Below are positions 1-64,000 of a DNA stretch of 64,000 bases, in pieces. Numbering within the stretch: position 1 is the first letter of the stretch; each line of letters begins with the position of its first letter. A program made the translations under genes and the position numbers. The notes under the pieces are model-generated. The model had not been told where the DNA came from. It was given only the letters and a program-made list of their open reading frames with translations, and ran no database searches. The DNA comes from Anaeromyxobacter diazotrophicus (GTDB lineage: Bacteria > Myxococcota > Myxococcia > Myxococcales > Anaeromyxobacteraceae). Location: positions 62,001 through 126,000 of the forward strand of contig NZ_BJTG01000009.1 of the NCBI RefSeq assembly GCF_013340205.1. Reading direction: 5' to 3'.

Positions 1-1
1 C

Positions 2-931
2 AGCGCCGTCGCGCCGCCCTGGCAGGCCTCCTGGAACACCACCGGGGTGGCGAACGGCGCGCGCACCTTGAGCGCGGTAGCGTACGACGCGGCCGGCAAC
101 TCCGCGTCGGCCTCGCGGCAGGTCGTCGTCGACAACGCCAAGCCCACTGCGCAGCTCGTGAGCCCGGCGGCAGGCGCGACCGTGTCGGGCACGGTGACCA
201 TCGCCGCCGACGCGACCGACAACGAGGCCGTGGTGAAGGTCGCCTTCTACGACGGCACGGTGCTCGTCGGGACGCGCACCGCGAGCCCGTGGAGCGTGAG
301 CTGGTCGGCCGCCTCGGCCGCGAGCGGCAGCCACGCGCTGACGGCGCAGGCGTTCGACGCCGCCGGAAACGTCGGCGTGAGCCCGGCGGTCACCGTGACC
401 GTCGCCGGGGGGTCCGCAGGGACGGGGGTGGCGACCTTCGACTCCGTCCGCCGGGTCCCGCTCTGCGCCAGCGTCGGCGTGAGCTGTGACTCGGGCACGC
501 TGCTCAACGGCCGGGCCGGGCTCGGTCCCGAGGTCAACGCCCCCAACACCCTGGGCGGCTCGTGCGGCGACGGGACGTCCGGCACCTACCACGTCGACGA
601 GTCGCTGGACCGCCTCAAGATCTCCACGCTGGACGGCGGACCGCTCGCCGCCGGCAAGACCGTCCGCGTGGACGCGACGGTCTGGGTGTGGGGCGCGTCC
701 TCGGACTGGCTCGACCTCTACTACGCGGCGAGCGCAGACAGCCCGACCTGGACGTTCATCAAGACCATCGCCCCGACCGCCTCGGGCCTGCAGACTCTGA
801 GCACGACGTACGTGCTACCGAGCGGCGCCGTCCAGGCCATCCGGGGCGTCTTCCGCTACGGCGGCTCGGCCGCCAGCTGCGCCGCCGGGTCGTACAACGA
901 CGTGGACGATCTCGCCTTCGCGGTGCAGTGA
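2..931 (+). CDS. Secreted Ig-like repeat protein, C-terminal part
   Basis: This gene enters from the left edge; the frame is open from base 2, so the true start lies outside the window. A first partial Ig-like repeat ends near the motif VAYDAAGNSAS. A second repeat of about 90 residues runs from KPTAQLVSP to VTVTVAG and repeats the AFDAAGN signature, which is typical of bacterial Ig-like domains. The last 165 residues, from ATFDSVRRVPLC onward, are a separate Gly/Ser/Thr-rich module with five cysteines. I recall this module at the C-termini of secreted myxobacterial hydrolases. No catalytic domain is visible here, so the enzyme activity, if any, lies upstream. A strong hairpin follows the stop. 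Role inferred: cell-surface or secreted hydrolase, or adhesin. Confidence 0.8.
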   Translation, partial: SAVAPPWQASWNTTGVANGARTLSAVAYDAAGNSASASRQVVVDNAKPTAQLVSPAAGATVSGTVTIAADATDNEAVVKVAFYDGTVLVGTRTASPWSVSWSAASAASGSHALTAQAFDAAGNVGVSPAVTVTVAGGSAGTGVATFDSVRRVPLCASVGVSCDSGTLLNGRAGLGPEVNAPNTLGGSCGDGTSGTYHVDESLDRLKISTLDGGPLAAGKTVRVDATVWVWGASSDWLDLYYAASADSPTWTFIKTIAPTASGLQTLSTTYVLPSGAVQAIRGVFRYGGSAASCAAGSYNDVDDLAFAVQ

Positions 932-957
932 GCGTCGCCAGCCGACTGACTTCCAGC

Positions 958-996
958 CCCCCCGAACCAGCGCGCGCAGGCGGCCGGTTCGGGGGG
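958..996. terminator. Hairpin between convergent genes
   Basis: An 11-bp perfect stem pairs 958-968 (CCCCCCGAACC) with 986-996 across a 17-nt loop. It sits between the stop of the Ig-like gene and the stop of the convergent thioesterase-like gene, so it can serve both strands. There is no strong U-tract, as is common in GC-rich genomes. Confidence 0.6.
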
Positions 997-1027
997 CAGG
1001 TTCTCGGAGGCGCGGCGCATCGCGACG

Positions 1028-1498
1028 TCAAGGTCGAGGCGCCGCCCGGGGCCGCACCGAGATCAGCTTCTCGATCTCCGCGACGACCTCTCCCTGCTGG
1101 TCGACGATCGCCACGCTGAACGTCGTCTCGACCTTGCCCTGGGCTTCGACGGCGCGGCGGATCTCCACGATGCGCTCGGGCGGGACCTCGAACCGTGCGC
1201 GGACGGTGCCCCGGCCCGGACGTCGGAAGCGGATGCTCGCCGCCTTGTCCCAGACCGTGTACCCCGGACCGAGCAGCTCGATGAGGATGAGCATGTAGAA
1301 GGGGTCAGCCATGGCGAAGAGCGACCCGCCGAAGTGCGTCCCGACGTAGTTCTGGTTCCAGCGGTGGAGGCGCATCCGCACCTCGATGGCGTGGAAGTCG
1401 TCGGCCACGTGCGTCACCCGGACGCCCGCGCCCAGGTACGGCGGGTACAGGTTCACGAGGACCTGGAACCGGAGGCGCCGCCAGCCAGCCATCGCCAT
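1028..1498 (-). CDS. DUF4442 / PaaI-like hotdog-fold protein
   Basis: A protein of 156 residues. The fold signature is the hotdog helix region NYVGTHFGGSLFAMADPFY, followed by beta strands YTVWDKAASIRFRRPG and KVETTFSVAIVDQQGEVVAEIEKLISV. This matches the DUF4442 group, whose members resemble acyl-CoA thioesterases. The start ATG at 1498 begins MAMAGWRRL; a second ATG lies two codons on. GGAG lies upstream of it. No partner gene gives a substrate. Activity on an acyl-CoA is inferred from the fold only. The same strand is open for far longer upstream, but that is a GC-rich shadow and not a gene fusion. Confidence 0.8.
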   Translation of the reverse strand: MAMAGWRRLRFQVLVNLYPPYLGAGVRVTHVADDFHAIEVRMRLHRWNQNYVGTHFGGSLFAMADPFYMLILIELLGPGYTVWDKAASIRFRRPGRGTVRARFEVPPERIVEIRRAVEAQGKVETTFSVAIVDQQGEVVAEIEKLISVRPRAAPRP

Positions 1499-1677
1499 GG
1501 GATCGGTGCTCCTGCCTGACCGGGGGACTGGCCACGGCCGGCTTCGTGGACGACCTCCGAGTCTACAGCGCTCGCCCGAGCGAGGTGTGGCGCGGGGTGG
1601 TCGAGGGTGTGGCGCCGGATGACCGCCCGCGGTCGTGCCCACGCAGGCCCTCTGTCCGCTCGCGGCGCCGCCGGCCG

Positions 1678-2208
1678 TCAGCCCCCGGGCGGTCGGTTTC
1701 GCAGGTGGACGAACACCAAGTACGTGACGGAGTCCCACGTGTTGTGGATCCCGGCGAAGAGCAGGACGAGCGCCCCGCCGCCGCTCGCGAACATGCCCGC
1801 CCGCGGGTGGACGACCGCCAGGAGCGCCGCGGCGATGAGCGCGGCGTACGCCAGGGCGGGCAGCGCGACGAAGAAGGTCCAGTCCTCCAGCTCCGGGCGA
1901 TACGCTCCTTGCCTCCGCATCCGCCGGGCCACGAACGCGACGTACGCGACGCCCAGCGCGCCGGTGATCCCCCACGCGGCCGCCATCGGCGCCATCGCGT
2001 GCCAGGGCACCCGCACGAGGAGCGACAGGAGCAACGCGGCGCTGAAGTGGACGATGGTCGGGGAGGAGAAGGCGCCTTGCGCATCGGCGGCGCCGCGCGT
2101 GGGCCGGTTCGCGATCAGCGTGATGACGACGAACTGAAGCCCGATCAGCGCGCCGGCGGCGCCGCCGAGGATGACATAGAAGGTGTCCCACTCCGCCAGT
2201 TCCTGCAT
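1678..2208 (-). CDS. Integral membrane protein of unknown function
   Basis: A 176-residue hydrophobic protein. Segments at about residues 8-30, 50-68, 72-92, 112-132 and 138-158 look membrane-spanning, giving about five helices. The N-terminus MQELAEWDTFYVILGGAAGALIGL is characteristic, with a Gly/Ala-rich first helix. The motif IHNTWDSVTYLVF sits in the last helix and could be conserved. GGAGAGG precedes the ATG by about 6 nt. No family was recognised and no charged transport signature is visible. It stands alone between convergently and divergently oriented genes. Confidence 0.75.
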   Translation of the reverse strand: MQELAEWDTFYVILGGAAGALIGLQFVVITLIANRPTRGAADAQGAFSSPTIVHFSAALLLSLLVRVPWHAMAPMAAAWGITGALGVAYVAFVARRMRRQGAYRPELEDWTFFVALPALAYAALIAAALLAVVHPRAGMFASGGGALVLLFAGIHNTWDSVTYLVFVHLRNRPPGG

Positions 2209-2306
2209 GCGTCCTCTCCGGGGCTCCAGCCCGCCTCACCGCGTCCGGGTCAGGGGCGTAACTGCTCCTCGTCGGAGCGCCACCCCGACCGCGGCCCGGC
2301 CCCCGG

Positions 2307-2320
2307 TATAGTGCTCCCCC
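2307..2320 (+). promoter_or_regulatory. Promoter -10 next to MFS start
   Basis: TATAGT at 2307-2312 lies 8 nt before the ATG at 2321, with only GCTCCCCC between. No Shine-Dalgarno sequence is present, so the transcript is probably leaderless or nearly so. Confidence 0.45.
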
Positions 2321-3520
2321 ATGGACGGCCCCGCCCCGCCCCCTGCCGCGCGCTCGCGATGGGGCGTCGTCCTCGCGCTCGGGACGTCGCAGACGCTCGC
2401 GTGGGCCTCGAGCTACTACCTGCCGGCGATCCTCGCGGACCCGATCGCCGCCAGCCTCGGGATCAGGCGCACCTGGGTGTTCGGCGCGTTCTCGATGTCG
2501 CTGCTCATCTGCGCTCTGCTCGCGCCGCGCGTCGGCCGGTTCATCGATCGGCGCGGCGGCCGGGGGGTGCTGGCGCTCTCGGCCATCGTGCTGGCGGCCG
2601 GCCTGCTCGCGCTGGCCGCGGCGCGGGGACCCGCCATGCTGTTCGCGGCCTGGGCCGTGCTCGGCGCCGGCATGGCGCTCGGCCTCTACGACGCCGCGTT
2701 CGCGACGCTGACGACGATCTACGGCGCCGGGGCGCGCGGGCCCATCACCGGAATCACGCTCCTCGCGGGCTTCGCGTCCACCGTGAGCTGGCCGCTGTCC
2801 TCGGCGCTCGAGCACGCGATCGGCTGGCGCGCGACCTGCGCCGTCTGGGCCGGGCTGAACCTCGCCCTGAGCCTCCCGCTCCTCCGGGTCGCGCTCCCCG
2901 CGCCGGCGCGGCTGGCGCACCTCCGGCGCGCCGCGAGCGCGCGGGTCGGGTGGACTCCGCGCCGGGAGATGCTCCTCCTCGCGTACGCCTTCGCCGCGAC
3001 GTGGTTCGTCACCGGGGCGATGGTGGCGCACCTCCCGCGGTTGCTCGAGCGCGCCGGCGCCACCACGGCGCAGGCGATCGCCGCGGCCGCGCTGATGGGG
3101 CCGGCGCAGGTCGGCGCGAGGGTCGCCGAGTTCCTCGTCCTGCGCCGCGCCCACCCGCTCGCCTCGGCGCGGGTCGCGACGACGCTGCACCCGCTCGGCG
3201 CGGCGGCCCTCGGCCTCGCGGGGACGGCGGCGATCGCTCCCTTCGCGATCCTGTACGGAGCCGGGAACGGGCTGCTGACGATCGCCCGCGGCACCGTCCC
3301 GCTGGCCGTCTTCGGCGCCGAGGGTTACGGCGAGCGGACCGGCCTGCTCAACGCGCCCGCGCGCGCGGTGCAGGCGCTCGCGCCATTCGCGTTCGGGCTC
3401 CTCGTCGAGCCGCTGGGCGTCTCGGCGCTGTACGTCTCCGCCGGGCTCTGCCTCTCTGCCCTCGTGGCGCTCGGGTTCGTGCAGTCCGCGCCCGCGCGGC
3501 CGCGAACGTCGGGGGCGTGA
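2321..3520 (+). CDS. MFS transporter
   Basis: A 399-residue major facilitator superfamily permease with about 12 predicted membrane helices. The first helix follows a short Pro/Ala-rich tail (LALGTSQTLAWASSYYLPAIL). The loop between helices 2 and 3 has the basic motif LLAPRVGRFIDRRGGRG, which fits the family A-motif (G-x-x-x-D-R-x-G-R). No substrate can be read from the sequence. The opening TLAWASSYYLPAILA is typical of a YbfB/oxalate-formate-like subgroup of drug or anion transporters. It lacks an RBS, with a -10-like hexamer just upstream. It is monocistronic. The annotation as a transporter is firm; the substrate is unknown. Confidence 0.85.
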   Translation: MDGPAPPPAARSRWGVVLALGTSQTLAWASSYYLPAILADPIAASLGIRRTWVFGAFSMSLLICALLAPRVGRFIDRRGGRGVLALSAIVLAAGLLALAAARGPAMLFAAWAVLGAGMALGLYDAAFATLTTIYGAGARGPITGITLLAGFASTVSWPLSSALEHAIGWRATCAVWAGLNLALSLPLLRVALPAPARLAHLRRAASARVGWTPRREMLLLAYAFAATWFVTGAMVAHLPRLLERAGATTAQAIAAAALMGPAQVGARVAEFLVLRRAHPLASARVATTLHPLGAAALGLAGTAAIAPFAILYGAGNGLLTIARGTVPLAVFGAEGYGERTGLLNAPARAVQALAPFAFGLLVEPLGVSALYVSAGLCLSALVALGFVQSAPARPRTSGA

Positions 3521-3666
3521 GGGCTCGACGCTGAGGCCCCTCGCGCCCCGACCCGGATCGCCTCCCACCCATTCATTCTCGCGCCCTCCGCCGCGTCTTT
3601 TCATTGGGCCGCAGCGCCTTCGTCGGCCGTGCGGCGGGTACGCGCCGTGCTCCACCGCCCGGGCGC

Positions 3667-4221
3667 ATGGCGCACCCTCGCATCCTCGGGATCCTCGCAG
3701 CCGCCGCGCTCCGTCTCGCTCCCGGCGGCGCCGCTCGAGCGGCTCCGCCGCGGACGGGGTCCGGCTCTCCGGCCGACGAGGTCGTGGCGTGGCTGGGCGC
3801 GAGCGGCTTCCGCGTCGAGTCGCGGACCGGCACGCGCGTCTCGTTGAGCGGGACGGCGGGGCAGGTCGCCGCCGCCTTCCGCACCGAGCTGCGCCGGTAC
3901 GAGCAGGCCGGGCAGCTGCGGATGGCCAACGCGACCGAGCTCGACCTCCGGAAGCGGCGCCACCTCGTCGGGCCGCGCTCCAGGGTCGCGCCTCCAAACC
4001 ACCAGGCGGACCCAGAGTCGACCGAGCCCCAATGGCGTGCGGCGTCCTACCTGCCGCACCCGGTGCCGCGCCGCGCCGCACCGCCCATCCCCCAACGCGC
4101 GCTACAAGCCTGCATGCTTCCTGGTGCCGCAGCGTGTCGAGGGGCGACCGCCTCCGAGCCCGCGCGACCAGTCGCGACGTCGGCCGACCCATCGGTGCGG
4201 CTGATGCACTCGCGCAGCTGA
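3667..4221 (+). pseudogene. Decayed S53 (kumamolisin-type) protease prodomain
   Basis: The ATG at 3667 opens a signal peptide (MAHPRILGILAAAALRLAPG). It is followed by VVAWLGASGFRVESRTGTRV, SLSGTAGQVAAAFRTELRRY and a short segment ending MANATE. This is the second half of a Pro-kumamolisin activation domain (W-L-x-x-x-G-F, f-s-G-T-a-x-q-v-x-x-A-F). Known S53 enzymes continue with about 350 catalytic residues carrying the Glu/Asp/Ser triad. Here the frame instead turns into low-complexity basic sequence after about residue 85. A neighbouring frame (ALQGRASKPPGG) looks like the prodomain end, so a frameshift plus loss of the catalytic domain is likely. The first half of the prodomain is also missing. 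An alternative is a small secreted protein derived from the prodomain. Confidence 0.55.
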
Positions 4222-4294
4222 CGGGGCGAGGCCGCGTATCGGTCTCGAGCGTCACATCGCTGGAACGGTCGCACCACCTGCGAGAGGACGATTC

Positions 4295-6358
4295 ATGTTC
4301 CGAGTCAAGACCCGGACCAAGCTCCTCGTAGCCTTCGCCCTCGTGGCGCTCGGCTCGGTCGTCGTCGGGGCGTTCGCGCTGTCCTCCAGTGGCCAGCTGG
4401 TCGACGCCAACGCCAAGGTCACGAAGCAGGTGCTGCCCTCGTTGCGCGGCCTGGGCCAGCTCGACGAGGGCATCACGGCGATGCGGTACCACACCACCAA
4501 GGCCATCGCCGGGACGCTGCAGGGGGATCAGCAGAAGCTGGAGGCCTCCTGGGCGCAGTTCGAGGAGGTCCGGAAGCACGTCGAGGAGGGGATGGCGATC
4601 TACGCGGGGTTGCCGAGGTCCCCGGAGGAGGACGCGCTGTGGAGCAAGATCGTCCCGGGCTATCAGGCCTTCCTCGCCGAGTCCGCCAAGATCTGGGAGG
4701 CCATCCGCGCGGGCGAGGGCGTCAAGGCGGACGGGATGCAGAACAGCGGGCACGCGAGGTTGCAGGCCGAGCTCGTCGGGCCCATCGCCGGGCTCGTGGC
4801 GCTCGATGGCTCGCTCGCCGCCAGCGTCAACGAGAGCAGCGACGCGACCGCGCGCGCGACCCGGCGCCTCCTCCTGGCGGTCATCGCCGCCACCCTCCTC
4901 GCCGGAGTCGGGTTCGGGACCTATCTCGCACTCTCCGTCAGCCGGCCGCTCGAGTTCCTGGTGCTCGAATCGCGACGCCTGCGCGACGCGGTGGAGCAGG
5001 GTCGGCTCGGGACGCGAGGCGACGTCGGCCAGGTGAGCGAGGAGTTCCGCCCGATCGTCGAGGGCATCAACGCGACCATGGACGCGTTCGTGACGCCCAT
5101 CCGGATCACGGCCGAGTACATCGCCCGCATCTCCAAGGGGGACGTGCCCCCCAAGATCACGGACGAGTACCGAGGTGACTTCAGCGCCATCAAGGACAAC
5201 CTGAACACCTGCGTGGACGCGGTGAAGGCGCTCGTCAGCGACGCCGACGCGCTGGTGACGGCCGCCCTCGCGGGCCAGCTCCGGACCCGGGCGGACGAGT
5301 CGAGGCACCACGGTGACTTCCGGAAGATCATCGAAGGCGTGAACGCCACGCTGGACGCGGTGATCAGGCCGATCGACGAGGCGGCGCAGGTGCTCGATCG
5401 GCTCGCCCAGCGCGACCTCCGGGCGCGCGCCGTCGGCGAGTACCAGGGCGACCACGCGCGCATCAAGGTCGCGCTCAACGCGACGGCGGAGGCGCTGCAC
5501 GCGTCGCTGGCGCAGGTGGCGCAGGCGGCGAGCCAGGTGTCCGCCGCCGCCGGGCAGATCGCGTCGTCGAGCCAGGCCGTGGCGAGCGGCGCCTCCGAGC
5601 AGGCGTCCGCGATCGAGGAGACCTCCTCGAGTCTCGAGTCGATGTCCACCATGACCAGGCTGTCGGCCGAGAACGCGTCGCAGGCGGATGGGCTCGCTCA
5701 GAAGGCGAAGTCCGCCGCGACCGAGGGGACCGCGGCCCTGACGCAGATGACCGGCGCCATGGCGAAGATCAAGGCCTCGGCGGAGGGCACCTCGCAGATC
5801 ATCAAGGACATCAACGAGATCGCCTTTCAGACCAACCTGCTCGCGCTCAACGCCGCGGTGGAGGCGGCGCGCGCCGGCGAGGCCGGCCGCGGCTTCGCGG
5901 TCGTGGCCGAGGAGGTTCGCTCGCTCGCGCTGCGCTCGAAGGAGGCGGCGACGCGGACCGAGGGCCTCATCCGCCAGTCGGTGCGGGAGGCGATCGAGGG
6001 CGAGACGACCGCGCGGCACGTGGGCGAGACGCTCGCGGTCATCGGCGGCACGGTGTCGAAGGTGACCGACATCGTGGTGGAGATCGCGGCGTCGGTGAAG
6101 GAGCAGGCGGCCGGCATCGAGCAGGTGAACAGGGCCGTCGCGCAGATGGGGCACGTCACGCAGCAGAACGCGGCCAGCTCCGAGGAGTCGTCCTCCGCTG
6201 CGGCCGAGCTGAGCGGCCACGCCCAGCAGCTCTCGGCGATGATCGGGAGCTTCCGCCTCGAGGGCGAGGCCGATGACGGGCCGGTGACGGGCCGGCGACG
6301 CCCACGATCTCGTAGTTCCTCGAAGAACGCAGGGCTGACCCAGGGAGACCCATCATGA
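4295..6358 (+). CDS. Methyl-accepting chemotaxis protein
   Basis: A 687-residue transmembrane chemoreceptor. TM1 is at about residues 9-31. A periplasmic four-helix-bundle sensor (4HB_MCP type) spans about 32-188 and TM2 about 190-212. A HAMP domain follows, then one or two further HAMP-like segments around residues 265-430 ([21 protein letters not shown] and [20 protein letters not shown]). The signalling domain has the hairpin tip [20 protein letters not shown] near residue 509, which binds CheA/CheW. There is no C-terminal NWETF-type pentapeptide. Its stop overlaps the start of the next gene (ATGA at 6355-6358), so receptor and solute-binding protein are translationally coupled. This suggests the binding protein feeds ligand to the receptor. 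Confidence 0.93.
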
Positions 6359-7386
6359 CGTGTCGTTCGAGAACCCTCGCCGCTGCTTGCCTGTCGCTCA
6401 CCCTCCTTGCGGCCGGCACCACGGCGCGCGCCGCCGAACCGGTCAAGGTTCGCCTCACCCTCGACTGGAAGTTCGAGGGGCCCGCCGCGCTGTTCCTGCT
6501 CGCCAGCCGAGCGGGCTACTTCGCGGCCGAGGGACTGGACGTGACGATCGACCCTGGCAACGGCTCGGCCGGAGCGGTCAACCGCGTGGCCAGCGGCGCG
6601 TACGACCTCGGCGTCGCCGACCTGAACGCGCTCATCGACTACGACGTCAAGAACCCCGGGCAGGCGATGAAGGGGGTCTACATGGTCTACAACCATGCGC
6701 CCTACGCCATCATCGCCCTCAAGAAGTCCGGGATCGCGAAGCCCGCCGACCTCGCCGGCCGCAAGCTCGGAGCGCCGGGCTTCGACGCCGCGCGCAAGAC
6801 CTGGCCGGCGTTCGCCCAGCACGCGAAGGTCCCCAAGGACGGCGTCAGCTGGATCAGCATGGACGCGCCGCTCCGCGAGCCGATGCTGGTCAAGGGCCAG
6901 GTCGACGCGATCTCCGGGTTCGCCTTCACCAGCCTGCTCAACCTGGGGCACGCCGGCGTCCCCGCCAGCGAGCTCGTGGTGTTCAACTACTCCGACTTCG
7001 GCGTCAAGCTGTACGGGAACGCGGTCATCGTCAGCCCCAGGTTCGCCGCCGCCCACCCGGAGCAGGTGAAGGCCTTCCTCCGGGCGCTGAACCGGTCGAT
7101 CAAGGCGGTCGTCGCCGATCCGGCCGCGGGCATCAAGGCCGTCAAGGCGGCCGATCCCTCGCTCGACGAGGAGCTCGAGCAGAAGCGCCTCGGGATCGCG
7201 CTGAAGCAGAGCGTCCTCACCCCCGACGTGCGGGCCGACGGCCTGGGAGCGGTCCGCGAGGCGCGGCTCAAGGCGGCGATCGACGAGGTCGTCTCCTCCT
7301 TCGGTCTCGCCGCGACGCCCAAGACCTCGGACATCTTCGACGCGGCGTTCTTGCCCGCGAAGCCCGAGCGCCTCGCCGGGCACTAG
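6355..7386 (+). CDS. NMT1/SsuA-type periplasmic solute-binding protein
   Basis: A 343-residue exported protein. Its signal peptide ends near residue 26 ([13 protein letters not shown]). The mature part is the NMT1/THI5/SsuA fold: [20 protein letters not shown], then [36 protein letters not shown], and later [17 protein letters not shown]. Relatives bind thiamine precursors, sulfonates, nitrate or aromatic compounds. No ABC permease or ATPase lies nearby; its only operon partner is the upstream chemoreceptor, with which it shares ATGA. A role as a sensory binding protein is inferred. A perfect 22-bp palindrome follows the gene. Confidence 0.88.
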
Positions 7387-7410
7387 GGTCCTGAGGTCCA
7401 CCGACGGGGG

Positions 7411-7432
7411 GCCAGCGCCACGTGGCGCTGGC
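7411..7432. terminator. Perfect 22-bp palindromic terminator
   Basis: The 11-bp arm GCCAGCGCCAC at 7411-7421 is followed immediately by its exact complement at 7422-7432. It lies between the convergent binding-protein gene and the cupin gene, and a CTCCTCG run follows it rather than a U-tract. It probably terminates from both sides. Confidence 0.6.
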
Positions 7433-7468
7433 TCCTCGCCTCGTGATCTCGGTACGCCCCCAGCTCAC

Positions 7469-7777
7469 TCACTCGACCTCTTTGAAGTCGTAAGCCCCTC
7501 CGGCCTGGATCAGCAGGTATCGCAGCGGCCTGTCCGTCGTGTTCACGACGCGGTGCACCCGCCCTGGCGCGATGTCCTGCCGCTCGCCGGGCGCCAGCGC
7601 GACGACGCCGCCGGGATCGCGCAGGCCGACCTCGAGGCCGGGCTCCAGGCAGAACACGTGGTCGGTGACCGCGGTGTGGAAGTGCCAGGGCGTGCCCTGG
7701 TGCGGCCCCAGGGTGTTCACCCGCACCTGGACCGACTCGGTCCGGGCGAGCCACTCGACGTCGGCGAAGTCCGGCAT
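7469..7777 (-). CDS. Small cupin-domain protein
   Basis: A 102-residue single-domain cupin. Motif 1 is visible as TPWHFHTAVTDHVFCLEPGLEVGL (the metal-binding HxH spacing with a later Glu). Motif 2 is PGRVHRVVNTTDRPLRYLLIQ (with the conserved H). Such cupins bind a divalent metal and act as dioxygenases, isomerases or ligand sensors; the reaction cannot be predicted. It lies just 5' of the decayed LysR gene on the same strand and may have belonged to that catabolic locus. The start ATG at 7777 follows AGGAGG by about 14 nt, which is long, so the start is moderately certain. Confidence 0.8.
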   Translation of the reverse strand: MPDFADVEWLARTESVQVRVNTLGPHQGTPWHFHTAVTDHVFCLEPGLEVGLRDPGGVVALAPGERQDIAPGRVHRVVNTTDRPLRYLLIQAGGAYDFKEVE

Positions 7778-7819
7778 GGCTGACCCCTATCCTCCTGGCC
7801 CGTCCGCGGCGCGTCCCGC

Positions 7820-8172
7820 TCAGGCCTGCTTCGCGAACCTCGGCAGCCCGCCGCGCAGGGTCTCGAGCAGCTCGTCGCGGAGCGGGTCGCGGACGTCCTT
7901 CGCCCAGGCGGCGGCGAGGGGCAGCCGGTTCTTCCGGCCGGCGTCCTCGAGCATCACGTAGCGCACGCCCTGGGTCATCATCCGCGAGGTCCAGCGGGGC
8001 ACGATGGCGAGGCCGATCCCGGCCGCCACCAGGTTCACGATGGTGTGCTTCTCCTCGGCCACCTGCGCGACGCGGGCGGTGAGCCCGGCCTCGGCGAAGA
8101 GCTTCATCGTCAGGTCGTGGCTGTGGGGTCGGGACCGCCGCTCGGGGACGATGAACGGCTCGCCGGCCAGCT
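7820..8172 (-). pseudogene. LysR-family regulator, C-terminal remnant
   Basis: The readable protein begins at about 8172 with [20 protein letters not shown]. It continues [39 protein letters not shown] to the natural stop at 7820. This is the last 110 or so residues of a LysR substrate-binding domain (the GxGxxxxP region near the C-terminus). The helix-turn-helix, linker and first half of the effector domain are gone. An in-frame stop lies a few codons upstream of the homologous part, so no full-length protein is possible. The homology ends exactly where the remnant of a divergent dehydrogenase starts, which indicates one deletion. Confidence 0.8.
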
Positions 8173-8381
8173 CCTCACCCGCGCCGGGGTCACCCGGATC
8201 ATGCGCTTCGCCTTCGCGCTCGCCCGCTCACGGCCGCGGAAGCTCCTGACGGTGGTGACCAAGTCGAACGCGCAGCGCCACGGGGGACGCCTCCCTCCAC
8301 ACGCCCGATCTCGGAGGGAAGGCGAACACGCGGCAGGTCACCGAGGCGGTGAAGGCCGCGCTGCGCGCCGAGGCGCGCTAG
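8171..8381 (+). pseudogene. Isopropylmalate/tartrate/malate dehydrogenase-family remnant
   Basis: Two collinear pieces of a beta-decarboxylating dehydrogenase (LeuB/TtuC/DmlA family) remain. Piece one, about 8174-8280, reads [20 protein letters not shown] then RKLLTVVTKSNAQRHG, the conserved mid-protein segment around the catalytic Lys. Piece two, 8283-8381, is in another frame and reads DASLHTPDLGGKANTRQVTE to AEAR-stop, the natural C-terminus. About 100 residues between them and the whole N-terminal half are missing. In intact loci of this type a LysR regulator is divergent from the dehydrogenase. Here both 5' ends have been removed together. Confidence 0.75.
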
Positions 8382-8390
8382 CCCAAGTCA

Positions 8391-8434
8391 AAGGGCCCTG
8401 GAGCGCTCGGCCCTCCGCGCGCTCCGGGGCCCTT
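8391..8434. terminator. 16-bp hairpin terminator
   Basis: 8391-8406 (AAGGGCCCTGGAGCGC) pairs with 8419-8434 over 16 positions, with one G:U and a 12-nt loop. It follows the natural stop of the dehydrogenase remnant and faces the end of the convergent lipoprotein gene. It is the old terminator that survived the deletion. Confidence 0.65.
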
Positions 8435-8450
8435 CCGCCAGCCGCCCGCG

Positions 8451-9206
8451 CTAGTAGCCCGGGGTCCTGCCGCCCCCCTGCGAAGGCGTCTGCTCCGGCG
8501 GCGGCTGCGAGGTGCCGGAGGACCCGCTGCTGCTCGAGCCCGTACCGGTGCTCCCGCTGCTCCCGGTGCTCGAGTCTCCCGTCGCTCCTGCCTTGCTCAC
8601 GCTGATGGTGACGGCCGTCGGCCCGTTCACCGAAGGCTCGTAGGCCACGCGAGCTTGCTGGCCTTCCTGGATCTGGTCCGCCGTGCTGGTCCGGCCGTGG
8701 ATCTTCACCTGCGTCGAGTCGTTGATCCGGATCCGCATCGCCTGCCCGCTGGGAGGCTGCACGACCACCTCGTCCGGCCTGACCTGGGTGACGAGCCCCG
8801 CCGCCACCTGCTGCCCCTTGGAGACGTCCTGGGTCTGCTGGGACAGCGCGCTCGCGGCCCGCTGCTGCTGCTGCTGCGCCTGCTGCGTCGCCTGCTTGCT
8901 CTCCTGGTTCGCCTGGAGCTGGAGCTGCTCGGCCTTCGCCTGCTCCTGCCGCGCCGTCTCCTGGTCCTGGCGCAGCTTCTCCTGGTCGTTGCGGACGCGC
9001 GCCTGCGCCTCGGCGGACTTCTGCGACTGCTCCGTCGCGGCCTTCTGCGACTCCGCCGCCCGCTTCAGGGCCTGCTCGGAGGCCTGCTGAGAGGACGCGA
9101 CCTCTCGCGTCGTGGGGTTGGGGCTCTCGCTCGCTTGTTTCGACGTGCTCGCGCAGGCTCCGATGGCGAGCAGCCCTGCGCAGGGCAGTACGTATCTGAC
9201 GTTCAT
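8451..9206 (-). CDS. Coiled-coil lipoprotein
   Basis: A 251-residue lipoprotein. The signal MNVRYVLPCAGLLAIGAC carries the lipobox L-A-I-G-A-C, with Cys18 the lipidation site. Residues about 25-125 are a long Gln/Ala/Glu/Lys-rich helix (SQQASEQALKRAAESQKAAT onward), a likely coiled coil that could extend through the periplasm. Residues about 130-205 form a compact beta-rich part (KGQQVAAGLVTQVRPDEVVV, AMRIRINDSTQVKIHGR) resembling the DUF5666 type. The tail is Ser/Gly-rich (GSSGSTGTGSSSSGSSG) and flexible. The start is the ATG at 9206. It probably bridges the outer membrane and periplasm. No specific function is known. Confidence 0.8.
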   Translation of the reverse strand: MNVRYVLPCAGLLAIGACASTSKQASESPNPTTREVASSQQASEQALKRAAESQKAATEQSQKSAEAQARVRNDQEKLRQDQETARQEQAKAEQLQLQANQESKQATQQAQQQQQRAASALSQQTQDVSKGQQVAAGLVTQVRPDEVVVQPPSGQAMRIRINDSTQVKIHGRTSTADQIQEGQQARVAYEPSVNGPTAVTISVSKAGATGDSSTGSSGSTGTGSSSSGSSGTSQPPPEQTPSQGGGRTPGY

Positions 9207-9350
9207 GGTCGTTCTCCCGTGCCTGAAAGGTGATGCACGAGGCGCCGAAGCTGCAACGGCGACGCCGTTGTCCTTCATCAAGAGCTCGGTCGCACCGCTC
9301 GTGTACGGTGCGCGCACGATGGCCTCCGGGGCCGCGGGAGGAGGAGCTCC

Positions 9351-9980
9351 ATGCGCTGGAACGGACAGGTGAAGAGCCTCGCGAGAACCGTCGGAGCCGT
9401 CGCCCTCGTCCTCGCCGCGGGCGCGCATCGCCTCGCGCGGGCGGACGAGCTCGCGGCGTCCGTGCCCGCGGGCGGGCTGCCCCCTTCCCCCGCGATCGTC
9501 GACGCCGGCCCGGGGGACTCCCAGCGAATCCTCGGGCTCACGCTCCAGGCCGGCCCGTTCGCCGGCTTCGGCGCCGGGCTGCAGGTCGGCACGCCGGACG
9601 TCGGCGTGCGCGCCGCGGTGGGCTGGACGCCGCTCCTGCTCGTCAGCACCGGCTCCTCGGACCTCCACTTCTACAGCACGCTCCAGGTGTCCCCGGATCT
9701 CTACGTCCGCCTCCTGAGCCTCCGGACGACGACGCACCTCGGCGCTCAGATGGGCTACCGCTACAGCTCGGCGCTGGGCCACGGGCTCGCCGTCGGCGGC
9801 TACCTGCAGTTCGCGCTCTACCGCGCGGTCGACGGCCTCGTCACCGGGGGCCTCCTCCTCTATCCCGACGGGGAAGCGCACCTGCGAAGCGCTGAGCACC
9901 TGTCGAGCAGCACCGGATTCTCGTTCCCCGGCCCGAACGCGAGCCTCGGCATCAGCCTCGGCCTCGCGTTCTTCCCCTGA
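9351..9980 (+). CDS. Secreted hypothetical, probable outer-membrane beta-barrel
   Basis: A 209-residue protein. It starts with a signal peptide (VKSLARTVGAVALVLAAGAH, cleavage near ARADE) after a strong GGAGGAGGAG. The mature part alternates hydrophobic and polar residues in short strands: RILGLTLQAGPFAGFGAGLQ, VGVRAAVGWTPLLLV, TTTHLGAQMGYRYSSALGH, LAVGGYLQFALYRAV. It ends with ASLGISLGLAFFP, where a terminal aromatic segment is typical of outer-membrane barrels. No family was recognised. It is divergent from the coiled-coil lipoprotein, with a shared 144-bp promoter region. Confidence 0.7.
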   Translation: MRWNGQVKSLARTVGAVALVLAAGAHRLARADELAASVPAGGLPPSPAIVDAGPGDSQRILGLTLQAGPFAGFGAGLQVGTPDVGVRAAVGWTPLLLVSTGSSDLHFYSTLQVSPDLYVRLLSLRTTTHLGAQMGYRYSSALGHGLAVGGYLQFALYRAVDGLVTGGLLLYPDGEAHLRSAEHLSSSTGFSFPGPNASLGISLGLAFFP

Positions 9981-9995
9981 GCGCGCCCCCCCAGG

Positions 9996-10982
9996 TCACC
10001 ACGCGCAGCGCGACAGCGCGTCCGCGGCGGGGGCCCGGGACGGCAGGGCGCCGGAGGGCCGCACCGCCCGCAGCGCGCCCGCGCCGTCGTACCAGCCCAC
10101 TTCCACGGCTCCGTCTTCGAAACGGACGGTCAGCTTCACCACCCGCTCGCCGTCGAGCAGCGCCACCCGCTCCAGCGTTCTCCCATCGCAGGTGAGCCGC
10201 CGCCTCTCCTCACGGAGCTCGCCAGCCGCGGCGCGGCGCTCGACGTCTTCGGCGACCGCCGGCGACGCGCCAGCGGCGTGGGCCTCGACCTCGGCCTCCG
10301 CCGGTGCAGCGCGGCGCGCGGCCTCCGGGGCGCGCAGCGCCGCCGCGCGCTCCGGCGCGGCGGCGAAGGCCGGCACGGGGGGGCGCGCGGCCGGAGCCGG
10401 TGCCGCAGCAGGCGCGGCGCCGCGCTCCGCCCTGGCGAGATCCTGCTGGGAAGCCCTCGGCCGCGCGGCGGCCGCGGGGCCCGGCAGCCGCTTCGCAGCC
10501 GGCGGCCGCGCAGCGGCCGGCCCCGGCGCGAGGCTCGGCGCCGGCGCGGGACCGGGCACGGGCGCGGGCGGCCCCGGGGCGACGCGCGGAGCGACGTCCT
10601 CCATCGGCACCAGGTCGCCCTGCTCGGGAATCGCATCGCCGCCCGGCCAGGCCGGACGCTGGCCGCTCCACCGCAGCGTCACCCCCACCGCCAGCGCGAC
10701 CACCGCCACGGAAGCCGCGAGGGCATAGGCGCGCGCTCGCGCCGGCCGCCCGACCGGCGCGACCGCGCGGCGCGCCGCCGCCACGAGCTCGGCCCGGCCG
10801 CGCGCCGGGACGGGCTCGGGGGCGAGCCGGGCGGCCAGCCGCCGCGCCGCGAGCAGCTCCGCCAGCTCGGCGGCGCAGCGCGGGCACCCGGCGGCGTGCA
10901 GCTCCACCTCGCGCGCCTCGCCGGGCGTGAGCTCGCCGTACGCCACGTCGAGCAGGAGCGGCTGGGCCTGGTCGTGGTTCAC
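9996..10982 (-). CDS. Zinc-finger anti-sigma factor
   Basis: A 328-residue partner of the upstream sigma factor. The N-terminal anti-sigma domain has the ZAS motif H29-x3-C33-x2-C36 (ELHAAGCPRCAAEL). A single membrane helix lies at about residues 80-102 (AYALAASVAVVALAVGVTLRW). The next 170 residues are Pro/Ala-rich and probably disordered, crossing the periplasm. A C-terminal domain of about 80 residues (LTCDGRTLERVALLDGERVV) would sense the signal. The start is a GTG at 10982 inside GTGA, overlapping the sigma stop by 4 nt. By analogy it holds the sigma factor at the membrane until released by a periplasmic cue. Confidence 0.85.
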   Translation of the reverse strand: MNHDQAQPLLLDVAYGELTPGEAREVELHAAGCPRCAAELAELLAARRLAARLAPEPVPARGRAELVAAARRAVAPVGRPARARAYALAASVAVVALAVGVTLRWSGQRPAWPGGDAIPEQGDLVPMEDVAPRVAPGPPAPVPGPAPAPSLAPGPAAARPPAAKRLPGPAAAARPRASQQDLARAERGAAPAAAPAPAARPPVPAFAAAPERAAALRAPEAARRAAPAEAEVEAHAAGASPAVAEDVERRAAAGELREERRRLTCDGRTLERVALLDGERVVKLTVRFEDGAVEVGWYDGAGALRAVRPSGALPSRAPAADALSRCAW

Positions 10983-11584
10983 GGCGCCGTGCCCTCCAGC
11001 GCCGGCTCGCCCCCCGCGGTGACGCCCATCGCGGCCAGCGTCCGCCGGAGCCCCTCCAGCGCGTAGCGCATCCGGCTCTTCACGGTCGGCACGGGGGCCC
11101 CCGTGATCTCGGCGATCTCGGCGAAGCCGACCCCTTCGTACTCCCGCAGCAGGAACACCTCCCGCTGCTCCGCCGGGAGCTCGGCGATCGCCCGCTCCAG
11201 CGCCGGCTGCAGGAGCAGGTCGAGCGCGGCTTCCTCCGGCGACCGCCCGGGCGCGGGGAGGTCCGCGAAGGATCGGTCCCCGCGGGCGTCGTCGAGGGAG
11301 GCGTGGCGGCGGTGCGTCATGCGACGGGCCTCGTCGGCGGCGAGGTTCCGCGCCACCGCGTAGAGCCAGGTCCTGAACCTCGCGCGCTCCTCCCAGCGCG
11401 GCGCCGCTCCGAGGAAGCGCATCCAGCACTCCTGCGTGAGGTCCTCCGCCCGCGCGCGGTCGCGGACGAACCGGGCGAGGAACCGGTACACGCCGGCGCG
11501 GTGCCGGTCCACCAGCGCCTCGAACGCCGCGACGTCGCCTCGCTGATAACGCAGCACGAGCGCCTCGTCGGTGTCCTGTGGCAC
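10979..11584 (-). CDS. ECF-type RNA polymerase sigma factor
   Basis: A 201-residue sigma-70 family ECF factor. Region 2 spans about residues 10-80 (ALVDRHRAGVYRFLARFVRD, AEDLTQECWMRFLGAAPRW, FRTWLYAVARNLAADEAR). Region 4 spans about 130-185 (LPAEQREVFLLREYEGVGFA, EIAEITGAPVPTVKSRMRYA), where the helix-turn-helix reads the -35 element. The start is a GTG at 11584 with GGGGAAGGA about 10 nt upstream. It overlaps its cognate anti-sigma gene by 4 nt. The secreted protein divergently encoded from 11723 may be a target, but no shared promoter motif was established. Confidence 0.9.
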   Translation of the reverse strand: MPQDTDEALVLRYQRGDVAAFEALVDRHRAGVYRFLARFVRDRARAEDLTQECWMRFLGAAPRWEERARFRTWLYAVARNLAADEARRMTHRRHASLDDARGDRSFADLPAPGRSPEEAALDLLLQPALERAIAELPAEQREVFLLREYEGVGFAEIAEITGAPVPTVKSRMRYALEGLRRTLAAMGVTAGGEPALEGTAP

Positions 11585-11722
11585 CTGTCGTCCCGGTCCT
11601 TCCCCGCTGGTCCTGGAACGCGCCAGCGCGGAGGAGGATCTACGCCATCTTAGCTCGGCCCTGCGCGGGGCGGCAGATCCGCCGGCGGGCCCGTGCGTTC
11701 GAGCGAGGAGGAGGAACCACGC

Positions 11723-12565
11723 ATGCATCCCATGACCGTCGCCGCCGCGCTCGCCGCGCTCACCTGGCTCACCCCCACCGCCGGCCTGGCGCGCGCGCCC
11801 GCCGCGCGCTCCGGGCCCTTCCGGCTGGAGGTCCTCGACGCCGGCGGACGCCCGCTGCCGGCGTTCTCCCAGGGCGGCCGGACCTACGTCCTCGGCGCGC
11901 TCGGCGAGCGCTACCTGCTCCGGGTGCGCAACGGCGGGCCTCGCCGCGTGGAGGCGGTGGTCTCGGTGGACGGCCGCGACGTCGTCGACGGCGGCCCCGC
12001 CGGCTGGGAGAAGCGCGGGTACCTCATCGACGCCGGCGCCGAGGTCACGCTCGACGGGTTCCGCCTGTCGCGGGCGACCGTGGCCGCCTTCCGGTTCAGC
12101 AGCGTGCCGCGTTCCTATGCCGCGCTCATGGGCGATGCGCGCGACGTGGGCGTCATCGGCGTGGCCGTGTTCATCGAGCGCGAGCGCCCGCCGCGGCTGG
12201 CTCGACCGCTGCGGGAGCTGGAGTCGCGCCCCGGGCTGGCGCCGGCCCCCCGCGGCGCCGGGAGCGACGCAGGAGCCTCCGCAGCCCCCGGCGAGCGGAG
12301 CGCGCGCCGGCCCGGGCTCGGCACGGCCTTCGGAGAGGAGCGCGACTCGCCCGTGCAGCTCGTCGCGTTCGAGCGCGCCTCGTCGCGTCCCGCGACCATG
12401 CTCTCCGTGCGCTACGACGATCGCGTGGGGCTCCTCGCGGCCGGGGTCGAGCTCGACGGCCGTTGGACCCGGCGCGAGGAGGCGCGGCTGCGCGAGGAGG
12501 CCGAGCCGTTCCGCCGCAGCGGCGGCTTCGCCCAGCCGCCGCCGGGCTGGAGCTCCGAGCGGTAG
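11723..12565 (+). CDS. Exported protein of unknown function
   Basis: A 280-residue protein; the start was set at the ATG at 11723 because GAGGAGGAGG lies 5-14 nt upstream. A signal peptide (MTVAAALAALTWLTPTAGLA) is cleaved near ARAPA. The first 150 mature residues are beta-rich (FRLEVLDAGGRPLPAFSQGG, YLLRVRNGGPRRVEAVVSVD), then GYLIDAGAEVTLDGFRLSRA and FRFSSVPRSYAALMGDARDV. This pattern looks like a domain of unknown function found next to ECF sigma genes. A 60-residue Pro/Gly/Ala linker and a C-terminal charged segment follow. Its position divergent from the sigma/anti-sigma pair suggests envelope stress or surface biology. Confidence 0.75.
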   Translation: MHPMTVAAALAALTWLTPTAGLARAPAARSGPFRLEVLDAGGRPLPAFSQGGRTYVLGALGERYLLRVRNGGPRRVEAVVSVDGRDVVDGGPAGWEKRGYLIDAGAEVTLDGFRLSRATVAAFRFSSVPRSYAALMGDARDVGVIGVAVFIERERPPRLARPLRELESRPGLAPAPRGAGSDAGASAAPGERSARRPGLGTAFGEERDSPVQLVAFERASSRPATMLSVRYDDRVGLLAAGVELDGRWTRREEARLREEAEPFRRSGGFAQPPPGWSSER

Positions 12566-12687
12566 CCCTTGGATCCCCGACACGCTCGCGCTCGCCCGGC
12601 CGCTCGCGCCCAGTGCGCGCCCCGACGATGCCACGTGCTACCTTTGAGGTGCGGCGCCGCGCTGGGCGGCCCGCGGCCGGGGGGCCC

Positions 12688-14871
12688 ATGGCGCACCAGG
12701 GAGAGCGAGCCACGCTGCAGGTGCCCGGGCCGCCCGAGGCTGCTCCCGTGCTGCGGCGCGACGCCGAGGCGCTCCTCCGGCTCGTCGTCGAGAGCACGCC
12801 GGGCGCCATCGCCATCTTCGACCGTCACATGCGCTACCTCGCGGTCAGCCGCCGCTGGCAGGAGGCGTACCGGCTCCGCGGCGAGGACGTGCTCGGCCGC
12901 TCCCACTACGAGGTGTTCCCCGAGCTCCCGGAGCGCTGGAAGGAGGTCCATCGCCGCTGCCTGGCGGGCGCCGTCGAGTCGTGCGACGAGGACCCCTTCG
13001 TGCGTGCCGACGGCCGGCTCGACTGGGTCAAGTGGGAGATCCGCCCCTGGTACGACGCCGCCGGCGAGATCGGCGGCCTCGTGCTGCTGAGCGAGGTGGT
13101 GACGGGGCGGAAGCTGGCCGAAGAGGCGCTCCGCCGCAAGCACCGCGCGCTCCTCATGCTGACGCGCTGCACCGAGGCGATGCTCCGCGCCGAGACCGAG
13201 GAGGCGCTGTACGCCGAGGTCTGTCGCGTCATCGTGGAGACCGGCGGCTACCCGATGTGCTGGGTGGGCGCTCCCCAGGAGGACGAGCGCAGGTCCGTCG
13301 TCCCCGTCGCCAGCGCGGGCGACGCGGGCGACTACCTGGCCACCGTCGACGTGGTGTGGGCCGACGTCGAGCGCGGCCGCGGGCCCACCGGCACGGCGCT
13401 GCGGACCCTGCGGCCGGTGGTCGGGGTCGACTTCGTCGCCGACCCGGCCCTCGCGCCCTGGCGCGAGTCGGCCCTGCGCCACGGGCTCCGCTGCTCGTCG
13501 GCCCTGCCGCTCGTCTGGGAGGGCGAGCGGCTGGGGGTCCTCACGATGTACTCGGGGGAGGCGCGCGCCTTCGACGAGGCGGAGATCCAGTTCCTCTCCC
13601 AGCTCGCCGACGACCTCGCCTACGGCGTGCACGCGCTCCAGGAACGGGCGCGGCGCGTCGAGGCCGAGCGGCAGCGCGCGGAGGCGCTGGAGCAGCTCGC
13701 CGCCGAGAAGGAGCGGCTCCGCCAGTCCCAGAAGCTCGAGAGCGTCGGGCGGCTGGCGGGCGGCGTCGCGCACGACTTCAACAACCTCCTCACCGTCATC
13801 CTGAGCTGCAGCGAGGCGCTCCGGCGCGACCTCTCCCACGGCCAGCCGCCCGATCCGGAGGACGTGGCCGAGATCCACGCCGCGGGCGAGCGGGCGCGCG
13901 ACCTCACCCGCCAGCTGCTCACCTTCGCGCGCAAGCAGGTCATCGCCCCCGCGCCGCTCGACCTCAACGCGGTGGTGCGCGGCAGCGAGCGGCTGCTGCG
14001 GCGCGTCCTCGGCGAGCAGGTCGAGCTGCACGTGGCGCTCGAGCCGGCGCCGTGGACGGTCCTCTGCGACGCGGCGCAGATGGAGCAGGTGATCCTGAAC
14101 CTGGCGGTGAACGCCCGCGACGCGATGCCGGACGGCGGCCAGCTCTCCCTCGCGACCGCGAACGTCACCGTCGCGCCGGGAGGCGGGGCCGGCGAGCCCG
14201 CCCTGGCGCCCGGCGAGTGGGTCCGCCTCTCCGTGCGCGACGCCGGGCACGGGATGACCGCCGAGGTGAAGGCGCACCTGTTCGAGCCCTTCTTCACCAC
14301 CAAGCGGCAGGGCCAGGGGACGGGGCTCGGGCTCGCCACGGTCTACGGCATCGTGGAGCAGAGCGGCGGCGCGATCCGCGTCGAGAGCGAGCCCGGGCTC
14401 GGTACCACCTTCGAGCTCTGGTTTCCGCGCGCGCGCGCCGCCGCCGCCGCCGCCGCGCCGGCGGCTGCTCCGGCGGCCTCGCCGGGCGCGGCGGGGGTGC
14501 GCGGCTCCGAGACGATCCTGGTGGTGGAGGACGACGCGCAGGTGCGCGAGGTCACGGCGCGGGCGCTGCGCGCGGGCGGCTACCGGGTGCTGGTCGAGGG
14601 CAGCGCCGGGGCCGCGCTCGAGGCCGCGGCGCGGGCGCAGGGCCGGATCGACCTGGTCGTCACCGACGTCGTCATGCCCGACGTCGACGGCCGCGCGCTG
14701 GCCGAGGCGCTGCGCGCCCACCACGGCGTGCGGCGCGTCCTCTTCGTGTCGGGCTACACCCGCGAGCTCATCGACCACGGGTGCGTGCTCGACCGCGGGA
14801 TCGAGTTCTTGCCCAAGCCGTTCACCGCGGCCACGCTCCTCGGGCGAGTCCGGAGCCTGCTGGACGCCTGA
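12688..14871 (+). CDS. PAS-GAF hybrid sensor histidine kinase with receiver
   Basis: A 727-residue soluble hybrid kinase with no membrane helix. A PAS domain at about residues 20-140 (LVVESTPGAIAIFDRHMRYL, SHYEVFPELPERWKEVHRR) is followed by a GAF domain at about 160-320 (GGYPMCWVGAPQEDERRSVV). A coiled-coil linker precedes the HisKA domain with His362 in GGVAHDFNNLLTVIL. The HATPase domain has VILNLAVNARDAMPDGG and GQGTGLGLATVYGIVEQSGG. An Ala-rich linker leads to a C-terminal receiver (TILVVEDDAQ, LVVTDVVMPDVDG, FLPKPFT). An upstream in-frame ATG at 12628 is possible, but neither site has a good RBS. Downstream it converges with the second hybrid kinase gene. Confidence 0.9.
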   Translation: MAHQGERATLQVPGPPEAAPVLRRDAEALLRLVVESTPGAIAIFDRHMRYLAVSRRWQEAYRLRGEDVLGRSHYEVFPELPERWKEVHRRCLAGAVESCDEDPFVRADGRLDWVKWEIRPWYDAAGEIGGLVLLSEVVTGRKLAEEALRRKHRALLMLTRCTEAMLRAETEEALYAEVCRVIVETGGYPMCWVGAPQEDERRSVVPVASAGDAGDYLATVDVVWADVERGRGPTGTALRTLRPVVGVDFVADPALAPWRESALRHGLRCSSALPLVWEGERLGVLTMYSGEARAFDEAEIQFLSQLADDLAYGVHALQERARRVEAERQRAEALEQLAAEKERLRQSQKLESVGRLAGGVAHDFNNLLTVILSCSEALRRDLSHGQPPDPEDVAEIHAAGERARDLTRQLLTFARKQVIAPAPLDLNAVVRGSERLLRRVLGEQVELHVALEPAPWTVLCDAAQMEQVILNLAVNARDAMPDGGQLSLATANVTVAPGGGAGEPALAPGEWVRLSVRDAGHGMTAEVKAHLFEPFFTTKRQGQGTGLGLATVYGIVEQSGGAIRVESEPGLGTTFELWFPRARAAAAAAAPAAAPAASPGAAGVRGSETILVVEDDAQVREVTARALRAGGYRVLVEGSAGAALEAAARAQGRIDLVVTDVVMPDVDGRALAEALRAHHGVRRVLFVSGYTRELIDHGCVLDRGIEFLPKPFTAATLLGRVRSLLDA

Positions 14872-14890
14872 GCCGGCGGCCGGGCGGGCG

Positions 14891-17614
14891 TCAGGCGCCG
14901 GCGAGGGCCTGGTGCAGCGCCTCCGCGAGCTGCTCGGCGGTGTAGGGCTTCGCGACCACGCCGCGGAAGCCGTGCCGGCGGTAGTCGCTCATCACCGGAT
15001 CGCTCGAGTAACCGCTCGACACCACCGCGCGGACGCCCGGGTCGAGCGCGAGGAGCTGCCGGAGCGTCTCCTGGCCGCCGAGCCCGCCGGGGAGCGTGAG
15101 ATCCATCACCACCGCCGCGAAGCGCTCGCCCGACCGGAGCGCGCTCGTGTAGAGCCTGAGCGCCTCCGCGCCGTCGCCGGCGGCCGCCGGCTCGTAGCCG
15201 AGGTGGCGCAGCATCCGCAGCGCGATCCGCCGCACCGACTCCTCGTCGTCCACCACCAGCACCCGCCCGCGGCCCTGGCGCGGCGAGCCCGGCGCGGGCC
15301 CCGCCGGGGCGGCCCCCGACGCCGCCGGCACGAAGACGTGGAAGGTCGCCCCGGCGCCCGGCGCCGACTCCGCCGTGACGTGCCCCCCGTGCCGCTTCAC
15401 GATCGAGTAGACCGTCGCCAGCCCGAGGCCGGTGCCGCTGGCCTTGGTCGTGAAGTAGGGATCGAAGATCTTGCCGAGGTGCTCCGGAGGGACGCCCACG
15501 CCCGTGTCGCGGACGGTGAACTCGACGTAGCGCCCGGGCTCGAGGGGCGGGCGCGCCCCGGCCGCGACGTCCAGCTCGGCCGCGCCGATCGCGACCGTGC
15601 CGCCGCCCGGCATGGCCTGCACGGCGTTGAGGATGAGGTTGTGGACCACCTGGTCCATCTGGCCGGGATCCACCTCCACCGCCGGGAGGTCCGGCGGCAG
15701 CGCGAGCTCGCACCGCACGCTCGAGCCGTGCAGCACGAAGCGCGCCGAGGTCTCGATGATCTCCGCGATCGAGGCGGACTGCTTCACCGGCGCGCCGCCC
15801 CGCGAGAACGTGAGCAGCTGCTTCGACAGCGCGGCCGCGCGCATCGCGGCGGCCTCGATCTCGTCCACCTCCTCGCGGAAGCGGGTCGGGGCTCCGTCGA
15901 GCTTCATGACGGAGACGTTGCCGACGATGGCGGCCAGGATGTTGTTGAGGTCGTGGGCGATGCCGCCCGCCAGCAGCCCGAGCGACTCGAGCTTCTCCAT
16001 CTTGGCGAGCTCCGCCTCCAGCTTCTGCTTCTCGGTGACGTCGCGGAAGACGAGCACCGCGCCGATCACGCCCCCGGCCTGGTCGCGGATGGGCGCCGCG
16101 CTGTCCGCCACCGCGCGCCGCGTGCCGTCGCGGGCCAGCAGGACCGCGCGATCGGGCAGCGCGGCGCTCCCTCCGTGCCGGACGATCCGGGCGACGAGGC
16201 TGCCCGCCGCGGGGTCGTGCGCCCCCTCCACGCGGAAGATCTCGTCGATGGGGCGCCCTCGCGCCTCGTCCTGCCGCCAGCCGGTGAGCTGCTCCGCCGC
16301 GGCGTTGACGAGCACGACCCGGCCCTCCACGTCGGTCGTGATGACCCCGTCGCCGATGCTGCGGAGGGTGACCGCGAGCCGCTCCGTCTCGGCCGCGAGC
16401 GCCTCCTCGCGGGCGCGGATGCGGGCGGTCATGTCGTCGAAGGTGGCCGCCAGCCTCCCGATCTCGTCGCGCGTCCGCACCTCGGCCCGCGCCGCGAGAT
16501 CGCCCGCGGCCACCCGCCGCGCCGCGGCGGTGAGCCGCGCGATGGGGCCCGCCAGCCGGGAGGCGGACATCATCGCGAACAGGGCCGCCGCCAGCGCGAG
16601 CGGGAGGGCGAAGGTCAGGGAGCGCCGCGTCTGCTCGCGCACCGGCTCGAGGAACGCCTCCTCGGGCTGGAAGGCCGCGATGCGCCAGGGTCGCGTCGCC
16701 AGCAGCACGACGGCGCCGGCGCTCCGCCCGCCGCCCGCCTTCGCGGTGAAGTGGAGCTCGGGCCCGGCCGCCTCATCCAGCTCGGGCACCAGCGGGAGCG
16801 CCGCCTCCGAGCGCTCCGCCAGCGCGCGCGGGAGCCTGTGCTCCGCCGCCAGCGCGGCCACGCGCGCCGGCGGCAGCGGCGTGGCGAGGCGATAGGCGAG
16901 CTCGGTCGTGTCGCCGTGCGCGAGCCGCAGGCCGTTCTCGTCCACCAGCATCGCGAACGATCCGGGCCCGAGCGTCCCGCTCGCCCGGGCGACGAGGCGC
17001 TGCAGGACCGTCGCGCTGAAGCGCAGCCGGAGGACGCCGACCGGCTGCGCGGCGCGGTTCTCGACCGGGGCGCTGAAGTCGAGGTAGGCCGCGTCGCCCT
17101 CCGTGAACACGACCGAGGAGGCGTAGGCGAGCCCCGTCTCCAGCGCGCCGCGGAACGACTCCCCGCCGGACGGCGCTCCGGCCGGCGCGTCGCCGGCCGG
17201 GTCGGCCGAGTCGGCCACCACCCGGCCGCGCAGATCGAGGAGCGCGCAGGAGGCGATGAAGGTCCGGTCGCGGTGGGTGAGCGAAGCGAGGACCCGCAGG
17301 ACCTGATCGCGCGCGGCGCCCTGCCGGCGCTCCGGGGGCGCCGTCAGGTACTCGACGAGGTCGGGCAGCCTCGCCTCGGTGGCGACCACGCCGAGGTTCG
17401 ACGACACGAACGCGTCCAGGCCGATGGCGGTCTGGGACGCGGACGCGTGGAGCGAGCGGTACGCGGAGGCGGTCACCGCGCTCTCCAGCGCGCGCAGGTC
17501 GAGGTCCACGACCAGCGCGAGCGGGGCCAGCGTCACCACCAGGAAGCCGAGCAGCAGCCGGACGCGGATGGACGCGAGCCAGGGGCCGGCCAGCGCCTCG
17601 GCGCTCCCCCGCAT
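14891..17614 (-). CDS. Membrane hybrid histidine kinase (cache-HAMP-PAS-HK-REC)
   Basis: A 907-residue membrane sensor. TM1 is at about residues 18-40. An extracytoplasmic sensor of about 270 residues (cache-like) follows, then TM2 at about 325-348 and HAMP to about 400 (RLTAAARRVAAGDLAARAEV). The PAS domain has LRSIGDGVITTDVEGRVVLV. HisKA carries the phospho-acceptor His near 550 in LLAGGIAHDLNNILAAIVGN. HATPase has VVHNLILNAVQAMPGGG and GTGLGLATVYSIVKRHGG. The receiver has VLVVDDEESVRRIALRML, VVMDLTLPGG and VVAKPYTAEQLAE. Its ATG at 17614 overlaps the stop of the upstream binding-protein gene (TGATG), so sensor and binding protein are made together. The binding protein probably presents ligand to the cache domain. 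Confidence 0.92.
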   Translation of the reverse strand: MRGSAEALAGPWLASIRVRLLLGFLVVTLAPLALVVDLDLRALESAVTASAYRSLHASASQTAIGLDAFVSSNLGVVATEARLPDLVEYLTAPPERRQGAARDQVLRVLASLTHRDRTFIASCALLDLRGRVVADSADPAGDAPAGAPSGGESFRGALETGLAYASSVVFTEGDAAYLDFSAPVENRAAQPVGVLRLRFSATVLQRLVARASGTLGPGSFAMLVDENGLRLAHGDTTELAYRLATPLPPARVAALAAEHRLPRALAERSEAALPLVPELDEAAGPELHFTAKAGGGRSAGAVVLLATRPWRIAAFQPEEAFLEPVREQTRRSLTFALPLALAAALFAMMSASRLAGPIARLTAAARRVAAGDLAARAEVRTRDEIGRLAATFDDMTARIRAREEALAAETERLAVTLRSIGDGVITTDVEGRVVLVNAAAEQLTGWRQDEARGRPIDEIFRVEGAHDPAAGSLVARIVRHGGSAALPDRAVLLARDGTRRAVADSAAPIRDQAGGVIGAVLVFRDVTEKQKLEAELAKMEKLESLGLLAGGIAHDLNNILAAIVGNVSVMKLDGAPTRFREEVDEIEAAAMRAAALSKQLLTFSRGGAPVKQSASIAEIIETSARFVLHGSSVRCELALPPDLPAVEVDPGQMDQVVHNLILNAVQAMPGGGTVAIGAAELDVAAGARPPLEPGRYVEFTVRDTGVGVPPEHLGKIFDPYFTTKASGTGLGLATVYSIVKRHGGHVTAESAPGAGATFHVFVPAASGAAPAGPAPGSPRQGRGRVLVVDDEESVRRIALRMLRHLGYEPAAAGDGAEALRLYTSALRSGERFAAVVMDLTLPGGLGGQETLRQLLALDPGVRAVVSSGYSSDPVMSDYRRHGFRGVVAKPYTAEQLAEALHQALAGA

Positions 17615-19131
17615 CAGCGCGCCTCCGCGACGGCGCGCTCGGTGAGCCGCGCCAGGCGGGCGAGGGTCGCCCGGATGCTCTGCTGCCGCGTCACCATCTT
17701 CCCGAGCTCGATGGAGTAGTCGAAGCTCAGGGTCGCCCAGCCGGGGAAGTGCGGCTCCGTGCCCATGCGCCGCTCGATGGCGTCGCGCGTGACCTCGAAG
17801 TGCCGGGTGGTCCCGACGCCGACGACCGCCTTCTCGCGCACGCGCGGGTCCTCGTAGTTGCTCCGGCGGATGGGGCTTCCCCCGCCGCCCAGCACGCAGG
17901 CGCGCGCGGTCACGTCGCGGCTGGTGGCCCACTGCAGGAAGATCCAGGCCGCCTCCGGGTGGCGGCTGTAGCGCGACACCGCGAGGCAGCTCCCACCCTG
18001 GTGGCTGACGCCAGGGGTCTCTCCGAAGCTGCAGTCGGCGGCCGGCCGGAGCGCGAGCTCGCGCGGGCAGGGGGCGGCCTCGGCGAGCCCGACGATCTTC
18101 GACCAGCGCGGGTCGTCGAGCTTCGAGAACTGCTCGCTCCAGGAGATGTAGAGCCCGGCCCCCCCCTCCGCGAAGGAGGCGGCCTCCTCATCCCACCCCC
18201 AGCTCGTCACGCCGGGCGGCATGTACCTCCCGAGCTCCAGCATGTACGCCATGGCCGCCTCGGCGCGCTCGTCGGCGATGGCGGGCCGGCCGTCCCGTCC
18301 GAGGATCGACCCGCCGTGGCCCCACAGCCACGCCGTCATGTTGCACTCGAGCGCGATCATCTCGGGGGTCCACTGCGCGGTGGTGCCGTAGACGCGCGGG
18401 GCCCGGGCGCGGTGGACGGCGCGCACGGTCTCGAGGTACCCCGCCATCGTCGTCGGCACCGGGAGCCCGAGCTCCCCGAGCACGTCGCGCCGGTACATCA
18501 TGATGAAGATGGGGATGTCGTACGGGATGCCCATGAGCCGGCCCCGGTACGTCGCCACCCCGTCGACCAGGGTCGGGAGGATGTCGTCGAACCGGTAGTC
18601 CGGATAGGCGAGGTCCGTCCGCGCGAGCAGCGCGCGGTGGTCGAGCGTGTCGTCCACGAACCGCCCGAGCCAGCCCTGGTCCAGGTAGAAGACGTCGTGC
18701 GTGCCCGCCCGTCGGGCGGTGTCCGCGCTGATGGTGGCGAGCGCGCGGTAGAGCGGGAGCTGCTCCCACACGACGTGGATCCCGGTGAGCTGCTCGAACT
18801 CCTCCTTCATGATCTCGCGCGTGGCGACCGAGGGCGGGGTGTCCTCGGTGACGACGCGCAAAGTCGTCCCCGCGAAGGAGCGCCCCACCTCGGTGAGGAA
18901 CTGGCGCTGCGCCCCGGGCTCCAGCGCCGAGCCGGCGCCGGCGGTGGCGCGGACCGCGCCGGCATCCGGGGCGGTGCCGGTCCGGGAGCGGCAGGCGAAC
19001 GGGCTCGCGGCTCCGAACGCGAACCCCGCCCTGGCGCACAGCGTCAGGAACTGGCGGCGGCCCATCCTGCCGCGCTCGACCTCGCGCGCGGCCTCCGCCA
19101 CCGCCAGACGTGCGCGCCCGTCGTCGTTCAT
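17614..19131 (-). CDS. Family 1 extracellular solute-binding protein, Tat-exported
   Basis: A 505-residue protein with a twin-arginine signal (MGRRQFLTLCARAGFAFG), preceded by about 22 residues. A following ASPFAC could be a lipobox, making it a Tat lipoprotein. The mature region is the sugar-type SBP fold: FAGTTLRVVTEDTPPSVATR, IMKEEFEQLTGIHVVWEQLP, and GIPYDIPIFIMMYRRDVLGE near the hinge. Other signatures are TAWLWGHGGSILGRDGRPA and PEAAWIFLQWATS, all typical of carbohydrate-binding members. No ABC permease or ATPase is adjacent. It overlaps the hybrid kinase start by 1 nt. It probably acts as the ligand-binding half of a sensing system, not a transporter. Confidence 0.88.
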   Translation of the reverse strand: MNDDGRARLAVAEAAREVERGRMGRRQFLTLCARAGFAFGAASPFACRSRTGTAPDAGAVRATAGAGSALEPGAQRQFLTEVGRSFAGTTLRVVTEDTPPSVATREIMKEEFEQLTGIHVVWEQLPLYRALATISADTARRAGTHDVFYLDQGWLGRFVDDTLDHRALLARTDLAYPDYRFDDILPTLVDGVATYRGRLMGIPYDIPIFIMMYRRDVLGELGLPVPTTMAGYLETVRAVHRARAPRVYGTTAQWTPEMIALECNMTAWLWGHGGSILGRDGRPAIADERAEAAMAYMLELGRYMPPGVTSWGWDEEAASFAEGGAGLYISWSEQFSKLDDPRWSKIVGLAEAAPCPRELALRPAADCSFGETPGVSHQGGSCLAVSRYSRHPEAAWIFLQWATSRDVTARACVLGGGGSPIRRSNYEDPRVREKAVVGVGTTRHFEVTRDAIERRMGTEPHFPGWATLSFDYSIELGKMVTRQQSIRATLARLARLTERAVAEAR

Positions 19132-19218
19132 GCGGTCCCAGGAGCCTCGCGGGTGAACGGCTTACCGGTGAACCTGGGCGAAGCTACCACGCAGCGACGG
19201 GCGCGCCCCTGACGGCCA

Positions 19219-20691
19219 TCACCCCGGGCGGCGGAGCCCCGGCGAGACGACCAGCCGCTCGACGAGGCCGAAGCCGGCCTCCACCGCGAGCGCGAGCAGC
19301 GCGGCCGGCACGGCGCCCTCCAGGATGAGCGGCACCGAGTCGAGCCGCAGGCCGGTCAGGATGGGCTGACCGTAGCCGCCCGCGCCGATGAGCGCGCCCA
19401 GGGTCGCCGTCCCCACCGCGATCACCGCCGAGGTCTTCACGCCGGCCAGGATCGCCGGGAGGGCGAGCGGCAGCTCCACGCGACCCAGCCTCGCCCGCCG
19501 CGGCAGCCCGAGCGCCTCGGCCGACTCGCGCAGCTCCGGCGGGATACCCACGAGGCCCGCGTGCGTGTTCCGGACGATGGGGAGCAGCCCGTACAGGAAC
19601 AGCGCCGCCACCGCGGGGCGCGCCCCGATGCCGAGGAGCGGGATCATGAACACGAGCAGCGCCAGGGAGGGGATGGTCTGCACGAGCCCGACCGCCCCCA
19701 GCACGAGCCGCCCCAGCCGGCGGCGGCGCGCGGCCGCCACGCCGAGCGGGACGGCGACCACCACCGCGGCGGCGAGCGACACCCCCACCAGCGTGAGGTG
19801 CTCGCCGGTCCGCCGCGCCACCCGCCGGGTGAGGCCGTCCCGCGGGGGCGCCCACGCGGCGCCGAGCGCCTCTCGCAGGAAGCTCGCCGCCACCGCCTCC
19901 GAGGGGACGCCCTCGAGCTGGACGCGCCCGTCGAGCCGCCGCATCAGCTCCAGCGGGAGCCGGCCCTCCAGCCGGCGCAGCGCGGCGACCGCGGCCGGCG
20001 CCCGCGCCTCGAGGTCGGCCCGGTAGAGGTACACCGCCTCGTACCGCGGGAACGCGTGCCGGTCGTCGGCGAGCAGGACCAGGTCGCGCTGCTCGAGCTC
20101 CGGGTCGGTGGTGTAGGCGTCGGTGGCGTCGATCTGGCCGGCGGCCAGCGCGCGGTAGGCCACGTCGTGGTCGAGGCCGCGCACGGCGCGCTGCGGCAGC
20201 GCGTAGCGGTCGCGCAGCGCCGGCCAGCCGTCGCCGCGGTCGAGGAACTCGTTGGTGAAGGCGAGGCGCAGCTCGGGGTGGCGGGCCAGGTCGGAGACCG
20301 AGCGCAGGCCGAGCGCGGCCGCCCGGTCGCGGCGCACGGCGATGGCGTAGCTGTCCTCGAACCCGAGCGAGCGCGTGAGCTCCACCCCGCGCGCCGCCAG
20401 CGCCCGCCGCAGCGCCGCCTCGTCCACCGGGCCGGGCAGCCCGAGCAGCTCCCGCCAGGCGGTGCCGGTGTACTCGGGGTAGAGGTCGACGTCGCCGCGC
20501 TGCAGCGCCGACCAGAGGATGCGCGTGCCGCCGAGCGCGCTGCGGTGGACGGCGGCCACGCCGCTCGCGGCGAGGAGCCCGGTCGCGACGTCGCCCAGCA
20601 GCACGGACTCGGTGAACTTCTTGGAGCCGACGCGCACGGTCGGCGGCGCGGCCAGGAGCGCCAGCGCCACGAGGAGGGCGCCGGCGCTCAC
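19219..20691 (-). CDS. Osmoprotectant-type ABC binding-protein/permease fusion
   Basis: A 490-residue fusion. Residues about 1-18 are a signal or anchor helix (GALLVALALLAAPPTVRVGS). Residues about 18-275 form an OpuAC/ProX-type quaternary-amine binding domain (VGSKKFTESVLLGDVATGLL, DVDLYPEYTGTAWRELLGLP, FTNEFLDRGDGWPALRDRY). Residues about 300-485 are the permease with six hydrophobic segments and the EAA loop ESAEALGLPRRARLGRVELP. In the better-known fusions of this family the permease comes first; here the binding domain does. The GTG start at 20691 overlaps the ATPase stop (GTGA). It probably imports glycine betaine, choline, carnitine or a thiol-betaine; the exact substrate is unknown. 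Confidence 0.87.
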   Translation of the reverse strand: MSAGALLVALALLAAPPTVRVGSKKFTESVLLGDVATGLLAASGVAAVHRSALGGTRILWSALQRGDVDLYPEYTGTAWRELLGLPGPVDEAALRRALAARGVELTRSLGFEDSYAIAVRRDRAAALGLRSVSDLARHPELRLAFTNEFLDRGDGWPALRDRYALPQRAVRGLDHDVAYRALAAGQIDATDAYTTDPELEQRDLVLLADDRHAFPRYEAVYLYRADLEARAPAAVAALRRLEGRLPLELMRRLDGRVQLEGVPSEAVAASFLREALGAAWAPPRDGLTRRVARRTGEHLTLVGVSLAAAVVVAVPLGVAAARRRRLGRLVLGAVGLVQTIPSLALLVFMIPLLGIGARPAVAALFLYGLLPIVRNTHAGLVGIPPELRESAEALGLPRRARLGRVELPLALPAILAGVKTSAVIAVGTATLGALIGAGGYGQPILTGLRLDSVPLILEGAVPAALLALAVEAGFGLVERLVVSPGLRRPG

Positions 20692-21476
20692 CGCGGCTCC
20701 GGCAGCGAGAGCCCGCGCTGGGCGCGCAGGAAGCGGATGACGAACGGGTCGGCCGGCGCGGCCAGCAGCTCGGGCAGCGCGCCCTCCTGCAGCACGCGGC
20801 CATCCCGCATCAGCACGAGGTGACGGGCGAAGAAGACCGCCTCGGCGAGGTCGTGGGTGACGAGCAGCACGGTCTTGCGCAGCCCCGCGAAGACGCCCTC
20901 CAGGTCGCCCTGCAGGTCGGCGCGGGTGAGCGGGTCGAGCGCGCCGAGCGGCTCGTCGAGGAGCAGCACCGCCGGGTCGAGCATGAGCGCGCGCATGAGC
21001 CCGACCCGCTGCGCCTGGCCGCCGGAGAGCTGCCCGGGGTACCGCGCCAGGGCGTCGTCGTCGAGCCGCGCCAGCCCGGCCAGCTCGCGCACCCGCGCGG
21101 CGACGCGCTCGCGCGGCCAGCCGAGGTGGCGCGCCACCAGGGCGGCGTTGTCGCGGGCGGTGAGGTGCGGGAAGAGCCCGCCTCCCTGCACCACGTACCC
21201 GATGCGGCGGCGCAGCGCGTCGTCTGCCGGCCCGATGGGCCGCCCCTGGAAGAGGACCTCGCCGCCGTCGGGCCGCGCGAGCCCCAGGAGCATCCGCAGC
21301 AGCGTCGACTTGCCGGCGCCGCTCGGCCCCACCAGCGCCACCGTCGTCCCCTCCCCCACCGCCAGCGAGACCGGGCCGACGGTGACGCCCTCGCGGTGGC
21401 GCTTCCACGCGGCGCGCAGCTCCAGCGCCGGCGCGACGCCCCCCGCGCCCCGGTCCCCGTCCGCCGCTCGCTCCAC
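20688..21476 (-). CDS. ABC transporter ATPase, osmoprotectant type
   Basis: A 262-residue ATPase of the ProV/OpuCA group without the C-terminal CBS domains. Walker A is VALVGPSGAGKSTLLRMLLG and the Q-loop lies in RIGYVVQGGGLFPHLTARDN. The signature is LSGGQAQRVGLMRAL, Walker B AVLLLDEPLGALDPLTRADL, and the H-loop LLVTHDLAEAVFFARHLVLM. I chose the GTG at 21476 because GGAGG lies about 8 nt upstream; a TTG at 21524 would add 16 unlikely residues. It is the first gene of a two-gene operon with the fusion protein and powers that importer at the inner membrane. Confidence 0.88.
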   Translation of the reverse strand: MERAADGDRGAGGVAPALELRAAWKRHREGVTVGPVSLAVGEGTTVALVGPSGAGKSTLLRMLLGLARPDGGEVLFQGRPIGPADDALRRRIGYVVQGGGLFPHLTARDNAALVARHLGWPRERVAARVRELAGLARLDDDALARYPGQLSGGQAQRVGLMRALMLDPAVLLLDEPLGALDPLTRADLQGDLEGVFAGLRKTVLLVTHDLAEAVFFARHLVLMRDGRVLQEGALPELLAAPADPFVIRFLRAQRGLSLPEPR

Positions 21477-21597
21477 GCGCGCCCCTCCGCCCGGCGATCT
21501 CACCGGGCCGGGGGGCGCGCGCAACGCGACGGCGGGTGCACCACGCCCGGCGGCACGCTATCGTGGCGCCCGCGCAGCGGCGCCGCCAGGAGGATCG

Positions 21598-22482
21598 ATG
21601 AAGCTCGCCACCTTCCGCCAGGACGGGCCACCCCGGGTCGGCGTGGTCGATCCCTCCGGCGGCCGGATCTGGCCGGCCGACGAGCTCGCCGGCGAGCCCG
21701 TGGGGGACATGCTGCAGCTCATCCGCGCCTGGCCGCGGCTGCGCGAGCGGCTCGCCCCGCGCGGGCCGGGGCTCGACCTCGCGCGCGTCGCGCTGGAGGC
21801 GCCCATCCCGCGGCCACCGCGCAACGTGCTCTGCGTCGGCAAGAACTACCGCGCCCACGCGCACGAGTTCACGCGCAGCGGCTACGACTCGAGCGCCAAG
21901 GGCGCGGCCGACGCGGTGCCCACCGCGCCCGTGATCTTCACCAAGGCGCCCGAGACGGTGATCGGCCCCGGCCGGCCCATCCCCTACCCCGAGGGCGTGA
22001 GCGAGCAGGTGGACTACGAGGCGGAGCTGGCGGTGGTGGTCGGCGCCGGCGGGCGCGGCCTCCGGCGCGAGGACGCCCTCGGCCACGTCTTCGGCTACAC
22101 CATCGTGGACGACGTCACCGCGCGCGACCTGCAGGCGCGGCACAAGCAGTGGTTCCTGGGGAAGTCGCTCGACGGGTTCTGCCCGATGGGCCCCTGGATC
22201 GTCACCGCCGACGAGCTCGACCCGGCCGCCGGGGTCGAGGTCCGCTGCTGGGTGAACGGCGAGCTGCGCCAGGAGGGGAACACCCGCGACCTCGTGTTCG
22301 ACGTCCCCACCCTGCTCGCCACGATCTCGGCCGGCCTCACCCTGCAGCCCGGCGACGTGCTCGCCACCGGCACGCCGGCCGGGGTGGGCGTCGGCTTCGA
22401 CCCGCCGCGCTTCCTGCGCCGCGGCGACCGGGTGCGGATAGCGATCGCCGGGATCGGGGTGCTGGAGAACGAGGTCGGCTAG
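21598..22482 (+). CDS. Fumarylacetoacetate hydrolase family protein
   Basis: A 294-residue enzyme of the FAH superfamily. The N-terminal 70 residues are the small capping domain. The catalytic core starts at PRNVLCVGKNYRAHAHEFTR. Metal ligands are seen in VDYEAELAVVVGAGG (the E-x-E pair) and FGYTIVDDVTARDLQARHKQ. KSLDGFCPMGPWIV and TGTPAGVGVGFDPP complete the signature. Members cleave C-C bonds of 2,4-dioxo acids, decarboxylate oxaloacetate, or hydrate/isomerise catechol-pathway products using Mg2+. The substrate is not inferable. The start at 21598 has AGGAGG at 21589-21594. Its TAG stop shares CTAG with the convergent acetyltransferase stop. Confidence 0.9.
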   Translation: MKLATFRQDGPPRVGVVDPSGGRIWPADELAGEPVGDMLQLIRAWPRLRERLAPRGPGLDLARVALEAPIPRPPRNVLCVGKNYRAHAHEFTRSGYDSSAKGAADAVPTAPVIFTKAPETVIGPGRPIPYPEGVSEQVDYEAELAVVVGAGGRGLRREDALGHVFGYTIVDDVTARDLQARHKQWFLGKSLDGFCPMGPWIVTADELDPAAGVEVRCWVNGELRQEGNTRDLVFDVPTLLATISAGLTLQPGDVLATGTPAGVGVGFDPPRFLRRGDRVRIAIAGIGVLENEVG

Positions 22483-22979
22483 GGCGCGCGCGGGGCGGGC
22501 GCGCCGCCGGCCGCCAGCTGCTCGAGCTCGGGGCCCGAGACGCGCATCGTGATCCACTCGCCGAGCCGCTTCGCCCCGAGCGCCTCGTAGAACTCGAGCG
22601 CCGGGGTGTTCCAGTCGAGCACCTGCCACTGGAAGCGGCCGCACCCCTCGGCCACCGCCAGCCGCGCCAGGTGCACGAGCAGCGCCTTGCCGAGCCCGCG
22701 GCCGCGGAACGCGGGGCGGACGAAGAGGTCCTCCAGGTACAGCCCGGGCCGGCCCTGCCAGGTGGAGTAGTTGAAGAACCAGAAGGCGAAGCCGGCCACC
22801 TGGCCGTCCCACTCCGCCAGCTCGACGAAGAAGCGCGGGGCGCCGGAGAAGCCGTCGCGCAGCAGGTCCTCGGCGGTGGCGGTGGCCTGGTGGGGCTCGC
22901 GCTCGTACTCGGCGAGGTCGCGGATGAGGGCGAGGATCTCGGGCACGTCGGCGGCCACGGCGCGGCGGAGGCGGAGCAT
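22479..22979 (-). CDS. GNAT acetyltransferase, SSAT-like
   Basis: A 166-residue GCN5-related N-acetyltransferase. Motif A, which holds the acetyl-CoA pyrophosphate, reads LYLEDLFVRPAFRGRGLGKA (R-x-x-G-x-G). Motif B is QWQVLDWNTPALEFYEALGA. The N-terminal LRRAVAADVPEILALIRDLA and the overall length match the spermidine/spermine N1-acetyltransferase-like subgroup, so a small amine is a plausible acceptor. The substrate is not certain. The start ATG at 22979 has no SD; TACCAT lies exactly 6 nt upstream (22986-22991, reverse). The stop overlaps the FAH stop at a shared CTAG. Confidence 0.88.
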   Translation of the reverse strand: MLRLRRAVAADVPEILALIRDLAEYEREPHQATATAEDLLRDGFSGAPRFFVELAEWDGQVAGFAFWFFNYSTWQGRPGLYLEDLFVRPAFRGRGLGKALLVHLARLAVAEGCGRFQWQVLDWNTPALEFYEALGAKRLGEWITMRVSGPELEQLAAGGAPAPRAP

Positions 22980-23000
22980 CCGGCCATGGTACCAGCCCCG

Positions 23001-23888
23001 CTACAGCAGCGTGGGCTGCGCGGGCGGCGGCGGCGCCGCGAACGGCGCCAGCGGCTCGCGGTAGCGGGCCGCCAGCTCGGGCGGCACCTCGACCGGGCGC
23101 CCCTCCACCAGCGAGGCCAGCATGGCGGCGTTCGCGACCGCCTGGCCGCGGAAGTGGTTGTTCGTCACCACGTAGACGTCCTCGACGCCGGGCGCCTCGG
23201 CCAGCGCGCGCGTCCGCTCCGCCCAGGGCCGCAGCTCCTCGGCCGAGTAGAGGTAGTCGTAGCGCGCGTCGCGGCCGGCGCCCTCGCGGAACCAGTCCTG
23301 GTAGTTGCGGCCGTGCACGCGGACGTAGCCCACCGCCGCCGTCGCCACCGCGCTCGGCCGCAGGGAGCTGCGGAAGAGCGGCTGGTCGACGTTGACGAAG
23401 CCCACCCCGCGCTCGGCCAGCTCGGCGTAGGTCTCGGGGACGTTCCAGGAGGCGTGGCGCACCTCCACCACCAGCGGCAGCCCCGCCAGCGCGCGGGCGA
23501 GGTCGCGCAGCCACTCCAGCGCCGCTGCGTCGCGCCGGAAGGACCAGGGGAACTGCGCCAGCACCGCGCCGAGCCGCCGCTCCGCCGCCAGCGCGTCGAG
23601 GGCGGCGCGCGCCTGGCGCACCTCCTCGGCCCCGTAGGCCTCGCGCTCGTGGGTGAGCCGCTGCCACAGCTTGGCGGTGAACCGGAAGCGCGGGCGGTCC
23701 ACCACGCGCTCGCACCAGGCGCGCGCCACCTCCGGGCGCTGCGGACGGTAGAAGGTGGAGTTCACCTCGACCGCGTCGAAGAACCGGGCGAGGTGCGCGA
23801 GCGGGTCGAAGCCGCGCGGCGCCGGCTTCGGGTAGACTATGCCCTTCCAGTCGGGGTAGTCCCAGCCCGCGGGGCCGAAGCGGATCAC
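23001..23888 (-). CDS. DUF72 (YecE-like) TIM-barrel protein
   Basis: A 295-residue DUF72 protein. Hallmarks are the N-terminus IRFGPAGWDYPDWKGIVYP, then RFFDAVEVNSTFYRPQRPEV, RFRFTAKLWQRLTHERE, LPLVVEVRHASWN and YVRVHGRNYQDWF. The C-terminal DVYVVTNNHFRGQAVANA also fits. The family adopts a TIM-barrel fold related to Nfo-type enzymes but has no assigned reaction. The start is a GTG at 23888 with TAACTC exactly 6 nt upstream on the minus strand and no SD, so a leaderless mRNA is likely. It is divergent from the nitrobindin-like gene across 82 bp. Confidence 0.9.
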   Translation of the reverse strand: MIRFGPAGWDYPDWKGIVYPKPAPRGFDPLAHLARFFDAVEVNSTFYRPQRPEVARAWCERVVDRPRFRFTAKLWQRLTHEREAYGAEEVRQARAALDALAAERRLGAVLAQFPWSFRRDAAALEWLRDLARALAGLPLVVEVRHASWNVPETYAELAERGVGFVNVDQPLFRSSLRPSAVATAAVGYVRVHGRNYQDWFREGAGRDARYDYLYSAEELRPWAERTRALAEAPGVEDVYVVTNNHFRGQAVANAAMLASLVEGRPVEVPPELAARYREPLAPFAAPPPPAQPTLL

Positions 23889-23958
23889 GCGGGTGAGTTA
23901 GGCGCCGGGGGGACGGCCCGCAACCTCACCGGGGCGGCCCGGGCCATCGCCCCGCGCC

Positions 23959-23970
23959 TATACTGACGGC
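23959..23970 (+). promoter_or_regulatory. -10 element 6 nt before start
   Basis: TATACT at 23959-23964 is followed by GACGGC and the ATG at 23971. No SD is present. This is the clearest case of the TA-hexamer/6-nt/start arrangement seen repeatedly in the window. Confidence 0.5.
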
Positions 23971-24609
23971 ATGAGCTCGCCCGACCGCGACATCTTCACC
24001 GAGCCCGAGATGGATCCGGTGACCCTCCGCCACCTCGGCCCGCTCGCGGCGCTGGCGGGGGTCTGGGAGGGCGCCGGCCTCGACACGCACCCCGTCCGCG
24101 AGGGCAGCGCCGACGACGCTTACCTGGAGCGGATGGAGCTCCAGCCCATCGACCCTCAGCCCAACGGCCCCCAGCTGCTCTACGGGCTCCGCTACCACCT
24201 CCACATCCGGAAGCCAGGGGAGGCGGTCACGTTCCACGACCAAGTCGGCTACTGGTTGTGGGAGCCGGCCACGAACACCGTCATGCAGTCGCTCACCATC
24301 CCCCGCGGACAGGTCGCACTGGCGGGCGGGCGGGCCGAGCCTGACGCGCGGCGCTTCACCGTCCGCGCCGAACTCGGCTCGCGCACGTTCGGCATCTGCT
24401 CCGGCCCCTTCCTCGACGAGGCGTTCCGGACGCTGGCGTACACGGCGACGCTCGCCGTGAACGACGACGGGACGCTCACCTACGAGCTCGACACCGTGCT
24501 GCAGGTCGCCGGAAGGGCCGAGCCGTTCCACCACACCGACCGCAACACGCTGCGGAAGGTGGCCGAGCCGTCGCCCAACCCGGCCGCGCGCGTGGCCGCG
24601 GAGGGCTGA
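23971..24609 (+). CDS. Nitrobindin-like haem-binding beta-barrel protein
   Basis: A 212-residue protein of the FABP-like/nitrobindin family. The signature LAALAGVWEGAGLDT (G-x-W-x-G-x-G) opens the barrel, followed by YGLRYHLHIRKPGEAVTFHD and VGYWLWEPATNTVMQSLTIP. The C-terminal FHHTDRNTLRKV carries the His expected to ligate haem iron. Relatives bind ferric haem and interact with NO or peroxynitrite; activity here is inferred. The length is slightly above the 160-200 of typical members because of a 25-residue N-terminal extension. Its start is leaderless-like (TATACT 6 nt upstream). No operon partner. Confidence 0.82.
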   Translation: MSSPDRDIFTEPEMDPVTLRHLGPLAALAGVWEGAGLDTHPVREGSADDAYLERMELQPIDPQPNGPQLLYGLRYHLHIRKPGEAVTFHDQVGYWLWEPATNTVMQSLTIPRGQVALAGGRAEPDARRFTVRAELGSRTFGICSGPFLDEAFRTLAYTATLAVNDDGTLTYELDTVLQVAGRAEPFHHTDRNTLRKVAEPSPNPAARVAAEG

Positions 24610-24617
24610 CGCGCCCT

Positions 24618-25022
24618 TCAGCGCGCGAGGGCCGTCGGCCCGCCCGCGACCGGCTGCGCGCAGGCGCGGCAACGCGTCGCCGCCGCGGGCAGCACCTCGA
24701 GGCACTGCGGGCAGGTCTGCGTCGGGGCCGGCGCAGGCTTCGCCTCGCGCAGGAACGCCTTCACGATCGCGAACACGACCGCCGCCACGATGACGAAGTC
24801 GAGCAGCCGCCCGGCGAAGTCGCCCACCAGGAACGGCCCCAGCTTCACCTGCCGCCAGTCGCCGCCCGGGGAGACGAGCCCGACGATGGGCATGATGAAG
24901 TCGTCCACCAGGCCCGACACGATCCGCCCGAACGCGGCGCCGATCACGACGCCGACCGCGAGGGCGAGGGCGTTCTGCTTGAGGAGGAAGTCGCGGAACT
25001 CCCCGGCGAGGTTTTTCACCAT
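24618..25022 (-). CDS. mscL: MscL mechanosensitive channel with C-terminal zinc ribbon
   Basis: A 134-residue large-conductance mechanosensitive channel. The N-terminal helix and TM1 read FRDFLLKQNALALAVGVVIG and AAFGRIVSGLVDDFIMPIVG, the family's most conserved stretch. The periplasmic loop is short (SPGGDWRQVKLGPF) and TM2 is about residues 70-95. The usual charged C-terminal helical bundle is replaced by a Pro/Ala linker and a zinc-ribbon motif: C104-x2-C107-x10-C118-x2-C121. The channel opens under membrane tension to release solutes in hypo-osmotic shock. The ribbon could set oligomer packing or bind a partner. TAGAAC lies 6 nt upstream of the ATG. Confidence 0.9.
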   Translation of the reverse strand: MVKNLAGEFRDFLLKQNALALAVGVVIGAAFGRIVSGLVDDFIMPIVGLVSPGGDWRQVKLGPFLVGDFAGRLLDFVIVAAVVFAIVKAFLREAKPAPAPTQTCPQCLEVLPAAATRCRACAQPVAGGPTALAR

Positions 25023-25246
25023 GAGCGCGTTCTAGACACGCCGGGCGAGCGCACGCCAGGCCCCGGCTCGGGTGAGACCCCATCGCCTCCGGGCCGTCGC
25101 ACCCGCAAAGGGGGGAGGCGACGGCTCAGGGCCCCGGCGAGGAGGCGGAACTGCTTCGCCGTCGGCCGTTCGCGTGCGACCCTCTCCGTCGAATGGCCGG
25201 CTCTCACCCTCGCCCGGCCCGCCACTGACCACCCGACGGAGCGACC

Positions 25247-25798
25247 ATGACCAAGGCCACCAGCCCGGATGACCGCGCCGAGCTCCTGCGAGCGCTCGAC
25301 AAGGAGGAGCTCGTCCGGATCGTCCTCGACGACGCGAAGAACTGGCTCGCGCACGACGGGCTGTGGTTCCAGGCGGTCGAGGCCGCCCACGGGATGGAGG
25401 CCGCGATCGCGGCCGACCGGGCCGCGTGGGAGCGGTTCACGGTGGTCGAGGCGAGGCGGATCATGGACCGCCTGGGGATGCAGCCCGGCGGCGGCATCCC
25501 CGCGCTGCTGGAGTGCCTGAAGCACCGCCTGTACGCGCGGCTCAACACGCAGGAGGTGATCGAGGCCACCGCCGAGCGGGCCGTGTTCGCCATGCGCGAC
25601 TGCCGGGTCCAGTCGGCGCGGAAGAGGAAGGGGCTCCCCGACTTCCCCTGCAAGAGCGTCGGGCTCGTGGAGTACGCCGAGTTTGCGAAGACCGTGGACG
25701 CGCGGATCCGCACGCGCTGCCTCGCGTGTCCGCCCGACGCTCACGCCGACGACGTGTGGTGCGCCTGGGAGTTCACCCTCCCGGGCGAAGCGCCCTAG
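25247..25798 (+). CDS. DUF6125-like cytoplasmic protein
   Basis: A 183-residue soluble protein. The sequence starts LDKEELVRIVLDDAKNWLAH and GLWFQAVEAAHGMEAAIAAD. It then has FTVVEARRIMDRLGMQPGGG and a Cys-containing second half with CKSVGLVEYAEFAKTVD and TRCLACPPD. I associate this pattern with the DUF6125 family, which occurs in methanogens and deltaproteobacterial-type genomes. Its function is unknown. Six cysteines, three of them in LACPPDAHADDVWC and just upstream, might bind a metal. It ends at a CTAG shared with the convergent DUF1015 gene. The 224 bp upstream (25023-25246) are GC-rich and hold no gene; no clear promoter was found. Confidence 0.75.
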   Translation: MTKATSPDDRAELLRALDKEELVRIVLDDAKNWLAHDGLWFQAVEAAHGMEAAIAADRAAWERFTVVEARRIMDRLGMQPGGGIPALLECLKHRLYARLNTQEVIEATAERAVFAMRDCRVQSARKRKGLPDFPCKSVGLVEYAEFAKTVDARIRTRCLACPPDAHADDVWCAWEFTLPGEAP

Positions 25799-27009
25799 AA
25801 CGGGTGCGCGAACAGCCCCGAGCGCAGCTTGGGCTCGAACCAGGTGCTCTTCGGCGGCATGAGCAGGCCCGCGTCCGAGACCGCCATGAGCTGCTCGATG
25901 CGGGTCGGGAAGAGGTGCAGCGCGAGCGACCAGCCCTCGGCGGCGACCCGCTTCTCGAGCTCCTTCGCCCCGCGGATGCCGCCCACGAAGTCCACGTTCG
26001 TGTCGCGCCGCGGGTCGGTGATGCCGAAGATGGGCCCCAGGATCTGGTCCTGGGCGATGGAGCAGTCGAGCGACGCCACCGGGTCCCGGGCGTCGTAGGT
26101 GCCGGGGCGGACGCGCGCCCGCCACCACCGGCCGCCGCAGTAGACGCCGAAGGAGAGCGGGCCGTCCGGCTCGGGCCGCGGCGCCGGCTCGAGGTCCAGG
26201 CGCTCGCGCAGCGCGGCGAGCAGCGCCTCGGGGGTGCGGCCCTGCGGATCGCGCGCCAGCCGGTTGTAGGCCAGGATCTGCATCTGGTCGTGGGGGAACA
26301 CCACCGCCAGGAAGCCGTCGTGCTCGCCCGGCTGGCCCACCCGCTGCGCGTGGACCCGCGCCGCGGCGGCCGAGCGGTGGTGCCCGTCGGCCACGTAGAG
26401 CACCGGCACCTTGCGGAAGGCCGCCTCGAGCCGCGCCCCCGCCTCGGGCGGCGCCACCCACAGCCGGTGCTCGACCCCGTCCGGCGTCACGAGGTCGTAC
26501 TCCGGCGCGCCGCGCTTCACCGCCTCCACCTCGCGGTCGATCTCCTGCCGCGCCAGGTAGGTGAGGAACACCGGCTCGTCGTGCGCGCCGAGGACGTCGA
26601 TGTGGCGGGTGCGGTCGTCCTCCTTGTCGGCGCGCGTCTTCTCGTGCTTCTTGATGACGTCGGCGACGTACTCCTCGACCGAGGCGCAGGCGACGAGGCC
26701 CGTCTGCCGGTGCGTGCCCATCTTCTGCGCGTAGACGTAGAGGCGCGGCTCGCGCTCCTGCCGCAGCACCCCGCGCGCGACGAGCTCGTCGAGGTTCCGC
26801 CGCGCCTGCGCGTACACCTCGGGGGCGTGCTCGTCGGTGCCGGGGGGCAGGTCGATCTCGGGGCGCGACACCCGGAGGAAGCTGTCGGCGTTGCCGCGCG
26901 CCAGCTCGCGCGCCTCGGCCGTGCTCACCACGTCGTACGGTGGCGAGGCGACGCGGACGGCGTTCTCGGGGGTCGGGCGCAGCGCGCGGAAGGGGCGGAG
27001 GATGGCCAT
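25795..27009 (-). CDS. DUF1015 family protein
   Basis: A 404-residue protein of the DUF1015 family. Typical features are the N-terminus FRALRPTPENAVRVASPPYD followed by VVSTAEARELARGNADSFLR, the central KHEKTRADKEDDRTRHIDVL and PVLYVADGHHRSAAAARVHA, and the C-terminal FGITDPRRDTNVDFVGGIRG. The DGHHR segment resembles the nucleotide-binding motif of ParB-like nucleases and serine kinases, so phosphotransfer is conceivable, but the reaction is not established for this group. The start ATG at 27009 has GGAG about 10 nt upstream. It shares a CTAG stop with the convergent gene. Confidence 0.88.
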   Translation of the reverse strand: MAILRPFRALRPTPENAVRVASPPYDVVSTAEARELARGNADSFLRVSRPEIDLPPGTDEHAPEVYAQARRNLDELVARGVLRQEREPRLYVYAQKMGTHRQTGLVACASVEEYVADVIKKHEKTRADKEDDRTRHIDVLGAHDEPVFLTYLARQEIDREVEAVKRGAPEYDLVTPDGVEHRLWVAPPEAGARLEAAFRKVPVLYVADGHHRSAAAARVHAQRVGQPGEHDGFLAVVFPHDQMQILAYNRLARDPQGRTPEALLAALRERLDLEPAPRPEPDGPLSFGVYCGGRWWRARVRPGTYDARDPVASLDCSIAQDQILGPIFGITDPRRDTNVDFVGGIRGAKELEKRVAAEGWSLALHLFPTRIEQLMAVSDAGLLMPPKSTWFEPKLRSGLFAHPF

Positions 27010-27112
27010 CTCGGCTCCGGGCTCGGGGGAGCGGATCTCTTAGCACCGGCGGCGATCGCGCGTGCTTACCTTTTCGGCGACCGGGCGCGCTGCGCGCCCT
27101 GGAGGGGGACGC

Positions 27113-27397
27113 ATGACACGGCTCACGAAGGCGCTGGCGGTGGGGTTCGCGCTGGCGCTCGCCGCGCCGGCCGCCGCGGCGACGGACGAGGACGCGAAGG
27201 ACACCGCCATCGAGAAGAAGAGCGACGCGAAGCGCAGCCTGCGCCACGCGAAGGCGCGCGCCACGGGGGAGTCCTCGGGCGAGGAGCGCGCCGCCAACGC
27301 GGAGGACGCCGCCAAGGGGGCCGCCGCCAAGACGAGGAAGGGCGCGCGCAAGGCGGGACGCAAGGTGAAGGCCGAGGTCCACGACGCGACGAAGTGA
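27113..27397 (+). CDS. Small exported Lys/Ala-rich protein
   Basis: A 94-residue protein. GGAGGGGG lies just upstream of the ATG at 27113. The signal peptide MTRLTKALAVGFALALAAPA is cleaved near AAAAT. The mature 70 residues are highly charged and lack aromatic residues (TDEDAKDTAIEKKSDAKRSL, AKTRKGARKAGRKVKAEVHD). It is probably an extended or helical periplasmic protein. No family was recognised. A hairpin lies downstream. Confidence 0.65.
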   Translation: MTRLTKALAVGFALALAAPAAAATDEDAKDTAIEKKSDAKRSLRHAKARATGESSGEERAANAEDAAKGAAAKTRKGARKAGRKVKAEVHDATK

Positions 27398-27425
27398 CCC
27401 CCCCGCCCGTCCCCGCCCGTGACCT

Positions 27426-27454
27426 CGCCCCGGGTGAAAGCCCACCCCGGGGCG
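27426..27454 (+). terminator. GC hairpin after small exported protein
   Basis: CGCCCCGGGTG at 27426-27436 pairs with CACCCCGGGGCG at 27443-27454 with one bulged G and a short loop. It lies 29 nt after the stop. The rest of the 27398-27613 gap shows only GC-rich sequence and the RBS of the next gene. Confidence 0.45.
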
Positions 27455-27613
27455 GCTCCGCGCCAGTCCGCGGGCCGGCCCCGATATCGAGCGGGAGCGG
27501 CGTAGACCCGCGACCGAACGCGCACCGTCCCGGCGCCGCGCGGCGCCCGTCGCCCGCGCGGCGCGGTCTGCGCGTTGCACGGCTCCAGCTCGTCACCGGA
27601 GGGCGGGGCTCAC

Positions 27614-28537
27614 ATGGACGCAGCGTTGCAGACACGCATCCTCGCATGTCCGACGCTGCCGAGCATCCCGGCGGTCGCGCTCGAGGTCGTGCGCACCTGC
27701 CAGGAGGACGAGGTCGATCTGCGCCGGCTGGTCGGGGTCCTGGAGAAGGACCCCGCGCTGACGGCCAAGATCCTGCGCCTGGCGAACTCCGCCTCGCTGG
27801 CGGCGCGCAGCCAGGTCACCACCCTCTCCCGCGCGCTCACGCTGCTCGGCACGAACTCCGTCCTCACCCTCGCCCTGAGCTTCACGCTGGTCTCGTCGCG
27901 CCGGCGCGGGGTCAGCGACGGCTTCGACCACGACCGCCACTGGCGCCGCGCGCTCATGGCCGCCGCCAGCGCCCGCGCCCTCGCCGCCGGGCGGGACGTG
28001 GACCGCGAGGAGCTGTTCCTGTGCGCGCTCCTGCAGGACCTCGGCATGCTGGCGCTGGCCGAGGCCGTGCCCGAGGACTACGGCCTCATCGTCGCCGCGA
28101 GCGAGGGCGACCACGCGCGCCTGGTCGAGCTCGAGCGCGAGGCGCTCGGCACCGACCACGCGGAGGTCACGGCGTTCCTGGCGGCGCGCTGGGACCTGCC
28201 CGAGCTGGTCGTCGAGACCGGCCGCGGCTCGCACGACCCCGCCCTGGCCCGCGCCGGGCGCCCCGAGGTGGTCGACGCGGTCGGCTGCGTGCACCTCTCC
28301 GGGCTGATGGCGGACGTCTTCGACGGCGCGGAGCCGGCCCGCGCCCACGCCGCGGGCGCGCGGCTGCTCGGCCTCTCGCCGGACGCCCTCCACGCGGCGC
28401 TCGCCTCCGCCGGCGAGGCGCTCCCCGAGGTCACCTCCGTCTTCGAGGTCTCGCTCACCGATGCGGCCCAGGTCGAGGACGTGCTCCGGCGCGCGCAGCA
28501 GGCGCTGCTGCGCGTCCGCGCGCTGGCGGAGGCCTGA
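27614..28537 (+). CDS. HDOD-domain signalling protein
   Basis: A 307-residue protein made almost entirely of an HDOD domain (PF08668). Its signature runs LPSIPAVALEVVRTCQEDEV, LRRLVGVLEKDPALTAKILR, LANSASLAARSQVTTLSRAL and ALLQDLGMLALAEAVPEDYG. Some of the catalytic HD residues of true phosphohydrolases are absent (LQDLGML in place of an HDIG-type site), as usual for HDOD proteins, which act as scaffolds in signalling. GGAGGGCGG precedes the chosen ATG at 27614. The next gene encodes a close paralogue, and a kinase follows, so the three form a signalling cluster. Confidence 0.88.
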   Translation: MDAALQTRILACPTLPSIPAVALEVVRTCQEDEVDLRRLVGVLEKDPALTAKILRLANSASLAARSQVTTLSRALTLLGTNSVLTLALSFTLVSSRRRGVSDGFDHDRHWRRALMAAASARALAAGRDVDREELFLCALLQDLGMLALAEAVPEDYGLIVAASEGDHARLVELEREALGTDHAEVTAFLAARWDLPELVVETGRGSHDPALARAGRPEVVDAVGCVHLSGLMADVFDGAEPARAHAAGARLLGLSPDALHAALASAGEALPEVTSVFEVSLTDAAQVEDVLRRAQQALLRVRALAEA

Positions 28538-28588
28538 CCGCATGCCGCACGGCATCCACGCAGGGTGGGTCTCGCAGGAGGCCACGCC

Positions 28589-30001
28589 ATGAGCACCGCC
28601 GCCGCCGCCGAGCCGGACGAGCTGGAGCGCCGCATCCTCTCCTGCCCCCGCCTCCCCTCGCTGCCCGCCGTCGCGCTGGAGGTGCTGCGCCTGTGCCACG
28701 AGGAGGAGATCGACCTGTGGCGGATCACCGACGCGCTCTCGAGCGACCCGGCGCTGGCGGCCCGCGTGCTGCGCGCGGCCAACGCGGCGACGCTGGCGGT
28801 GCGCGGCAAGGTCGGGACGCTCACGCGGGCGGTGCCCATCCTCGGCTCGGACGCGGTCGTCGCCATCGCGCTCTCCTTCTCGCTGGTGCGCGGCCGGCGT
28901 CGCGACGACCGCGGCCTCGACCGGAGCGCCCTCTGGCGCCGCGCGGTGTTCGCGGCGCTGGCGAGCCGTACCCTGGCGGAGGGCAGCGCGGGCGCCGCCG
29001 ATCCGGAGGAGGCGTTCCTGGCGGCGCTGCTGCAGGACCTCGGCATGCTGGCGCTGGCCGAGGTGTTCCCGGCCGAGTACGGCGCGGTCTGCGCGCGGGC
29101 GGCGGGCGACCACGAGGCGCAGGCGCGGCTCGAGCGCGACGCCTTCGGGACGGACCACGCCGCGGTCGGCGCGCTGCTCGCCGGCGCCTGGCGCCTGCCG
29201 GACGCGCTGCGGCGCGCGGTCGCCGGGAGCCACGCCGGTCCGCCGCCGGGCGCGGCGCCGGCCGAGGAGGGCCTGCTCCGCTGCGTCGCGCTCTCCGGCC
29301 ACCTCGCCGACGTGTGGGTCGCGCCCGGCGAGGCCGCGCTGCGCCCCGCGCTCGAGGCCGCCCGCGCGCGGCTCGGCTTCGCCGAGGTGGACCTCGAGGC
29401 GGTGCTCGGCCGGATGGCGCTGCTCATCCCGGAGACGGCCAGCGACTTCGACATCGACCTCCTCGAGCCGGCCCGGGTCGAGGCCGTGCTGGCCGAGGCG
29501 CGCCGGCTGCCGGCCGCGCTCGGCCTCGCCCCCGCCGCCCGCGAGGCGGCCGCCCGGGTCGAGCGCGGCGCGGCGCTCGACGGCGCGCTGCGGCTCGCCT
29601 TCGACTTCGCGCGCGGGCACGGGGAGTGGCTGGCGCTGGTCGAGGTGTCGCCGGACGCGCCGCTCCCGGCCGAGCGCGCCACCGCGCTGGTGGGCCTGCT
29701 CCGGCGGTGCGTGCGCTCCACCGACCTGGTGGGGTCCATCGAGGGCGACCGGGTGCTCCTGCTCCTGCCGCAGACCGACCTCGCCGCCGCCACCCTGGTG
29801 GCGGGGCGGCTCCTCGCGCGCATCTCGGCCGGCGGGCCCCAGCTCTCGCTCAGCGCGGGCGTCGCCGCGGCCGCGCCGGATGGCCGGAGCACGCTCGCCG
29901 AGCTCCGCGCCGCGGCGGCGGCCGGCGCCGCCACCGCGCACGGGCGCGGGGGCGGGCAGGTGGCCGCGGCGGACCCGGCGGGCGCGGAGGCGAAGCGGTG
30001 A
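28589..30001 (+). CDS. HDOD plus degenerate GGDEF protein
   Basis: A 470-residue protein. Residues about 10-290 are an HDOD domain paralogous to the preceding gene (LPSLPAVALEVLRLCHEEEI, ITDALSSDPALAARVLRAAN). Residues about 320-455 form a GGDEF-like domain (LALVEVSPDAPLPAERATAL, LLRRCVRSTDLVGSIEGDRV). The active-site GGDEF is replaced by EGDRV, so it should not make cyclic di-GMP but could bind nucleotide or partner proteins. AGGAGG lies 8 nt before the ATG at 28589. The stop overlaps the next GTG (GTGA), coupling it to the kinase. Confidence 0.85.
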   Translation: MSTAAAAEPDELERRILSCPRLPSLPAVALEVLRLCHEEEIDLWRITDALSSDPALAARVLRAANAATLAVRGKVGTLTRAVPILGSDAVVAIALSFSLVRGRRRDDRGLDRSALWRRAVFAALASRTLAEGSAGAADPEEAFLAALLQDLGMLALAEVFPAEYGAVCARAAGDHEAQARLERDAFGTDHAAVGALLAGAWRLPDALRRAVAGSHAGPPPGAAPAEEGLLRCVALSGHLADVWVAPGEAALRPALEAARARLGFAEVDLEAVLGRMALLIPETASDFDIDLLEPARVEAVLAEARRLPAALGLAPAAREAAARVERGAALDGALRLAFDFARGHGEWLALVEVSPDAPLPAERATALVGLLRRCVRSTDLVGSIEGDRVLLLLPQTDLAAATLVAGRLLARISAGGPQLSLSAGVAAAAPDGRSTLAELRAAAAAGAATAHGRGGGQVAAADPAGAEAKR

Positions 30002-31419
30002 GGCGCTCCGCGGCGCTGAGGTTCTGCGGCGCGCTCGCGCTGGCGGCGCTCACCGGCGCCGCGGCGGCGCGCGGCCGCGGCTGGGAGCTGGCGGTGGCCG
30101 CGGCGCTCCTCGCCGCCTACGTCGCCACGATGGGGCGCGCCATCGGCGGCGCCCTGCGGGCCGAGTCGGCGCTGCGCGACGAGCTGCGCTCGACGGTGGC
30201 GGCCCGCACCGAGGAGCTGGAGCGGCGCGGCGCCGAGCTGGCGCGCTCGGTGCGGCAGCTCGAGGTGGCCCGCACGCACCTCGGGGTCACGGACCGGCTG
30301 GCCGCGGTAGGCCGCCTCGCCGGCGGCGTGGCGCACGAGGTGAACAACCCGCTCGCCATCGCGCTCACCAACATCGGCTGGGTGCGCGAGCACCTCGCCG
30401 CCGCGCTCGCCGGCGGCGGCGACGGCTCCGCCGCGCCCGCGCCGGAGGAGCTCGTCACCGCGCTGCAGGAGGCGGAGGAGGCGAGCCAGCGCGTCGCGCG
30501 CACCGTCCGCGACCTGCAGGACTTCGCCCAGGAGCGAACGGGCGGCCCGGCCGCGGCCGACCTCGTCCTGGTGCTCCAGCACGTCGAGCGGCTGGTCGCG
30601 CCCGAGGTGCGCGCCCGCGGCCGGCTCTCGGTCGAGCTGCCGCGCGAGCCGCTGTGGGTGCCGGCGGCGCCGTCGCGGCTGGGGCAGCTCTTCGCCCACC
30701 TGCTCCTCCACGCGGCGCGCGCCATCCCCCCCGGCGAGCGCGGCGAGGTGCGGCTCACCGCGCGGCGGCAGGGCGAGACGGCGGTGGTGGAGGTGCAGGA
30801 CGACGGCCCGTCGCTCGATCCCGAGGCGCTCGCCCACGTCTTCGACCCGTTCTACGACGCGTGGAGCGGCGGCGAGTCGAGCGGCCTCGGCCTGGCGGTC
30901 TGCCACGGGCTCACCGGCGCGCTCGGGGGCGAGATCACCGCCGAGCGCGGCGCCCGCGGCGGCACCGCCTACCGGGTGCGGCTGCCGGTGCTCGCGAACC
31001 AGGCCCGGCTGGCGATCCGGCCGCCCGACCCGAGCCGCCCGCGCGTGCTCGTGGTGGACGACGAGCCGCTCGTGTGCGCCTCGCTCTACCGGCTCCTGTC
31101 GCGGCGCTTCGACGTGGTCCCGCAGACGAGCCCGCGGCAGGCGCTGTCCTTGCTGCGCGCCGGCGAGCGGTTCGACGCCGTGCTGTGCGACCTCATGATG
31201 CCCGAGCTGAGCGGCCCGGCGTTCCACCAGGAGCTGGCGCGGGCGCGGCCGGAGCTGGCGCAGCGGGTGGTGTTCCTCACCGGCGGCGCGTTCACCGAGG
31301 GCACGCTGGCGTTCCTCGAGGCGACCGACCTGCCGCGCCTGCAGAAGCCGTGCGACGCCGCCGAGCTGGTCCGGGTGCTCTCCTCCCGCTGCCCGGGGCC
31401 GACCGCGCGCGCCTCCTGA
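29998..31419 (+). CDS. Hybrid histidine kinase with C-terminal receiver
   Basis: A 473-residue membrane-anchored kinase. Two short hydrophobic stretches lie at about residues 6-24 and 28-48 with almost no periplasmic loop. A coiled coil follows (TVAARTEELERRGAELARSV). His114 lies in LAGGVAHEVNNPLAIALTNI. The ATPase domain has QDDGPSLDPEALAHVFDPFY and SSGLGLAVCHGLTGALGGE. The receiver at about 345-465 has VLVVDDEPLVCASLYRLLSR, DAVLCDLMMPELSG and LQKPCDAAELV. The GTG start at 29998 overlaps the HDOD-GGDEF stop. With no sensor domain of its own, it probably takes input from the HDOD proteins. Confidence 0.9.
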   Translation: MRRSAALRFCGALALAALTGAAAARGRGWELAVAAALLAAYVATMGRAIGGALRAESALRDELRSTVAARTEELERRGAELARSVRQLEVARTHLGVTDRLAAVGRLAGGVAHEVNNPLAIALTNIGWVREHLAAALAGGGDGSAAPAPEELVTALQEAEEASQRVARTVRDLQDFAQERTGGPAAADLVLVLQHVERLVAPEVRARGRLSVELPREPLWVPAAPSRLGQLFAHLLLHAARAIPPGERGEVRLTARRQGETAVVEVQDDGPSLDPEALAHVFDPFYDAWSGGESSGLGLAVCHGLTGALGGEITAERGARGGTAYRVRLPVLANQARLAIRPPDPSRPRVLVVDDEPLVCASLYRLLSRRFDVVPQTSPRQALSLLRAGERFDAVLCDLMMPELSGPAFHQELARARPELAQRVVFLTGGAFTEGTLAFLEATDLPRLQKPCDAAELVRVLSSRCPGPTARAS

Positions 31420-31493
31420 CTCAGCCTGCCCGCGTCCCGCGTCCCGCGCGGGCGCGGGCGCCGCGCCGGCTCCGGATCTAGGATGGCGCCGAA

Positions 31494-32570
31494 GTGACCC
31501 GCTCGCTCCCCCTCGCCCTCGCCGCCGCGCTCGCGACCGCCGCCTGCCGCACCGCGCCCGCGCCGGCCGCGCCGGCAGCGTGGGAGCTCGAGAGCCCGCT
31601 CCAGCCGCTCGCGCCCCCGCCGCCGGGCGTCCCGTTCGACCTGGCGCGCGCCCGCGGCGTGCGGGTGACGCCGGAGAAGGTGCGCCTCGGCCGCTGGCTC
31701 TTCTTCGACCCCCGCCTCTCGCGCGGGGGTACCGTCGCGTGCGCCACCTGCCACGACCCGCGCCACGCCTTCTCGGAGCTGCGCCCGCACTCCACCGGCG
31801 TCGAGGGCCGGCAGGGCACGCGCAAGGCGCCGCCGCTCGTCAACGTCGCGTTCCCGCTGTACGAGGCCTGGTTCTGGGACGGCCGGGCCGCCTCGCTGGC
31901 CGAGCAGGCGAAGGGCCCGCTCGTGAACCCGGTCGAGATGGACAACACGCTCGAGGCGGTCGTGGCCACGGTGGCGGCCGTGCCCGGCTACCGCCGCGCC
32001 TTCCGCGAGGCGTACGGGGACGGGCGGCTCGACATCGACCGGATCGCCGACGCGCTCGCCGCCTACCAGGCGACGCGGCGGTCCGGCGGCTCCGCCTACG
32101 ATCGCTACCAGGCCGGCGACGACGGGGCGCTCTCCGAGGAGGCGCGGCGGGGCATGGAGGTCTTCTTCGGGCGGGGGCGGTGCAACGCCTGCCACGCCGG
32201 GCCGAACCTCACCGACGGCAAGTTCCACAACGTCGGGATCGGCTTCGACCCCGGCCCGGACGCGGTGCGGCTCGGGTTCCAGGACGCCGGACGCTACGCC
32301 GTGACGGGCGACCCGCGCGACGTCGGCGCCTTCAAGACCCCCACCCTGCGCGAGGTGGCGCGTCACCCGCCGTACATGCACGACGGCTCCTCGCCCGACC
32401 TGCGCGACGCGGTGCTCCGGTACTTCGAGATCGCGGACAACCCCTGGCTCGATCCGGCCATGCGCGAGGTGAGGATCTTCCCCTTCGACGTGCGCCCGCT
32501 GGTGGCGTTCCTGGAGGCGCTCGACGGGACCGGCTTCGAGGACGAGCCGCCCCGCAGCTTCCCGCGCTGA
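31494..32570 (+). CDS. Dihaem cytochrome c peroxidase (MauG/CcpA family) lipoprotein
   Basis: A 358-residue periplasmic enzyme. The signal LPLALAAALATAAC contains a lipobox with Cys18. Two c-type haem sites are present, CATCH at residues 83-87 and CNACH at 230-234, the standard spacing of bacterial dihaem peroxidases. VRLGRWLFFDPRLSRGGTVA, the tryptophan region EAWFWDGRAASLAEQAKGPL, and FKTPTLREVARHPPYMHDGS are family hallmarks. It reduces H2O2 using electrons from cytochrome c, or oxidises a protein partner as in MauG. The start is a GTG at 31494 with TAGGAT 9 nt upstream and no SD. The 31420-31493 gap is GC-rich with repeated CCCGCGT and no gene. Confidence 0.9.
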   Translation: MTRSLPLALAAALATAACRTAPAPAAPAAWELESPLQPLAPPPPGVPFDLARARGVRVTPEKVRLGRWLFFDPRLSRGGTVACATCHDPRHAFSELRPHSTGVEGRQGTRKAPPLVNVAFPLYEAWFWDGRAASLAEQAKGPLVNPVEMDNTLEAVVATVAAVPGYRRAFREAYGDGRLDIDRIADALAAYQATRRSGGSAYDRYQAGDDGALSEEARRGMEVFFGRGRCNACHAGPNLTDGKFHNVGIGFDPGPDAVRLGFQDAGRYAVTGDPRDVGAFKTPTLREVARHPPYMHDGSSPDLRDAVLRYFEIADNPWLDPAMREVRIFPFDVRPLVAFLEALDGTGFEDEPPRSFPR

Positions 32571-32609
32571 CCGGATGGGGTGTCAGGGGGCTCTGGCACG
32601 CTGTCTCCC

Positions 32610-33431
32610 GTGAGACGCTACGTCGCGCTCGATCTCGAGACGGTGCCGGACGAGGAGCTCGTCTCCGCGGTGGACGGCGAGCCGTCCCGGCCCTACGCCG
32701 ACAAGCTGGGCCGGCTCCTCGCCGCCCGCAAGGCGCAGAGCGGCGGCCGCAGCGACTTCCTGCCCCTGCCCTACCACCGGCCGGTGGTGGCCTGCGCCAT
32801 CGAGGGGGTCGAGCGCGACGGCGCCCTCCTCGTGGCGGACGTGAGCTGCTGGACCGACCGGCGCGAGCCGGAGGAGCGGTTCCTGGCGCGCGCGTTCGCC
32901 GGCCTTCAAGGCCGGACGCTCGTCACCTTCCACGGCCGCGGCTTCGACCTGCCGGTGCTGGAGCTGCGCGCGCTCAAGCTCGGGCTGTCCTTCCCGGCCT
33001 GGTTCTCGGCCGGCCGGCAGGCCGGGAGCGAAGCCCACCAGGACCTCTTCGACCTGCTCACCGCGGGCGGCAGCACGCCCGCCGCTCCGCTCGACCTCTA
33101 CGCCAAGCTGGTCGGGCTCCCCGGCAAGGAGAGCGTGGCCGGCAAGGACGTCTCGCTCCTGTACGCCCAGGGCGCGCTCGACCGCATCGCCGGGTACTGC
33201 ATGACCGACGTCGTGCAGACCTGGCTGCTCTTCCTCCGGTACCGGCTGCTCGAGGGGTCGCTCACGCCGTCCGGCTACACGCTCAGCGTCGCCTCCTGCC
33301 GCGAGGACCTGCCGGCCCTCTTCGCGGCCCGGCTCGACCCGGCCGCCCGCGCCTACCTGTCGGGCTTCCTCGACCGGTGTGCGCGCTTCTTCGACGACCT
33401 GCCCGCGCTCCAGCTGCGGCAGGCGCTCTGA
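32610..33431 (+). CDS. Predicted 3'-5' exonuclease (PolB-like exo, RNase H fold)
   Basis: A 273-residue protein of the PF10108-type family, an RNase H-fold exonuclease related to the proofreading domain of family B polymerases. Exo I is YVALDLETVPDEELV (D-x-E). Exo II is TLVTFHGRGFDLPVLELRAL with the Asp. Exo III is YCMTDVVQTWLLFLRYRLLE with Y and D. Three acidic residues for two-metal catalysis are thus present. The GTG at 32610 was chosen because LDLE must be near the N-terminus; a GTG 10 codons earlier exists. It starts 39 nt after the peroxidase stop. Role in DNA or RNA processing is inferred. Confidence 0.82.
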   Translation: MRRYVALDLETVPDEELVSAVDGEPSRPYADKLGRLLAARKAQSGGRSDFLPLPYHRPVVACAIEGVERDGALLVADVSCWTDRREPEERFLARAFAGLQGRTLVTFHGRGFDLPVLELRALKLGLSFPAWFSAGRQAGSEAHQDLFDLLTAGGSTPAAPLDLYAKLVGLPGKESVAGKDVSLLYAQGALDRIAGYCMTDVVQTWLLFLRYRLLEGSLTPSGYTLSVASCREDLPALFAARLDPAARAYLSGFLDRCARFFDDLPALQLRQAL

Positions 33432-33543
33432 CCGGCGGCGGGCGTGGAGCCCGCGGCGGTGCCCCGGGGTCGGCCCAACCCTACGAAGAACTCCGTGCTG
33501 GCGCGGGGTTGGGGCTGGCACCCGGTTCGCAATACGGCGCTGC

Positions 33544-34167
33544 GTGCGCCCCGCCGCCCACCACACCGCGCTCGCCGCCGCCATCCGGTCCCTCGCCTCG
33601 GAGAAGAGCCCGGGGTGCCTGCTCGACGCGCAGGGCACCTTCCTCTTCGTCAACGAGGCCTGGGAGCGCCACGCCGCCGAGAACGGCGGCGGGCCGGGCT
33701 GCTTCGGCGAGGCGCTCATCGGCACGCGCTGGCTCGATCACATCCACGGCGACGAGGTGCGCCAGCGCTACGCGGCGCTGCTCCAGCGGGCGCTCGACGC
33801 GAGCGTCCCGCGCCCGAGGACGGTGACGCAGGTGAGCGAGTGCAACACCCCCTCCATCGCCGCGCTGCTCTCGACCCGGCTCGACGCCGTGCTCGAGGGC
33901 GGGGAGGCGGTCGGGGTGCGGGTGGTGCACGCGCTGGTGCGGGAGCGCCCGATCGGCGAGGTCTACGAGGTGGTTTACCGGCCCCTCGCGGCCTACCGCG
34001 ACGCGGAGGGCCGGCTCACCCAGTGCTCCTGCTGCCGGCGCCTGCGCGACCCCGGGGCGCCCGAGCAGTGGGACCTCGTGCTCGAGGGGCTGGCCCGGCC
34101 GGCGCCGGCCGCCCAGGCGCTCTGCGGCTACTGCGCGGAGCTGCATGTGGGCGGCGGCGCCGCGTGA
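33544..34167 (+). CDS. PAS-domain protein with C-terminal Cys cluster
   Basis: A 207-residue protein. Residues about 15-140 form a PAS-like domain (SPGCLLDAQGTFLFVNEAWE, GTRWLDHIHGDEVRQRYAAL). Residues 155-200 carry a Cys motif: QCSCCRRLRDPGAPEQWDLV, then about 20 residues on, CGYCAELH. The C-x-C-C...C-x-x-C arrangement resembles a module (C-x-x-C-K-x-I-R-D) seen after PAS domains in histidine kinases, where it may bind zinc. No kinase or output domain is present here, so it is a stand-alone sensor or adaptor. The start is a GTG at 33544 with no clear SD. Confidence 0.7.
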   Translation: MRPAAHHTALAAAIRSLASEKSPGCLLDAQGTFLFVNEAWERHAAENGGGPGCFGEALIGTRWLDHIHGDEVRQRYAALLQRALDASVPRPRTVTQVSECNTPSIAALLSTRLDAVLEGGEAVGVRVVHALVRERPIGEVYEVVYRPLAAYRDAEGRLTQCSCCRRLRDPGAPEQWDLVLEGLARPAPAAQALCGYCAELHVGGGAA

Positions 34168-34171
34168 CCCG

Positions 34172-34300
34172 CTAGGCGGACTTCTTCGCGCGGCGCTTGC
34201 GCTTCACGCTCAGCGTGCGCTTGCGGGTGGCCTGCGCGCGCTTCGTCTTCGAGCGGTTCGAGACCTTGCGCTTGCTGCGATTCCCCTTCGGCGTCGGCAT
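34172..34300 (-). CDS. 42-residue highly basic protein downstream of topoisomerase VI
   Basis: A 42-residue protein, MPTPKGNRSKRKVSNRSKTK then RAQATRKRTLSVKRKRRAKK and SA. It contains about 19 Lys/Arg and no acidic residue. GAGGAG lies about 9 nt upstream of the ATG at 34300. It starts 60 nt after the topoisomerase VI A-subunit stop on the same strand, so it is probably the third gene of that operon. It resembles small ribosomal or nucleoid proteins in composition only. A DNA- or RNA-binding accessory role is a guess supported by charge and context. Confidence 0.7.
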   Translation of the reverse strand: MPTPKGNRSKRKVSNRSKTKRAQATRKRTLSVKRKRRAKKSA

Positions 34301-34360
34301 GTTCGTCAGCTCCTCGGTGTGGTGAGCGGGCGAGTCTAGCCGCCGCCCGCGATGGGTCAA

Positions 34361-35464
34361 CTACTCGAGCCAGTCCTTCTCCTTCAGCTTCCGCGGCAGG
34401 TACTCCTCCGTGATGAAGCTGATCCCGCGCCGGGAGAGCGCCTCGAGCTCGAACTTCACGCCCGCGCGCACCATCTCCTGGATCTCCCGCTGCCACTGCT
34501 TGGCCTGGAACCAGGGGTACCCCAGCATCTGCTTCGCCCGCGCCTCGTCGCCCTCGTCCATCTTGATGGCGACGTTCGAGGGCAGCTGGTACGCCTCCTT
34601 GTCGAACGAGCTGAGGCCGATGAAGCGCGCGTCGGGCACCGCCATCCGCATCGACTCGTACGCCAGGTTGATCGAGCCCTGCTTCATCACCGAGTAGATG
34701 TAGAAGCCCCAGGGATCGTTGTCGACGAGCACGTAGACCGGCAGCTTCAGCTCGCTGTGCAGCCGCTGCACCAGGCGCCGGACGCCGCGCGGCGGCTGCC
34801 CCCCGCCCTGCAGGATGATGCACCGCTCGCGCTTCCAGAACTTGTCCTCGTTGAAGCGCGTCCAGACCGCGTCCTTCTCGATGAGCAGGATGTACTTCGC
34901 CTCGTGGCGGACGAACTGGATGACGTTCTCCTCCACGATCGAGGGCACCGCCCAGCCCCCCGAGCCCATCCGGCGCAGGTCGATGGTGTCGCCCGAGTCG
35001 CGGATGGTGATGGGCCCCACCATCGAGCCCTTGCGCGAGGCGAACAGGTGCAGCTCCTCGCGGAGCGCGTCCACCGCCACCTCGAGGTCCTCGATGATGG
35101 GATCCGACTCGTCCTGCTCCTCGAAGGTGTTCTGCTTGGTCTCGCCGATGGTGTGCTTGGTGATGTAGTAGAGGTCGCGGATGCTGGTGGTCTTGCCGGC
35201 GTCGATGAGCTCCTTGCAGGCGTCCGAGACGAGGAACGTCTGCATGAACTTCTTCGCCATGGCGACGTTGAAGAAGTAGCGCCGCTGCTTCTGGTTCCCG
35301 AGCTCCACCAGCCGCCGCTTCTCGTTGAACTTCACGTTGGCGAGCGAGCGGATGGGGATCTCGACGAAGGGGTTCTGCCCGCCCTTCACCGAGCGCATGA
35401 CCGTCTCGGCCAGCTTCTCGATCTTGTGCGCCGTCTGCTTCGAAACCGCGTCGAGCCTGGCCAT
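34361..35464 (-). CDS. top6A: DNA topoisomerase VI subunit A (Spo11-like)
   Basis: A 367-residue catalytic subunit of type IIB topoisomerase. The winged-helix domain has the nucleophilic tyrosine region TTSIRDLYYITKHTIGETKQ (Tyr99/Tyr100). The Toprim domain has AKYILLIEKDAVWTRFNEDK and PVYVLVDNDPWGFYIYSVMK, supplying the acidic Mg2+ ligands (E, D-x-D). It makes double-strand breaks with 2-nt overhangs covalently linked to Tyr, then reseals them after strand passage. The gene starts 3 nt after the B-subunit stop region, so the two are co-translated. Topoisomerase VI is mainly archaeal and plant, with scattered bacterial cases. GC content and codon use match the neighbours, so any transfer is old. 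Confidence 0.95.
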   Translation of the reverse strand: MARLDAVSKQTAHKIEKLAETVMRSVKGGQNPFVEIPIRSLANVKFNEKRRLVELGNQKQRRYFFNVAMAKKFMQTFLVSDACKELIDAGKTTSIRDLYYITKHTIGETKQNTFEEQDESDPIIEDLEVAVDALREELHLFASRKGSMVGPITIRDSGDTIDLRRMGSGGWAVPSIVEENVIQFVRHEAKYILLIEKDAVWTRFNEDKFWKRERCIILQGGGQPPRGVRRLVQRLHSELKLPVYVLVDNDPWGFYIYSVMKQGSINLAYESMRMAVPDARFIGLSSFDKEAYQLPSNVAIKMDEGDEARAKQMLGYPWFQAKQWQREIQEMVRAGVKFELEALSRRGISFITEEYLPRKLKEKDWLE

Positions 35465-35467
35465 CGC

Positions 35468-37480
35468 TTACTCCGCCTCCTCGCGCCCGCCGCGCCGCGG
35501 CTTCTTGGTGAGCTTCTTGCTCTGCGCCTCCAGGGCCGCGTCCTGCTCCTCGAGGTCGGCCTCGGTCACCTGGTTCGCCACCCGCAGGAAGTCCCGCTTG
35601 ATGGCGTCGCGCGACTTGCCGCTGATCTTGTGGAGCGCCGCCGCCACCTCCTCGATGTAGAGCTCGAAGATGCTCCGGCGCTGCGCCTGGTAGTCGGCGT
35701 GCTTCTGCTTGCGGATGTGGGTGGCGAGCTTGCGGCCGCACTCCTGCGCCGCGAGCTGGATCTCCCGGATGATCTCGGGGTAGTGCGCCACCGCCTCCTT
35801 CGACTCGCTGGTGAAGGGCACCCACACGCTGGCGATGTGGACGAGGAGCGCCATGGGCCCCACCGGCAGGGAGGCCTTCGGCTGGGAGAGGAGGTAGTTC
35901 CGCCAGTCGGTCTTGACGATGGCCTCGGTCACGCCGCAGGCGCCGCGCTGGAAGAGCAGCGGCACCCGGTTCGCGAACCGGAACAGCTCGATGGTCTTGT
36001 CGGCCGGCCAGGAGCCGCCGTAGGCGAGCCCGACCTCCACCTGGAAGGGGTTGCCGCGGTACACCTTGGGGGGACGGGTGACGGTGGCGATGAAGTAGTT
36101 GTGCCCCTTGATCTTCTCGACCCCCTCCTCGGGCGGCGCGTCGGGGACGACCGGCGCCTCGGCCTTGGCCGCCTTCTCCTTCTTCGAGGCCTTCTTCTTC
36201 CCGGCCTGGTCGAGGTCGAGCTGGGTCTCCTCCTCCGGCCCCTCCGTCTCGATCACGTTGAGGAAGCTGACGAGCCCCCGCCGCATGAGCGCGTCGCCGA
36301 TGGGCGACAGGCAGTTCGTGGGCGGCGCCATGATCTTGGTGGCGCCGATGGCCTTGTGCAGCTTCTCCGCGAGCGCCCGGTCCTCGGCCAGGTCGCGCGG
36401 CCGCACCCGCCCCTTGAAGGCGCACCGCTTCAGGATCTCGTCCGCGACCGGCGGCGACACGCGCGAGAAGGCGGCCTGCAGGAAGCCCTTCACGTCGTGG
36501 CTCTTCGACTCGGCCGCCATGAGCATGAGCGCGCCGAGCTCCACGCCGTGCGGGTGCGGCTTGATCTCGAGCGCCTCCTTGGGCAGCTCCTCGGTGGCGC
36601 GGGGGAAGGCGAGCGGCTCCTGCTTCGGGCGCAGGTAGCGCACGGTGGCGTGCGGGTTCGCGAGCGCGGTGTGCTCGACGTAGCGGTTCACGAACCGCTG
36701 CCCCTGCTGCCAGTTGGCGACGATCTCGAGCTCGACCCGCGTGCCGTGCTCCTGGGTCCACTCCGCGAGCTCCCGCTCGTCGGTGACCACCGGGTTGTTC
36801 TTCCGGGTGTCGATCTGGATCTCGAAGAACTGGGCCGGCTTGCCGCGGGCGGTGCGGGTGGTGACGCGGATGGGCGCGCCGGTGGTGAGCTGCGCGTACA
36901 TGGCGGCGGCGCTGATGCCGATGCCCTGCTGCCCGCGCGACTGCTTCAGCCGGTGGAACTTGGAGCCGTAGAGGAGCTTCCCGAAGATCTTGGGCGCCTG
37001 CGCCTTGACGATGCCGGGGCCGTTGTCCTCGATGGCCACCACGAAGCGCCCCTCGCCCTTGGTGAGGTCGCCGTCCTTCGACGCCTCCCAGGCGAGGTCG
37101 CGCACCTCGACGGTGATCTCGGGGAGGATGCCCGCCTCCTCGCAGGCGTCGAGCGAGTTGTCGACCGCCTCCTTGATGGTGGTGAGCAGCGCCTTCGACG
37201 GGTTGTCGAAGCCGAGCAGGTGCCGGTTCTTGGTGAAGAACTCGGAGATCGAGATCTCGCGCTGCTTCTGCGCCATCTGCTCGGCGGTGGCGCGCCGCTT
37301 CGGCGCCCGCGCCTCGCGCGGCCGCTCCCCCGCGTCGTCGGGCACCGGCACCACCACGGCCGCCGCCGGCGCCGCCGGGGGCGCCGCCACCTTGGCCGGA
37401 GCGCGCCGGGGCTTCGCCGTCTGCTCCGTCCGCACCAGCTCGAGCTGCGCTGCGCCCTTCCCCTTCACCTTCGCCGCCAT
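35468..37480 (-). CDS. top6B: DNA topoisomerase VI subunit B (ATPase)
   Basis: A 670-residue ATPase subunit. Residues 1-75 are an Ala/Pro-rich extension absent from typical members. The GHKL fold follows: LLTTIKEAVDNSLDACEEAG (N-box with E and N), VAIEDNGPGIVKAQAPKIFG and SRGQQGIGISAAAMYAQLTT (ATP lid). An H2TH-like region and the transducer domain follow. The transducer carries a charged insertion (KKKASKKEKAAKAEAP) at about residue 430. The C-terminus is Lys/Arg-rich (AQSKKLTKKPRRGG). ATP binding dimerises B and drives strand passage through A. AGGAG lies 7 nt before the ATG at 37480. It heads a B-A-basic-protein operon. Confidence 0.95.
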   Translation of the reverse strand: MAAKVKGKGAAQLELVRTEQTAKPRRAPAKVAAPPAAPAAAVVVPVPDDAGERPREARAPKRRATAEQMAQKQREISISEFFTKNRHLLGFDNPSKALLTTIKEAVDNSLDACEEAGILPEITVEVRDLAWEASKDGDLTKGEGRFVVAIEDNGPGIVKAQAPKIFGKLLYGSKFHRLKQSRGQQGIGISAAAMYAQLTTGAPIRVTTRTARGKPAQFFEIQIDTRKNNPVVTDERELAEWTQEHGTRVELEIVANWQQGQRFVNRYVEHTALANPHATVRYLRPKQEPLAFPRATEELPKEALEIKPHPHGVELGALMLMAAESKSHDVKGFLQAAFSRVSPPVADEILKRCAFKGRVRPRDLAEDRALAEKLHKAIGATKIMAPPTNCLSPIGDALMRRGLVSFLNVIETEGPEEETQLDLDQAGKKKASKKEKAAKAEAPVVPDAPPEEGVEKIKGHNYFIATVTRPPKVYRGNPFQVEVGLAYGGSWPADKTIELFRFANRVPLLFQRGACGVTEAIVKTDWRNYLLSQPKASLPVGPMALLVHIASVWVPFTSESKEAVAHYPEIIREIQLAAQECGRKLATHIRKQKHADYQAQRRSIFELYIEEVAAALHKISGKSRDAIKRDFLRVANQVTEADLEEQDAALEAQSKKLTKKPRRGGREEAE

Positions 37481-37575
37481 CCCAGATCTCCTGGCGATAT
37501 CGCCGCCTTGGCTTTAGCACGGCCCGCCGCCGCCGGGTAGAAAGCGGGCGGCCGGGGGGTCGGCGGAGACACCGT

Positions 37576-37603
37576 TTGACGAGGGGCCGGCGCTGGCTAT
37601 GTT
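37576..37603 (+). promoter_or_regulatory. htpX promoter, leaderless
   Basis: TTGACG at 37576-37581 and TATGTT at 37598-37603 are separated by 16 bp. The ATG at 37610 follows the -10 by exactly 6 nt with no SD, so transcription should begin at or next to the start codon. Confidence 0.6.
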
Positions 37604-37609
37604 GCGCGC

Positions 37610-38539
37610 ATGGCCTGGTCCGAATCGACACCCGTGCGCGGTCTCCCCAAGCCTTCCGCTGGCGTGGGGCGCAACTACCTCAAGACCGCCATGCTGATGG
37701 CGTTCCTCATCGCGGTGCTCGCCATCGGCGGCCAGGCGTGGGGCGGCTCCGGCGGCATGCTGCTCTTCGGCTCCATCGGCCTCGCCATCAACTTCTTCTC
37801 CTACTGGTTCTCGGATCGCCTGGCGCTCATGGCGCACCGGGCGCAGCCGGTCACGCGCGAGCAGCTCCCGCAGCTCTACGAGATCGTCGAGCGGCTGACG
37901 CAGAAGGCCGGCCTGCCCATGCCGAAGCTCTACGTCATCCCGTCGGAGACGCCCAACGCCTTCGCCACCGGCCGCAACCCCTCCCACGCCGCGGTCGCCG
38001 TCACCGAGGGCATCATGCGGATCCTCGACTGGCGCGAGCTCGAGGGCGTGCTGGCCCACGAGCTGTCGCACGTGAAGAACCGCGACATCCTCATCTCCAC
38101 CATCGCCGCGGCGGTGGCCGGCCTCATCAGCTCGCTCGGCCACATGATCCAGTGGGGCGCCATGTTCGGCGGCCTGTCGCGCCGCGACGACGAGGGGCGC
38201 GGCGGCGGCCTCGAGATGCTGGCCTGGGCCATCCTCGCGCCCATCATGGCGATGATCATCCAGCTCGCCGTCTCGCGCTCGCGCGAGTACGGCGCCGACG
38301 CCTCGGGCGCCGCCCTCATCGGCGACCCCGACCCCCTCGCCGACGCGCTGCTCAAGCTCGAGCGCGGCAACGAGGCCATCCCCTACCAGTACGGCGGGCC
38401 GGCCACGGCGCACCTCTTCATCGTCCAGCCCTTCAGCGGGGCCGGCGGCGCCATCATGAACCTGCTCTCGACGCACCCGCCGCTCGAGGAGCGGGTGCGC
38501 CGGCTGCGCGAGATGAAGCGCGGCGTGCGGTACGCCTGA
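37610..38539 (+). CDS. htpX: HtpX-like M48 membrane zinc protease
   Basis: A 309-residue inner-membrane protease. Two N-terminal helices lie at about residues 26-46 and 50-66. The catalytic motif HELSH is near residue 149 in LEGVLAHELSHVKNRDILIS. The third zinc ligand Glu lies in the later segment SRSREYGADASGAALIGDP. The C-terminus has the family STHPPLEERVRRLREM. The enzyme degrades misfolded membrane proteins with FtsH-type quality control. It has its own leaderless-type promoter and is divergent from the topoisomerase VI operon. A 9-bp hairpin follows the stop. Confidence 0.93.
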   Translation: MAWSESTPVRGLPKPSAGVGRNYLKTAMLMAFLIAVLAIGGQAWGGSGGMLLFGSIGLAINFFSYWFSDRLALMAHRAQPVTREQLPQLYEIVERLTQKAGLPMPKLYVIPSETPNAFATGRNPSHAAVAVTEGIMRILDWRELEGVLAHELSHVKNRDILISTIAAAVAGLISSLGHMIQWGAMFGGLSRRDDEGRGGGLEMLAWAILAPIMAMIIQLAVSRSREYGADASGAALIGDPDPLADALLKLERGNEAIPYQYGGPATAHLFIVQPFSGAGGAIMNLLSTHPPLEERVRRLREMKRGVRYA

Positions 38540-38543
38540 CGAA

Positions 38544-38564
38544 CCGCCGGGCTCGGCCCGGCGG
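38544..38564. terminator. 9-bp hairpin between htpX and lipoprotein gene
   Basis: CCGCCGGGC at 38544-38552 pairs perfectly with 38556-38564 over a TCG loop. It lies between convergent stops and can serve both genes. Confidence 0.6.
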
Positions 38565-38573
38565 AATGGGTCC

Positions 38574-38993
38574 CTAGAGGCTGCAGCTCGTCCCGGAGCC
38601 GATGGTCACGGTGCCGCTGTAGGTGTTGTCCGCGATGAGCCGCAGCGGCACGGACCCGGTGGTGCCCGCGGGGATGGTGAGCGAGCAGGTCGCGTGCGGC
38701 GAGGTGACGTCGCAGCCGGCGGCGATGTTGCACCCCGCCTGCTCCTGGCACTGCTGCACGGTCGGCGCGATCTCGACCTCGTTGTTCACGAACTCCGCCT
38801 GGCAGCTCGGCGAGGTGTCGGTGCACTTCCCGCAGAGCGCCACGCTGACGGTCACCGTCTGCCCGGCGGCGAGGTTGCAGCTCGGCGAGCCGGTGTTCTG
38901 CGGCGTCGCGGCGGTGGAGGTGCACGCGGTCCCCCCGCACGCGGCGAGGAGGGCGACGGGGGCGAGCGCGAGGACGAGCAGGAGCCGCTTCAT
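38574..38993 (-). CDS. Cysteine-rich lipoprotein
   Basis: A 139-residue lipoprotein. The signal MKRLLLVLALAPVALLAAC has lipobox L-L-A-A-C with Cys19. The mature part has 10 more cysteines in repeated beta-rich segments (CNLAAGQTVTVSVALCGKC, CEVTSPHA-like region, CSLTIPAGTTGSVPLRLIAD), suggesting disulfide-stabilised beta structure. The ATG at 38993 has GGAG 6 nt upstream; an ATG two codons earlier is possible. No family was recognised. Convergent with htpX. Confidence 0.72.
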   Translation of the reverse strand: MKRLLLVLALAPVALLAACGGTACTSTAATPQNTGSPSCNLAAGQTVTVSVALCGKCTDTSPSCQAEFVNNEVEIAPTVQQCQEQAGCNIAAGCDVTSPHATCSLTIPAGTTGSVPLRLIADNTYSGTVTIGSGTSCSL

Positions 38994-39116
38994 GGTCATC
39001 TCCAGGGTGGGTGAGCGGACCGACGCGCGGGCCGGCCCGGAATTCACGCCTCCATCTTGCCCCAGCCGCCGCCGGGCGCCAGCGGCTCGTGCCCGGGCCC
39101 TCCCGGGCGGGGCACC

Positions 39117-39145
39117 TTGTCAGGGTGAGGCGGGTGCGATTGGAT
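39117..39145 (+). promoter_or_regulatory. Promoter of Rossmann protein/peroxiredoxin operon
   Basis: TTGTCA at 39117-39122 and TTGGAT at 39140-39145 are separated by 17 bp. The GTG start at 39153 follows 7 nt later with no SD between, so the first gene is probably leaderless. Confidence 0.5.
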
Positions 39146-39152
39146 CCCGGCC

Positions 39153-39689
39153 GTGAGGGAGGTGACGCTCATCGCGGTGGCCGGCGCCGGCGAGGACGGC
39201 TGCCAGCTCGCGCGCGAGGCCGCGCTGGCGGGGGTCACGGTGCGGCTCTACCACCCGGACTCCGCCGCCCTCGAGGGCGCGCAGGCGCGCATCCGCCGCG
39301 AGGTGGAGGCCGCGCTCGCCTCCGGCGCCATCGGCCCCGCCGACAAGCAGCGGGCGCTGGACGGGATCCTCGCCACCTCCGATCTCGACGAGGCGGCGAC
39401 GCACGCCGACCTCGCCGTCGAGACCGACGCCGAGAGCGAGGAGGCGCGCCGGGCGATCGTCCTCCGGCTGGGCGAGGCGTGCCGGGCGAGCACCCTCGTC
39501 GCCACCTGCGGCGGGCAGCCCGACGCGCTCATGGACTGGCTGCCGCAGCCAGGGCGGCTGGTGGGGCTGCGCCTCCGGCCGGCCGCGGTGGTGCCGGGCG
39601 TCGAGACCACGCCCGAGGTGCGCGAGCTCGCCGAGCGCTTCGCCCGGCGGCTCGCCGGGCCGGTGGCGCCGCCGCCCGGGCCGCGCTAG
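39153..39689 (+). CDS. 3-hydroxyacyl-CoA dehydrogenase NAD-binding domain, stand-alone
   Basis: A 178-residue Rossmann protein. The nucleotide loop is LIAVAGAGEDGCQLAREAAL (G-x-G-x-x-G preserved). It continues VTVRLYHPDSAALEGAQARI, then DLDEAATHADLAVETDAESE and STLVATCGGQPDALMDWLPQ, matching the 3HCDH_N domain order. The helical C-terminal domain that completes the active site in true 3-hydroxybutyryl-CoA dehydrogenases is missing. The usual TNTS motif is replaced by VATCGGQ. It is therefore a truncated or repurposed paralogue. The start is GTG 39153. The peroxiredoxin starts 21 nt downstream, so the two may share a transcript. Confidence 0.7.
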   Translation: MREVTLIAVAGAGEDGCQLAREAALAGVTVRLYHPDSAALEGAQARIRREVEAALASGAIGPADKQRALDGILATSDLDEAATHADLAVETDAESEEARRAIVLRLGEACRASTLVATCGGQPDALMDWLPQPGRLVGLRLRPAAVVPGVETTPEVRELAERFARRLAGPVAPPPGPR

Positions 39690-39710
39690 GAGTGGCCGAC
39701 GGAGGTCTCG

Positions 39711-40202
39711 ATGACCATGTCGCTCCTCGCCCTGCTGCTCGGCTCGGCCCCGCTGAAGGTGGGCGACCACGCCCCCGCCTTCACCCTGAGCGACACGACC
39801 GGCCGCCAGGTGACGCTCTCGCGCGAGCTCGCCCGCGGCCCGGTGGTGCTGTTCTTCTTCCCCAAGGCGTTCACCCCTGGTTGAACGAAGCAGGCCACAG
39901 CGTACCGGGACCGGTATGCCGACGTCGCGAAGAAGGGGGCGCAGGTGTTCGGGATCTCCACCGACGACCTCGAGACGCTGAAGAAGTTCAAGGAGAAGGT
40001 GGGCGCGCCCTACGCGCTCCTCTCCGACCCGGGCGGCCAGGTGGCGAGCCAGTACGTGGGGCTCATGCCGGTGGTGAAGCTGGCGAACCGCGCCAACGTG
40101 GTGGTGGGCGCCGACGGCGTCGTGAAGGAGCTCGTGACCGGGTCGGACGCCATCGATCCCTCCACGGCCATCGCCGCTTGCCCGGCGGGGGGTGGCAGCT
40201 GA
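39711..40202 (+). CDS. Selenocysteine-containing peroxiredoxin (in-frame UGA)
   Basis: A 163-residue AhpC/TSA peroxiredoxin. Reading from the ATG at 39711 (GGAGG at 39701-39705) gives a short hydrophobic leader, then [20 protein letters not shown] and [13 protein letters not shown]. The peroxidatic position is an in-frame TGA (39882-39884, residue 58), followed without frame change by [40 protein letters not shown] and the C-terminal AACPAGGGS. Thus FTPG-C-T of the family becomes FTPG-U-T. A hairpin after the UGA fits a bacterial SECIS. The enzyme should reduce peroxides with a selenol; a C-terminal Cys may be the resolving thiol. Ordinary gene callers would split it and report only the C-terminal part from 39945. 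Confidence 0.93.
39882..39919 (+). promoter_or_regulatory. UGA-Sec codon and SECIS-like hairpin
   Basis: After the UGA at 39882-39884 there are 15 nt, then a 7-bp stem: GCGTACC (39900-39906) with GGTATGC (39913-39919, one G:U). The 6-nt loop is GGGACC with adjacent guanines. The distance from UGA to the loop (22 nt) lies in the range described for bacterial SECIS elements that bind SelB. Confidence 0.75.
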
Positions 40203-40432
40203 TCCGGCTCCCCGCCCGCCTGCGCGCCGCGCTGGAGCGGCACCTCTTCGGCCTCACCGCCGACGAGATCCGCTACACGTTCGAGGACGTGCGCCAGGAG
40301 CTGCGCGCGACCCGGGCCGAGCTGCGCGACGAGCTGGCGGCGATCCGGCGCGACCTCGACCGGCTCGCGGGGAAGGCCGACCCGATCTCCGCCGCGAGGA
40401 GCGAGGGGGACGAGACGGTCGGGACTTCGTGA
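40199..40432 (+). CDS. Small coiled-coil protein overlapping peroxiredoxin stop
   Basis: An open frame of about 77 residues that starts inside the peroxiredoxin stop. It reads [20 protein letters not shown], then DEIRYTFEDVRQELRATRAE and LRDELAAIRRDLDRLAGKAD. The heptad pattern of Leu/Ile with Glu/Arg indicates a coiled coil. No ATG, GTG or TTG lies at its start; the first codons are CTG-ATC at 40199-40204, so initiation may be at a rare CTG or by coupling to the upstream stop. Composition and amphipathic pattern support a real protein, but the start is unproven. Confidence 0.45.
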   Translation: MIRLPARLRAALERHLFGLTADEIRYTFEDVRQELRATRAELRDELAAIRRDLDRLAGKADPISAARSEGDETVGTS

Positions 40433-40466
40433 CCGATCGAGGCGATCGGGTGGGGAGCAGGTCCAG

Positions 40467-40497
40467 CGGCACCGCGACCGCGACCTCGACCGCGACC
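40467..40497. repeat. Short tandem repeat of ACCGCGACCTCG
   Basis: A 12-bp unit ACCGCGACCTCG occurs twice in tandem-like order with a partial third, directly after the small coiled-coil gene. It is probably replication slippage; no function is evident. Confidence 0.4.
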
Positions 40498-40523
40498 TCG
40501 ACGTGCGGAAGACGACGCCCGCC

Positions 40524-40750
40524 AGCGGGCGGCGGGGTGGCCCTCCGAAGGAGCGGAGGCCGACCTGCGTGAGACTCCCGCCCGCCGTACGGCCGCCAGC
40601 AACGCCGGTGCCGCGCCGGCGCGCGGACCTCGTGCGCCGTGTCGGCGCGGCACGATGCGTTGCCCGGCCTCCGCGCGTTTCTGAACCGGCCGCCGTACCT
40701 ACCCGGCAGGTCGTCCGGAGCGACGCCGGAGGGCCACCCCGCCGCCCGCT
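40524..40750. repeat. 24-bp inverted repeat with nested palindromes
   Basis: The 24-bp segment 40524-40547 recurs as an exact reverse complement at 40727-40750. Inside, CGACCTGC (40561-40568) is mirrored at 40706-40713, each 13 nt from its outer arm. An 11-bp pair (GTGCCGCGCCG, 40608-40618 and 40643-40653) is centred in the element. The ordered nesting makes a 227-bp hairpin or cruciform. No open frame in it looks like a protein. This occupies most of the 363-bp gap between the coiled-coil gene and ygfZ. It may be a non-autonomous mobile repeat or a very large terminator. Confidence 0.7.
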
Positions 40751-40795
40751 CGGAACCGCGGCCAGGGTACGAGGTCCTCGCGCCGGCGCAGCCGC

Positions 40796-41749
40796 TCAGC
40801 GACCCGCCATCCGCAGCCCCGGGGCTCTCCCTCCCGCCGGCTCCCGCTCCGCGACGAGCACTCGCCGCACGACCGCCTCACCGCCCTCGGTCTCGAGGCG
40901 CTCGCCCTCGTTCCAGTGGGCGCGCCGGAGGTAGCCGAGCCCCACCCGCCCCTCGGGCGTCTCGACCGCGCTCGTCACGGCGCCCACCTCCTGGCCGCCC
41001 GCCCGGAGCGCGGCGCCCGGGCCCGCGCCGGCCGGGAGCGCGAGCTGGACCAGCCCGCGCTGGATCTGCCCGCGGAAGGTGCCGCGGAGCACGATCTCCT
41101 GCCCCAGGTAGCACCCCTTGTCGAAGGCGACCGCGCTCGCGGTGAGGGCCGCCTCCATCACCAGCCGCGCCGGGTCGATGTCGGCGCCCTGGCGCGGGAC
41201 GCCGCCCAGCACGCGCAGCACCTCGAGGTCCTCCGCCCCGAGCGGTGTCGCTCCGGCGGCGACCAGCGCCTCGCGCAGCCCCTCCGCCTCGGCGGCCGGC
41301 AGCGCCACGTCGAGCGCCGGCGCGCCCCGGCGCGGGTGCTCGAAGGCGGCCACCTGGGGCGCGCGCGCCCGCGCCAGCGCGACGCCCTCCGGCCCCAGCG
41401 CCGGCACCACCCGCAGGGCCGCCGAGAGGTCCTCGAGCTTCACGTCGTCGCGGAGCACGTAGCGGGCGAGGTGGGCGCGGAGCGGCTCCGCCACCTCGGG
41501 CTCGACCTCGAGCAGGAGGTCGCCCGGGCGCACCGCCAGCAGCGCGTCGCCGATGACGTGCGCCTTCCCGTCCAGGAACGCGAGGTGCGCCACCGCCCCG
41601 GGCTGGAGCGCCTTCACGCTCTGGGTGGAGAGGCGGTGCACGAACTCGAGCCGCTGGCGGCCGGTGAGCCGGAGGAGGCCGCGGGCGAGCGCGGGCCCCA
41701 CGGCGGCGCCGCTCCGGGCGGCGGCGAGGCGATCGGCGAGGGAGCTCAT
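40796..41749 (-). CDS. ygfZ: YgfZ/GcvT-like folate-binding protein
   Basis: A 317-residue tRNA-modifying/iron-sulfur maturation protein. The family signature K-G-C-Y-x-G-Q-E is present as FDKGCYLGQEIVLRGTFRGQ at about residues 208-227. Other conserved parts are LRLTGRQRLEFVHRLSTQSV (the folate-domain start), HLAFLDGKAHVIGDALLAV and GYLRRAHWNEGERL. YgfZ uses tetrahydrofolate to support Fe-S cluster proteins such as MiaB. Its ATG at 41749 overlaps the queG stop (ATGA). Pairing with queG, whose product holds two 4Fe-4S clusters, is biologically coherent. Confidence 0.9.
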   Translation of the reverse strand: MSSLADRLAAARSGAAVGPALARGLLRLTGRQRLEFVHRLSTQSVKALQPGAVAHLAFLDGKAHVIGDALLAVRPGDLLLEVEPEVAEPLRAHLARYVLRDDVKLEDLSAALRVVPALGPEGVALARARAPQVAAFEHPRRGAPALDVALPAAEAEGLREALVAAGATPLGAEDLEVLRVLGGVPRQGADIDPARLVMEAALTASAVAFDKGCYLGQEIVLRGTFRGQIQRGLVQLALPAGAGPGAALRAGGQEVGAVTSAVETPEGRVGLGYLRRAHWNEGERLETEGGEAVVRRVLVAEREPAGGRAPGLRMAGR

Positions 41750-42792
41750 GCCCCGGTCTTAGCGCCGGCCGCCGCTCGTTTCAGCCGCACCGCCGACCAG
41801 CGCGCCGCTTCGCGCACCCCCTCGTGCGCGCTCGCCAGGTGCGCCTCCACCGCGGGGAGCCGCCGCGCGTCGCCGGCGTGGCCCGCCGCCAGCACCGCGT
41901 TCCGCACCAGCCCCTCGTAGCGAGCGCGGGCGAGCGCGGTGCCGTAGAAGCGGCGCTGGTACTCCTCGAAGGTGAGCGCCAGGAGCGCGTCGAGGTCGAG
42001 GCCGCGCTGCCCGTCGCGGGCGCGCAGCTCCGGGTCGCAGCGCGCCTCGGCGCCGCGGTTCCAGGGGCAGACCGTCTGGCAGTCGTCGCAGCCGAAGGCC
42101 CACGGCCCGAGCCGGGCGGCCACCTCCTCCGGGATGGGGCCGCGCCGCTCGATGGTCTGGAACGAGAGGCACAGGCGCGCGTCCACGAACCCCGGCGCCG
42201 CGATGGCGCCGGTGGGGCAGGCCGGGAGGCACGCCGCGCACGAGCCGCAGCGCTCCGGGTGCGGCGCGTCGGGCTCGAGCGCGCGGTCGAGGAGGACGGT
42301 CGCGAGCAGCACCCAGCTCCCGAAGCGCGGCGTGATGAGGCAGCCGTTCTTGCCCACCCACCCGAGCCCCGCCCGCTCGGCCCACGCCTTCTCCATCACC
42401 GGCGCGAGGTCGGAGCTCTGGTAGGTGCGCACCTCGGGGTCGCGCGCGCGGAGCCGCGCCACGAGGTCCTTGAGCTTCCGCTTCATGACGCCGTGGTAGT
42501 CGCGCCCGCGGGCGTAGCGCGCCACGCGCCCCTCGGCCGGCTCCGGGGCGCCGTCCGGCTCGAGGTAGGAGAGCGCCAGCGCCACGACGCTCTTCACCCC
42601 GGGCAACAGCCGCGCCGGGTCGAGCCGCTCCGCGCGCTGGGTGCGGAGCCAGACCATGTCGGCCTCGGCGCCACAGGCGAGCATCCGGTCGAGCGCGGCC
42701 GGATCGAGCGGCCCGGCGGGCGCGACGCCGGCCTGGTGGAAGCCGGCCGCGAGGGCCGCTTCCTTCACGAAGGCGGAGTCGAGCGGAGCCAC
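41746..42792 (-). CDS. queG: Epoxyqueuosine reductase QueG
   Basis: A 348-residue cobalamin- and Fe-S-dependent enzyme that reduces epoxyqueuosine to queuosine in tRNA. The N-terminal domain has GAEADMVWLRTQRAERLDPA and GRVARYARGRDYHGVMKRKL. The catalytic Asp region is RTYQSSDLAPVMEKAWAERA, then GLGWVGKNGCLITPRFGSWV. Two 4Fe-4S motifs follow, CGSCAACLPACPTGAI near residue 182 and FGCDDCQTVCPWNRG near 233. The C-terminal HEAT-like repeat (NAVLAAGHAGDARRLPAVEA) is the usual tRNA-binding extension. The start codon is GTG at 42792, one nucleotide before the stop of the upstream membrane-protein gene. Confidence 0.95.
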   Translation of the reverse strand: MAPLDSAFVKEAALAAGFHQAGVAPAGPLDPAALDRMLACGAEADMVWLRTQRAERLDPARLLPGVKSVVALALSYLEPDGAPEPAEGRVARYARGRDYHGVMKRKLKDLVARLRARDPEVRTYQSSDLAPVMEKAWAERAGLGWVGKNGCLITPRFGSWVLLATVLLDRALEPDAPHPERCGSCAACLPACPTGAIAAPGFVDARLCLSFQTIERRGPIPEEVAARLGPWAFGCDDCQTVCPWNRGAEARCDPELRARDGQRGLDLDALLALTFEEYQRRFYGTALARARYEGLVRNAVLAAGHAGDARRLPAVEAHLASAHEGVREAARWSAVRLKRAAAGAKTGA

Positions 42793-43749
42793 TCAGGCCG
42801 CGGTGACCGCCTTGCCCTTGCCGGCCGGCGTCCGGCGGGGCGCGGGCGGCACCACCTGGCGCACCAGCGCCCCGACGATCCACCCGGCCAGCGAGCCGGC
42901 CAGCCCGCCCAGCACCACGCCGCCGACCGACGGGCCGACGGCGGCCGCCGGGGTGGCGTTGTAGGTGACGAGCAGCGCGAAGGCGAGCGCCATCCCCGCC
43001 GCCACCGACAGGTTGTTGCGCTGGCCGAGCCGCGCGTCGGCGGCGCAGGCGAGCAGGAGCGCCAGGCCCGCCAGGATCCACGGGCCGCCCGCGAACGGGA
43101 TGGGCTCGCGGAAGACTGCCACCGCCAGCCGGCTGCCGAGCTGGCCCTGCAGCCGCTCCAGCTCGAGGGCGCTGGCGCCTGCGGGGAGGTCCGCCGGGTA
43201 GTAGTCGGCGGTGTGGTCGTGCGCGACGCGGGCGCGCGTGCCGCGGCCCACGCGCGCGTAGCCGTAGGTCCGCTCCAGCTTGCCTTCCACCGGCTCCTTG
43301 GTGCCGCCGAGGGTGAACGTCACCGAAGGCTCGCCGCGCTCGGGCAGCTTGCCCGAGACGAGGAGCCGGACCGCGCCCGCGGCCGCGGGCGGCACAGCGA
43401 TCTTGTCGCCCACCTGGCCCACGTCGCCGGCGAAGAGCGGCTCGCCCGGGCGGACCGTGCGGAGCGCCGGCAGGAGCGTCGCGACCAGCGTGGCGATCGC
43501 GGCCGCGGCGGCGAGGCCGCGCGCCAGGGGCTCGCGGCGGGCGTCGAGCGCGGGCCGGACCAGGAAGACCGCCGCCAGCGCCGCCACCACCAGCACCACC
43601 AGGGTGGCGGTCGCCTCCTCGCCGGCGAAGCCGGCCAGGTAGAGCCCGCCCACGGCGGCGACCGCCGCCAGCGCGGCCACCGGGAGGATCCAGCTGGAGA
43701 GCGCCTCGTCGAGCCAGAGGGAGAAGGTGCTGGGTGCGCGGTCGGCCAT
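42793..43749 (-). CDS. Membrane protein of unknown function
   Basis: A 318-residue protein. It has three N-terminal helices (about residues 18-38, 46-64 and 78-98), a 130-residue soluble part, then three C-terminal helices (about 225-242, 248-268 and 272-298). The soluble part is beta-rich (DKIAVPPAAAGAVRLLVSGK, FTLGGTKEPVEGKLERTYGY, HTADYYPADLPAGASALELE). It looks like a jellyroll exposed on one face of the membrane. No family was recognised. GAGGA precedes the ATG at 43749. It is the first gene of a run with queG and ygfZ but has no obvious link to tRNA modification. Confidence 0.7.
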   Translation of the reverse strand: MADRAPSTFSLWLDEALSSWILPVAALAAVAAVGGLYLAGFAGEEATATLVVLVVAALAAVFLVRPALDARREPLARGLAAAAAIATLVATLLPALRTVRPGEPLFAGDVGQVGDKIAVPPAAAGAVRLLVSGKLPERGEPSVTFTLGGTKEPVEGKLERTYGYARVGRGTRARVAHDHTADYYPADLPAGASALELERLQGQLGSRLAVAVFREPIPFAGGPWILAGLALLLACAADARLGQRNNLSVAAGMALAFALLVTYNATPAAAVGPSVGGVVLGGLAGSLAGWIVGALVRQVVPPAPRRTPAGKGKAVTAA

Positions 43750-43798
43750 GGAGGGTCCTCGAGAGAGCTCGGCACCATAACCCAGCTCGTCCGAATTT

Positions 43799-43834
43799 TT
43801 GACGCGGATCCGATATCGACGCATACCGATCGTC
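43799..43834 (+). promoter_or_regulatory. Methyltransferase promoter containing two GATC sites
   Basis: TTGACG at 43799-43804 and CATACC at 43822-43827 (17-bp spacing) precede the ATG at 43835 by 7 nt. GATC occurs at 43807-43810 in the spacer and at 43828-43831 between the -10 and the start. If the enzyme methylates GATC, its own promoter is a substrate. Confidence 0.4.
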
Positions 43835-44680
43835 ATGGCCCGACGCCTCGATCTGCACGACTGGGACGACCTCCCCGGCACCGCCGAGCGCGGGCCCGCC
43901 TGGACCCTCGTCCAGGGCGACTGCCTGGAGGCGCTGGAGCGCCTGCCCCCCGGCTCGGTGGACCTGGTGTTCGCCGATCCCCCGTACCACCTGTCGAACG
44001 GCGGCAGCACCTGCAAGAGCGGCCGCCGCGCCAGCGTGGACAAGGGCGCGTGGGACCGCTCGGGCGGCGTGAGCGAGGACCACGCGTTCCAGGCGCGGTG
44101 GCTCGGGGCGTGCCGCCGCGTGCTGAAGCCGTCCGGCACGATCTGGGTCTCCGGCACGCAGCACGTCATCTTCTCGGTCGGCTACGCCATGCAGGAGCTC
44201 GGCTTCCACCTGCTCAACACCGTCACCTGGTACAAGCCGAACGCCTCGCCCAACCTGGCCTGCCGCTTCTTCACCCACTCCACCGAGATCCTGCTCTGGG
44301 CGAGCCCGCAGCGGCTCCGCCCGCTCGCGCACCGCTTCAACTACCGCGAGATGAAGGCGCAGAACGGCGGCAAGCAGATGCGCGACCTGTGGGCCATCGC
44401 CGAGCGCCCGGAGCCGGGCGGCGAGCAGGTGATCTGGTCGCTCCCGACGCCCGCACCCCGCGAGAAGGTGCACGGCCGCCACCCGACGCAGAAGCCGCTC
44501 GGTCTCCTCGACCGCGTCATCGCGGCCAGCGCGCGCCCCGGCGACCTGGTGCTGGACCCGTTCTGCGGCTCCGGCACCACCGGTGTGGCGGCGGTGCGGG
44601 CCGGCTGCCGCTTCCTCGGGCTCGAGCGTGACCCCGAGTACGTGGACCTCGCCGCGCGGCGCCTCCGCTCCCCCGACTAG
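43835..44680 (+). CDS. N6-adenine/N4-cytosine DNA methyltransferase, DpnA-like
   Basis: A 281-residue beta-class DNA methyltransferase. The catalytic motif DPPY is at residues 48-51 in VDLVFADPPYHLSNGG, and the SAM motif FCGSGTT is near 243 in LVLDPFCGSGTTGVAAVRAG. The segments ASVDKGAWDRSGG, LKPSGTIWVSGTQHVIFSVG and SPNLACRFFTHSTEILLWAS closely resemble the second DpnII-type enzyme (DpnA), whose target is GATC. Target specificity here is inferred. No endonuclease gene is adjacent, so it is an orphan, probably regulatory or protective. The ATG at 43835 is preferred to an upstream frame start at 43799, which would overlap the promoter. Confidence 0.88.
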   Translation: MARRLDLHDWDDLPGTAERGPAWTLVQGDCLEALERLPPGSVDLVFADPPYHLSNGGSTCKSGRRASVDKGAWDRSGGVSEDHAFQARWLGACRRVLKPSGTIWVSGTQHVIFSVGYAMQELGFHLLNTVTWYKPNASPNLACRFFTHSTEILLWASPQRLRPLAHRFNYREMKAQNGGKQMRDLWAIAERPEPGGEQVIWSLPTPAPREKVHGRHPTQKPLGLLDRVIAASARPGDLVLDPFCGSGTTGVAAVRAGCRFLGLERDPEYVDLAARRLRSPD

Positions 44681-44756
44681 GGGTGCGCGCCCCGGCGCGC
44701 CCCAAGGGGAACGCCCGCCCGCCCGCCTGGACGTATCGCGGGAGAGCAGCGGTGGC

Positions 44757-44768
44757 TAGTTTGCATGC
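44757..44768 (+). promoter_or_regulatory. -10 element 6 nt before GTG start
   Basis: TAGTTT at 44757-44762 precedes the GTG at 44769 by GCATGC, with no SD. Another instance of the leaderless-type arrangement. Confidence 0.45.
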
Positions 44769-45635
44769 GTGACAGCCCACGCGCTGCGGACGGTCGAGGC
44801 CTTGCTCCCGCTGGGCGGGGTCGTCCTCTTCCTCCTCGCCACCATGGCGGCCTTCGCCGGCCGCTGCGCCACGGTCGGCCGCCCGCGGACGCCGTACATC
44901 GAGGCGCGGAGCGCGGCGCCGATCTGGAAGTGGTGGATGGAGTGGTGGGTCTGGCTGTGGGGGCCGGTCGAGCGCGCCTGCCTCAAGCTCGGCGTCACCC
45001 CCAACGCCATCACCCTCGCCAGCACCGTGCTCACGGGCGGCGCGGCGGCGCTGCTCGCGCTCGGACACCTCTCCGTCGGCGGCTGGCTCTACCTCTTCGC
45101 GGCCAGCCTCGACCTCGTGGACGGCCGGGTGGCGCGCGCGCAGGGCAGCGCGTCGAAGGCGGGCGCCTTCCTCGACTCGACGCTCGACCGCGTCGCCGAG
45201 CTGCTGGTGTTCGGGGGGCTCTCGATCTACTTCCGCGAGGGACCCGGCCTGTACGCGGCGCTCACCGCGGCAGGCTCCTCGGTGATGGTCTCGTACGCCC
45301 GCGCGCGCGGCGAGGCGCTCGGGGCGGGCGCCGAGGTCAAGGTGGGCGGGATGCAGCGCGCGGAGCGCGTGGTGCTGACCGGCCTCCCCTGCGCGCTCTC
45401 GCCCCTCTTCGACGCGGCGTTCGGCCCGCCGGGGGGCGAGGTGGTGGTGGGGAGCGCGCTCGCCCTGCTGGGCCTCGTCACCGCGGTCACCGCCGCCCGC
45501 CGCGGCCACGCCATCTGGCGCGCGCTGCGCGGCCTCGAGCCGCAGGCGGCGCGCCCGGCCGGGAACGTGCGGTGGCTCGAGAACGTGCGCTGGCTGGAGA
45601 CGGCGCGGCGGCGGCAGCAGCGGCTCGGGCGCTGA
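44769..45635 (+). CDS. CDP-alcohol phosphatidyltransferase family protein
   Basis: A 288-residue integral membrane enzyme. The family motif D-G-x2-A-R-x8-G-x3-D-x3-D is complete in SLDLVDGRVARAQGSASKAG then AFLDSTLDRVAEL, near residues 117-141. The surrounding helices are hydrophobic, and WKWWMEWWVWLWGPVERACL at about residue 50 is Trp-rich and probably interfacial. The enzyme transfers a CDP-linked alcohol or diacylglycerol to make a phospholipid such as PI-phosphate, PG or a related lipid. The acceptor is not inferable. The C-terminal 60 residues are basic and unusual (NVRWLENVRWLETARRRQQR), with a repeated NVRWLE. Confidence 0.88.
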   Translation: MTAHALRTVEALLPLGGVVLFLLATMAAFAGRCATVGRPRTPYIEARSAAPIWKWWMEWWVWLWGPVERACLKLGVTPNAITLASTVLTGGAAALLALGHLSVGGWLYLFAASLDLVDGRVARAQGSASKAGAFLDSTLDRVAELLVFGGLSIYFREGPGLYAALTAAGSSVMVSYARARGEALGAGAEVKVGGMQRAERVVLTGLPCALSPLFDAAFGPPGGEVVVGSALALLGLVTAVTAARRGHAIWRALRGLEPQAARPAGNVRWLENVRWLETARRRQQRLGR

Positions 45636-45660
45636 CGGCGCGGCGGCGGGCCGGCGCACA

Positions 45661-45689
45661 TTGATCCGGTCGCGCGCCGGCGGTAAGCC
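45661..45689 (+). promoter_or_regulatory. moeB promoter, leaderless type
   Basis: TTGATC (45661-45666), a 17-bp spacer, TAAGCC (45684-45689), then CTCTGG and the ATG at 45696. The -35/-10 spacing and the 6-nt distance to the start are both canonical for a leaderless transcript. Confidence 0.5.
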
Positions 45690-45695
45690 CTCTGG

Positions 45696-46880
45696 ATGAC
45701 CAGCTACCGCGATCTCCTCGCCGCCGCCCGCGCGGCCGTGCGCGAGGTCTCGCCGGAGGAGGTGCAGGGCCGCGTCGCCACGGGCGCGCCGCCCCTCCTG
45801 CTCGACGTGCGCGAGGCGGACGAGTGGAGCGGCGGGCACCTCCCCGGCGCGCGCCACCTCCCGCGCGGCCACCTCGAGGCACGGGTGGAGGCGCTCGTCC
45901 CCGACCGCGGGGCGGAGCTCGTCCTCTACTGCGCCGCCGGCCACCGCTCGGCCCTCGCGGCGCGCACGCTCGCGGAGATGGGCTACCAGCGCGTCGCTTC
46001 GATGGCCGGCGGCTACGGGCGCTGGCACGACCTGGGCTTCCCCACCGTGAAGCCGGACGTGCTCGAGGCGGAGCAGAAGGAGCGCTACCGGCGGCACCTC
46101 GTCATCCCGGAGGTGGGCGAGGAGGGGCAGGCGCGGCTCCTCGCGGCCAAGGTGCTCCTGCTCGGCGCCGGCGGCCTCGGCTCGCCCGCCGCGCTCTACC
46201 TGGCCGCGGCGGGGGTGGGCACGCTCGGGATCGTGGACTCGGACGTGGTGGAGCTCTCGAACCTGCAGCGTCAGGTGCTCCACTCGACCCGCACCCTGGG
46301 CCTGCCCAAGACCGCCTCGGCGGCCGAGGCGATCCGCGCCCTCAACCCCGGCGTGAAGGTGATCCCGTTCCAGGAGCGGCTCACCAGCCAGAACGTCCAG
46401 CGCATCCTCGACGGCTTCGACGTGGTGGTGGACGGGGGCGACAACTTCCCCACCCGCTACCTGCTGAACGACGCGTGCGTGCTCGCGGGCGTGCCCTGCG
46501 TGCACGGCTCGGTGTACCGGTTCGAGGGCCAGGTGACGACGCTCTGGCCCGGCCGCGGCCCGTGCTACCGGTGCCTCTACCCGGAGCCGCCGCCCGCCGA
46601 CCTCGCCCCCTCCTGCGCCGAGGCGGGCGTGCTCGGGGTCCTGCCCGGGATCGTCGGCCTCTTGCAGGCGAACGAGGTGCTGAAGCTCCTGCTCGGCCAG
46701 GGCGCCCCGCTGGTGGGGCGGCTGCTCGCGTTCGACGGGCTCGAGACGCGCTTCCACGAGCTCAAGCTGCGCCGCGATCCGGCCTGCCCGGTCTGCCGGC
46801 CGGGCGCCCTGGTCACGCTCACGGACGAGGCGCCCGCGTGCTCCGGCGAAGTCGTTGCTGCCCCAGAACGCGCGTGGTAA
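45696..46880 (+). CDS. moeB: Rhodanese-MoeB/ThiF fusion
   Basis: A 394-residue adenylyltransferase and sulfurtransferase. Residues about 15-115 are a rhodanese domain with active Cys in ELVLYCAAGHRSALAARTLA. Residues about 125-375 are the E1-like MoeB/ThiF domain: VLLLGAGGLGSPAALYLAAA, VDSDVVELSNLQRQVLHSTR, the catalytic Cys in SCAEAGVLGVLPGIVG, and zinc ligands CYRC and CPVC. It activates the C-terminus of MoaD- or ThiS-type carrier proteins and passes sulfur to them for molybdopterin or thiamine. In the better-known MoeZ/MOCS3 proteins the rhodanese is C-terminal; here it is N-terminal. CarD follows within 11 nt. Confidence 0.9.
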   Translation: MTSYRDLLAAARAAVREVSPEEVQGRVATGAPPLLLDVREADEWSGGHLPGARHLPRGHLEARVEALVPDRGAELVLYCAAGHRSALAARTLAEMGYQRVASMAGGYGRWHDLGFPTVKPDVLEAEQKERYRRHLVIPEVGEEGQARLLAAKVLLLGAGGLGSPAALYLAAAGVGTLGIVDSDVVELSNLQRQVLHSTRTLGLPKTASAAEAIRALNPGVKVIPFQERLTSQNVQRILDGFDVVVDGGDNFPTRYLLNDACVLAGVPCVHGSVYRFEGQVTTLWPGRGPCYRCLYPEPPPADLAPSCAEAGVLGVLPGIVGLLQANEVLKLLLGQGAPLVGRLLAFDGLETRFHELKLRRDPACPVCRPGALVTLTDEAPACSGEVVAAPERAW

Positions 46881-46890
46881 GGGGGATCTC

Positions 46891-48027
46891 GTGAAAGGCC
46901 CACCCGCGCGGCACGAGGAGCCCAAGGAGCAGCTCCCGGCCGTCGAAGGCGTCATCACCGATGCCGGCGAGCTCGAGCCCGGCGACCGCGTCGTCTACCC
47001 GAACCAGGGCGTCTGCCGCATCACCGGGATCGAGAAGAAGGAGATCGCCGGGCAGAAGCTCGAGCTGGTCCGGATGGAGCGCGAGGAGGACGGCGCGGCC
47101 GTCCTGGTGCCGAAGGGCAAGGTCCCGACCATCGGGCTGCGCAAGGTGGCGAGCGGCGACCAGATCGAGGGCGTCTTCCACTACCTGGCCGCGCAGTACG
47201 ACGACCCCGAGCTCGACTGGAAGGTGCGCCACCGCGATAACGCCGACCGGCTCATCGCGGGCGGCGTGCTGGGCGTGGCCGAGGTGGTGAAGGGGCTTCA
47301 CTCCCTGTCGCGCATCCGGCCGCTCCCGGCCAAGGAGCGCGAGCAGTACGACAACGCGCGCCACCTGCTGGTGCACGAGGTGGCGGTGTCGCTGGCGGTC
47401 GAGCCCGGCCTGGCCGAGGACTACATCGACTACGCGCTCATGCCGCCGCCGGGCGTCACCTTCAAGCTGAAGCCGCCGCCGAAGCCGGTGGAGCTGCCGG
47501 CCCGCCCGCGCCGCAAGGTGGTCCGGACCGACGACGAGGACCTGGGCCTCGACGACCTCGGCCTGGGCGATCTGGGGCTCGGCGAGGGCGAGCGCCCCGC
47601 CGGCGAGGAGGCGGCGCCGGGCGCCGAGGAGGCCGCCGCGCTGCCGGGCGTCCCCTCTCCCGACGACATCCCGCTGCCCGACACCGAGAGCGACCTCGAG
47701 CCTGAGTCCGCCGAGGAGGGCGAGGTGGAGGGCGAGGAGGCGGCCGGCGGCGAGGAGCCGCTGGAGGCCGACGAGGAGCCCGCGCCCGCGCCCCGCAAGA
47801 AGGGCGCACCGGCACCCGCCAAGAAGCCCGAGCCCGTCCCGCCCAAGGCGGCGCGGAGCAAGCCCGCCGCCGCGAAGAAGCCGGCGCCGGCGCCGAAGAA
47901 GCCCGCCAAGCCGGCCAGGCCGGCCGCGGCCGCGCGCCCGAAGGCCGCGCCGAAGAAGCTCGAGAAGAAGAAGCCCGCCGCGAAGGCGCCCGCGAAGAAG
48001 CCGGCGCGAGGGGGCAAGAAGAAGTGA
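46891..48027 (+). CDS. carD: CarD-type regulator with acidic linker and histone H1-like tail
   Basis: A 378-residue global regulator. Residues about 25-190 form the CarD/CdnL domain (LEPGDRVVYPNQGVCRITGI, the RNA polymerase-binding Tudor-like fold). Residues about 205-305 are strongly acidic (DDEDLGLDDLGLGDLGLGEG). Residues about 306-378 are a Lys/Ala/Pro tail (KKPAPAPKKPAKPARP and similar). In Myxococcus CarD the DNA-binding tail carries RGRP AT-hooks; these are absent here and the tail instead resembles histone H1. It acts with CarG and ECF sigma factors, including in light and starvation responses. The GTG start at 46891 has AAGGGGGAT upstream. It overlaps carG by GTGA. Confidence 0.92.
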   Translation: MKGPPARHEEPKEQLPAVEGVITDAGELEPGDRVVYPNQGVCRITGIEKKEIAGQKLELVRMEREEDGAAVLVPKGKVPTIGLRKVASGDQIEGVFHYLAAQYDDPELDWKVRHRDNADRLIAGGVLGVAEVVKGLHSLSRIRPLPAKEREQYDNARHLLVHEVAVSLAVEPGLAEDYIDYALMPPPGVTFKLKPPPKPVELPARPRRKVVRTDDEDLGLDDLGLGDLGLGEGERPAGEEAAPGAEEAAALPGVPSPDDIPLPDTESDLEPESAEEGEVEGEEAAGGEEPLEADEEPAPAPRKKGAPAPAKKPEPVPPKAARSKPAAAKKPAPAPKKPAKPARPAAAARPKAAPKKLEKKKPAAKAPAKKPARGGKKK

Positions 48028-48569
48028 TCCGGATCGTGACGCTCTCGCCGTTCGACCCGGGCGACATCGCCCTGCTCGCCAAGACCCTGTTCACCGCCTT
48101 CGGCCTCGGCACCGAGTACGCCGGGGAGCGGCCGCTGCCGCCCGAGGCGGAGCAGGACGACGGCCGGTACGACGCGGTGAAGCTCGTGGCCGAGGTGAAC
48201 CCGGTCAAGACGTTCGCCGACGACAAGGTGCTGTTCCTCACCGACGCCGAGCTCTCCATGCGGAAGGGGCCGCTCGGCGAGCCGCCCTGCTGGTGCTTCG
48301 CGCAGTACGGGGGCGAGAAGGCGGTGGTCTCCACCTCGCGCTTCCCCGAGCGCGGCGTGAGCGAGGCCTCCATCGAGGCGTGGCGCAAGCGGCTGGCGCG
48401 CGAGTCCATCCACGCCGTCGGGCACCTGTGGGACCTGCACCACTGCTACGACGCGCGCTGCGCGATGCACCCCTCGTGGTCGCCCTCGCTGCCGGCCAGC
48501 CCCGAGGCCGAGCTCTGCTCGTTCGATCGCGACAAGAGCGAGCGGAAGGTCCGGCTGGCGAAGACGTGA
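48024..48569 (+). CDS. carG: CarG-like zinc protein with inactive metzincin motif
   Basis: A 181-residue protein encoded directly after carD, as carG is in Myxococcus. The archaemetzincin motif H-E-x2-H-x2-G-x2-H-C-x4-C-x-M is matched by residues 130-148: H130, A131 (for catalytic Glu), H134, D137 (for Gly), H140, then C141-x4-C146-x-M148. Zinc binding is retained but proteolysis is not expected, which is the known character of CarG. It binds CarD and is required for its action. The start is GTG 48024, overlapping the carD stop by 4 nt. Confidence 0.9.
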   Translation: MIRIVTLSPFDPGDIALLAKTLFTAFGLGTEYAGERPLPPEAEQDDGRYDAVKLVAEVNPVKTFADDKVLFLTDAELSMRKGPLGEPPCWCFAQYGGEKAVVSTSRFPERGVSEASIEAWRKRLARESIHAVGHLWDLHHCYDARCAMHPSWSPSLPASPEAELCSFDRDKSERKVRLAKT

Positions 48570-48573
48570 CCGC

Positions 48574-49497
48574 GTGACGGCGGCGCCGCCGGCCGGGGCC
48601 GCCCGCCCCGCCGCTCGCGCGGTGGCGGCGCTCTTCGCGGCGGGCGTGGCGGCGCTCTCGCTGTACGGGCTGGGGTTCCTGGCGGCGCTGCCGGGTCGAT
48701 TGCCCTCCCCCTCCGACTGGCGCGCGCTCGAGGTACGCCTCGCGCGCGACGCACGCCCCGGCGACGCGGTGGCGCTCGCGCCGTGGTGGGCCGAGCGCGC
48801 GCGGGCGGTGGCGCCCGCGGGCCTCCCGGTGCTCGCCTTCCCCCGGCTCGAGGGCGAGGACCTGCCGGGCGTGCGGCGCGTCTGGCTGGTGTCGCTGCCG
48901 GGTGCGCCCGGCGGCGCGGGCCAGGTCGAGCAGGACCTCGCCCGGCGCGGCGTGCGCGCGGAGGCGGAGCGGCTCGGCGGCCTCGCGCTGGCGCGGTTCG
49001 ACCTGGCGGCGCCGGTGCTGCCCCTGTTCCGGCTCTCGGAGCGGCTCGACGGTGCGTCCGCGTCGTTCGGCGGGCGCGCCTGCCTGCGCGAGCCCGGCGG
49101 CGGCTGGCGCTGCGCCGGCCGCGGTGGCCCGCGCGCCCGCGCCGAGGTGCGCGAGGTGGACCTGCTGCCGCGCGCCTGCCTCGTCGTGGAGCCGCCGCCG
49201 GCCGGCGGTCCGCTCACCCTCTCCTTCCCCGCCGTGCCGCTCGGGCGCACGCTCCGGATCTTCGCCGGCGCCGTGGGAGAGCCGGCGCTCGAGGGGGACC
49301 CGCCGGTCGAGGTGAAGGTCGCGCTCGACGGGCGGGAGGCCGCGGTGGCGCGGGAGCGGGGCGGCGACCCCGGCTGGCACCCCGCCGACCTCGACACCGC
49401 GGCCGAGGCCGGCCGGACCGCGGCGCTCACGGTCACCGTCCGCGCAGCGCGCGGCGGCGCGCGCCCGCTGTGCCTCGAGGCGTACGCGCTGCCATGA
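48574..49497 (+). CDS. Membrane-anchored protein next to glycosyltransferase
   Basis: A 307-residue protein. A single helix lies at about residues 16-42 (VAALFAAGVAALSLYGLGFL) and the rest is extracytoplasmic. The mature part has an alpha/beta half (WRALEVRLARDARPGDAVAL, LPGVRRVWLVSLPGAPG) and a beta half (PLTLSFPAVPLGRTLRIFAG, PPVEVKVALDGREAAVARER) like a carbohydrate-binding sandwich. No family was recognised. Its ATGA overlap with the GT39-like gene suggests that the two act on the same glycan or lipid-linked sugar. The start is a GTG 4 nt after carG. Confidence 0.7.
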   Translation: MTAAPPAGAARPAARAVAALFAAGVAALSLYGLGFLAALPGRLPSPSDWRALEVRLARDARPGDAVALAPWWAERARAVAPAGLPVLAFPRLEGEDLPGVRRVWLVSLPGAPGGAGQVEQDLARRGVRAEAERLGGLALARFDLAAPVLPLFRLSERLDGASASFGGRACLREPGGGWRCAGRGGPRARAEVREVDLLPRACLVVEPPPAGGPLTLSFPAVPLGRTLRIFAGAVGEPALEGDPPVEVKVALDGREAAVARERGGDPGWHPADLDTAAEAGRTAALTVTVRAARGGARPLCLEAYALP

Positions 49498-51089
49498 GGC
49501 ACCTCCTCCCGCTCGCCTGGGCCGCGCTCACCTTCGCGGTGCTCGCCGCCACGGCACCGGCGCAGGGGATCGGGCGCGACGAGAGCGTGTACCTGGTGGC
49601 CGGCGAGTCCTACGCCGCGTTCTGGGGCGGGCTCCTCCGCTCGCCGCGGGCCGCGCTGGCGACGCGCGACCGCGCCTTCGCGGTGAACCACGAGCACCCC
49701 CCGCTCGCGAAGGAGCTCTACGGCGCCACCCACGCGCTCTTCACGGAGCGGCTGGGCTGGACGAGCCACCTGCAGGGCGCGCGGCTCGGCGCCTGCGCCT
49801 TCGGCGCGCTGCTCTCGGCGCTGCTCGCCTCGATCGGGCTCGAGCTCGCCGGGCTCGCGGGCGGGCTCCTCGCGCCGGCGCTCTTCTGGGCGGTGCCGCG
49901 GCACTTCTACCACGGCCACCCCGCCGCCCTGGACCTGCCCATCACGGCGCTGTGGCTGGCGGTGGTGCTCGCCTACCGCCGGAGCCTCTCGCCCGCGCCG
50001 ACCCGCGCGGCGAAATTCGGCCGGGCGGCGATCGCCGGGCTCGCCTTCGGCGCCGCGGTCGCGACCAAGCACAACGCCTGGTTCCTGCCGCCGCTCCTCC
50101 TCGCGCACTGGGCGCTCTCGCGGGCGCTGGCGCGCCGCCGCGGCGAGCCGTTCGGCCCGCTGCCGCTCGCCTTCCCCGCCATGGCGATCCTGGGGCCGGC
50201 GGTGCTCCTCGCCTCCTGGCCCTGGCTCTGGCGCGACGGCTGGGCGCGGCTCGGCGCCTACCTGGCGTTCCACCTCCAGCACGAGAACTACAGCTGGCTC
50301 TACCTGGGCCGCATCCTGCGCGAGCCCCCCTTCCCCGTCGCCTACCCCTTCGTCGTGACGGCGCTCACCGTGCCGGCCGCGGTGCTGCTCGTCTACTGCG
50401 GCGGCTTCCTGCACGCGCTCGGGCGGCTGGTGGCCGAGCGGCGGACGCGCGCGGCCTCGGACGAGCTCCTCTGGCTCCTCCAGGCCGCCTTCTCCATCGC
50501 GCTCATCGCCTGGCCGACGGTGCCGATCTTCGGCGGCGTGAAGCACTGGCTGCCCTCGATGCCCTTCCTGGCGCTGCTCGGCGCGCGCGCGCTCGCCGCC
50601 GCCGGCCGCGCCCTGTGGCCCGCCCGCGCCGGCGCCGTCACCGCCGCGCTGGGCCTCGCGGCGCTCGCGCCCGGCGCGTGGGCGGTCGCCCACCTCCACC
50701 CGTACGGCACCGCCGCCTACAACGAGCTGGCGGGCGGCGCGCCCGGCGCGGCCACCCTCGGGATGCAGCGGCAGTACTGGGGCGACGCGCCGGTGGGCCT
50801 CCTCGCGGCCATCGACGCGCACGCCGCGCCGGGCGCGCGCATCTGGTGGCAGGAGACCACCGCGCTCGCCGTGCGCGCCTACCAGCGCGACGGGCGGCTC
50901 CGGGCCGACCTGCGCTGGGCGAGCGGGCCGGAGGAGGCGGACCTCTCGCTGTGGCAGTTCCACCAGGAGTTCCGGGACAAGGAGTACCGGACCTGGACCG
51001 CCTTCGGGGACGCGCGCCCGGTGGAGGTGCTCGCGCTCGACGAGGTGCCGCTCGCGACCGTCTACGCGCGCCCGGGGGCGTGGCGCTGA
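49494..51089 (+). CDS. GT39/PMT-like membrane glycosyltransferase
   Basis: A 531-residue multi-pass protein. The first loop carries RDESVY in GIGRDESVYLVAGESYAAFW, equivalent to the acidic D-E catalytic motif of C-type glycosyltransferases. VNHEHPPLAKELYGATHALF is the next family hallmark (H-P-P). About ten helices follow, including ALFWAVPRHFYHGHPAALDL. A 160-residue C-terminal soluble part contains WWQETTALAVRAYQRDGRLR. Such enzymes move a sugar from a polyprenyl-phosphate to a protein or lipid on the outer face of the membrane. The acceptor is unknown. ATGA overlap with the preceding gene. Confidence 0.85.
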   Translation: MRHLLPLAWAALTFAVLAATAPAQGIGRDESVYLVAGESYAAFWGGLLRSPRAALATRDRAFAVNHEHPPLAKELYGATHALFTERLGWTSHLQGARLGACAFGALLSALLASIGLELAGLAGGLLAPALFWAVPRHFYHGHPAALDLPITALWLAVVLAYRRSLSPAPTRAAKFGRAAIAGLAFGAAVATKHNAWFLPPLLLAHWALSRALARRRGEPFGPLPLAFPAMAILGPAVLLASWPWLWRDGWARLGAYLAFHLQHENYSWLYLGRILREPPFPVAYPFVVTALTVPAAVLLVYCGGFLHALGRLVAERRTRAASDELLWLLQAAFSIALIAWPTVPIFGGVKHWLPSMPFLALLGARALAAAGRALWPARAGAVTAALGLAALAPGAWAVAHLHPYGTAAYNELAGGAPGAATLGMQRQYWGDAPVGLLAAIDAHAAPGARIWWQETTALAVRAYQRDGRLRADLRWASGPEEADLSLWQFHQEFRDKEYRTWTAFGDARPVEVLALDEVPLATVYARPGAWR

Positions 51090-51105
51090 CCCCCGGGCCG
51101 CGCCG

Positions 51106-52437
51106 TCAGCGGCTCGCCATGAGCGCGTCGGGGAGCGCGGTGGCGATCCCGGGGAAGACGCAGACCAGCACCACCGCCACCACCATGAGGCCGACGAACG
51201 GCACCACGCCCCACACCACCTCGCCGAGCGGGATGTCGGGCGCCACGTTCTTGATGACGAAGATGTTGAGCCCCACCGGCGGGTGGATGAGCCCCATCTC
51301 CATCACCACCGTCATGACCACCCCGAACCAGACCAGGTCGAAGCCGGCCGCCCGGAGCGGCGGCAGGATGATGGGCGCGGTCATGAGGATGATCGACACC
51401 GGCGGCAGGAAGAACCCGAGCACCACCACGAAGACCAGGATGGCGGCGAGGAGCAGCCAGCGCGAGAGGTGCATGGCCACGATCCACTCCGCGGCCGACT
51501 GGCTGATCCGCAGGTAGCTCATGACGTAGGAGTAGAGGAGCGACATGCCGATGATGAACAAGAGCATGGTCGACTCCCGGAGCGTCCCGGTCAGGATCGG
51601 CTTCACGTCGCGCGGCCGCCAGACGCGGTAGATGATGGCGATGAGCGAGAGCGCCAGGATGGCCCCCAGCCCGGCGGTCTCGGAGGGCGTGGCATACCCG
51701 CCGTAGAGCGCCACCATCACGCCGATGAGCAGGAGCACGAACGGCACGACCTTCGGCAGCATGCGCGTCTTCTCGCGCAGCGTGAGCTCGGGCTCCTCCT
51801 CCAGCGCGGGCTCCGCCAGGCGGCGGGCGGCCCGGTCGCGCTGGAAGCGGAAGGCGGTGTAGGCGGAGAAGAGCACGACCAGCAAGAGGCCCGGCCCGAC
51901 CCCGGCCAGGAAGAGCCGCCCGAGCGACTGCTCCGAGGCGACCGCGAACAGGATCATGGTGATGGAGGGCGGGAGCAGGATGCCGAGGGTCCCGCCGGCG
52001 GCGATGATGCCGGTCGCCAGCCGGGGCGAGTAGCCGCGGGCGCGCATCTCCGGGATCCCGGCGCTGCCGATGGCGGAGGCGGTGGCCGGGCTCGAGCCGG
52101 CCATGGCGGCGAAGAGCGCGCAGGCGAAGACGTTGGCGATGCCGAGGCCGCCTGGGATCTTCCGCATCCAGGCGTGGATGGCCGAGTAGAGGTCCGCGCC
52201 GGCGCGCGACTTGCCGATGGCGGCGCCCTTCAGGATGAAGAGCGGGATGGAGAGCAGCGTGATGCTCGACATCTCCTCGTAGACGTTCTGGGTGACGGTG
52301 TCGAGCGCGGCGCCCGGCATGAAGAAGTACATGAACGTCACCGCCACCGCGCCGAGCGCGAAGGCGATGGGGATCCCGGAGAACATCACGACCAGGGTGG
52401 CGGCCCCGTAGAGCGCGCCGACGACCGAGACGCTCAT
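51106..52437 (-). CDS. dctM: TRAP transporter large permease (DctM)
   Basis: A 443-residue TRAP large subunit with about 12 helices. Hallmarks are the start ALYGAATLVVMFSGIPIAFA, IPLFILKGAAIGKSRAGADL, the sodium-site region ACALFAAMAGSSPATASAIG then GIPEMRARGYSPRLATGIIA, and GILLPPSITMILFAVASEQS. The C-terminal GLIHPPVGLNIFVIKNVAPD is also conserved. It moves a carboxylate with Na+ after delivery by DctP. The ATG at 52437 overlaps dctQ by ATGA. A substrate of malonate is inferred from the divergent mdc operon and the shared operator. Confidence 0.93.
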   Translation of the reverse strand: MSVSVVGALYGAATLVVMFSGIPIAFALGAVAVTFMYFFMPGAALDTVTQNVYEEMSSITLLSIPLFILKGAAIGKSRAGADLYSAIHAWMRKIPGGLGIANVFACALFAAMAGSSPATASAIGSAGIPEMRARGYSPRLATGIIAAGGTLGILLPPSITMILFAVASEQSLGRLFLAGVGPGLLLVVLFSAYTAFRFQRDRAARRLAEPALEEEPELTLREKTRMLPKVVPFVLLLIGVMVALYGGYATPSETAGLGAILALSLIAIIYRVWRPRDVKPILTGTLRESTMLLFIIGMSLLYSYVMSYLRISQSAAEWIVAMHLSRWLLLAAILVFVVVLGFFLPPVSIILMTAPIILPPLRAAGFDLVWFGVVMTVVMEMGLIHPPVGLNIFVIKNVAPDIPLGEVVWGVVPFVGLMVVAVVLVCVFPGIATALPDALMASR

Positions 52438-53003
52438 CGGGCCACCTCCGCCCGCGCGAAGTGCTGCAGGAGCTGCACCAGGAGCTGCAGCGCCACCAGC
52501 GTCATCCCGACCGCCATGAACGAGTAGGGGATCCACAGCGGCGGCGCCCAGCTCGAGGACGAGGTCTGGCCCTCCGCGACCGCCTCGTGGAGGAGCGTCC
52601 ACGACTTCCAGGAGAAGAAGGCGCAGAAGAGGAGCGAGATGAGGTCGGCCACGGCGCGGCGCCAGCGCTCCACCCGGGGCGGCAGCAGCGACGCCAGGGC
52701 GGCGATGCCGACGTGCCCGCGGTAGGACTGCACGTAGGCGCCGCAGAGGAAGGTGGCCGCCACCATCAGGAACACCGACGCCTCGTCCTGCCAGTCGGTG
52801 GGGATCTTGAAGAAGTAGCGGGTGAGGACGCTCCCGGTGAGCACGCCGGCCGCGCCGAGCAGGGCCAGCATCGAGACCCCCAGCAGCCCACGGTTGATCG
52901 CGTCGAGCGCGCGGCCCGCGAGGGCGAGCGCGCCCGTCCGCCGGAGGGCGACCGGCGCGGGGGCGGCGTGCGGCGCCAGCTCGGCGCCGGGGAGCGCGCT
53001 CAC
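52434..53003 (-). CDS. dctQ: TRAP transporter small permease (DctQ)
   Basis: A 189-residue TRAP small subunit. After a 30-residue Pro/Ala-rich tail come four helices: LLGVSMLALLGAAGVLTGSV, EASVFLMVAATFLCGAYVQS, RRAVADLISLLFCAFFSWKS and PYSFMAVGMTLVALQLLVQL. TRYFFKIPTDWQDEASVF and RGHVGIAALASLLP are family motifs. The start is GTG at 53003, overlapping the dctP stop by GTGA. It stabilises the large permease in the inner membrane. Confidence 0.9.
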   Translation of the reverse strand: MSALPGAELAPHAAPAPVALRRTGALALAGRALDAINRGLLGVSMLALLGAAGVLTGSVLTRYFFKIPTDWQDEASVFLMVAATFLCGAYVQSYRGHVGIAALASLLPPRVERWRRAVADLISLLFCAFFSWKSWTLLHEAVAEGQTSSSSWAPPLWIPYSFMAVGMTLVALQLLVQLLQHFARAEVAR

Positions 53004-54031
53004 AGGGTCTTCTCCGCCAGCGCGAGGAGCTTCGCGCAGCGGTCGTTCCGCGCCGCGAAGTCCTTCCAGGCGGTGGCGCGGGCGATGTCCTGCCAGCGGC
53101 GGACGGTCGCCTCGGAGAGGTCGTGCGTCTGGGCGCCGGCCTTCTGGTAGGCCACCGCCACCTGCTGGTCGTCGGCCTTCGCCATCTCGGTGGCGAAGGT
53201 CTCCAGCTCGGCCCCGAGCTGCATCACCGTCGCCTGCACGTCCTTGGGCAGCCGCTCGAAGATCGCCCGCGACATGATGAGCGGCTCGAGCATGAACCAG
53301 TAGGCCTTGCCGCGGCCGGTGACGAGCTGCTTCGAGACCTCCTCCAGCCGGAAGGACATGAGGCTCGTCGAGGAGGTCATGGCGGCGTCGAGGGCGCCGG
53401 TCTGCATGGCGGCGTAGATCTCGTTCGAGGGCAGGGAGAGCACGGTCGCGCCGGCGGTCTTGAGGACCATGTCCATCTCGCGGCTGCCGCCGCGGACCTT
53501 CTGCGCCCTCGCGTCGTCCGGCTCGACGATGGCCTTGCTGCGGCAGGCGACGCCGCCCGCCTGCCAGATCCAGCTCACCATCAGGACGCCCTTGTCGGCG
53601 AGCAGGTCGGAGAAGTACTTGCCGACCTCCGAGCGCTTCCAGGCCATCCCCTGCTCGTACGAGGTCACCACGCCCGGCATGAGGCCGATGTTGAGCTCCG
53701 GCAGCTCGCCGCCGGCGTAGGAGATCGGCACGAGCGACAGGTCGAGGGCGCCCTTGCGGACGGCGCTGAACTGGGCGTTCGTCTTCATGAGCGAGGAGCC
53801 GGGGTAGACGGTGGCCGCGACCGCCCCGCCGGTGCGCTGCGCGAGCTCGGCGGCGAACTTCCGGCACAGGCGGTCGCGGAAGTCGCCCTCGGTGAGCGTG
53901 CCCCCCGGGAACTGGTGCGAGATCTTGAGGTCGATCTTGCCGGCCGCGCCGGCGCGCCGGGCGAAGGCCGCCGCGAGGGGGGCGCCGGCGAGGCCGAGCA
54001 GGAGCTGCCTACGCGTCATGAGAGCGTTCAT
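53000..54031 (-). CDS. dctP: TRAP transporter substrate-binding protein (DctP)
   Basis: A 343-residue periplasmic protein. A Tat-type signal TRRQLLLGLAGAPLAAAFAR starts at residue 6, so export is probably folded. The mature domain begins KIDLKISHQFPGGTLTEGDF. It has GGAVAATVYPGSSLMKTNAQ, then AVRKGALDLSLVPISYAGGE and LPSNEIYAAMQTGALDAAMT, the DctP/SBP fold with the Arg that fixes the substrate carboxylate expected near RGGSREMDMVL. GAGGAG lies upstream of the ATG. It is first in a dctPQM operon whose promoter overlaps a GntR-type operator. Malonate is the likely ligand. Confidence 0.92.
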   Translation of the reverse strand: MNALMTRRQLLLGLAGAPLAAAFARRAGAAGKIDLKISHQFPGGTLTEGDFRDRLCRKFAAELAQRTGGAVAATVYPGSSLMKTNAQFSAVRKGALDLSLVPISYAGGELPELNIGLMPGVVTSYEQGMAWKRSEVGKYFSDLLADKGVLMVSWIWQAGGVACRSKAIVEPDDARAQKVRGGSREMDMVLKTAGATVLSLPSNEIYAAMQTGALDAAMTSSTSLMSFRLEEVSKQLVTGRGKAYWFMLEPLIMSRAIFERLPKDVQATVMQLGAELETFATEMAKADDQQVAVAYQKAGAQTHDLSEATVRRWQDIARATAWKDFAARNDRCAKLLALAEKTL

Positions 54032-54092
54032 GGAATCGTCTCCTCACCGATCAGCGCGGGTCGTCTTGGAAGCGAGAGGGGGGTAGCTCGTC

Positions 54093-54127
54093 CTGTACGC
54101 TGTATACAATGCTGGCTGAATCGTCAA
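54093..54127 (-). promoter_or_regulatory. dctPQM promoter with overlapping GntR operator
   Basis: On the minus strand, TTGACG (54127-54122) and TATACA (54106-54101) are separated by 15 bp. The -10 lies inside ATTGTATACAGCGTACAG (54110-54093), which matches TTGTAT-ACAGY-rTACAr seen at mdcA and at gntR. A repressor bound here would block RNA polymerase. Confidence 0.7.
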
Positions 54128-54177
54128 ACGCCCCGGCGGGGCTCCTGCGGGTGGCCCATCGCGTCATGAGCTAGCAT

Positions 54178-54191
54178 TTTCAGTCCTGAAA
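54178..54191. promoter_or_regulatory. TTTCAG-TC-CTGAAA palindrome
   Basis: A 14-bp inverted repeat lies between the two divergent promoters, about 18 bp upstream of the mdcA -35. It could be a site for a second regulator; no family is inferred. Confidence 0.35.
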
Positions 54192-54209
54192 CGACTGTGC
54201 ACCCGCCGG

Positions 54210-54246
54210 TTGACGCTTCGCTTCGCCATTGTATACAGTATCCACA
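54210..54246 (+). promoter_or_regulatory. mdcA promoter with overlapping GntR operator
   Basis: TTGACG (54210-54215) and TATACA (54232-54237) have a 16-bp spacer. The operator ATTGTATACAGTATCCACAA (54228-54247) covers the -10 and the start site. It contains ATTGTATACA of the palindrome I recall for Acinetobacter MdcY. The ATG at 54247 is only 9 nt after the -10 and has no SD, so the mRNA is nearly leaderless. Confidence 0.75.
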
Positions 54247-55953
54247 ATGCACGAACTCGCTTCGAGGCTGGACTCGGGGGGGTCACCGGCGCCCGCGGTG
54301 CCGGGCACGGCGGGCGCGCCTCGCCGGTCGTGGCGCACGCTCGCCGACGACAAGGCGCGGCGCCTGGCGCGGATCGCCTCGTTCGCCGACGGCAAGGTGC
54401 TGCGGCGGGAGCGCACCGTGGAGGCGCTCGAGGCGCTCCTCGCGCCGGGCGACCGCGTGGTGCTGGAGGGGGACAACCAGAAGCAGGCCGACTTCCTCTC
54501 CCGCTCCCTGGCGCAGCTCGACCCCGCGCGCGTGCACGACCTGCACCTGCTCATCTCGAGCATCACCCGGCCCGAGCACCTGGCGCTGTTCGAGCGCGGC
54601 CTGGCCCGCCGGGTGGACTTCGCGTTCGCCGGCCCGCAGAGCCTGCGGGTGGCGCAGCTGCTCGAGGACGGCCGGCTCGAGATCGGGGCCATCCACACCT
54701 ACGTCGAGCTCTACGCGCGGATGTTCATCGACCTCTCGCCGCGCGTGGCGCTCGTCTGCGCCGAGAAGGCGGACGCGAGCGGCAACCTCTACACCGGCCC
54801 CAACACCGAGGACACGCCCACCATCGTGGAGGCGGCCGCCTTCCGGCAGGGGCTCGTCATCGCCCAGGTGAACGAGCTCTCCGACGAGCTCCCGCGGGTC
54901 GACATCCCCGGCTCGTGGGTGGACCTCGTCGTGCAGGCGGACCGGCCCTACGCGGTCGAGCCGCTCTTCACCCGCGACCCGCGCCAGATCGACGAGCTGC
55001 AGATCCTGATGGCGATGATGGTGATCCGCGGCGTGTACGAGCGCCACGGCGTCACCTCGCTCAACCACGGGATCGGGTTCGACACGGCCGCCATCGAGCT
55101 CCTCCTGCCCACCTACGGCGAGGCGCTCGGGCTCAAGGGGAAGATCTGCCGGAACTGGGCGCTCAATCCGCACCCCACCCTCATCCCGGCCATCGAGGCG
55201 GGCTGGGTGGAGAGCGTCCACTGCTTCGGCAGCGAGGTGGGGATGGAGGAGTACGTCCGCGCCCGGCCGGACGTCTTCTTCACCGGGCACGACGGGAGCC
55301 TGCGCTCGAACCGGGTGCTGTGCCAGCTCGCCGGGCAGTACGGGGTGGACCTCTTCGTCGGCTCGACGCTGCAGATGGACCGCGACGCGAACTCCTCCAC
55401 CGTGACGCTCGGGCGCCTGGCCGGCTTCGGCGGCGCGCCGAACATGGGGCACGACCCCCGCGGCCGGCGACACAGCACGCCCGCCTGGCTCGACCTGGCG
55501 CAGGGCGAGGGCGAGGTGGTGCGCGGCCGCAAGCTCGTGGTGCAGCTCGCCGAGACCTTCCAGCGCGGCGGGCAGCCGGTGTTCGTCGACAGCCTCGACG
55601 CGGTGGCGGTGGGCAAGGCGAGCGGCATGCCCATCGCGCCGGTCATGATCTACGGCGACGACGTCTCGCACGTCGTGACCGAGGAGGGCGTGGCCTACCT
55701 GTACCGCGCCGGCGGCCCCGAGGAGCGGCGCGCCGCGCTGGCGGCGGTGGCGGGGGCGACGCCGGTCGGCCGCGCGGCCGATCCGCGCCGGACCGCCTCG
55801 CTCCGCGCCCGCGGCCTGGTGGCCCTGCCGGAGGACCTCGGGGTGCGGCGGCGCGAGGCGCGGCGCTCACTCCTCGCCGCGCGGAGCATCGAGGACCTCG
55901 TGACGTGGTCGGGGGGCCTCTACCAGCCGCCCGCACGGTTCCGGAGCTGGTGA
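54247..55953 (+). CDS. mdcA: Malonate decarboxylase alpha subunit (acetyl-S-ACP:malonate ACP transferase)
   Basis: A 568-residue subunit that swaps acetyl for malonyl on the MdcC acyl carrier. Family segments are RSWRTLADDKARRLARIASF, GDRVVLEGDNQKQADFLSRS, then VHDLHLLISSITRPEHLALF and GAIHTYVELYARMFIDLSPR. GLKGKICRNWALNPHPTLIP and DGSLRSNRVLCQLAGQYGVD are also conserved. The length (about 550) is normal. It heads the seven-gene order mdcABCDEGH known from Pseudomonas. The ATG at 54247 was chosen; an upstream TTG at 54229 lies within the operator and -10. Confidence 0.95.
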   Translation: MHELASRLDSGGSPAPAVPGTAGAPRRSWRTLADDKARRLARIASFADGKVLRRERTVEALEALLAPGDRVVLEGDNQKQADFLSRSLAQLDPARVHDLHLLISSITRPEHLALFERGLARRVDFAFAGPQSLRVAQLLEDGRLEIGAIHTYVELYARMFIDLSPRVALVCAEKADASGNLYTGPNTEDTPTIVEAAAFRQGLVIAQVNELSDELPRVDIPGSWVDLVVQADRPYAVEPLFTRDPRQIDELQILMAMMVIRGVYERHGVTSLNHGIGFDTAAIELLLPTYGEALGLKGKICRNWALNPHPTLIPAIEAGWVESVHCFGSEVGMEEYVRARPDVFFTGHDGSLRSNRVLCQLAGQYGVDLFVGSTLQMDRDANSSTVTLGRLAGFGGAPNMGHDPRGRRHSTPAWLDLAQGEGEVVRGRKLVVQLAETFQRGGQPVFVDSLDAVAVGKASGMPIAPVMIYGDDVSHVVTEEGVAYLYRAGGPEERRAALAAVAGATPVGRAADPRRTASLRARGLVALPEDLGVRRREARRSLLAARSIEDLVTWSGGLYQPPARFRSW

Positions 55954-55957
55954 GCGC

Positions 55958-56827
55958 GTGCCGCCTCTCGCAGCCGCCGCGCGCCTCGACGCGAGCCCCG
56001 TCCCGGACCGCCTGGCGGCGCTGGCGGTGCGCGCGCTGGTCGAGGAGGCCGAGCTCACGCCCAAGCCGGCGCTGGTGGACCGGCGCGGCCGGGGGGCGCA
56101 CCACGACCTCGACCTCGCGCTCATGCGGCGCTCGGCCGAGGCGCTCCGCGGCGCCTTCGCGGCCATGGCGGAGGCGGCGGCCGGGGCGCCCGCCGGCCTC
56201 GCGCTGCGGGAGCGGCTCGGCGCGCTGGGGCGCGCCGGCGAGCGCGCCATGCTCGCCGCCACCGGGGGCGTCAACACGCACCGGGGCGCGCTGTGGGCGC
56301 TGGGCCTGCTCGTCGCGGCGGCCTCGCAGGAGGGCGGCGCCGGCGCGCCGGCGGCCCTCGGCGCCCGCGCCGCCATGCTGGCGCGGCTCCCCGACCGCTT
56401 CGCCCCCGCCGCCGGCTCCCACGGCTCGCTCGCCTGCCTGCGCTTCCGCGTGGCCGGCGCGCGGGGCGAGGCGCGCGCCGGCTTCCCGCACGCCGTGGCG
56501 GTGGGCTGGCCAGCGCTGCGCGAGGCGCGTGCGCGCGGGGCCGGCGAGGAGGCCGCCCGCCTCGACGCGCTCCTCGCCATCATGGCCCGCCTCGACGACA
56601 CCTGCCTCCTCCACCGTGCCGGGCTGCGCGGGCTCCACGCCGCCCAGCGCGGCGCGGCCGCCGCGCTCGCCGCTGGCGGGGCGGGGACGCCGGAGGGGCG
56701 CCGGGCCCTCCTCGCGCTCGACGCCGCGCTGCTCGCGCTGCGGGCCTCGCCCGGCGGGAGCGCCGATCTGCTCGCGGCGGTGCTGTTCCTCGACGCGCTG
56801 GGCGGCGAGCCGCCGCCCGGGAGGTGA
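55958..56827 (+). CDS. mdcB: Triphosphoribosyl-dephospho-CoA synthase
   Basis: A 289-residue CitG/MdcB-family enzyme. It makes 2'-(5''-triphosphoribosyl)-3'-dephospho-CoA from ATP and dephospho-CoA, the precursor of the MdcC prosthetic group. Conserved segments are LVEEAELTPKPALVDRRGRG, AHHDLDLALMRRSAEALRGA and ATGGVNTHRGALWALGLLVA, plus LDDTCLLHRAGLRGLHAAQR toward the C-terminus. It starts at GTG 55958, 4 nt after the mdcA stop. Confidence 0.92.
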   Translation: MPPLAAAARLDASPVPDRLAALAVRALVEEAELTPKPALVDRRGRGAHHDLDLALMRRSAEALRGAFAAMAEAAAGAPAGLALRERLGALGRAGERAMLAATGGVNTHRGALWALGLLVAAASQEGGAGAPAALGARAAMLARLPDRFAPAAGSHGSLACLRFRVAGARGEARAGFPHAVAVGWPALREARARGAGEEAARLDALLAIMARLDDTCLLHRAGLRGLHAAQRGAAAALAAGGAGTPEGRRALLALDAALLALRASPGGSADLLAAVLFLDALGGEPPPGR

Positions 56828-56829
56828 CG

Positions 56830-57123
56830 ATGGAGACGCTGGAGTTCCGCTACCCCGGCGCCGAGCCGGTCCCGCGCCGCGCCCACGTGGGCGTGGTCGC
56901 GTCGGGCGACCTCGAGGTCCTCTTCGAGCCGCGCCCCGGCGCCGAGGCGCTGGTGCGGGTCCGGACCAGCGTCGACGGCTACCGCGCCGTCTGGCAGAGC
57001 GTCCTCGACCGCTTCTTCGCGCGCCACCCGGCCGCGGCCGCGGTCGAGATCAACGACTTCGGCGCCACGCCGGGCATGGTGACCCTGCGCCTCGAGCAGG
57101 CGCTCGAGGAGAGCGCGTCATGA
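56830..57123 (+). CDS. mdcC: Malonate decarboxylase acyl carrier protein (delta subunit)
   Basis: A 97-residue carrier. The phosphoribosyl-dephospho-CoA attachment Ser is Ser25 in HVGVVASGDLEVLFEPRPG, matching the position known for Klebsiella MdcC. EALVRVRTSVDGYRAVWQSV and AVEINDFGATPGMVTLRLEQ complete the CitD-like fold. GGGAGG lies 6 nt before the ATG at 56830; a GTG two codons earlier is less likely. The stop overlaps mdcD by ATGA. The carrier holds the acetyl or malonyl thioester during decarboxylation. Confidence 0.92.
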   Translation: METLEFRYPGAEPVPRRAHVGVVASGDLEVLFEPRPGAEALVRVRTSVDGYRAVWQSVLDRFFARHPAAAAVEINDFGATPGMVTLRLEQALEESAS

Positions 57124-57971
57124 GCGGCGCCCTCCCCGCCGCCCTGGCGCGGCAGAGCTTCATCGAGCTCACGGCGCGCGAGCGCGCCCGCGCGCTGCTC
57201 GACCCGGGCAGCTTCCGCGAGCTCCTCGGCCCCTTCGACCGGCTCGCCTCGCCCTGGCTGGAGCAGCAGGGGGTGGTCCCGCAGGAGGACGACGGCGTCG
57301 TGCTGGCGCGCGGCCTCCTCGGCGGCGCGCCGGCGGTGGTGATGGCCGTCGAGAGCGGCTTCCAGGGCGGGAGCGTGGGCGAGGTGGGCGGCGCGAAGAT
57401 CGCCGCCGCGCTCGAGGCGGCGCTGCGCGACCGGCAGCGCGGCGTCCCCATCCGCCCGGTGCTGGTCCTCGAGACGGGCGGCGTGCGGCTGCAGGAGGCG
57501 AACCTGGGGCTGGCGGCGGTGGCCGAGATCCACGCCGCGCTGGTGGCGCTGCGGCGCGAGGCGCCGGTGGTGGGCGTGGTGAGCGGGATGGTGGGCTGCT
57601 TCGGCGGGATGTCGATCGCGGCCGGGCTGTGCAGCCACCTCGTCGTCCTGCGCCAGGCGCGCCTCGGGCTGAACGGCCCCGAGGTGGTGGAGCAGGAGGC
57701 GGGGCTCGACGAGCTCGACGCGGCGGACCGCCCGCTGGTGTGGAGCCTGGTGGGCGGCGAGCAGCGGTACCTGACCGGCCTCGCCGACGCGCTCGTCGAG
57801 GACGACGCCGGCGCGGTGAGCGGCGCGGTCCGCCGCGCCTTCGCCGTCCCCGCGCCCGCCGCGGCCCGGAGCGAGCGGGTGGGGCTGTTCCTGGATCGGC
57901 TGGCGGCGATCGACCCGGCGGCGCCGCCCGGCGCGGCGGCGCTCCGGTACGCGTGGGGAGGCCGGCGATGA
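57120..57971 (+). CDS. mdcD: Malonate decarboxylase beta subunit
   Basis: A 283-residue carboxyltransferase-fold subunit. It has SFIELTARERARALLDPGSF, then GVVLARGLLGGAPAVVMAVE and FQGGSVGEVGGAKIAAALEA. The oxyanion-hole/catalytic region is VLVLETGGVRLQEANLGLAA and VVGVVSGMVGCFGGMSIAAG. With MdcE it decarboxylates malonyl-S-ACP to acetyl-S-ACP. The start ATG at 57120 overlaps the mdcC stop, and the mdcE start overlaps its own stop. Confidence 0.93.
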   Translation: MSGALPAALARQSFIELTARERARALLDPGSFRELLGPFDRLASPWLEQQGVVPQEDDGVVLARGLLGGAPAVVMAVESGFQGGSVGEVGGAKIAAALEAALRDRQRGVPIRPVLVLETGGVRLQEANLGLAAVAEIHAALVALRREAPVVGVVSGMVGCFGGMSIAAGLCSHLVVLRQARLGLNGPEVVEQEAGLDELDAADRPLVWSLVGGEQRYLTGLADALVEDDAGAVSGAVRRAFAVPAPAAARSERVGLFLDRLAAIDPAAPPGAAALRYAWGGRR

Positions 57972-58792
57972 GCGGAGCGGCAGGGGTGAGCCGAGGCGCG
58001 GCCTGGCTCGCGGCGCTGGCGGGCGGAGACGGGCTCGTGCCCGGCGGGCCCGCCTCGGTGCGGATGAGGGACGCGCCGCTCGGCGACGAGCCGGCGCGCT
58101 TCCTGGCGGTCGTGCCCGATCCCGAGGGCCGCTTCCCCCGCGCGCGCGGCGGCGAGGTGGGGCTCGAGGAGGGGTGGGCGCTCGCCCGCCACGTCCGCGC
58201 CGCGATCGAGGCGGATGCTGCCGGTCCGCGGCGGGCGCTGGTGGCGGTGGTGGACGTCCCGAGCCAGGCCTACGGCCGGCTGGAGGAGCTGCTCGGGCTG
58301 CACCTCGCCTGCGCCGCGGCGGTGGACGCCTACGCCTCGGCGCGGCTCGCCGGCCACCCGGTGGTGGCGCTCCTCGTCGGCCGCGCCATGTCCGGGGGCT
58401 TCCTGGCCCACGGCTACCAGGCGAACCGGATCGTGGCGCTCGACGACGCCGGGGTGCAGGTGCACGCGATGGGCAAGAGCTCCGCGGCGCGCGTCACCCG
58501 GCGCACGGTGGCGGAGGTGGAGGCGCTGGGCGAGAAGGTCCTGCCCATGGCCTACGGCGTGCGCGCGCTGGCGCAGCTCGGCCTCGTGCACCGCCTCATC
58601 GAAGGGGTGAGCGCCGACGCGCCGTCCGGCCACGACGTGGCGCGGGTGCGCCGGGAGATCGCGGCCGCCGTGGCCGACGCGCGCTCCGGCCCGCGCGACC
58701 TCTCGCCCCGCCTCGCATCGCCCGCCGCCCGGGCGCGGCGCGCGGCGTCGATCGAGGTCCGCCGCAGGCTGGCCGAGCAGTGGGACGGCTGA
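57968..58792 (+). CDS. mdcE: Malonate decarboxylase gamma subunit
   Basis: A 274-residue subunit of the same crotonase-like fold as MdcD. RALVAVVDVPSQAYGRLEEL, LGLHLACAAAVDAYASARLA and GHPVVALLVGRAMSGGFLAH are the hallmarks. ANRIVALDDAGVQVHAMGKS and ARVTRRTVAEVEALGEKVLP follow. It forms the decarboxylating heterodimer with MdcD. It starts with ATGA overlap and ends 13 nt inside the next gene. Confidence 0.93.
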   Translation: MSGAAGVSRGAAWLAALAGGDGLVPGGPASVRMRDAPLGDEPARFLAVVPDPEGRFPRARGGEVGLEEGWALARHVRAAIEADAAGPRRALVAVVDVPSQAYGRLEELLGLHLACAAAVDAYASARLAGHPVVALLVGRAMSGGFLAHGYQANRIVALDDAGVQVHAMGKSSAARVTRRTVAEVEALGEKVLPMAYGVRALAQLGLVHRLIEGVSADAPSGHDVARVRREIAAAVADARSGPRDLSPRLASPAARARRAASIEVRRRLAEQWDG

Positions 58793-59469
58793 CGGCCGGC
58801 GACTTCCCAGCGACCGTGCCCGCCCCCTGCCCCGCCGGCGCGCCGCGCCCCCACGACCTCCTCGCCCTCGCCGGGCCGGAGGCGCTCGCCTTGGACGGGC
58901 CGCTGCCGGAGTGGGCGCGGGAGAGCCTCTCGCGCGCGCCGTGGGTGGTGGCGCGCCGGGCGGCGCCGGAGCGGGGCCGCTGGCCGGTGGGCGTGCGGGG
59001 CGCGCGGCGCGAGGAGCGGCTCGCGGCCTGGGTCGCCGAGGCGTCCGTCCTCCGGCGGCTCTCCCCCGAGGACCTCGCCGCGGCCCGCGGCTGGCGGGCG
59101 CCGGCCCGGCGCAGGTGGCCGTTCACGCCGGCGCTGGAGCTGGCGGAGGAGGCGCTCGCGCGCGCCGGGCTGGCCTGGGGCCCCGCCGGCAGCGTCGGCT
59201 TCGAGCTCGCCACCGGCGCCGCGGCGGCGGGCGCCGCGAGCGACCTCGACCTCGTGGTGCGCGCCCCCGCCCCGCTCCCGCGCGAGCTCGCGCGCGAGCT
59301 CTGGGGGCGGCTCGCCGCGAGCCCGGTCCGCATCGACGCGCAGGTCGAGACGCCGGCCGGCGCCTTCGCGCTCGCGGAGTACGCCGCGGACACCGCGGCG
59401 GTCGCGCTCCGCACCGCCGCCGGGCCGCGCCGCGTCGCCGATCCCTGGCGTGAGGGAAGCGCGCGGTGA
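58780..59469 (+). CDS. mdcG: Malonate decarboxylase holo-[acyl-carrier protein] synthase
   Basis: A 229-residue nucleotidyltransferase that transfers phosphoribosyl-dephospho-CoA to Ser25 of MdcC. The N-terminal PRPHDLLALAGPEALALDGP is the MdcG signature. The C-terminal active-site segment GAASDLDLVVRAPAPLPREL has the D-L-D pair of nucleotidyltransferases, followed by RIDAQVETPAGAFALAEYAA. The start GTG at 58780 overlaps mdcE by 13 nt; GTG 58816 is an alternative that begins near the conserved region. Confidence 0.88.
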   Translation: MGRLTAGDFPATVPAPCPAGAPRPHDLLALAGPEALALDGPLPEWARESLSRAPWVVARRAAPERGRWPVGVRGARREERLAAWVAEASVLRRLSPEDLAAARGWRAPARRRWPFTPALELAEEALARAGLAWGPAGSVGFELATGAAAAGAASDLDLVVRAPAPLPRELARELWGRLAASPVRIDAQVETPAGAFALAEYAADTAAVALRTAAGPRRVADPWREGSAR

Positions 59470-60395
59470 GGAGCGCGCTCCTCTTCCCGGGGCAAGGGGC
59501 GCAGCGGCCGGGCTTCCTGTCCGCCCTGCCCCCGCATCCGGCCGTCGCGCGCACGCTCGACGAGGTGAGTGCCGCGCTCGGCGGCGGGGTGCGCGCGCTC
59601 GACCGGGCGGACGCCCTCGCCTCCACGGTGGCGGTGCAGCTCACCCTCTTCGCGGCCGGCGCGGCCTTCGCGCGGGCCCTGTCCGAGGCGGGAGCCGAGC
59701 CGGACGCGGTCGCCGGCCTCTCGCTCGGCGCCTTCACCGCCGCCGTGGCCTCGGGCGCGCTCGGGCTCACGGACGCCGCGCGGCTGGTGCGGCTCCGCGC
59801 GACGGCCATGGAGGAGGCGTTCCCGGAGGGCCACGGGCTGGCGGCGGTGGTGGGCCTGGGCGAGCCGCAGGTCGCGCAGCTCGCGGCCGAGGCGCGCGCC
59901 CGCGCCGGTCCGGTGTTCGTGGCCAACGTGAACGCGCCGGCGCAGCTCGTCCTGGCCGGCGCGCGGCCGGCGCTGGAGGAGGCGCTCCGCCTCGCCCGGG
60001 AGGCCGGCGCGCGGCGGGCGGAGCTGCTCGAGGTGAAGGTCCCCTCGCACTGCCCCCTCCTCGACGGCGTGTCCGCGCGGCTGGCGGAGGCGCTGCGCGA
60101 GGTGCCGCTCGCGGCGCCGCGCATCCCCTACGTCACGAACGTCCGCGCGCGGCTCGCGCGCGGGGCGGAGGACGTGCGCGACGACCTGGCGCGCAACGCC
60201 GCCGTGCCGGTGCGCTGGCACGACGCGACCGTGCTGCTCCACGAGCTGGGGGTGCGGCTCTTCGTGGAGGCGCCGCCCGGCCACACCCTCTCCGACCTGG
60301 CCGCGGCCGCCTTCCCCGAGGCGCGGGCGCTCGCGGCGGAGGGCGCGTCGATCGCGGCGCTGGCGGCGCGGCTCCGGCGCGCCCGGGAGGGCTGA
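59466..60395 (+). CDS. mdcH: Malonyl-CoA:ACP transacylase MdcH
   Basis: A 309-residue acyltransferase of the FabD fold. ALLFPGQGAQRPGFLSALPP has the G-Q-G oxyanion motif. The nucleophile elbow is AVAGLSLGAFTAAVASGALG (G-L-S-L-G). The catalytic His lies in KVPSHCPLLDGVSARLAEAL. It charges MdcC with malonyl from malonyl-CoA to start the cycle. The GTG start at 59466 overlaps mdcG by GTGA. It is the last gene of the operon; a separate promoter follows. Confidence 0.92.
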   Translation: MRSALLFPGQGAQRPGFLSALPPHPAVARTLDEVSAALGGGVRALDRADALASTVAVQLTLFAAGAAFARALSEAGAEPDAVAGLSLGAFTAAVASGALGLTDAARLVRLRATAMEEAFPEGHGLAAVVGLGEPQVAQLAAEARARAGPVFVANVNAPAQLVLAGARPALEEALRLAREAGARRAELLEVKVPSHCPLLDGVSARLAEALREVPLAAPRIPYVTNVRARLARGAEDVRDDLARNAAVPVRWHDATVLLHELGVRLFVEAPPGHTLSDLAAAAFPEARALAAEGASIAALAARLRRAREG

Positions 60396-60433
60396 GCCCG
60401 GCGGCGGGCGCGCCCGCCTCGGAGTTGCGTCCG

Positions 60434-60487
60434 GGTACAACGTTGTACCTGGATACAATTGACAGGCCGGTTCTATCCGGGTACCAA
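60434..60487 (+). promoter_or_regulatory. Palindromic operator and promoter after mdcH
   Basis: A perfect 16-bp palindrome (GGTACAAC and its complement, 60434-60449) overlaps TTGTACCTGGATACAA (60443-60458). Then TTGACA (60459-60464), 17 bp, and TACCAA (60482-60487). CCGGGTAC occurs at 60431 and again at 60477. This gives the gene at 60539 its own regulated promoter, related to but not identical with the mdc operator. Confidence 0.5.
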
Positions 60488-60538
60488 GCCCGGCGTGACC
60501 GACGACTGCCTACGCGCTTCCAAGCAGGGGGCATAGCC

Positions 60539-61564
60539 GTGGACGCTCCCTCGCGCCCTCCGCGCGTCTTCCACGCCGACGGGCCGGACGGGCTCCGGCT
60601 CCCGCTCATCGACCTCGATCACCCGGACTTCCGCGTGGCGCTCGACCCGCAGGCGCTGGAGCGCCTCGGCGAGGACTTCATCGCGGAGCGGACGCACGCG
60701 CAGGGTTCGCTCGTCCGGAGGCTCTTCGACCGGTTCCTGCTCCCACGGCTCCTGCGCCGATCTCGAATTGGAAGGGGGCTCGTGCGCGCCCGCGGCGAGG
60801 TCCTCGACGGCCTCACGACCTACCTCCTGAAGCTGGGCCCCGCGCACCTCGACGCGCCGTGGGCCACCGAGCTGGATCGGCGCATCGGCGGGAGCTTCGC
60901 CGGCCTCTCCCTGAGGCTCCGCATGCAGGACGTCGCCGAGCTGCTCGAGGCCGCGCTGGCGCCGCGGCTCCGGGAGGACCCTGACCGGCCGCTCTGGCTG
61001 GTGTCGCTCGCCGGCGGTCCGGCGATGGACTGTCTCAACGCGCTGCTGCGGCTGGCGCGCGCCGATCCTCCCCTGCTGAAGGGCCGCCCTGTCCGTGTGC
61101 TCGTCCTGGAGCCCGATCGCTCGCTAGCGGAGTTCGGCGGCGCGGCGCTGCGCGCATGGCGCGCGCCGGGCGGGCCCCTGGACGGCCTCGGCATCGACCT
61201 TCGACACGCGCCCTACGACTGGGCCGACGCGTCGGGCCTCGACGGCGCGCTGTCGGAGATCCCCGCCGCGGCGCTGCTCGCCCTCTCGGCGGAGGGCGGC
61301 CTGTTCGACTACGCCGACGACGCGTGCGTCGCGACCCACCTGCGCGCGATGCGGGCCCGCTGCCGGCTCGACACGGCGGTCTGCGGGACCCTCAACTCGC
61401 CCGGCCGCGCCGGCGCGCTCCTCCACCGCGGCAGCCCGGCGGCGGTGCGCCCTCGCAGCCTCGAGGCGCTCCGGACGCTGGCCGCCAGCTCGGGCTGGGC
61501 CGTGGCCGACGCGCGCGAGCGGCTGCTGAACACGGCGTTCACGCTGAAGCAGGCGGGAGGCTGA
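60539..61564 (+). CDS. Protein of unknown function, possible SAM-dependent methyltransferase
   Basis: A 341-residue protein. The centre resembles a class I methyltransferase Rossmann fold: RPLWLVSLAGGPAMDCLNAL could be motif I and VRVLVLEPDRSLAEFGGAAL motif II with the ribose-binding acid. ALLALSAEGGLFDYADDACV and AHLRAMRARCRLDTAVCGTL follow. The first 100 residues (PPRVFHADGPDGLRLPLIDL, RTHAQGSLVRRLFDRFLLPR) match no family I recognise. The GTG start at 60539 has AGGGGG 8 nt upstream. It has its own promoter and lies between mdcH and the regulator gene, yet no malonate role is known for such a protein. Function unknown. Confidence 0.7.
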   Translation: MDAPSRPPRVFHADGPDGLRLPLIDLDHPDFRVALDPQALERLGEDFIAERTHAQGSLVRRLFDRFLLPRLLRRSRIGRGLVRARGEVLDGLTTYLLKLGPAHLDAPWATELDRRIGGSFAGLSLRLRMQDVAELLEAALAPRLREDPDRPLWLVSLAGGPAMDCLNALLRLARADPPLLKGRPVRVLVLEPDRSLAEFGGAALRAWRAPGGPLDGLGIDLRHAPYDWADASGLDGALSEIPAAALLALSAEGGLFDYADDACVATHLRAMRARCRLDTAVCGTLNSPGRAGALLHRGSPAAVRPRSLEALRTLAASSGWAVADARERLLNTAFTLKQAGG

Positions 61565-61604
61565 TCCGGCACCTCGTCAGCCCTGGCCGGGCGCTCCCGC
61601 GGCG

Positions 61605-62327
61605 CTAGGAGCCCGTCCGCCCGCCCCCGGCGCCGGCCTGCTCCTTGGGCGGGGCCATCGCCTTCACGAGGTCGGCGAACCGGTTTCCCTGGATGGCCAC
61701 GTGCGCGCGCAGGCGGCTCGCCGCCAGCTCGCCGTCGCCGCGCAGGATGGCCTCCACCACCTGCGCGTGCTCCTCGAACGAGGACGACATCCGGCCCGGC
61801 ACCCGGAGCTGCAGGCGCCGGTAGGGGCGGAGCCGCCGGTGGAGCTGGGTGGCCTGCTCGCAGAGGAAGCCGTTGTGGCAGCTCGCGTAGATGGCGAGGT
61901 GGAACCGCTCGTTCAGCCGGTAGTAGGCGTCGGGGTCGTCCGCCCGCAGCGCCTCCTCGCAGGCGCGGTGCGCCGCCTCCAGCGCGGCGCGGTCCGGCTC
62001 GGTGCTGTGGGTGGCTGCGAGCCGCGCGCAGACCGCCTCCAGCTCGGCCATGACGTCGAACATCTCGCGCAGCCGCTCGGGTGGGATCTGCGCCACCACC
62101 GACCCGCGCCGCGGCCTCGTGTCGACGAAGCCCGCCGAGGCGAGCTGGATGAGCGCCTCGCGGATGGGGGTGCGCGACACGCCGAAGGTGCTCGCGAGCT
62201 CCATCTCGTCGAGGCGCGCGCCGGGCGGGTACTCGCCGACCACGATGCGCTCCTCGATCCGCTCCCGAAGCTGCTCCGAGAGCTTCATCCCGATGGGCTG
62301 ATTCATTGAGGTTTCGGCGGGCGGCAT
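61605..62327 (-). CDS. GntR/FCD regulator of malonate genes (MdcY-like)
   Basis: A 240-residue repressor. The winged helix at about residues 18-85 has RIVVGEYPPGARLDEMELAS and TFGVSRTPIREALIQLASAG, the GntR signature. The FCD effector domain follows (MAELEAVCARLAATHSTEPD, YYRLNERFHLAIYASCHNGF, EEHAQVVEAILRGDGELAAS) with the D/H residues that bind a metal and a carboxylate. Its own promoter and those of mdcA and dctP share a site, so autoregulation by malonate or malonyl-CoA is likely. The ATG at 62327 has TATACC 6 nt upstream and no SD; an internal ATG at 62306 is possible. Confidence 0.88.
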   Translation of the reverse strand: MPPAETSMNQPIGMKLSEQLRERIEERIVVGEYPPGARLDEMELASTFGVSRTPIREALIQLASAGFVDTRPRRGSVVAQIPPERLREMFDVMAELEAVCARLAATHSTEPDRAALEAAHRACEEALRADDPDAYYRLNERFHLAIYASCHNGFLCEQATQLHRRLRPYRRLQLRVPGRMSSSFEEHAQVVEAILRGDGELAASRLRAHVAIQGNRFADLVKAMAPPKEQAGAGGGRTGS

Positions 62328-62333
62328 AGGCTA

Positions 62334-62350
62334 GGTATACAGCATACAAT
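62334..62350 (-). promoter_or_regulatory. gntR operator overlapping its -10
   Basis: On the plus strand GGTATACAGCATACAAT reads as half-sites GGTAT and ATACAA around ACAGC. On the minus strand TATACC (62339-62334) is the -10, 6 nt before the ATG at 62327. The site matches those at mdcA and dctP. Confidence 0.7.
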
Positions 62351-62383
62351 CCCTGCCGCGCCCGGGGTCCGAATGGGGCTGCG

Positions 62384-63499
62384 TCACGGCGCCGCGCTGG
62401 CCGCCGCCGCCCGGAACTTGAGCTCGAGCACCGTCCCGCCCGAGGCGGCCGCGCGCGCCGAGCAAGAGCCGCCCTGCCGCTCGACGAGCGCCGCCGCCAC
62501 GGCGAGGCCGCGCGCGCCCGCCGCCGGGGCGACGCCGCTCGGGAGCTTCAGCGCCAGGTGCCGGAGCGCGGGGTCCGCCGCGGGCTGCGGGACGTCGTCC
62601 TCGACCTCGATCACCACCGCCTCGCCGCTGCGCGCCGCCCGGACCTGCAGCGGCGCGCGCCGGCGGCCCGCCGCCGCGATGGCGCGCGCCCCGCGCGCGA
62701 GCACGTGGAGGAGCGCCTCGGTGAGCGCCCCCTGGTTGGCGAGCGCGTAGAGGCCCGGCGGCACGTCCACCAGCACCTGCGCGTGCGCGACGATCTCGGC
62801 GCGGCCGATGCGGAGCGCCGCCTGCACCGCCTCGGAGACGTCGGCCGGCGCCAGGGCCGCGGGGTCGGCGCGGAGCACCGAGCGCAGGTCGCGCGCCAGC
62901 ACCTTGAGCCGCTCCGCCGCCGCCGAGGCCTCGTCGGCGGACTCGCGCGCCTGCTCGAGCGCCCGCCACGAGCCGCCGAGCGGCGTGCGCGCCGCGGCGT
63001 CGAGCCCGTCGGCCACGCCGGACATCGCGGAGAGGATCACCGCCACCGGGTTCGCGATCTCGTGCGCGAGGCCCCCCGCCAGCCGGCCCAGCTCGGCCGA
63101 GCGGCCCAGCTCGTCCGCCTCGCGCGCCGCCGCCCGCGCCATCACCCGATCGACCGCGCGCGCGACGGCGTCGCGGAGCGCCCCCGCCTCCACCGGGGCG
63201 GCGAGCAGATCGGCGGCGCCCTGGCGGAGCGCGCGGACCGCCGCCGGGAGCTCGTCCGCGCCGGCCACCACCACGAACTCGAGGTCGCGGTGCCGGCGGC
63301 GCGCCTCCATGGCCCAGCTCGCGTTGCCCGAGAAGTCCGCCAGCTCGACCACCGCCACGTCGAGGCGCTCCAGCTCGGCGGCGCCAGCGGCCGGGCCCAG
63401 CGTGACCTCGACCCCGGCTTCACGCAGGGTCTCGGCCAGCCCGTCGCTCCGCTCCGGTCCCCCCAGCGAGAGGAGCACGCTGGCGATGCGCTCGCCCAA
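62384..63499 (-). CDS. Soluble histidine kinase with degenerate receiver
   Basis: A 371-residue protein. Residues about 5-115 form a receiver-like domain (IASVLLSLGGPERSDGLAET, ELERLDVAVVELADFSGNAS). The phospho-acceptor Asp seems replaced by Glu52, so it is probably a pseudo-receiver. His146 is in AELGRLAGGLAHEIANPVAV. The ATPase domain is present but weak: VEDDVPQPAADPALRHLALK in place of a clean G1 box and GARGLAVAAALVERQGGSC as G2. The start is a TTG at 63499, chosen because GGGGAGG lies about 6 nt upstream and no ATG or GTG fits. It is divergent from tmRNA; no partner response regulator is adjacent. Confidence 0.78.
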   Translation of the reverse strand: MGERIASVLLSLGGPERSDGLAETLREAGVEVTLGPAAGAAELERLDVAVVELADFSGNASWAMEARRRHRDLEFVVVAGADELPAAVRALRQGAADLLAAPVEAGALRDAVARAVDRVMARAAAREADELGRSAELGRLAGGLAHEIANPVAVILSAMSGVADGLDAAARTPLGGSWRALEQARESADEASAAAERLKVLARDLRSVLRADPAALAPADVSEAVQAALRIGRAEIVAHAQVLVDVPPGLYALANQGALTEALLHVLARGARAIAAAGRRRAPLQVRAARSGEAVVIEVEDDVPQPAADPALRHLALKLPSGVAPAAGARGLAVAAALVERQGGSCSARAAASGGTVLELKFRAAAASAAP

Positions 63500-63666
63500 G
63501 AGGCCTCCCCCGAGCGGCGCGCCAGCCGACCGTGCGCCGCCCTCCCACCTCGAACCTTGAAGGCAGAGGCGCCAGGAGGCACTCCCCCGGAGAAGGGAGG
63601 CGACGAATGGCCACAGCCCCGACCGGTGCCGTCCCCGCCAGCCCCTGCCGCACGAGGCGACGCCGC

Positions 63667-63695
63667 TTGACTCCGGACCCCCAGATCTTACTAAT
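63667..63695 (+). promoter_or_regulatory. Candidate tmRNA promoter
   Basis: TTGACT at 63667-63672 and ACTAAT at 63690-63695 are 17 bp apart, about 25 nt before the mature tmRNA 5' end. The leader would be removed by RNase P. Confidence 0.5.
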
Positions 63696-63718
63696 GACGG
63701 CAGGTTCGCAGTCTTCAA

Positions 63719-64000
63719 GGGGGCGAACTGGCTTCGACGGAGGATGGACTGCGTCTGGTGCGCGCCGTGGTTGGTCACGAGGCCACGTAAAAACGAGACC
63801 AAGCAGAAACGCGAACGAGCCGATGGCTCTCGCGGCCTAAAGTGCCGCGCGTCCCCCCGTGAGCGTCGGGTAACGGGTCAGGACGTCAGCTCCGACTGGA
63901 CCTGGGCGGGAAGCGAGCCGCCTTGCCTGGGTCGAGACCAAAGGGCGAGGACGTGAGCGGTAGGAGGCCCGGGGCCAGCCGTTCACGTATTCACTCCGGG
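63719..64000 (+). ncRNA. ssrA: tmRNA (ssrA), 5' part
   Basis: The mature 5' end GGGGGCGAACTGGCTTCGAC at 63719 is the universal tmRNA acceptor-arm and D-loop-like start. The tag frame ends at GCC-TAA near 63840 and reads NANEPMALAA at its C-terminus, with the ALAA degron recognised by ClpXP. The exact resume codon was not fixed; GTAAAAACG at about 63787 is the usual kind of upstream signal. The pseudoknot region fills the rest and the 3' CCA end lies beyond the window. It rescues stalled ribosomes with SmpB. Confidence 0.93.

Follow-up and report, generated by a model that had tools for sequence, protein, structure and literature searches.

A predicted zinc-ribbon tail in place of the C-terminal helical bundle of the mechanosensitive channel MscL

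In the window analysed here, a stretch of 64,000 nucleotides from the genome of Anaeromyxobacter diazotrophicus, we find a gene for MscL, the textbook mechanosensitive channel and pressure-release valve, in which the C-terminal bundle has very likely been replaced by a small four-cysteine ribbon. The tail had initially been noted as a feature of this one gene and turned out to be a widespread architecture, present in 146 of 279 distinct MscL sequences. Comparison of these sequences supports the view of ribbon and bundle helix as modules that take each other's place on related cores, the exchange falling just after the linker that follows TM2. Our favoured overall explanation, to which we assign a probability of about 0.5, is that a constitutively folded ribbon cap stands in for the bundle. 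In the literature, judged by titles and the starts of abstracts and with subscription papers mostly outside the search, no report of a ribbon or zinc finger in MscL was found, and the word 'zinc' does not occur in the available portions of PMC9033278 or PMC10069478. The ribbon-tailed MscL is apparently an undescribed variant, and a domain-database listing of the pair of MscL and ribbon may exist.

The gene and the predicted fold of its tail

A preliminary description of this DNA had placed an MscL with a normal core at 24618-25022 without giving its strand. The open reading frame matches these limits exactly and lies on the minus strand (Table 1), and its product is a genuine MscL by PF01741, with 87.8 bits over residues 7-108 against a gathering cut-off of 27.4. 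The NCBIfam mscL equivalog TIGR00220 gave 69.1 bits, just under its curated cut-off of 71, and the remaining listed NCBIfam MscL models also scored the protein under their cut-offs, so that it is assigned to PF01741 only. From its membership of the MscL family, the protein is predicted to form a tension-gated large-conductance pore; it is the sole MscL found in its genome. The gene stands alone, with a convergent gene for a THAP4-like heme-binding protein (23971-24609) on one side and a divergent gene for a DUF6125 protein (25247-25798) on the other. About 3 kb away, on the minus strand (window 19222-21524), there is an osmoprotectant-type ABC importer made up of an ABC ATPase and a fusion of a permease with an OpuAC substrate-binding domain, which places genes for osmolyte uptake and release near each other.

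Table 1. Features of the mscL gene and its product, in window coordinates
Feature	Position	Strand	Basis
mscL gene, 134 aa and stop	24618..25022	minus	ORF, ATG start; Pfam MscL 87.8 bits; MscL proteins as best PDB relatives, E 6e-15
Channel core, residues 1-91: N-terminal helix, TM1, periplasmic loop, TM2	24750..25022	minus	AF2 helices 3-15, 18-50, 67-91; Foldseek best match 4y7k (archaeal MscL), E 1e-4
Pro/Ala linker, residues 92-100	24723..24749	minus	Sequence
Zinc-ribbon-like domain, residues 101-125	24648..24722	minus	AF2 pLDDT 91; sub-cut-off UPF0547, DZR and DZR_2 matches; zinc-finger overlays
Cys104 codon, predicted metal ligand	24711..24713	minus	Sequence
Cys107 codon, predicted metal ligand	24702..24704	minus	Sequence
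Cys118 codon, predicted metal ligand	24669..24671	minus	Sequence
Cys121 codon, predicted metal ligand	24660..24662	minus	Sequence
Short C-terminal extension, residues 126-134	24621..24647	minus	Sequence

The arrangement initially described for the tail, a Pro/Ala linker and then C104-x2-C107-x10-C118-x2-C121 after TM2, was found in the translation at all four positions. These are the only cysteines of the protein, all located after TM2 with the spacing CxxC-x10-CxxC, and the tail comes after the linker REAKPAPAPTQT. Of the 9 other proteins aligned in A1, 8 have 0-2 residues following the ribbon. By chance, the exact cysteine pattern was obtained in 45 of 200,000 shuffles of the window tail and in 36 of 290,000 shuffles of 145 ribbon tails. 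A spurious reading frame or accidental cysteines are ruled out by the Pfam score, these shuffles and the recurrence of the tail in other MscLs.

There is good reason to believe that the tail adopts a zinc-ribbon fold, a conclusion that we hold with high confidence on the strength of predicted models. In the AF2 model of the window protein, made from a 13-row alignment, residues 101-120 reach a pLDDT of 91 and form a short hairpin with strands at 101-103 and 110-112, the confidence for the core being modest; the equivalent model of an Eisenbacteria protein gave a pLDDT of 94-95 over residues 111-130. Both are models of monomers without metal, with 4 of the 13 alignment rows carrying the ribbon and pTM values of 0.39-0.45. 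Foldseek searches with the tail retrieved RanBP2/Nup153 and NZF fingers, RadD and the ribosomal protein eL40. With so short a piece, no E value was better than 0.2; several of the hits superposed at 0.7-1.0 A across about 25 residues, and others covered longer segments at 3-6 A. A second structural aligner returned the same kinds of fold with Z scores of about 2, which prove little alone. When a profile built from such tails was compared with solved chains, RadD came first (E 0.0055) with the identical CxxC-x10-CxxC spacing. Altogether, the sequence, the AF2 model and the fold overlays agree with the broad definition of a zinc ribbon as two CxxC knuckles on a small beta hairpin, which would hold a metal, presumably zinc.

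Comparison with known systems locates both the likeness and the novelty of the protein. The window MscL has in common with the classical channels of E. coli and M. tuberculosis (PF01741) the N-terminal helix, TM1, TM2, the periplasmic loop and a Pro/Ala linker below TM2, but it lacks their LLxEIRDxL-like bundle helix and carries the Cys4 ribbon there instead. The best structural match to its core is the archaeal MscL of 4y7k and 4y7j (sequence E 7e-15 and 1e-14), a riboflavin synthase fusion in the solved construct, whose sequence match stops at residue 97, before the ribbon. In turn, the bacterial ribbons of the UPF0547/DZR type have the pattern CPxC...A.RC..C in common with the ribbon MscLs, and UPF0547 was matched by 36 of 50 of these at E <= 0.01. 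The window ribbon, which differs from them in sitting as a channel tail, scored under the Pfam gathering cut-offs for UPF0547 (PF10571, 17.1 against 29 bits), DZR (PF12773, 14.7 against 27.3) and DZR_2 (PF18912, 18 against 27), and is for this reason assigned to none of the three. As for the RanBP2/NZF fingers and the RadD zinc domain, the last with 40% identity over the matched part, they belong to soluble proteins, and their partners Ran and ubiquitin are not expected for an MscL ribbon. The genome of the window has one other close ribbon (L294:1060-1575, E 4.5e-6), in a protein of 171 aa where an N-terminal MKLCPYCAEEIQDAAIRCKHC ribbon is followed by a hydrophobic stretch.

Ribbon and bundle tails on related cores

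The 279 distinct MscL sequences, 4 of them fragments, comprise 146 with the four-cysteine ribbon, 54 with the bundle helix pattern and none with both. For the bundle we used an LLxEIRDxL-like pattern drawn from known MscL tails, which we take to represent this helix; neither the window protein nor any of the 146 ribbon forms matches it. Another 72 sequences have neither ribbon, tail cysteine nor bundle pattern, a class that is overcounted since the simple pattern misses some helices (for example that of L138). The existence of MscLs lacking both ribbon and bundle pattern indicates that a cap is not essential. A further 20 MscLs read later followed the same lines, with 9 ribbons (all with a spacer of 10), 10 bundles and 1 tail of neither kind. 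The preliminary description had the ribbon in place of the C-terminal bundle, a view that these mutually exclusive classes and the tail swaps on related cores support.

The ribbon itself is strikingly uniform. Its spacer has 10 residues in 144 of the 146 sequences and 11 in the other 2, and no complete sequence among the 279 has a lone CxxC tail; L079, one of the 4 fragments, comes from a contig that ends right after the first CxxC. Within the 144 ribbons with a spacer of 10, position +7 is always Ile, Val, Leu or Met, position +13 always Arg or Lys, and position +11 is Ala in 142. Moreover, none of the 11 ribbon pairs compared had a ribbon dN/dS as high as 0.3, the linker changing more than the ribbon in 9 of them and the constraint on the ribbon being about that on the core, not always stronger. 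The all-or-none presence of the cysteines, the conserved positions and the low dN/dS together indicate that selection acts on the ribbon as a whole.

A close-up view of the exchange is given by the eight best ribbon-bundle pairs, whose cores are 65-73% identical. Most of them have in common a charged segment following TM2 and a linker rich in Pro and Ala, beyond which the tails are entirely different. An example is the ribbon protein L102 (...NRLRRQEQVAPASPTEKPCQFC...) against the bundle protein L201 (...NRLRRQEEEAPAEPEAPPEPSAEEKLLGEIRDIL...). A tree built from the cores alone (106 columns, 115 rows) calls for 15 changes of the ribbon label, at least 5 of them forced by well-supported branches; parts of this tree are poorly resolved, the bootstrap had yet to converge, and the changes do not separate gain from loss. 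A single ribbon clade with a single origin was rejected by the AU test on this same tree (p-AU 4e-5; 106 columns, 115 rows, bootstrap not settled). The several exchanges between this second tail class and the bundle on related cores are natural swaps with which the disputed role of the bundle can be probed. Both kinds of tail also occur within one genome: G214 has two separate mscL genes, L154 and L155, one with a ribbon tail and one with a bundle tail.

Possible roles of the ribbon

The role of the cytosolic bundle of MscL is itself disputed, and the available text of PMC5722894 considers it as a sieve, a stabiliser or a part of gating. According to the same portion of that source, the E. coli bundle has been proposed as both sieve and stabiliser, and the E. 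coli channel without residues 110-136 still gates, with more subconducting activity. A channel that works after loss of its bundle is what would be expected of a modular tail.

Given the swaps between ribbon and bundle, the simplest reading is that the ribbon has the bundle's role with another fold. According to this proposal, each subunit would carry, in place of its share of the five-helix bundle, a single small Cys4 zinc ribbon tethered below TM2 by a short Pro/Ala segment, and each ribbon would most likely keep one structural metal permanently, probably Zn2+. Five ribbons gathered under the pore, in a pentameric arrangement presumed for the channel, might form a compact cap that would do the bundle's job of limiting the pore entrance and the loss of large solutes, and that would also steady the pentamer and its conductance states, tension sensing and the pore itself being located in the core. 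Taken singly, the role of cap as opposed to docking or switching is a tentative preference, somewhat short of even odds. Against it, a ribbon of 25 residues held by a flexible tether may miss a fixed place on the five-fold axis, and the closest folds are mostly partner-binding fingers.

This last point leads to a docking module, in which the ribbon would bind a cytosolic protein or a nucleic acid, siting MscL or tying its opening to another process. The closest solved folds do include interaction modules, such as RanBP2/Nup153 with Ran-GDP, NZF with ubiquitin chains and the RadD zinc domain, and a ribbon that varies less than its flexible tether, as in the 9 of 11 pairs above, would suit such a function. 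However, the mscL loci have no widely common neighbour family: within about 1.5 kb, the commonest occurs at 7 of the 102 loci compared, and no operon partner was found among them. Furthermore, the conserved positions other than cysteine recur in the other ribbon protein of the same genome (MKLCPYCAEEIQDAAIRCKHC...), which argues for positions required by the fold rather than for a special surface. Docking, made plausible by the related folds, is the main rival reading; we judge it less likely than not and prefer the structural cap.

A third reading takes the ribbon as a zinc- or redox-dependent gate or filter, where loss of the metal or oxidation of the cysteines would alter the gating threshold or the filtering by the pore. 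The only four cysteines of the protein do lie below TM2, and metal ions have been tried on MscL variants with engineered pore residues for shifts in gating threshold (Iscla 2004, through a passage of PMC10069478 that does not include the outcome). The absence of partial ribbons is equally compatible with a structural site and with a switch. Zinc is usually bound tightly by Cys4 ribbons of this type, which counts against such a gate, and these ribbons are for the most part constitutive structural or binding modules. The gating that persists in tail-truncated E. coli MscL, as given in the available part of PMC5722894, points in the same direction, so that a switch is not the default reading and we regard it as unlikely.

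A more general version of these ideas would have two widespread classes of MscL, with the ribbon either reading the metal or redox state of the cytosol or docking a partner, and so tying the opening or selectivity of the valve to the state of the cell in many bacteria and some archaea; it is conceivable, though we would not expect it to hold. Finally, a functionless passenger tail, retained through descent or by chance, would fit the MscLs without ribbon or bundle pattern, where no tail seems strictly needed, but is highly improbable in view of the strong purifying selection, the lack of any half-lost ribbon in complete sequences and the repeated exchange across phyla.

Occurrence of the ribbon among genomes

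Homologues with the same tail, whose search had been suggested in the preliminary description, were found in large numbers and in several phyla. Among the first 14 relatives found, 3 had the ribbon (in records titled Myxococcales, Deltaproteobacteria and Eisenbacteria) and 11 were without it. Six whole-genome sets were then searched with profile A1 and the tails were read. This profile was built from ten ribbon MscLs and could bias the search toward ribbon forms; in the window's own phylum, which is the scope of this control, the Pfam MscL model and A1 gave the identical 59 MscL-bearing genomes. An oddity confined to one genome is ruled out by the ribbon MscLs of relatives and of other phyla.

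The expectation that close relatives would have the tail held for half of them. In the window's family, MscL occurs in 14 of 24 genomes, 7 with the ribbon (L001 and L023-L028, the window's own included) and 7 with a classical bundle, and the bundle forms include that of G010, the sole other genome of the window's genus. Six of the ribbon genomes have a core like that of the window and one has a different core, and one genus of the family (g2) holds both ribbon and bundle forms. In the whole phylum, A1 matched 60 of 195 genomes, the match in G192 being confined to the ribbon end. The ribbon is present in 40 of the 59 MscL-bearing genomes, so that the E. coli and mycobacterial MscLs, the forms studied most, do not represent the whole family; the other 19 are without ribbon or cut off, among them G141, whose gene is cut before its tail (L147). 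Besides a full ribbon-tailed gene elsewhere in its genome, G052 has a truncated N-terminal half of MscL (57 aa, L146) that is probably a decaying second copy.

Outside this phylum, and with phyla named as in the record titles, the frequency of the ribbon varied widely. It was present in 23 of 34 fetched loci from the Eisenbacteria phylum (47 genomes searched, 34 of 35 rows read) and at 55 of 110 loci from the phylum of the Gemmatimonadetes record L006 (200 genomes searched), where all 110 channel-core rows were read and 10 rows matching at the ribbon end only were omitted. The phylum of L015 (a record titled 'bacterium'), a phylum of small genomes, gave 24 ribbons at the 58 loci fetched out of 95 rows, from a search of 192 genomes. 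In that of the Thermoplasmatales record L005 (116 genomes searched, 24 matched), all 8 fetched loci had the ribbon, these being 8 of 26 rows; of the 26, 15 have the channel core, and the match reached the ribbon end in 10 of these 15 core rows. The ribbon is rare in the phylum of the Verrucomicrobia record L010 (194 genomes searched), being reached in 1 of 57 core rows, and the 12 loci read there, out of 66 rows, comprised 1 ribbon, 10 bundles and 1 tail of neither kind. Actinomycetota also have ribbon MscLs, in Nonomuraea (L060) and, more divergent, in Kitasatospora (L290), both from a plasmid collection where they are without annotation.

Some single loci deserve mention. At L010:2548-4935, an MscL core is in frame with MASE1, PAS and histidine-kinase domains in a protein of 796 aa; a query across the junction gave no other full-span match in 150 genomes of the same family, which leaves two options for the gene, a singleton fusion or a chimera produced in the assembly of a single metagenome bin. 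Two unverified records titled 'Bacteriophage sp.' from human faecal samples encode a ribbon-tailed MscL (L286:1939-2388 and L287:2983-3411), and may be bacterial DNA mislabelled as phage. Lacticaseibacillus phage R23.1, in a record titled complete genome, encodes a bundle-tailed MscL annotated as a hypothetical protein (L291:3013-3381).
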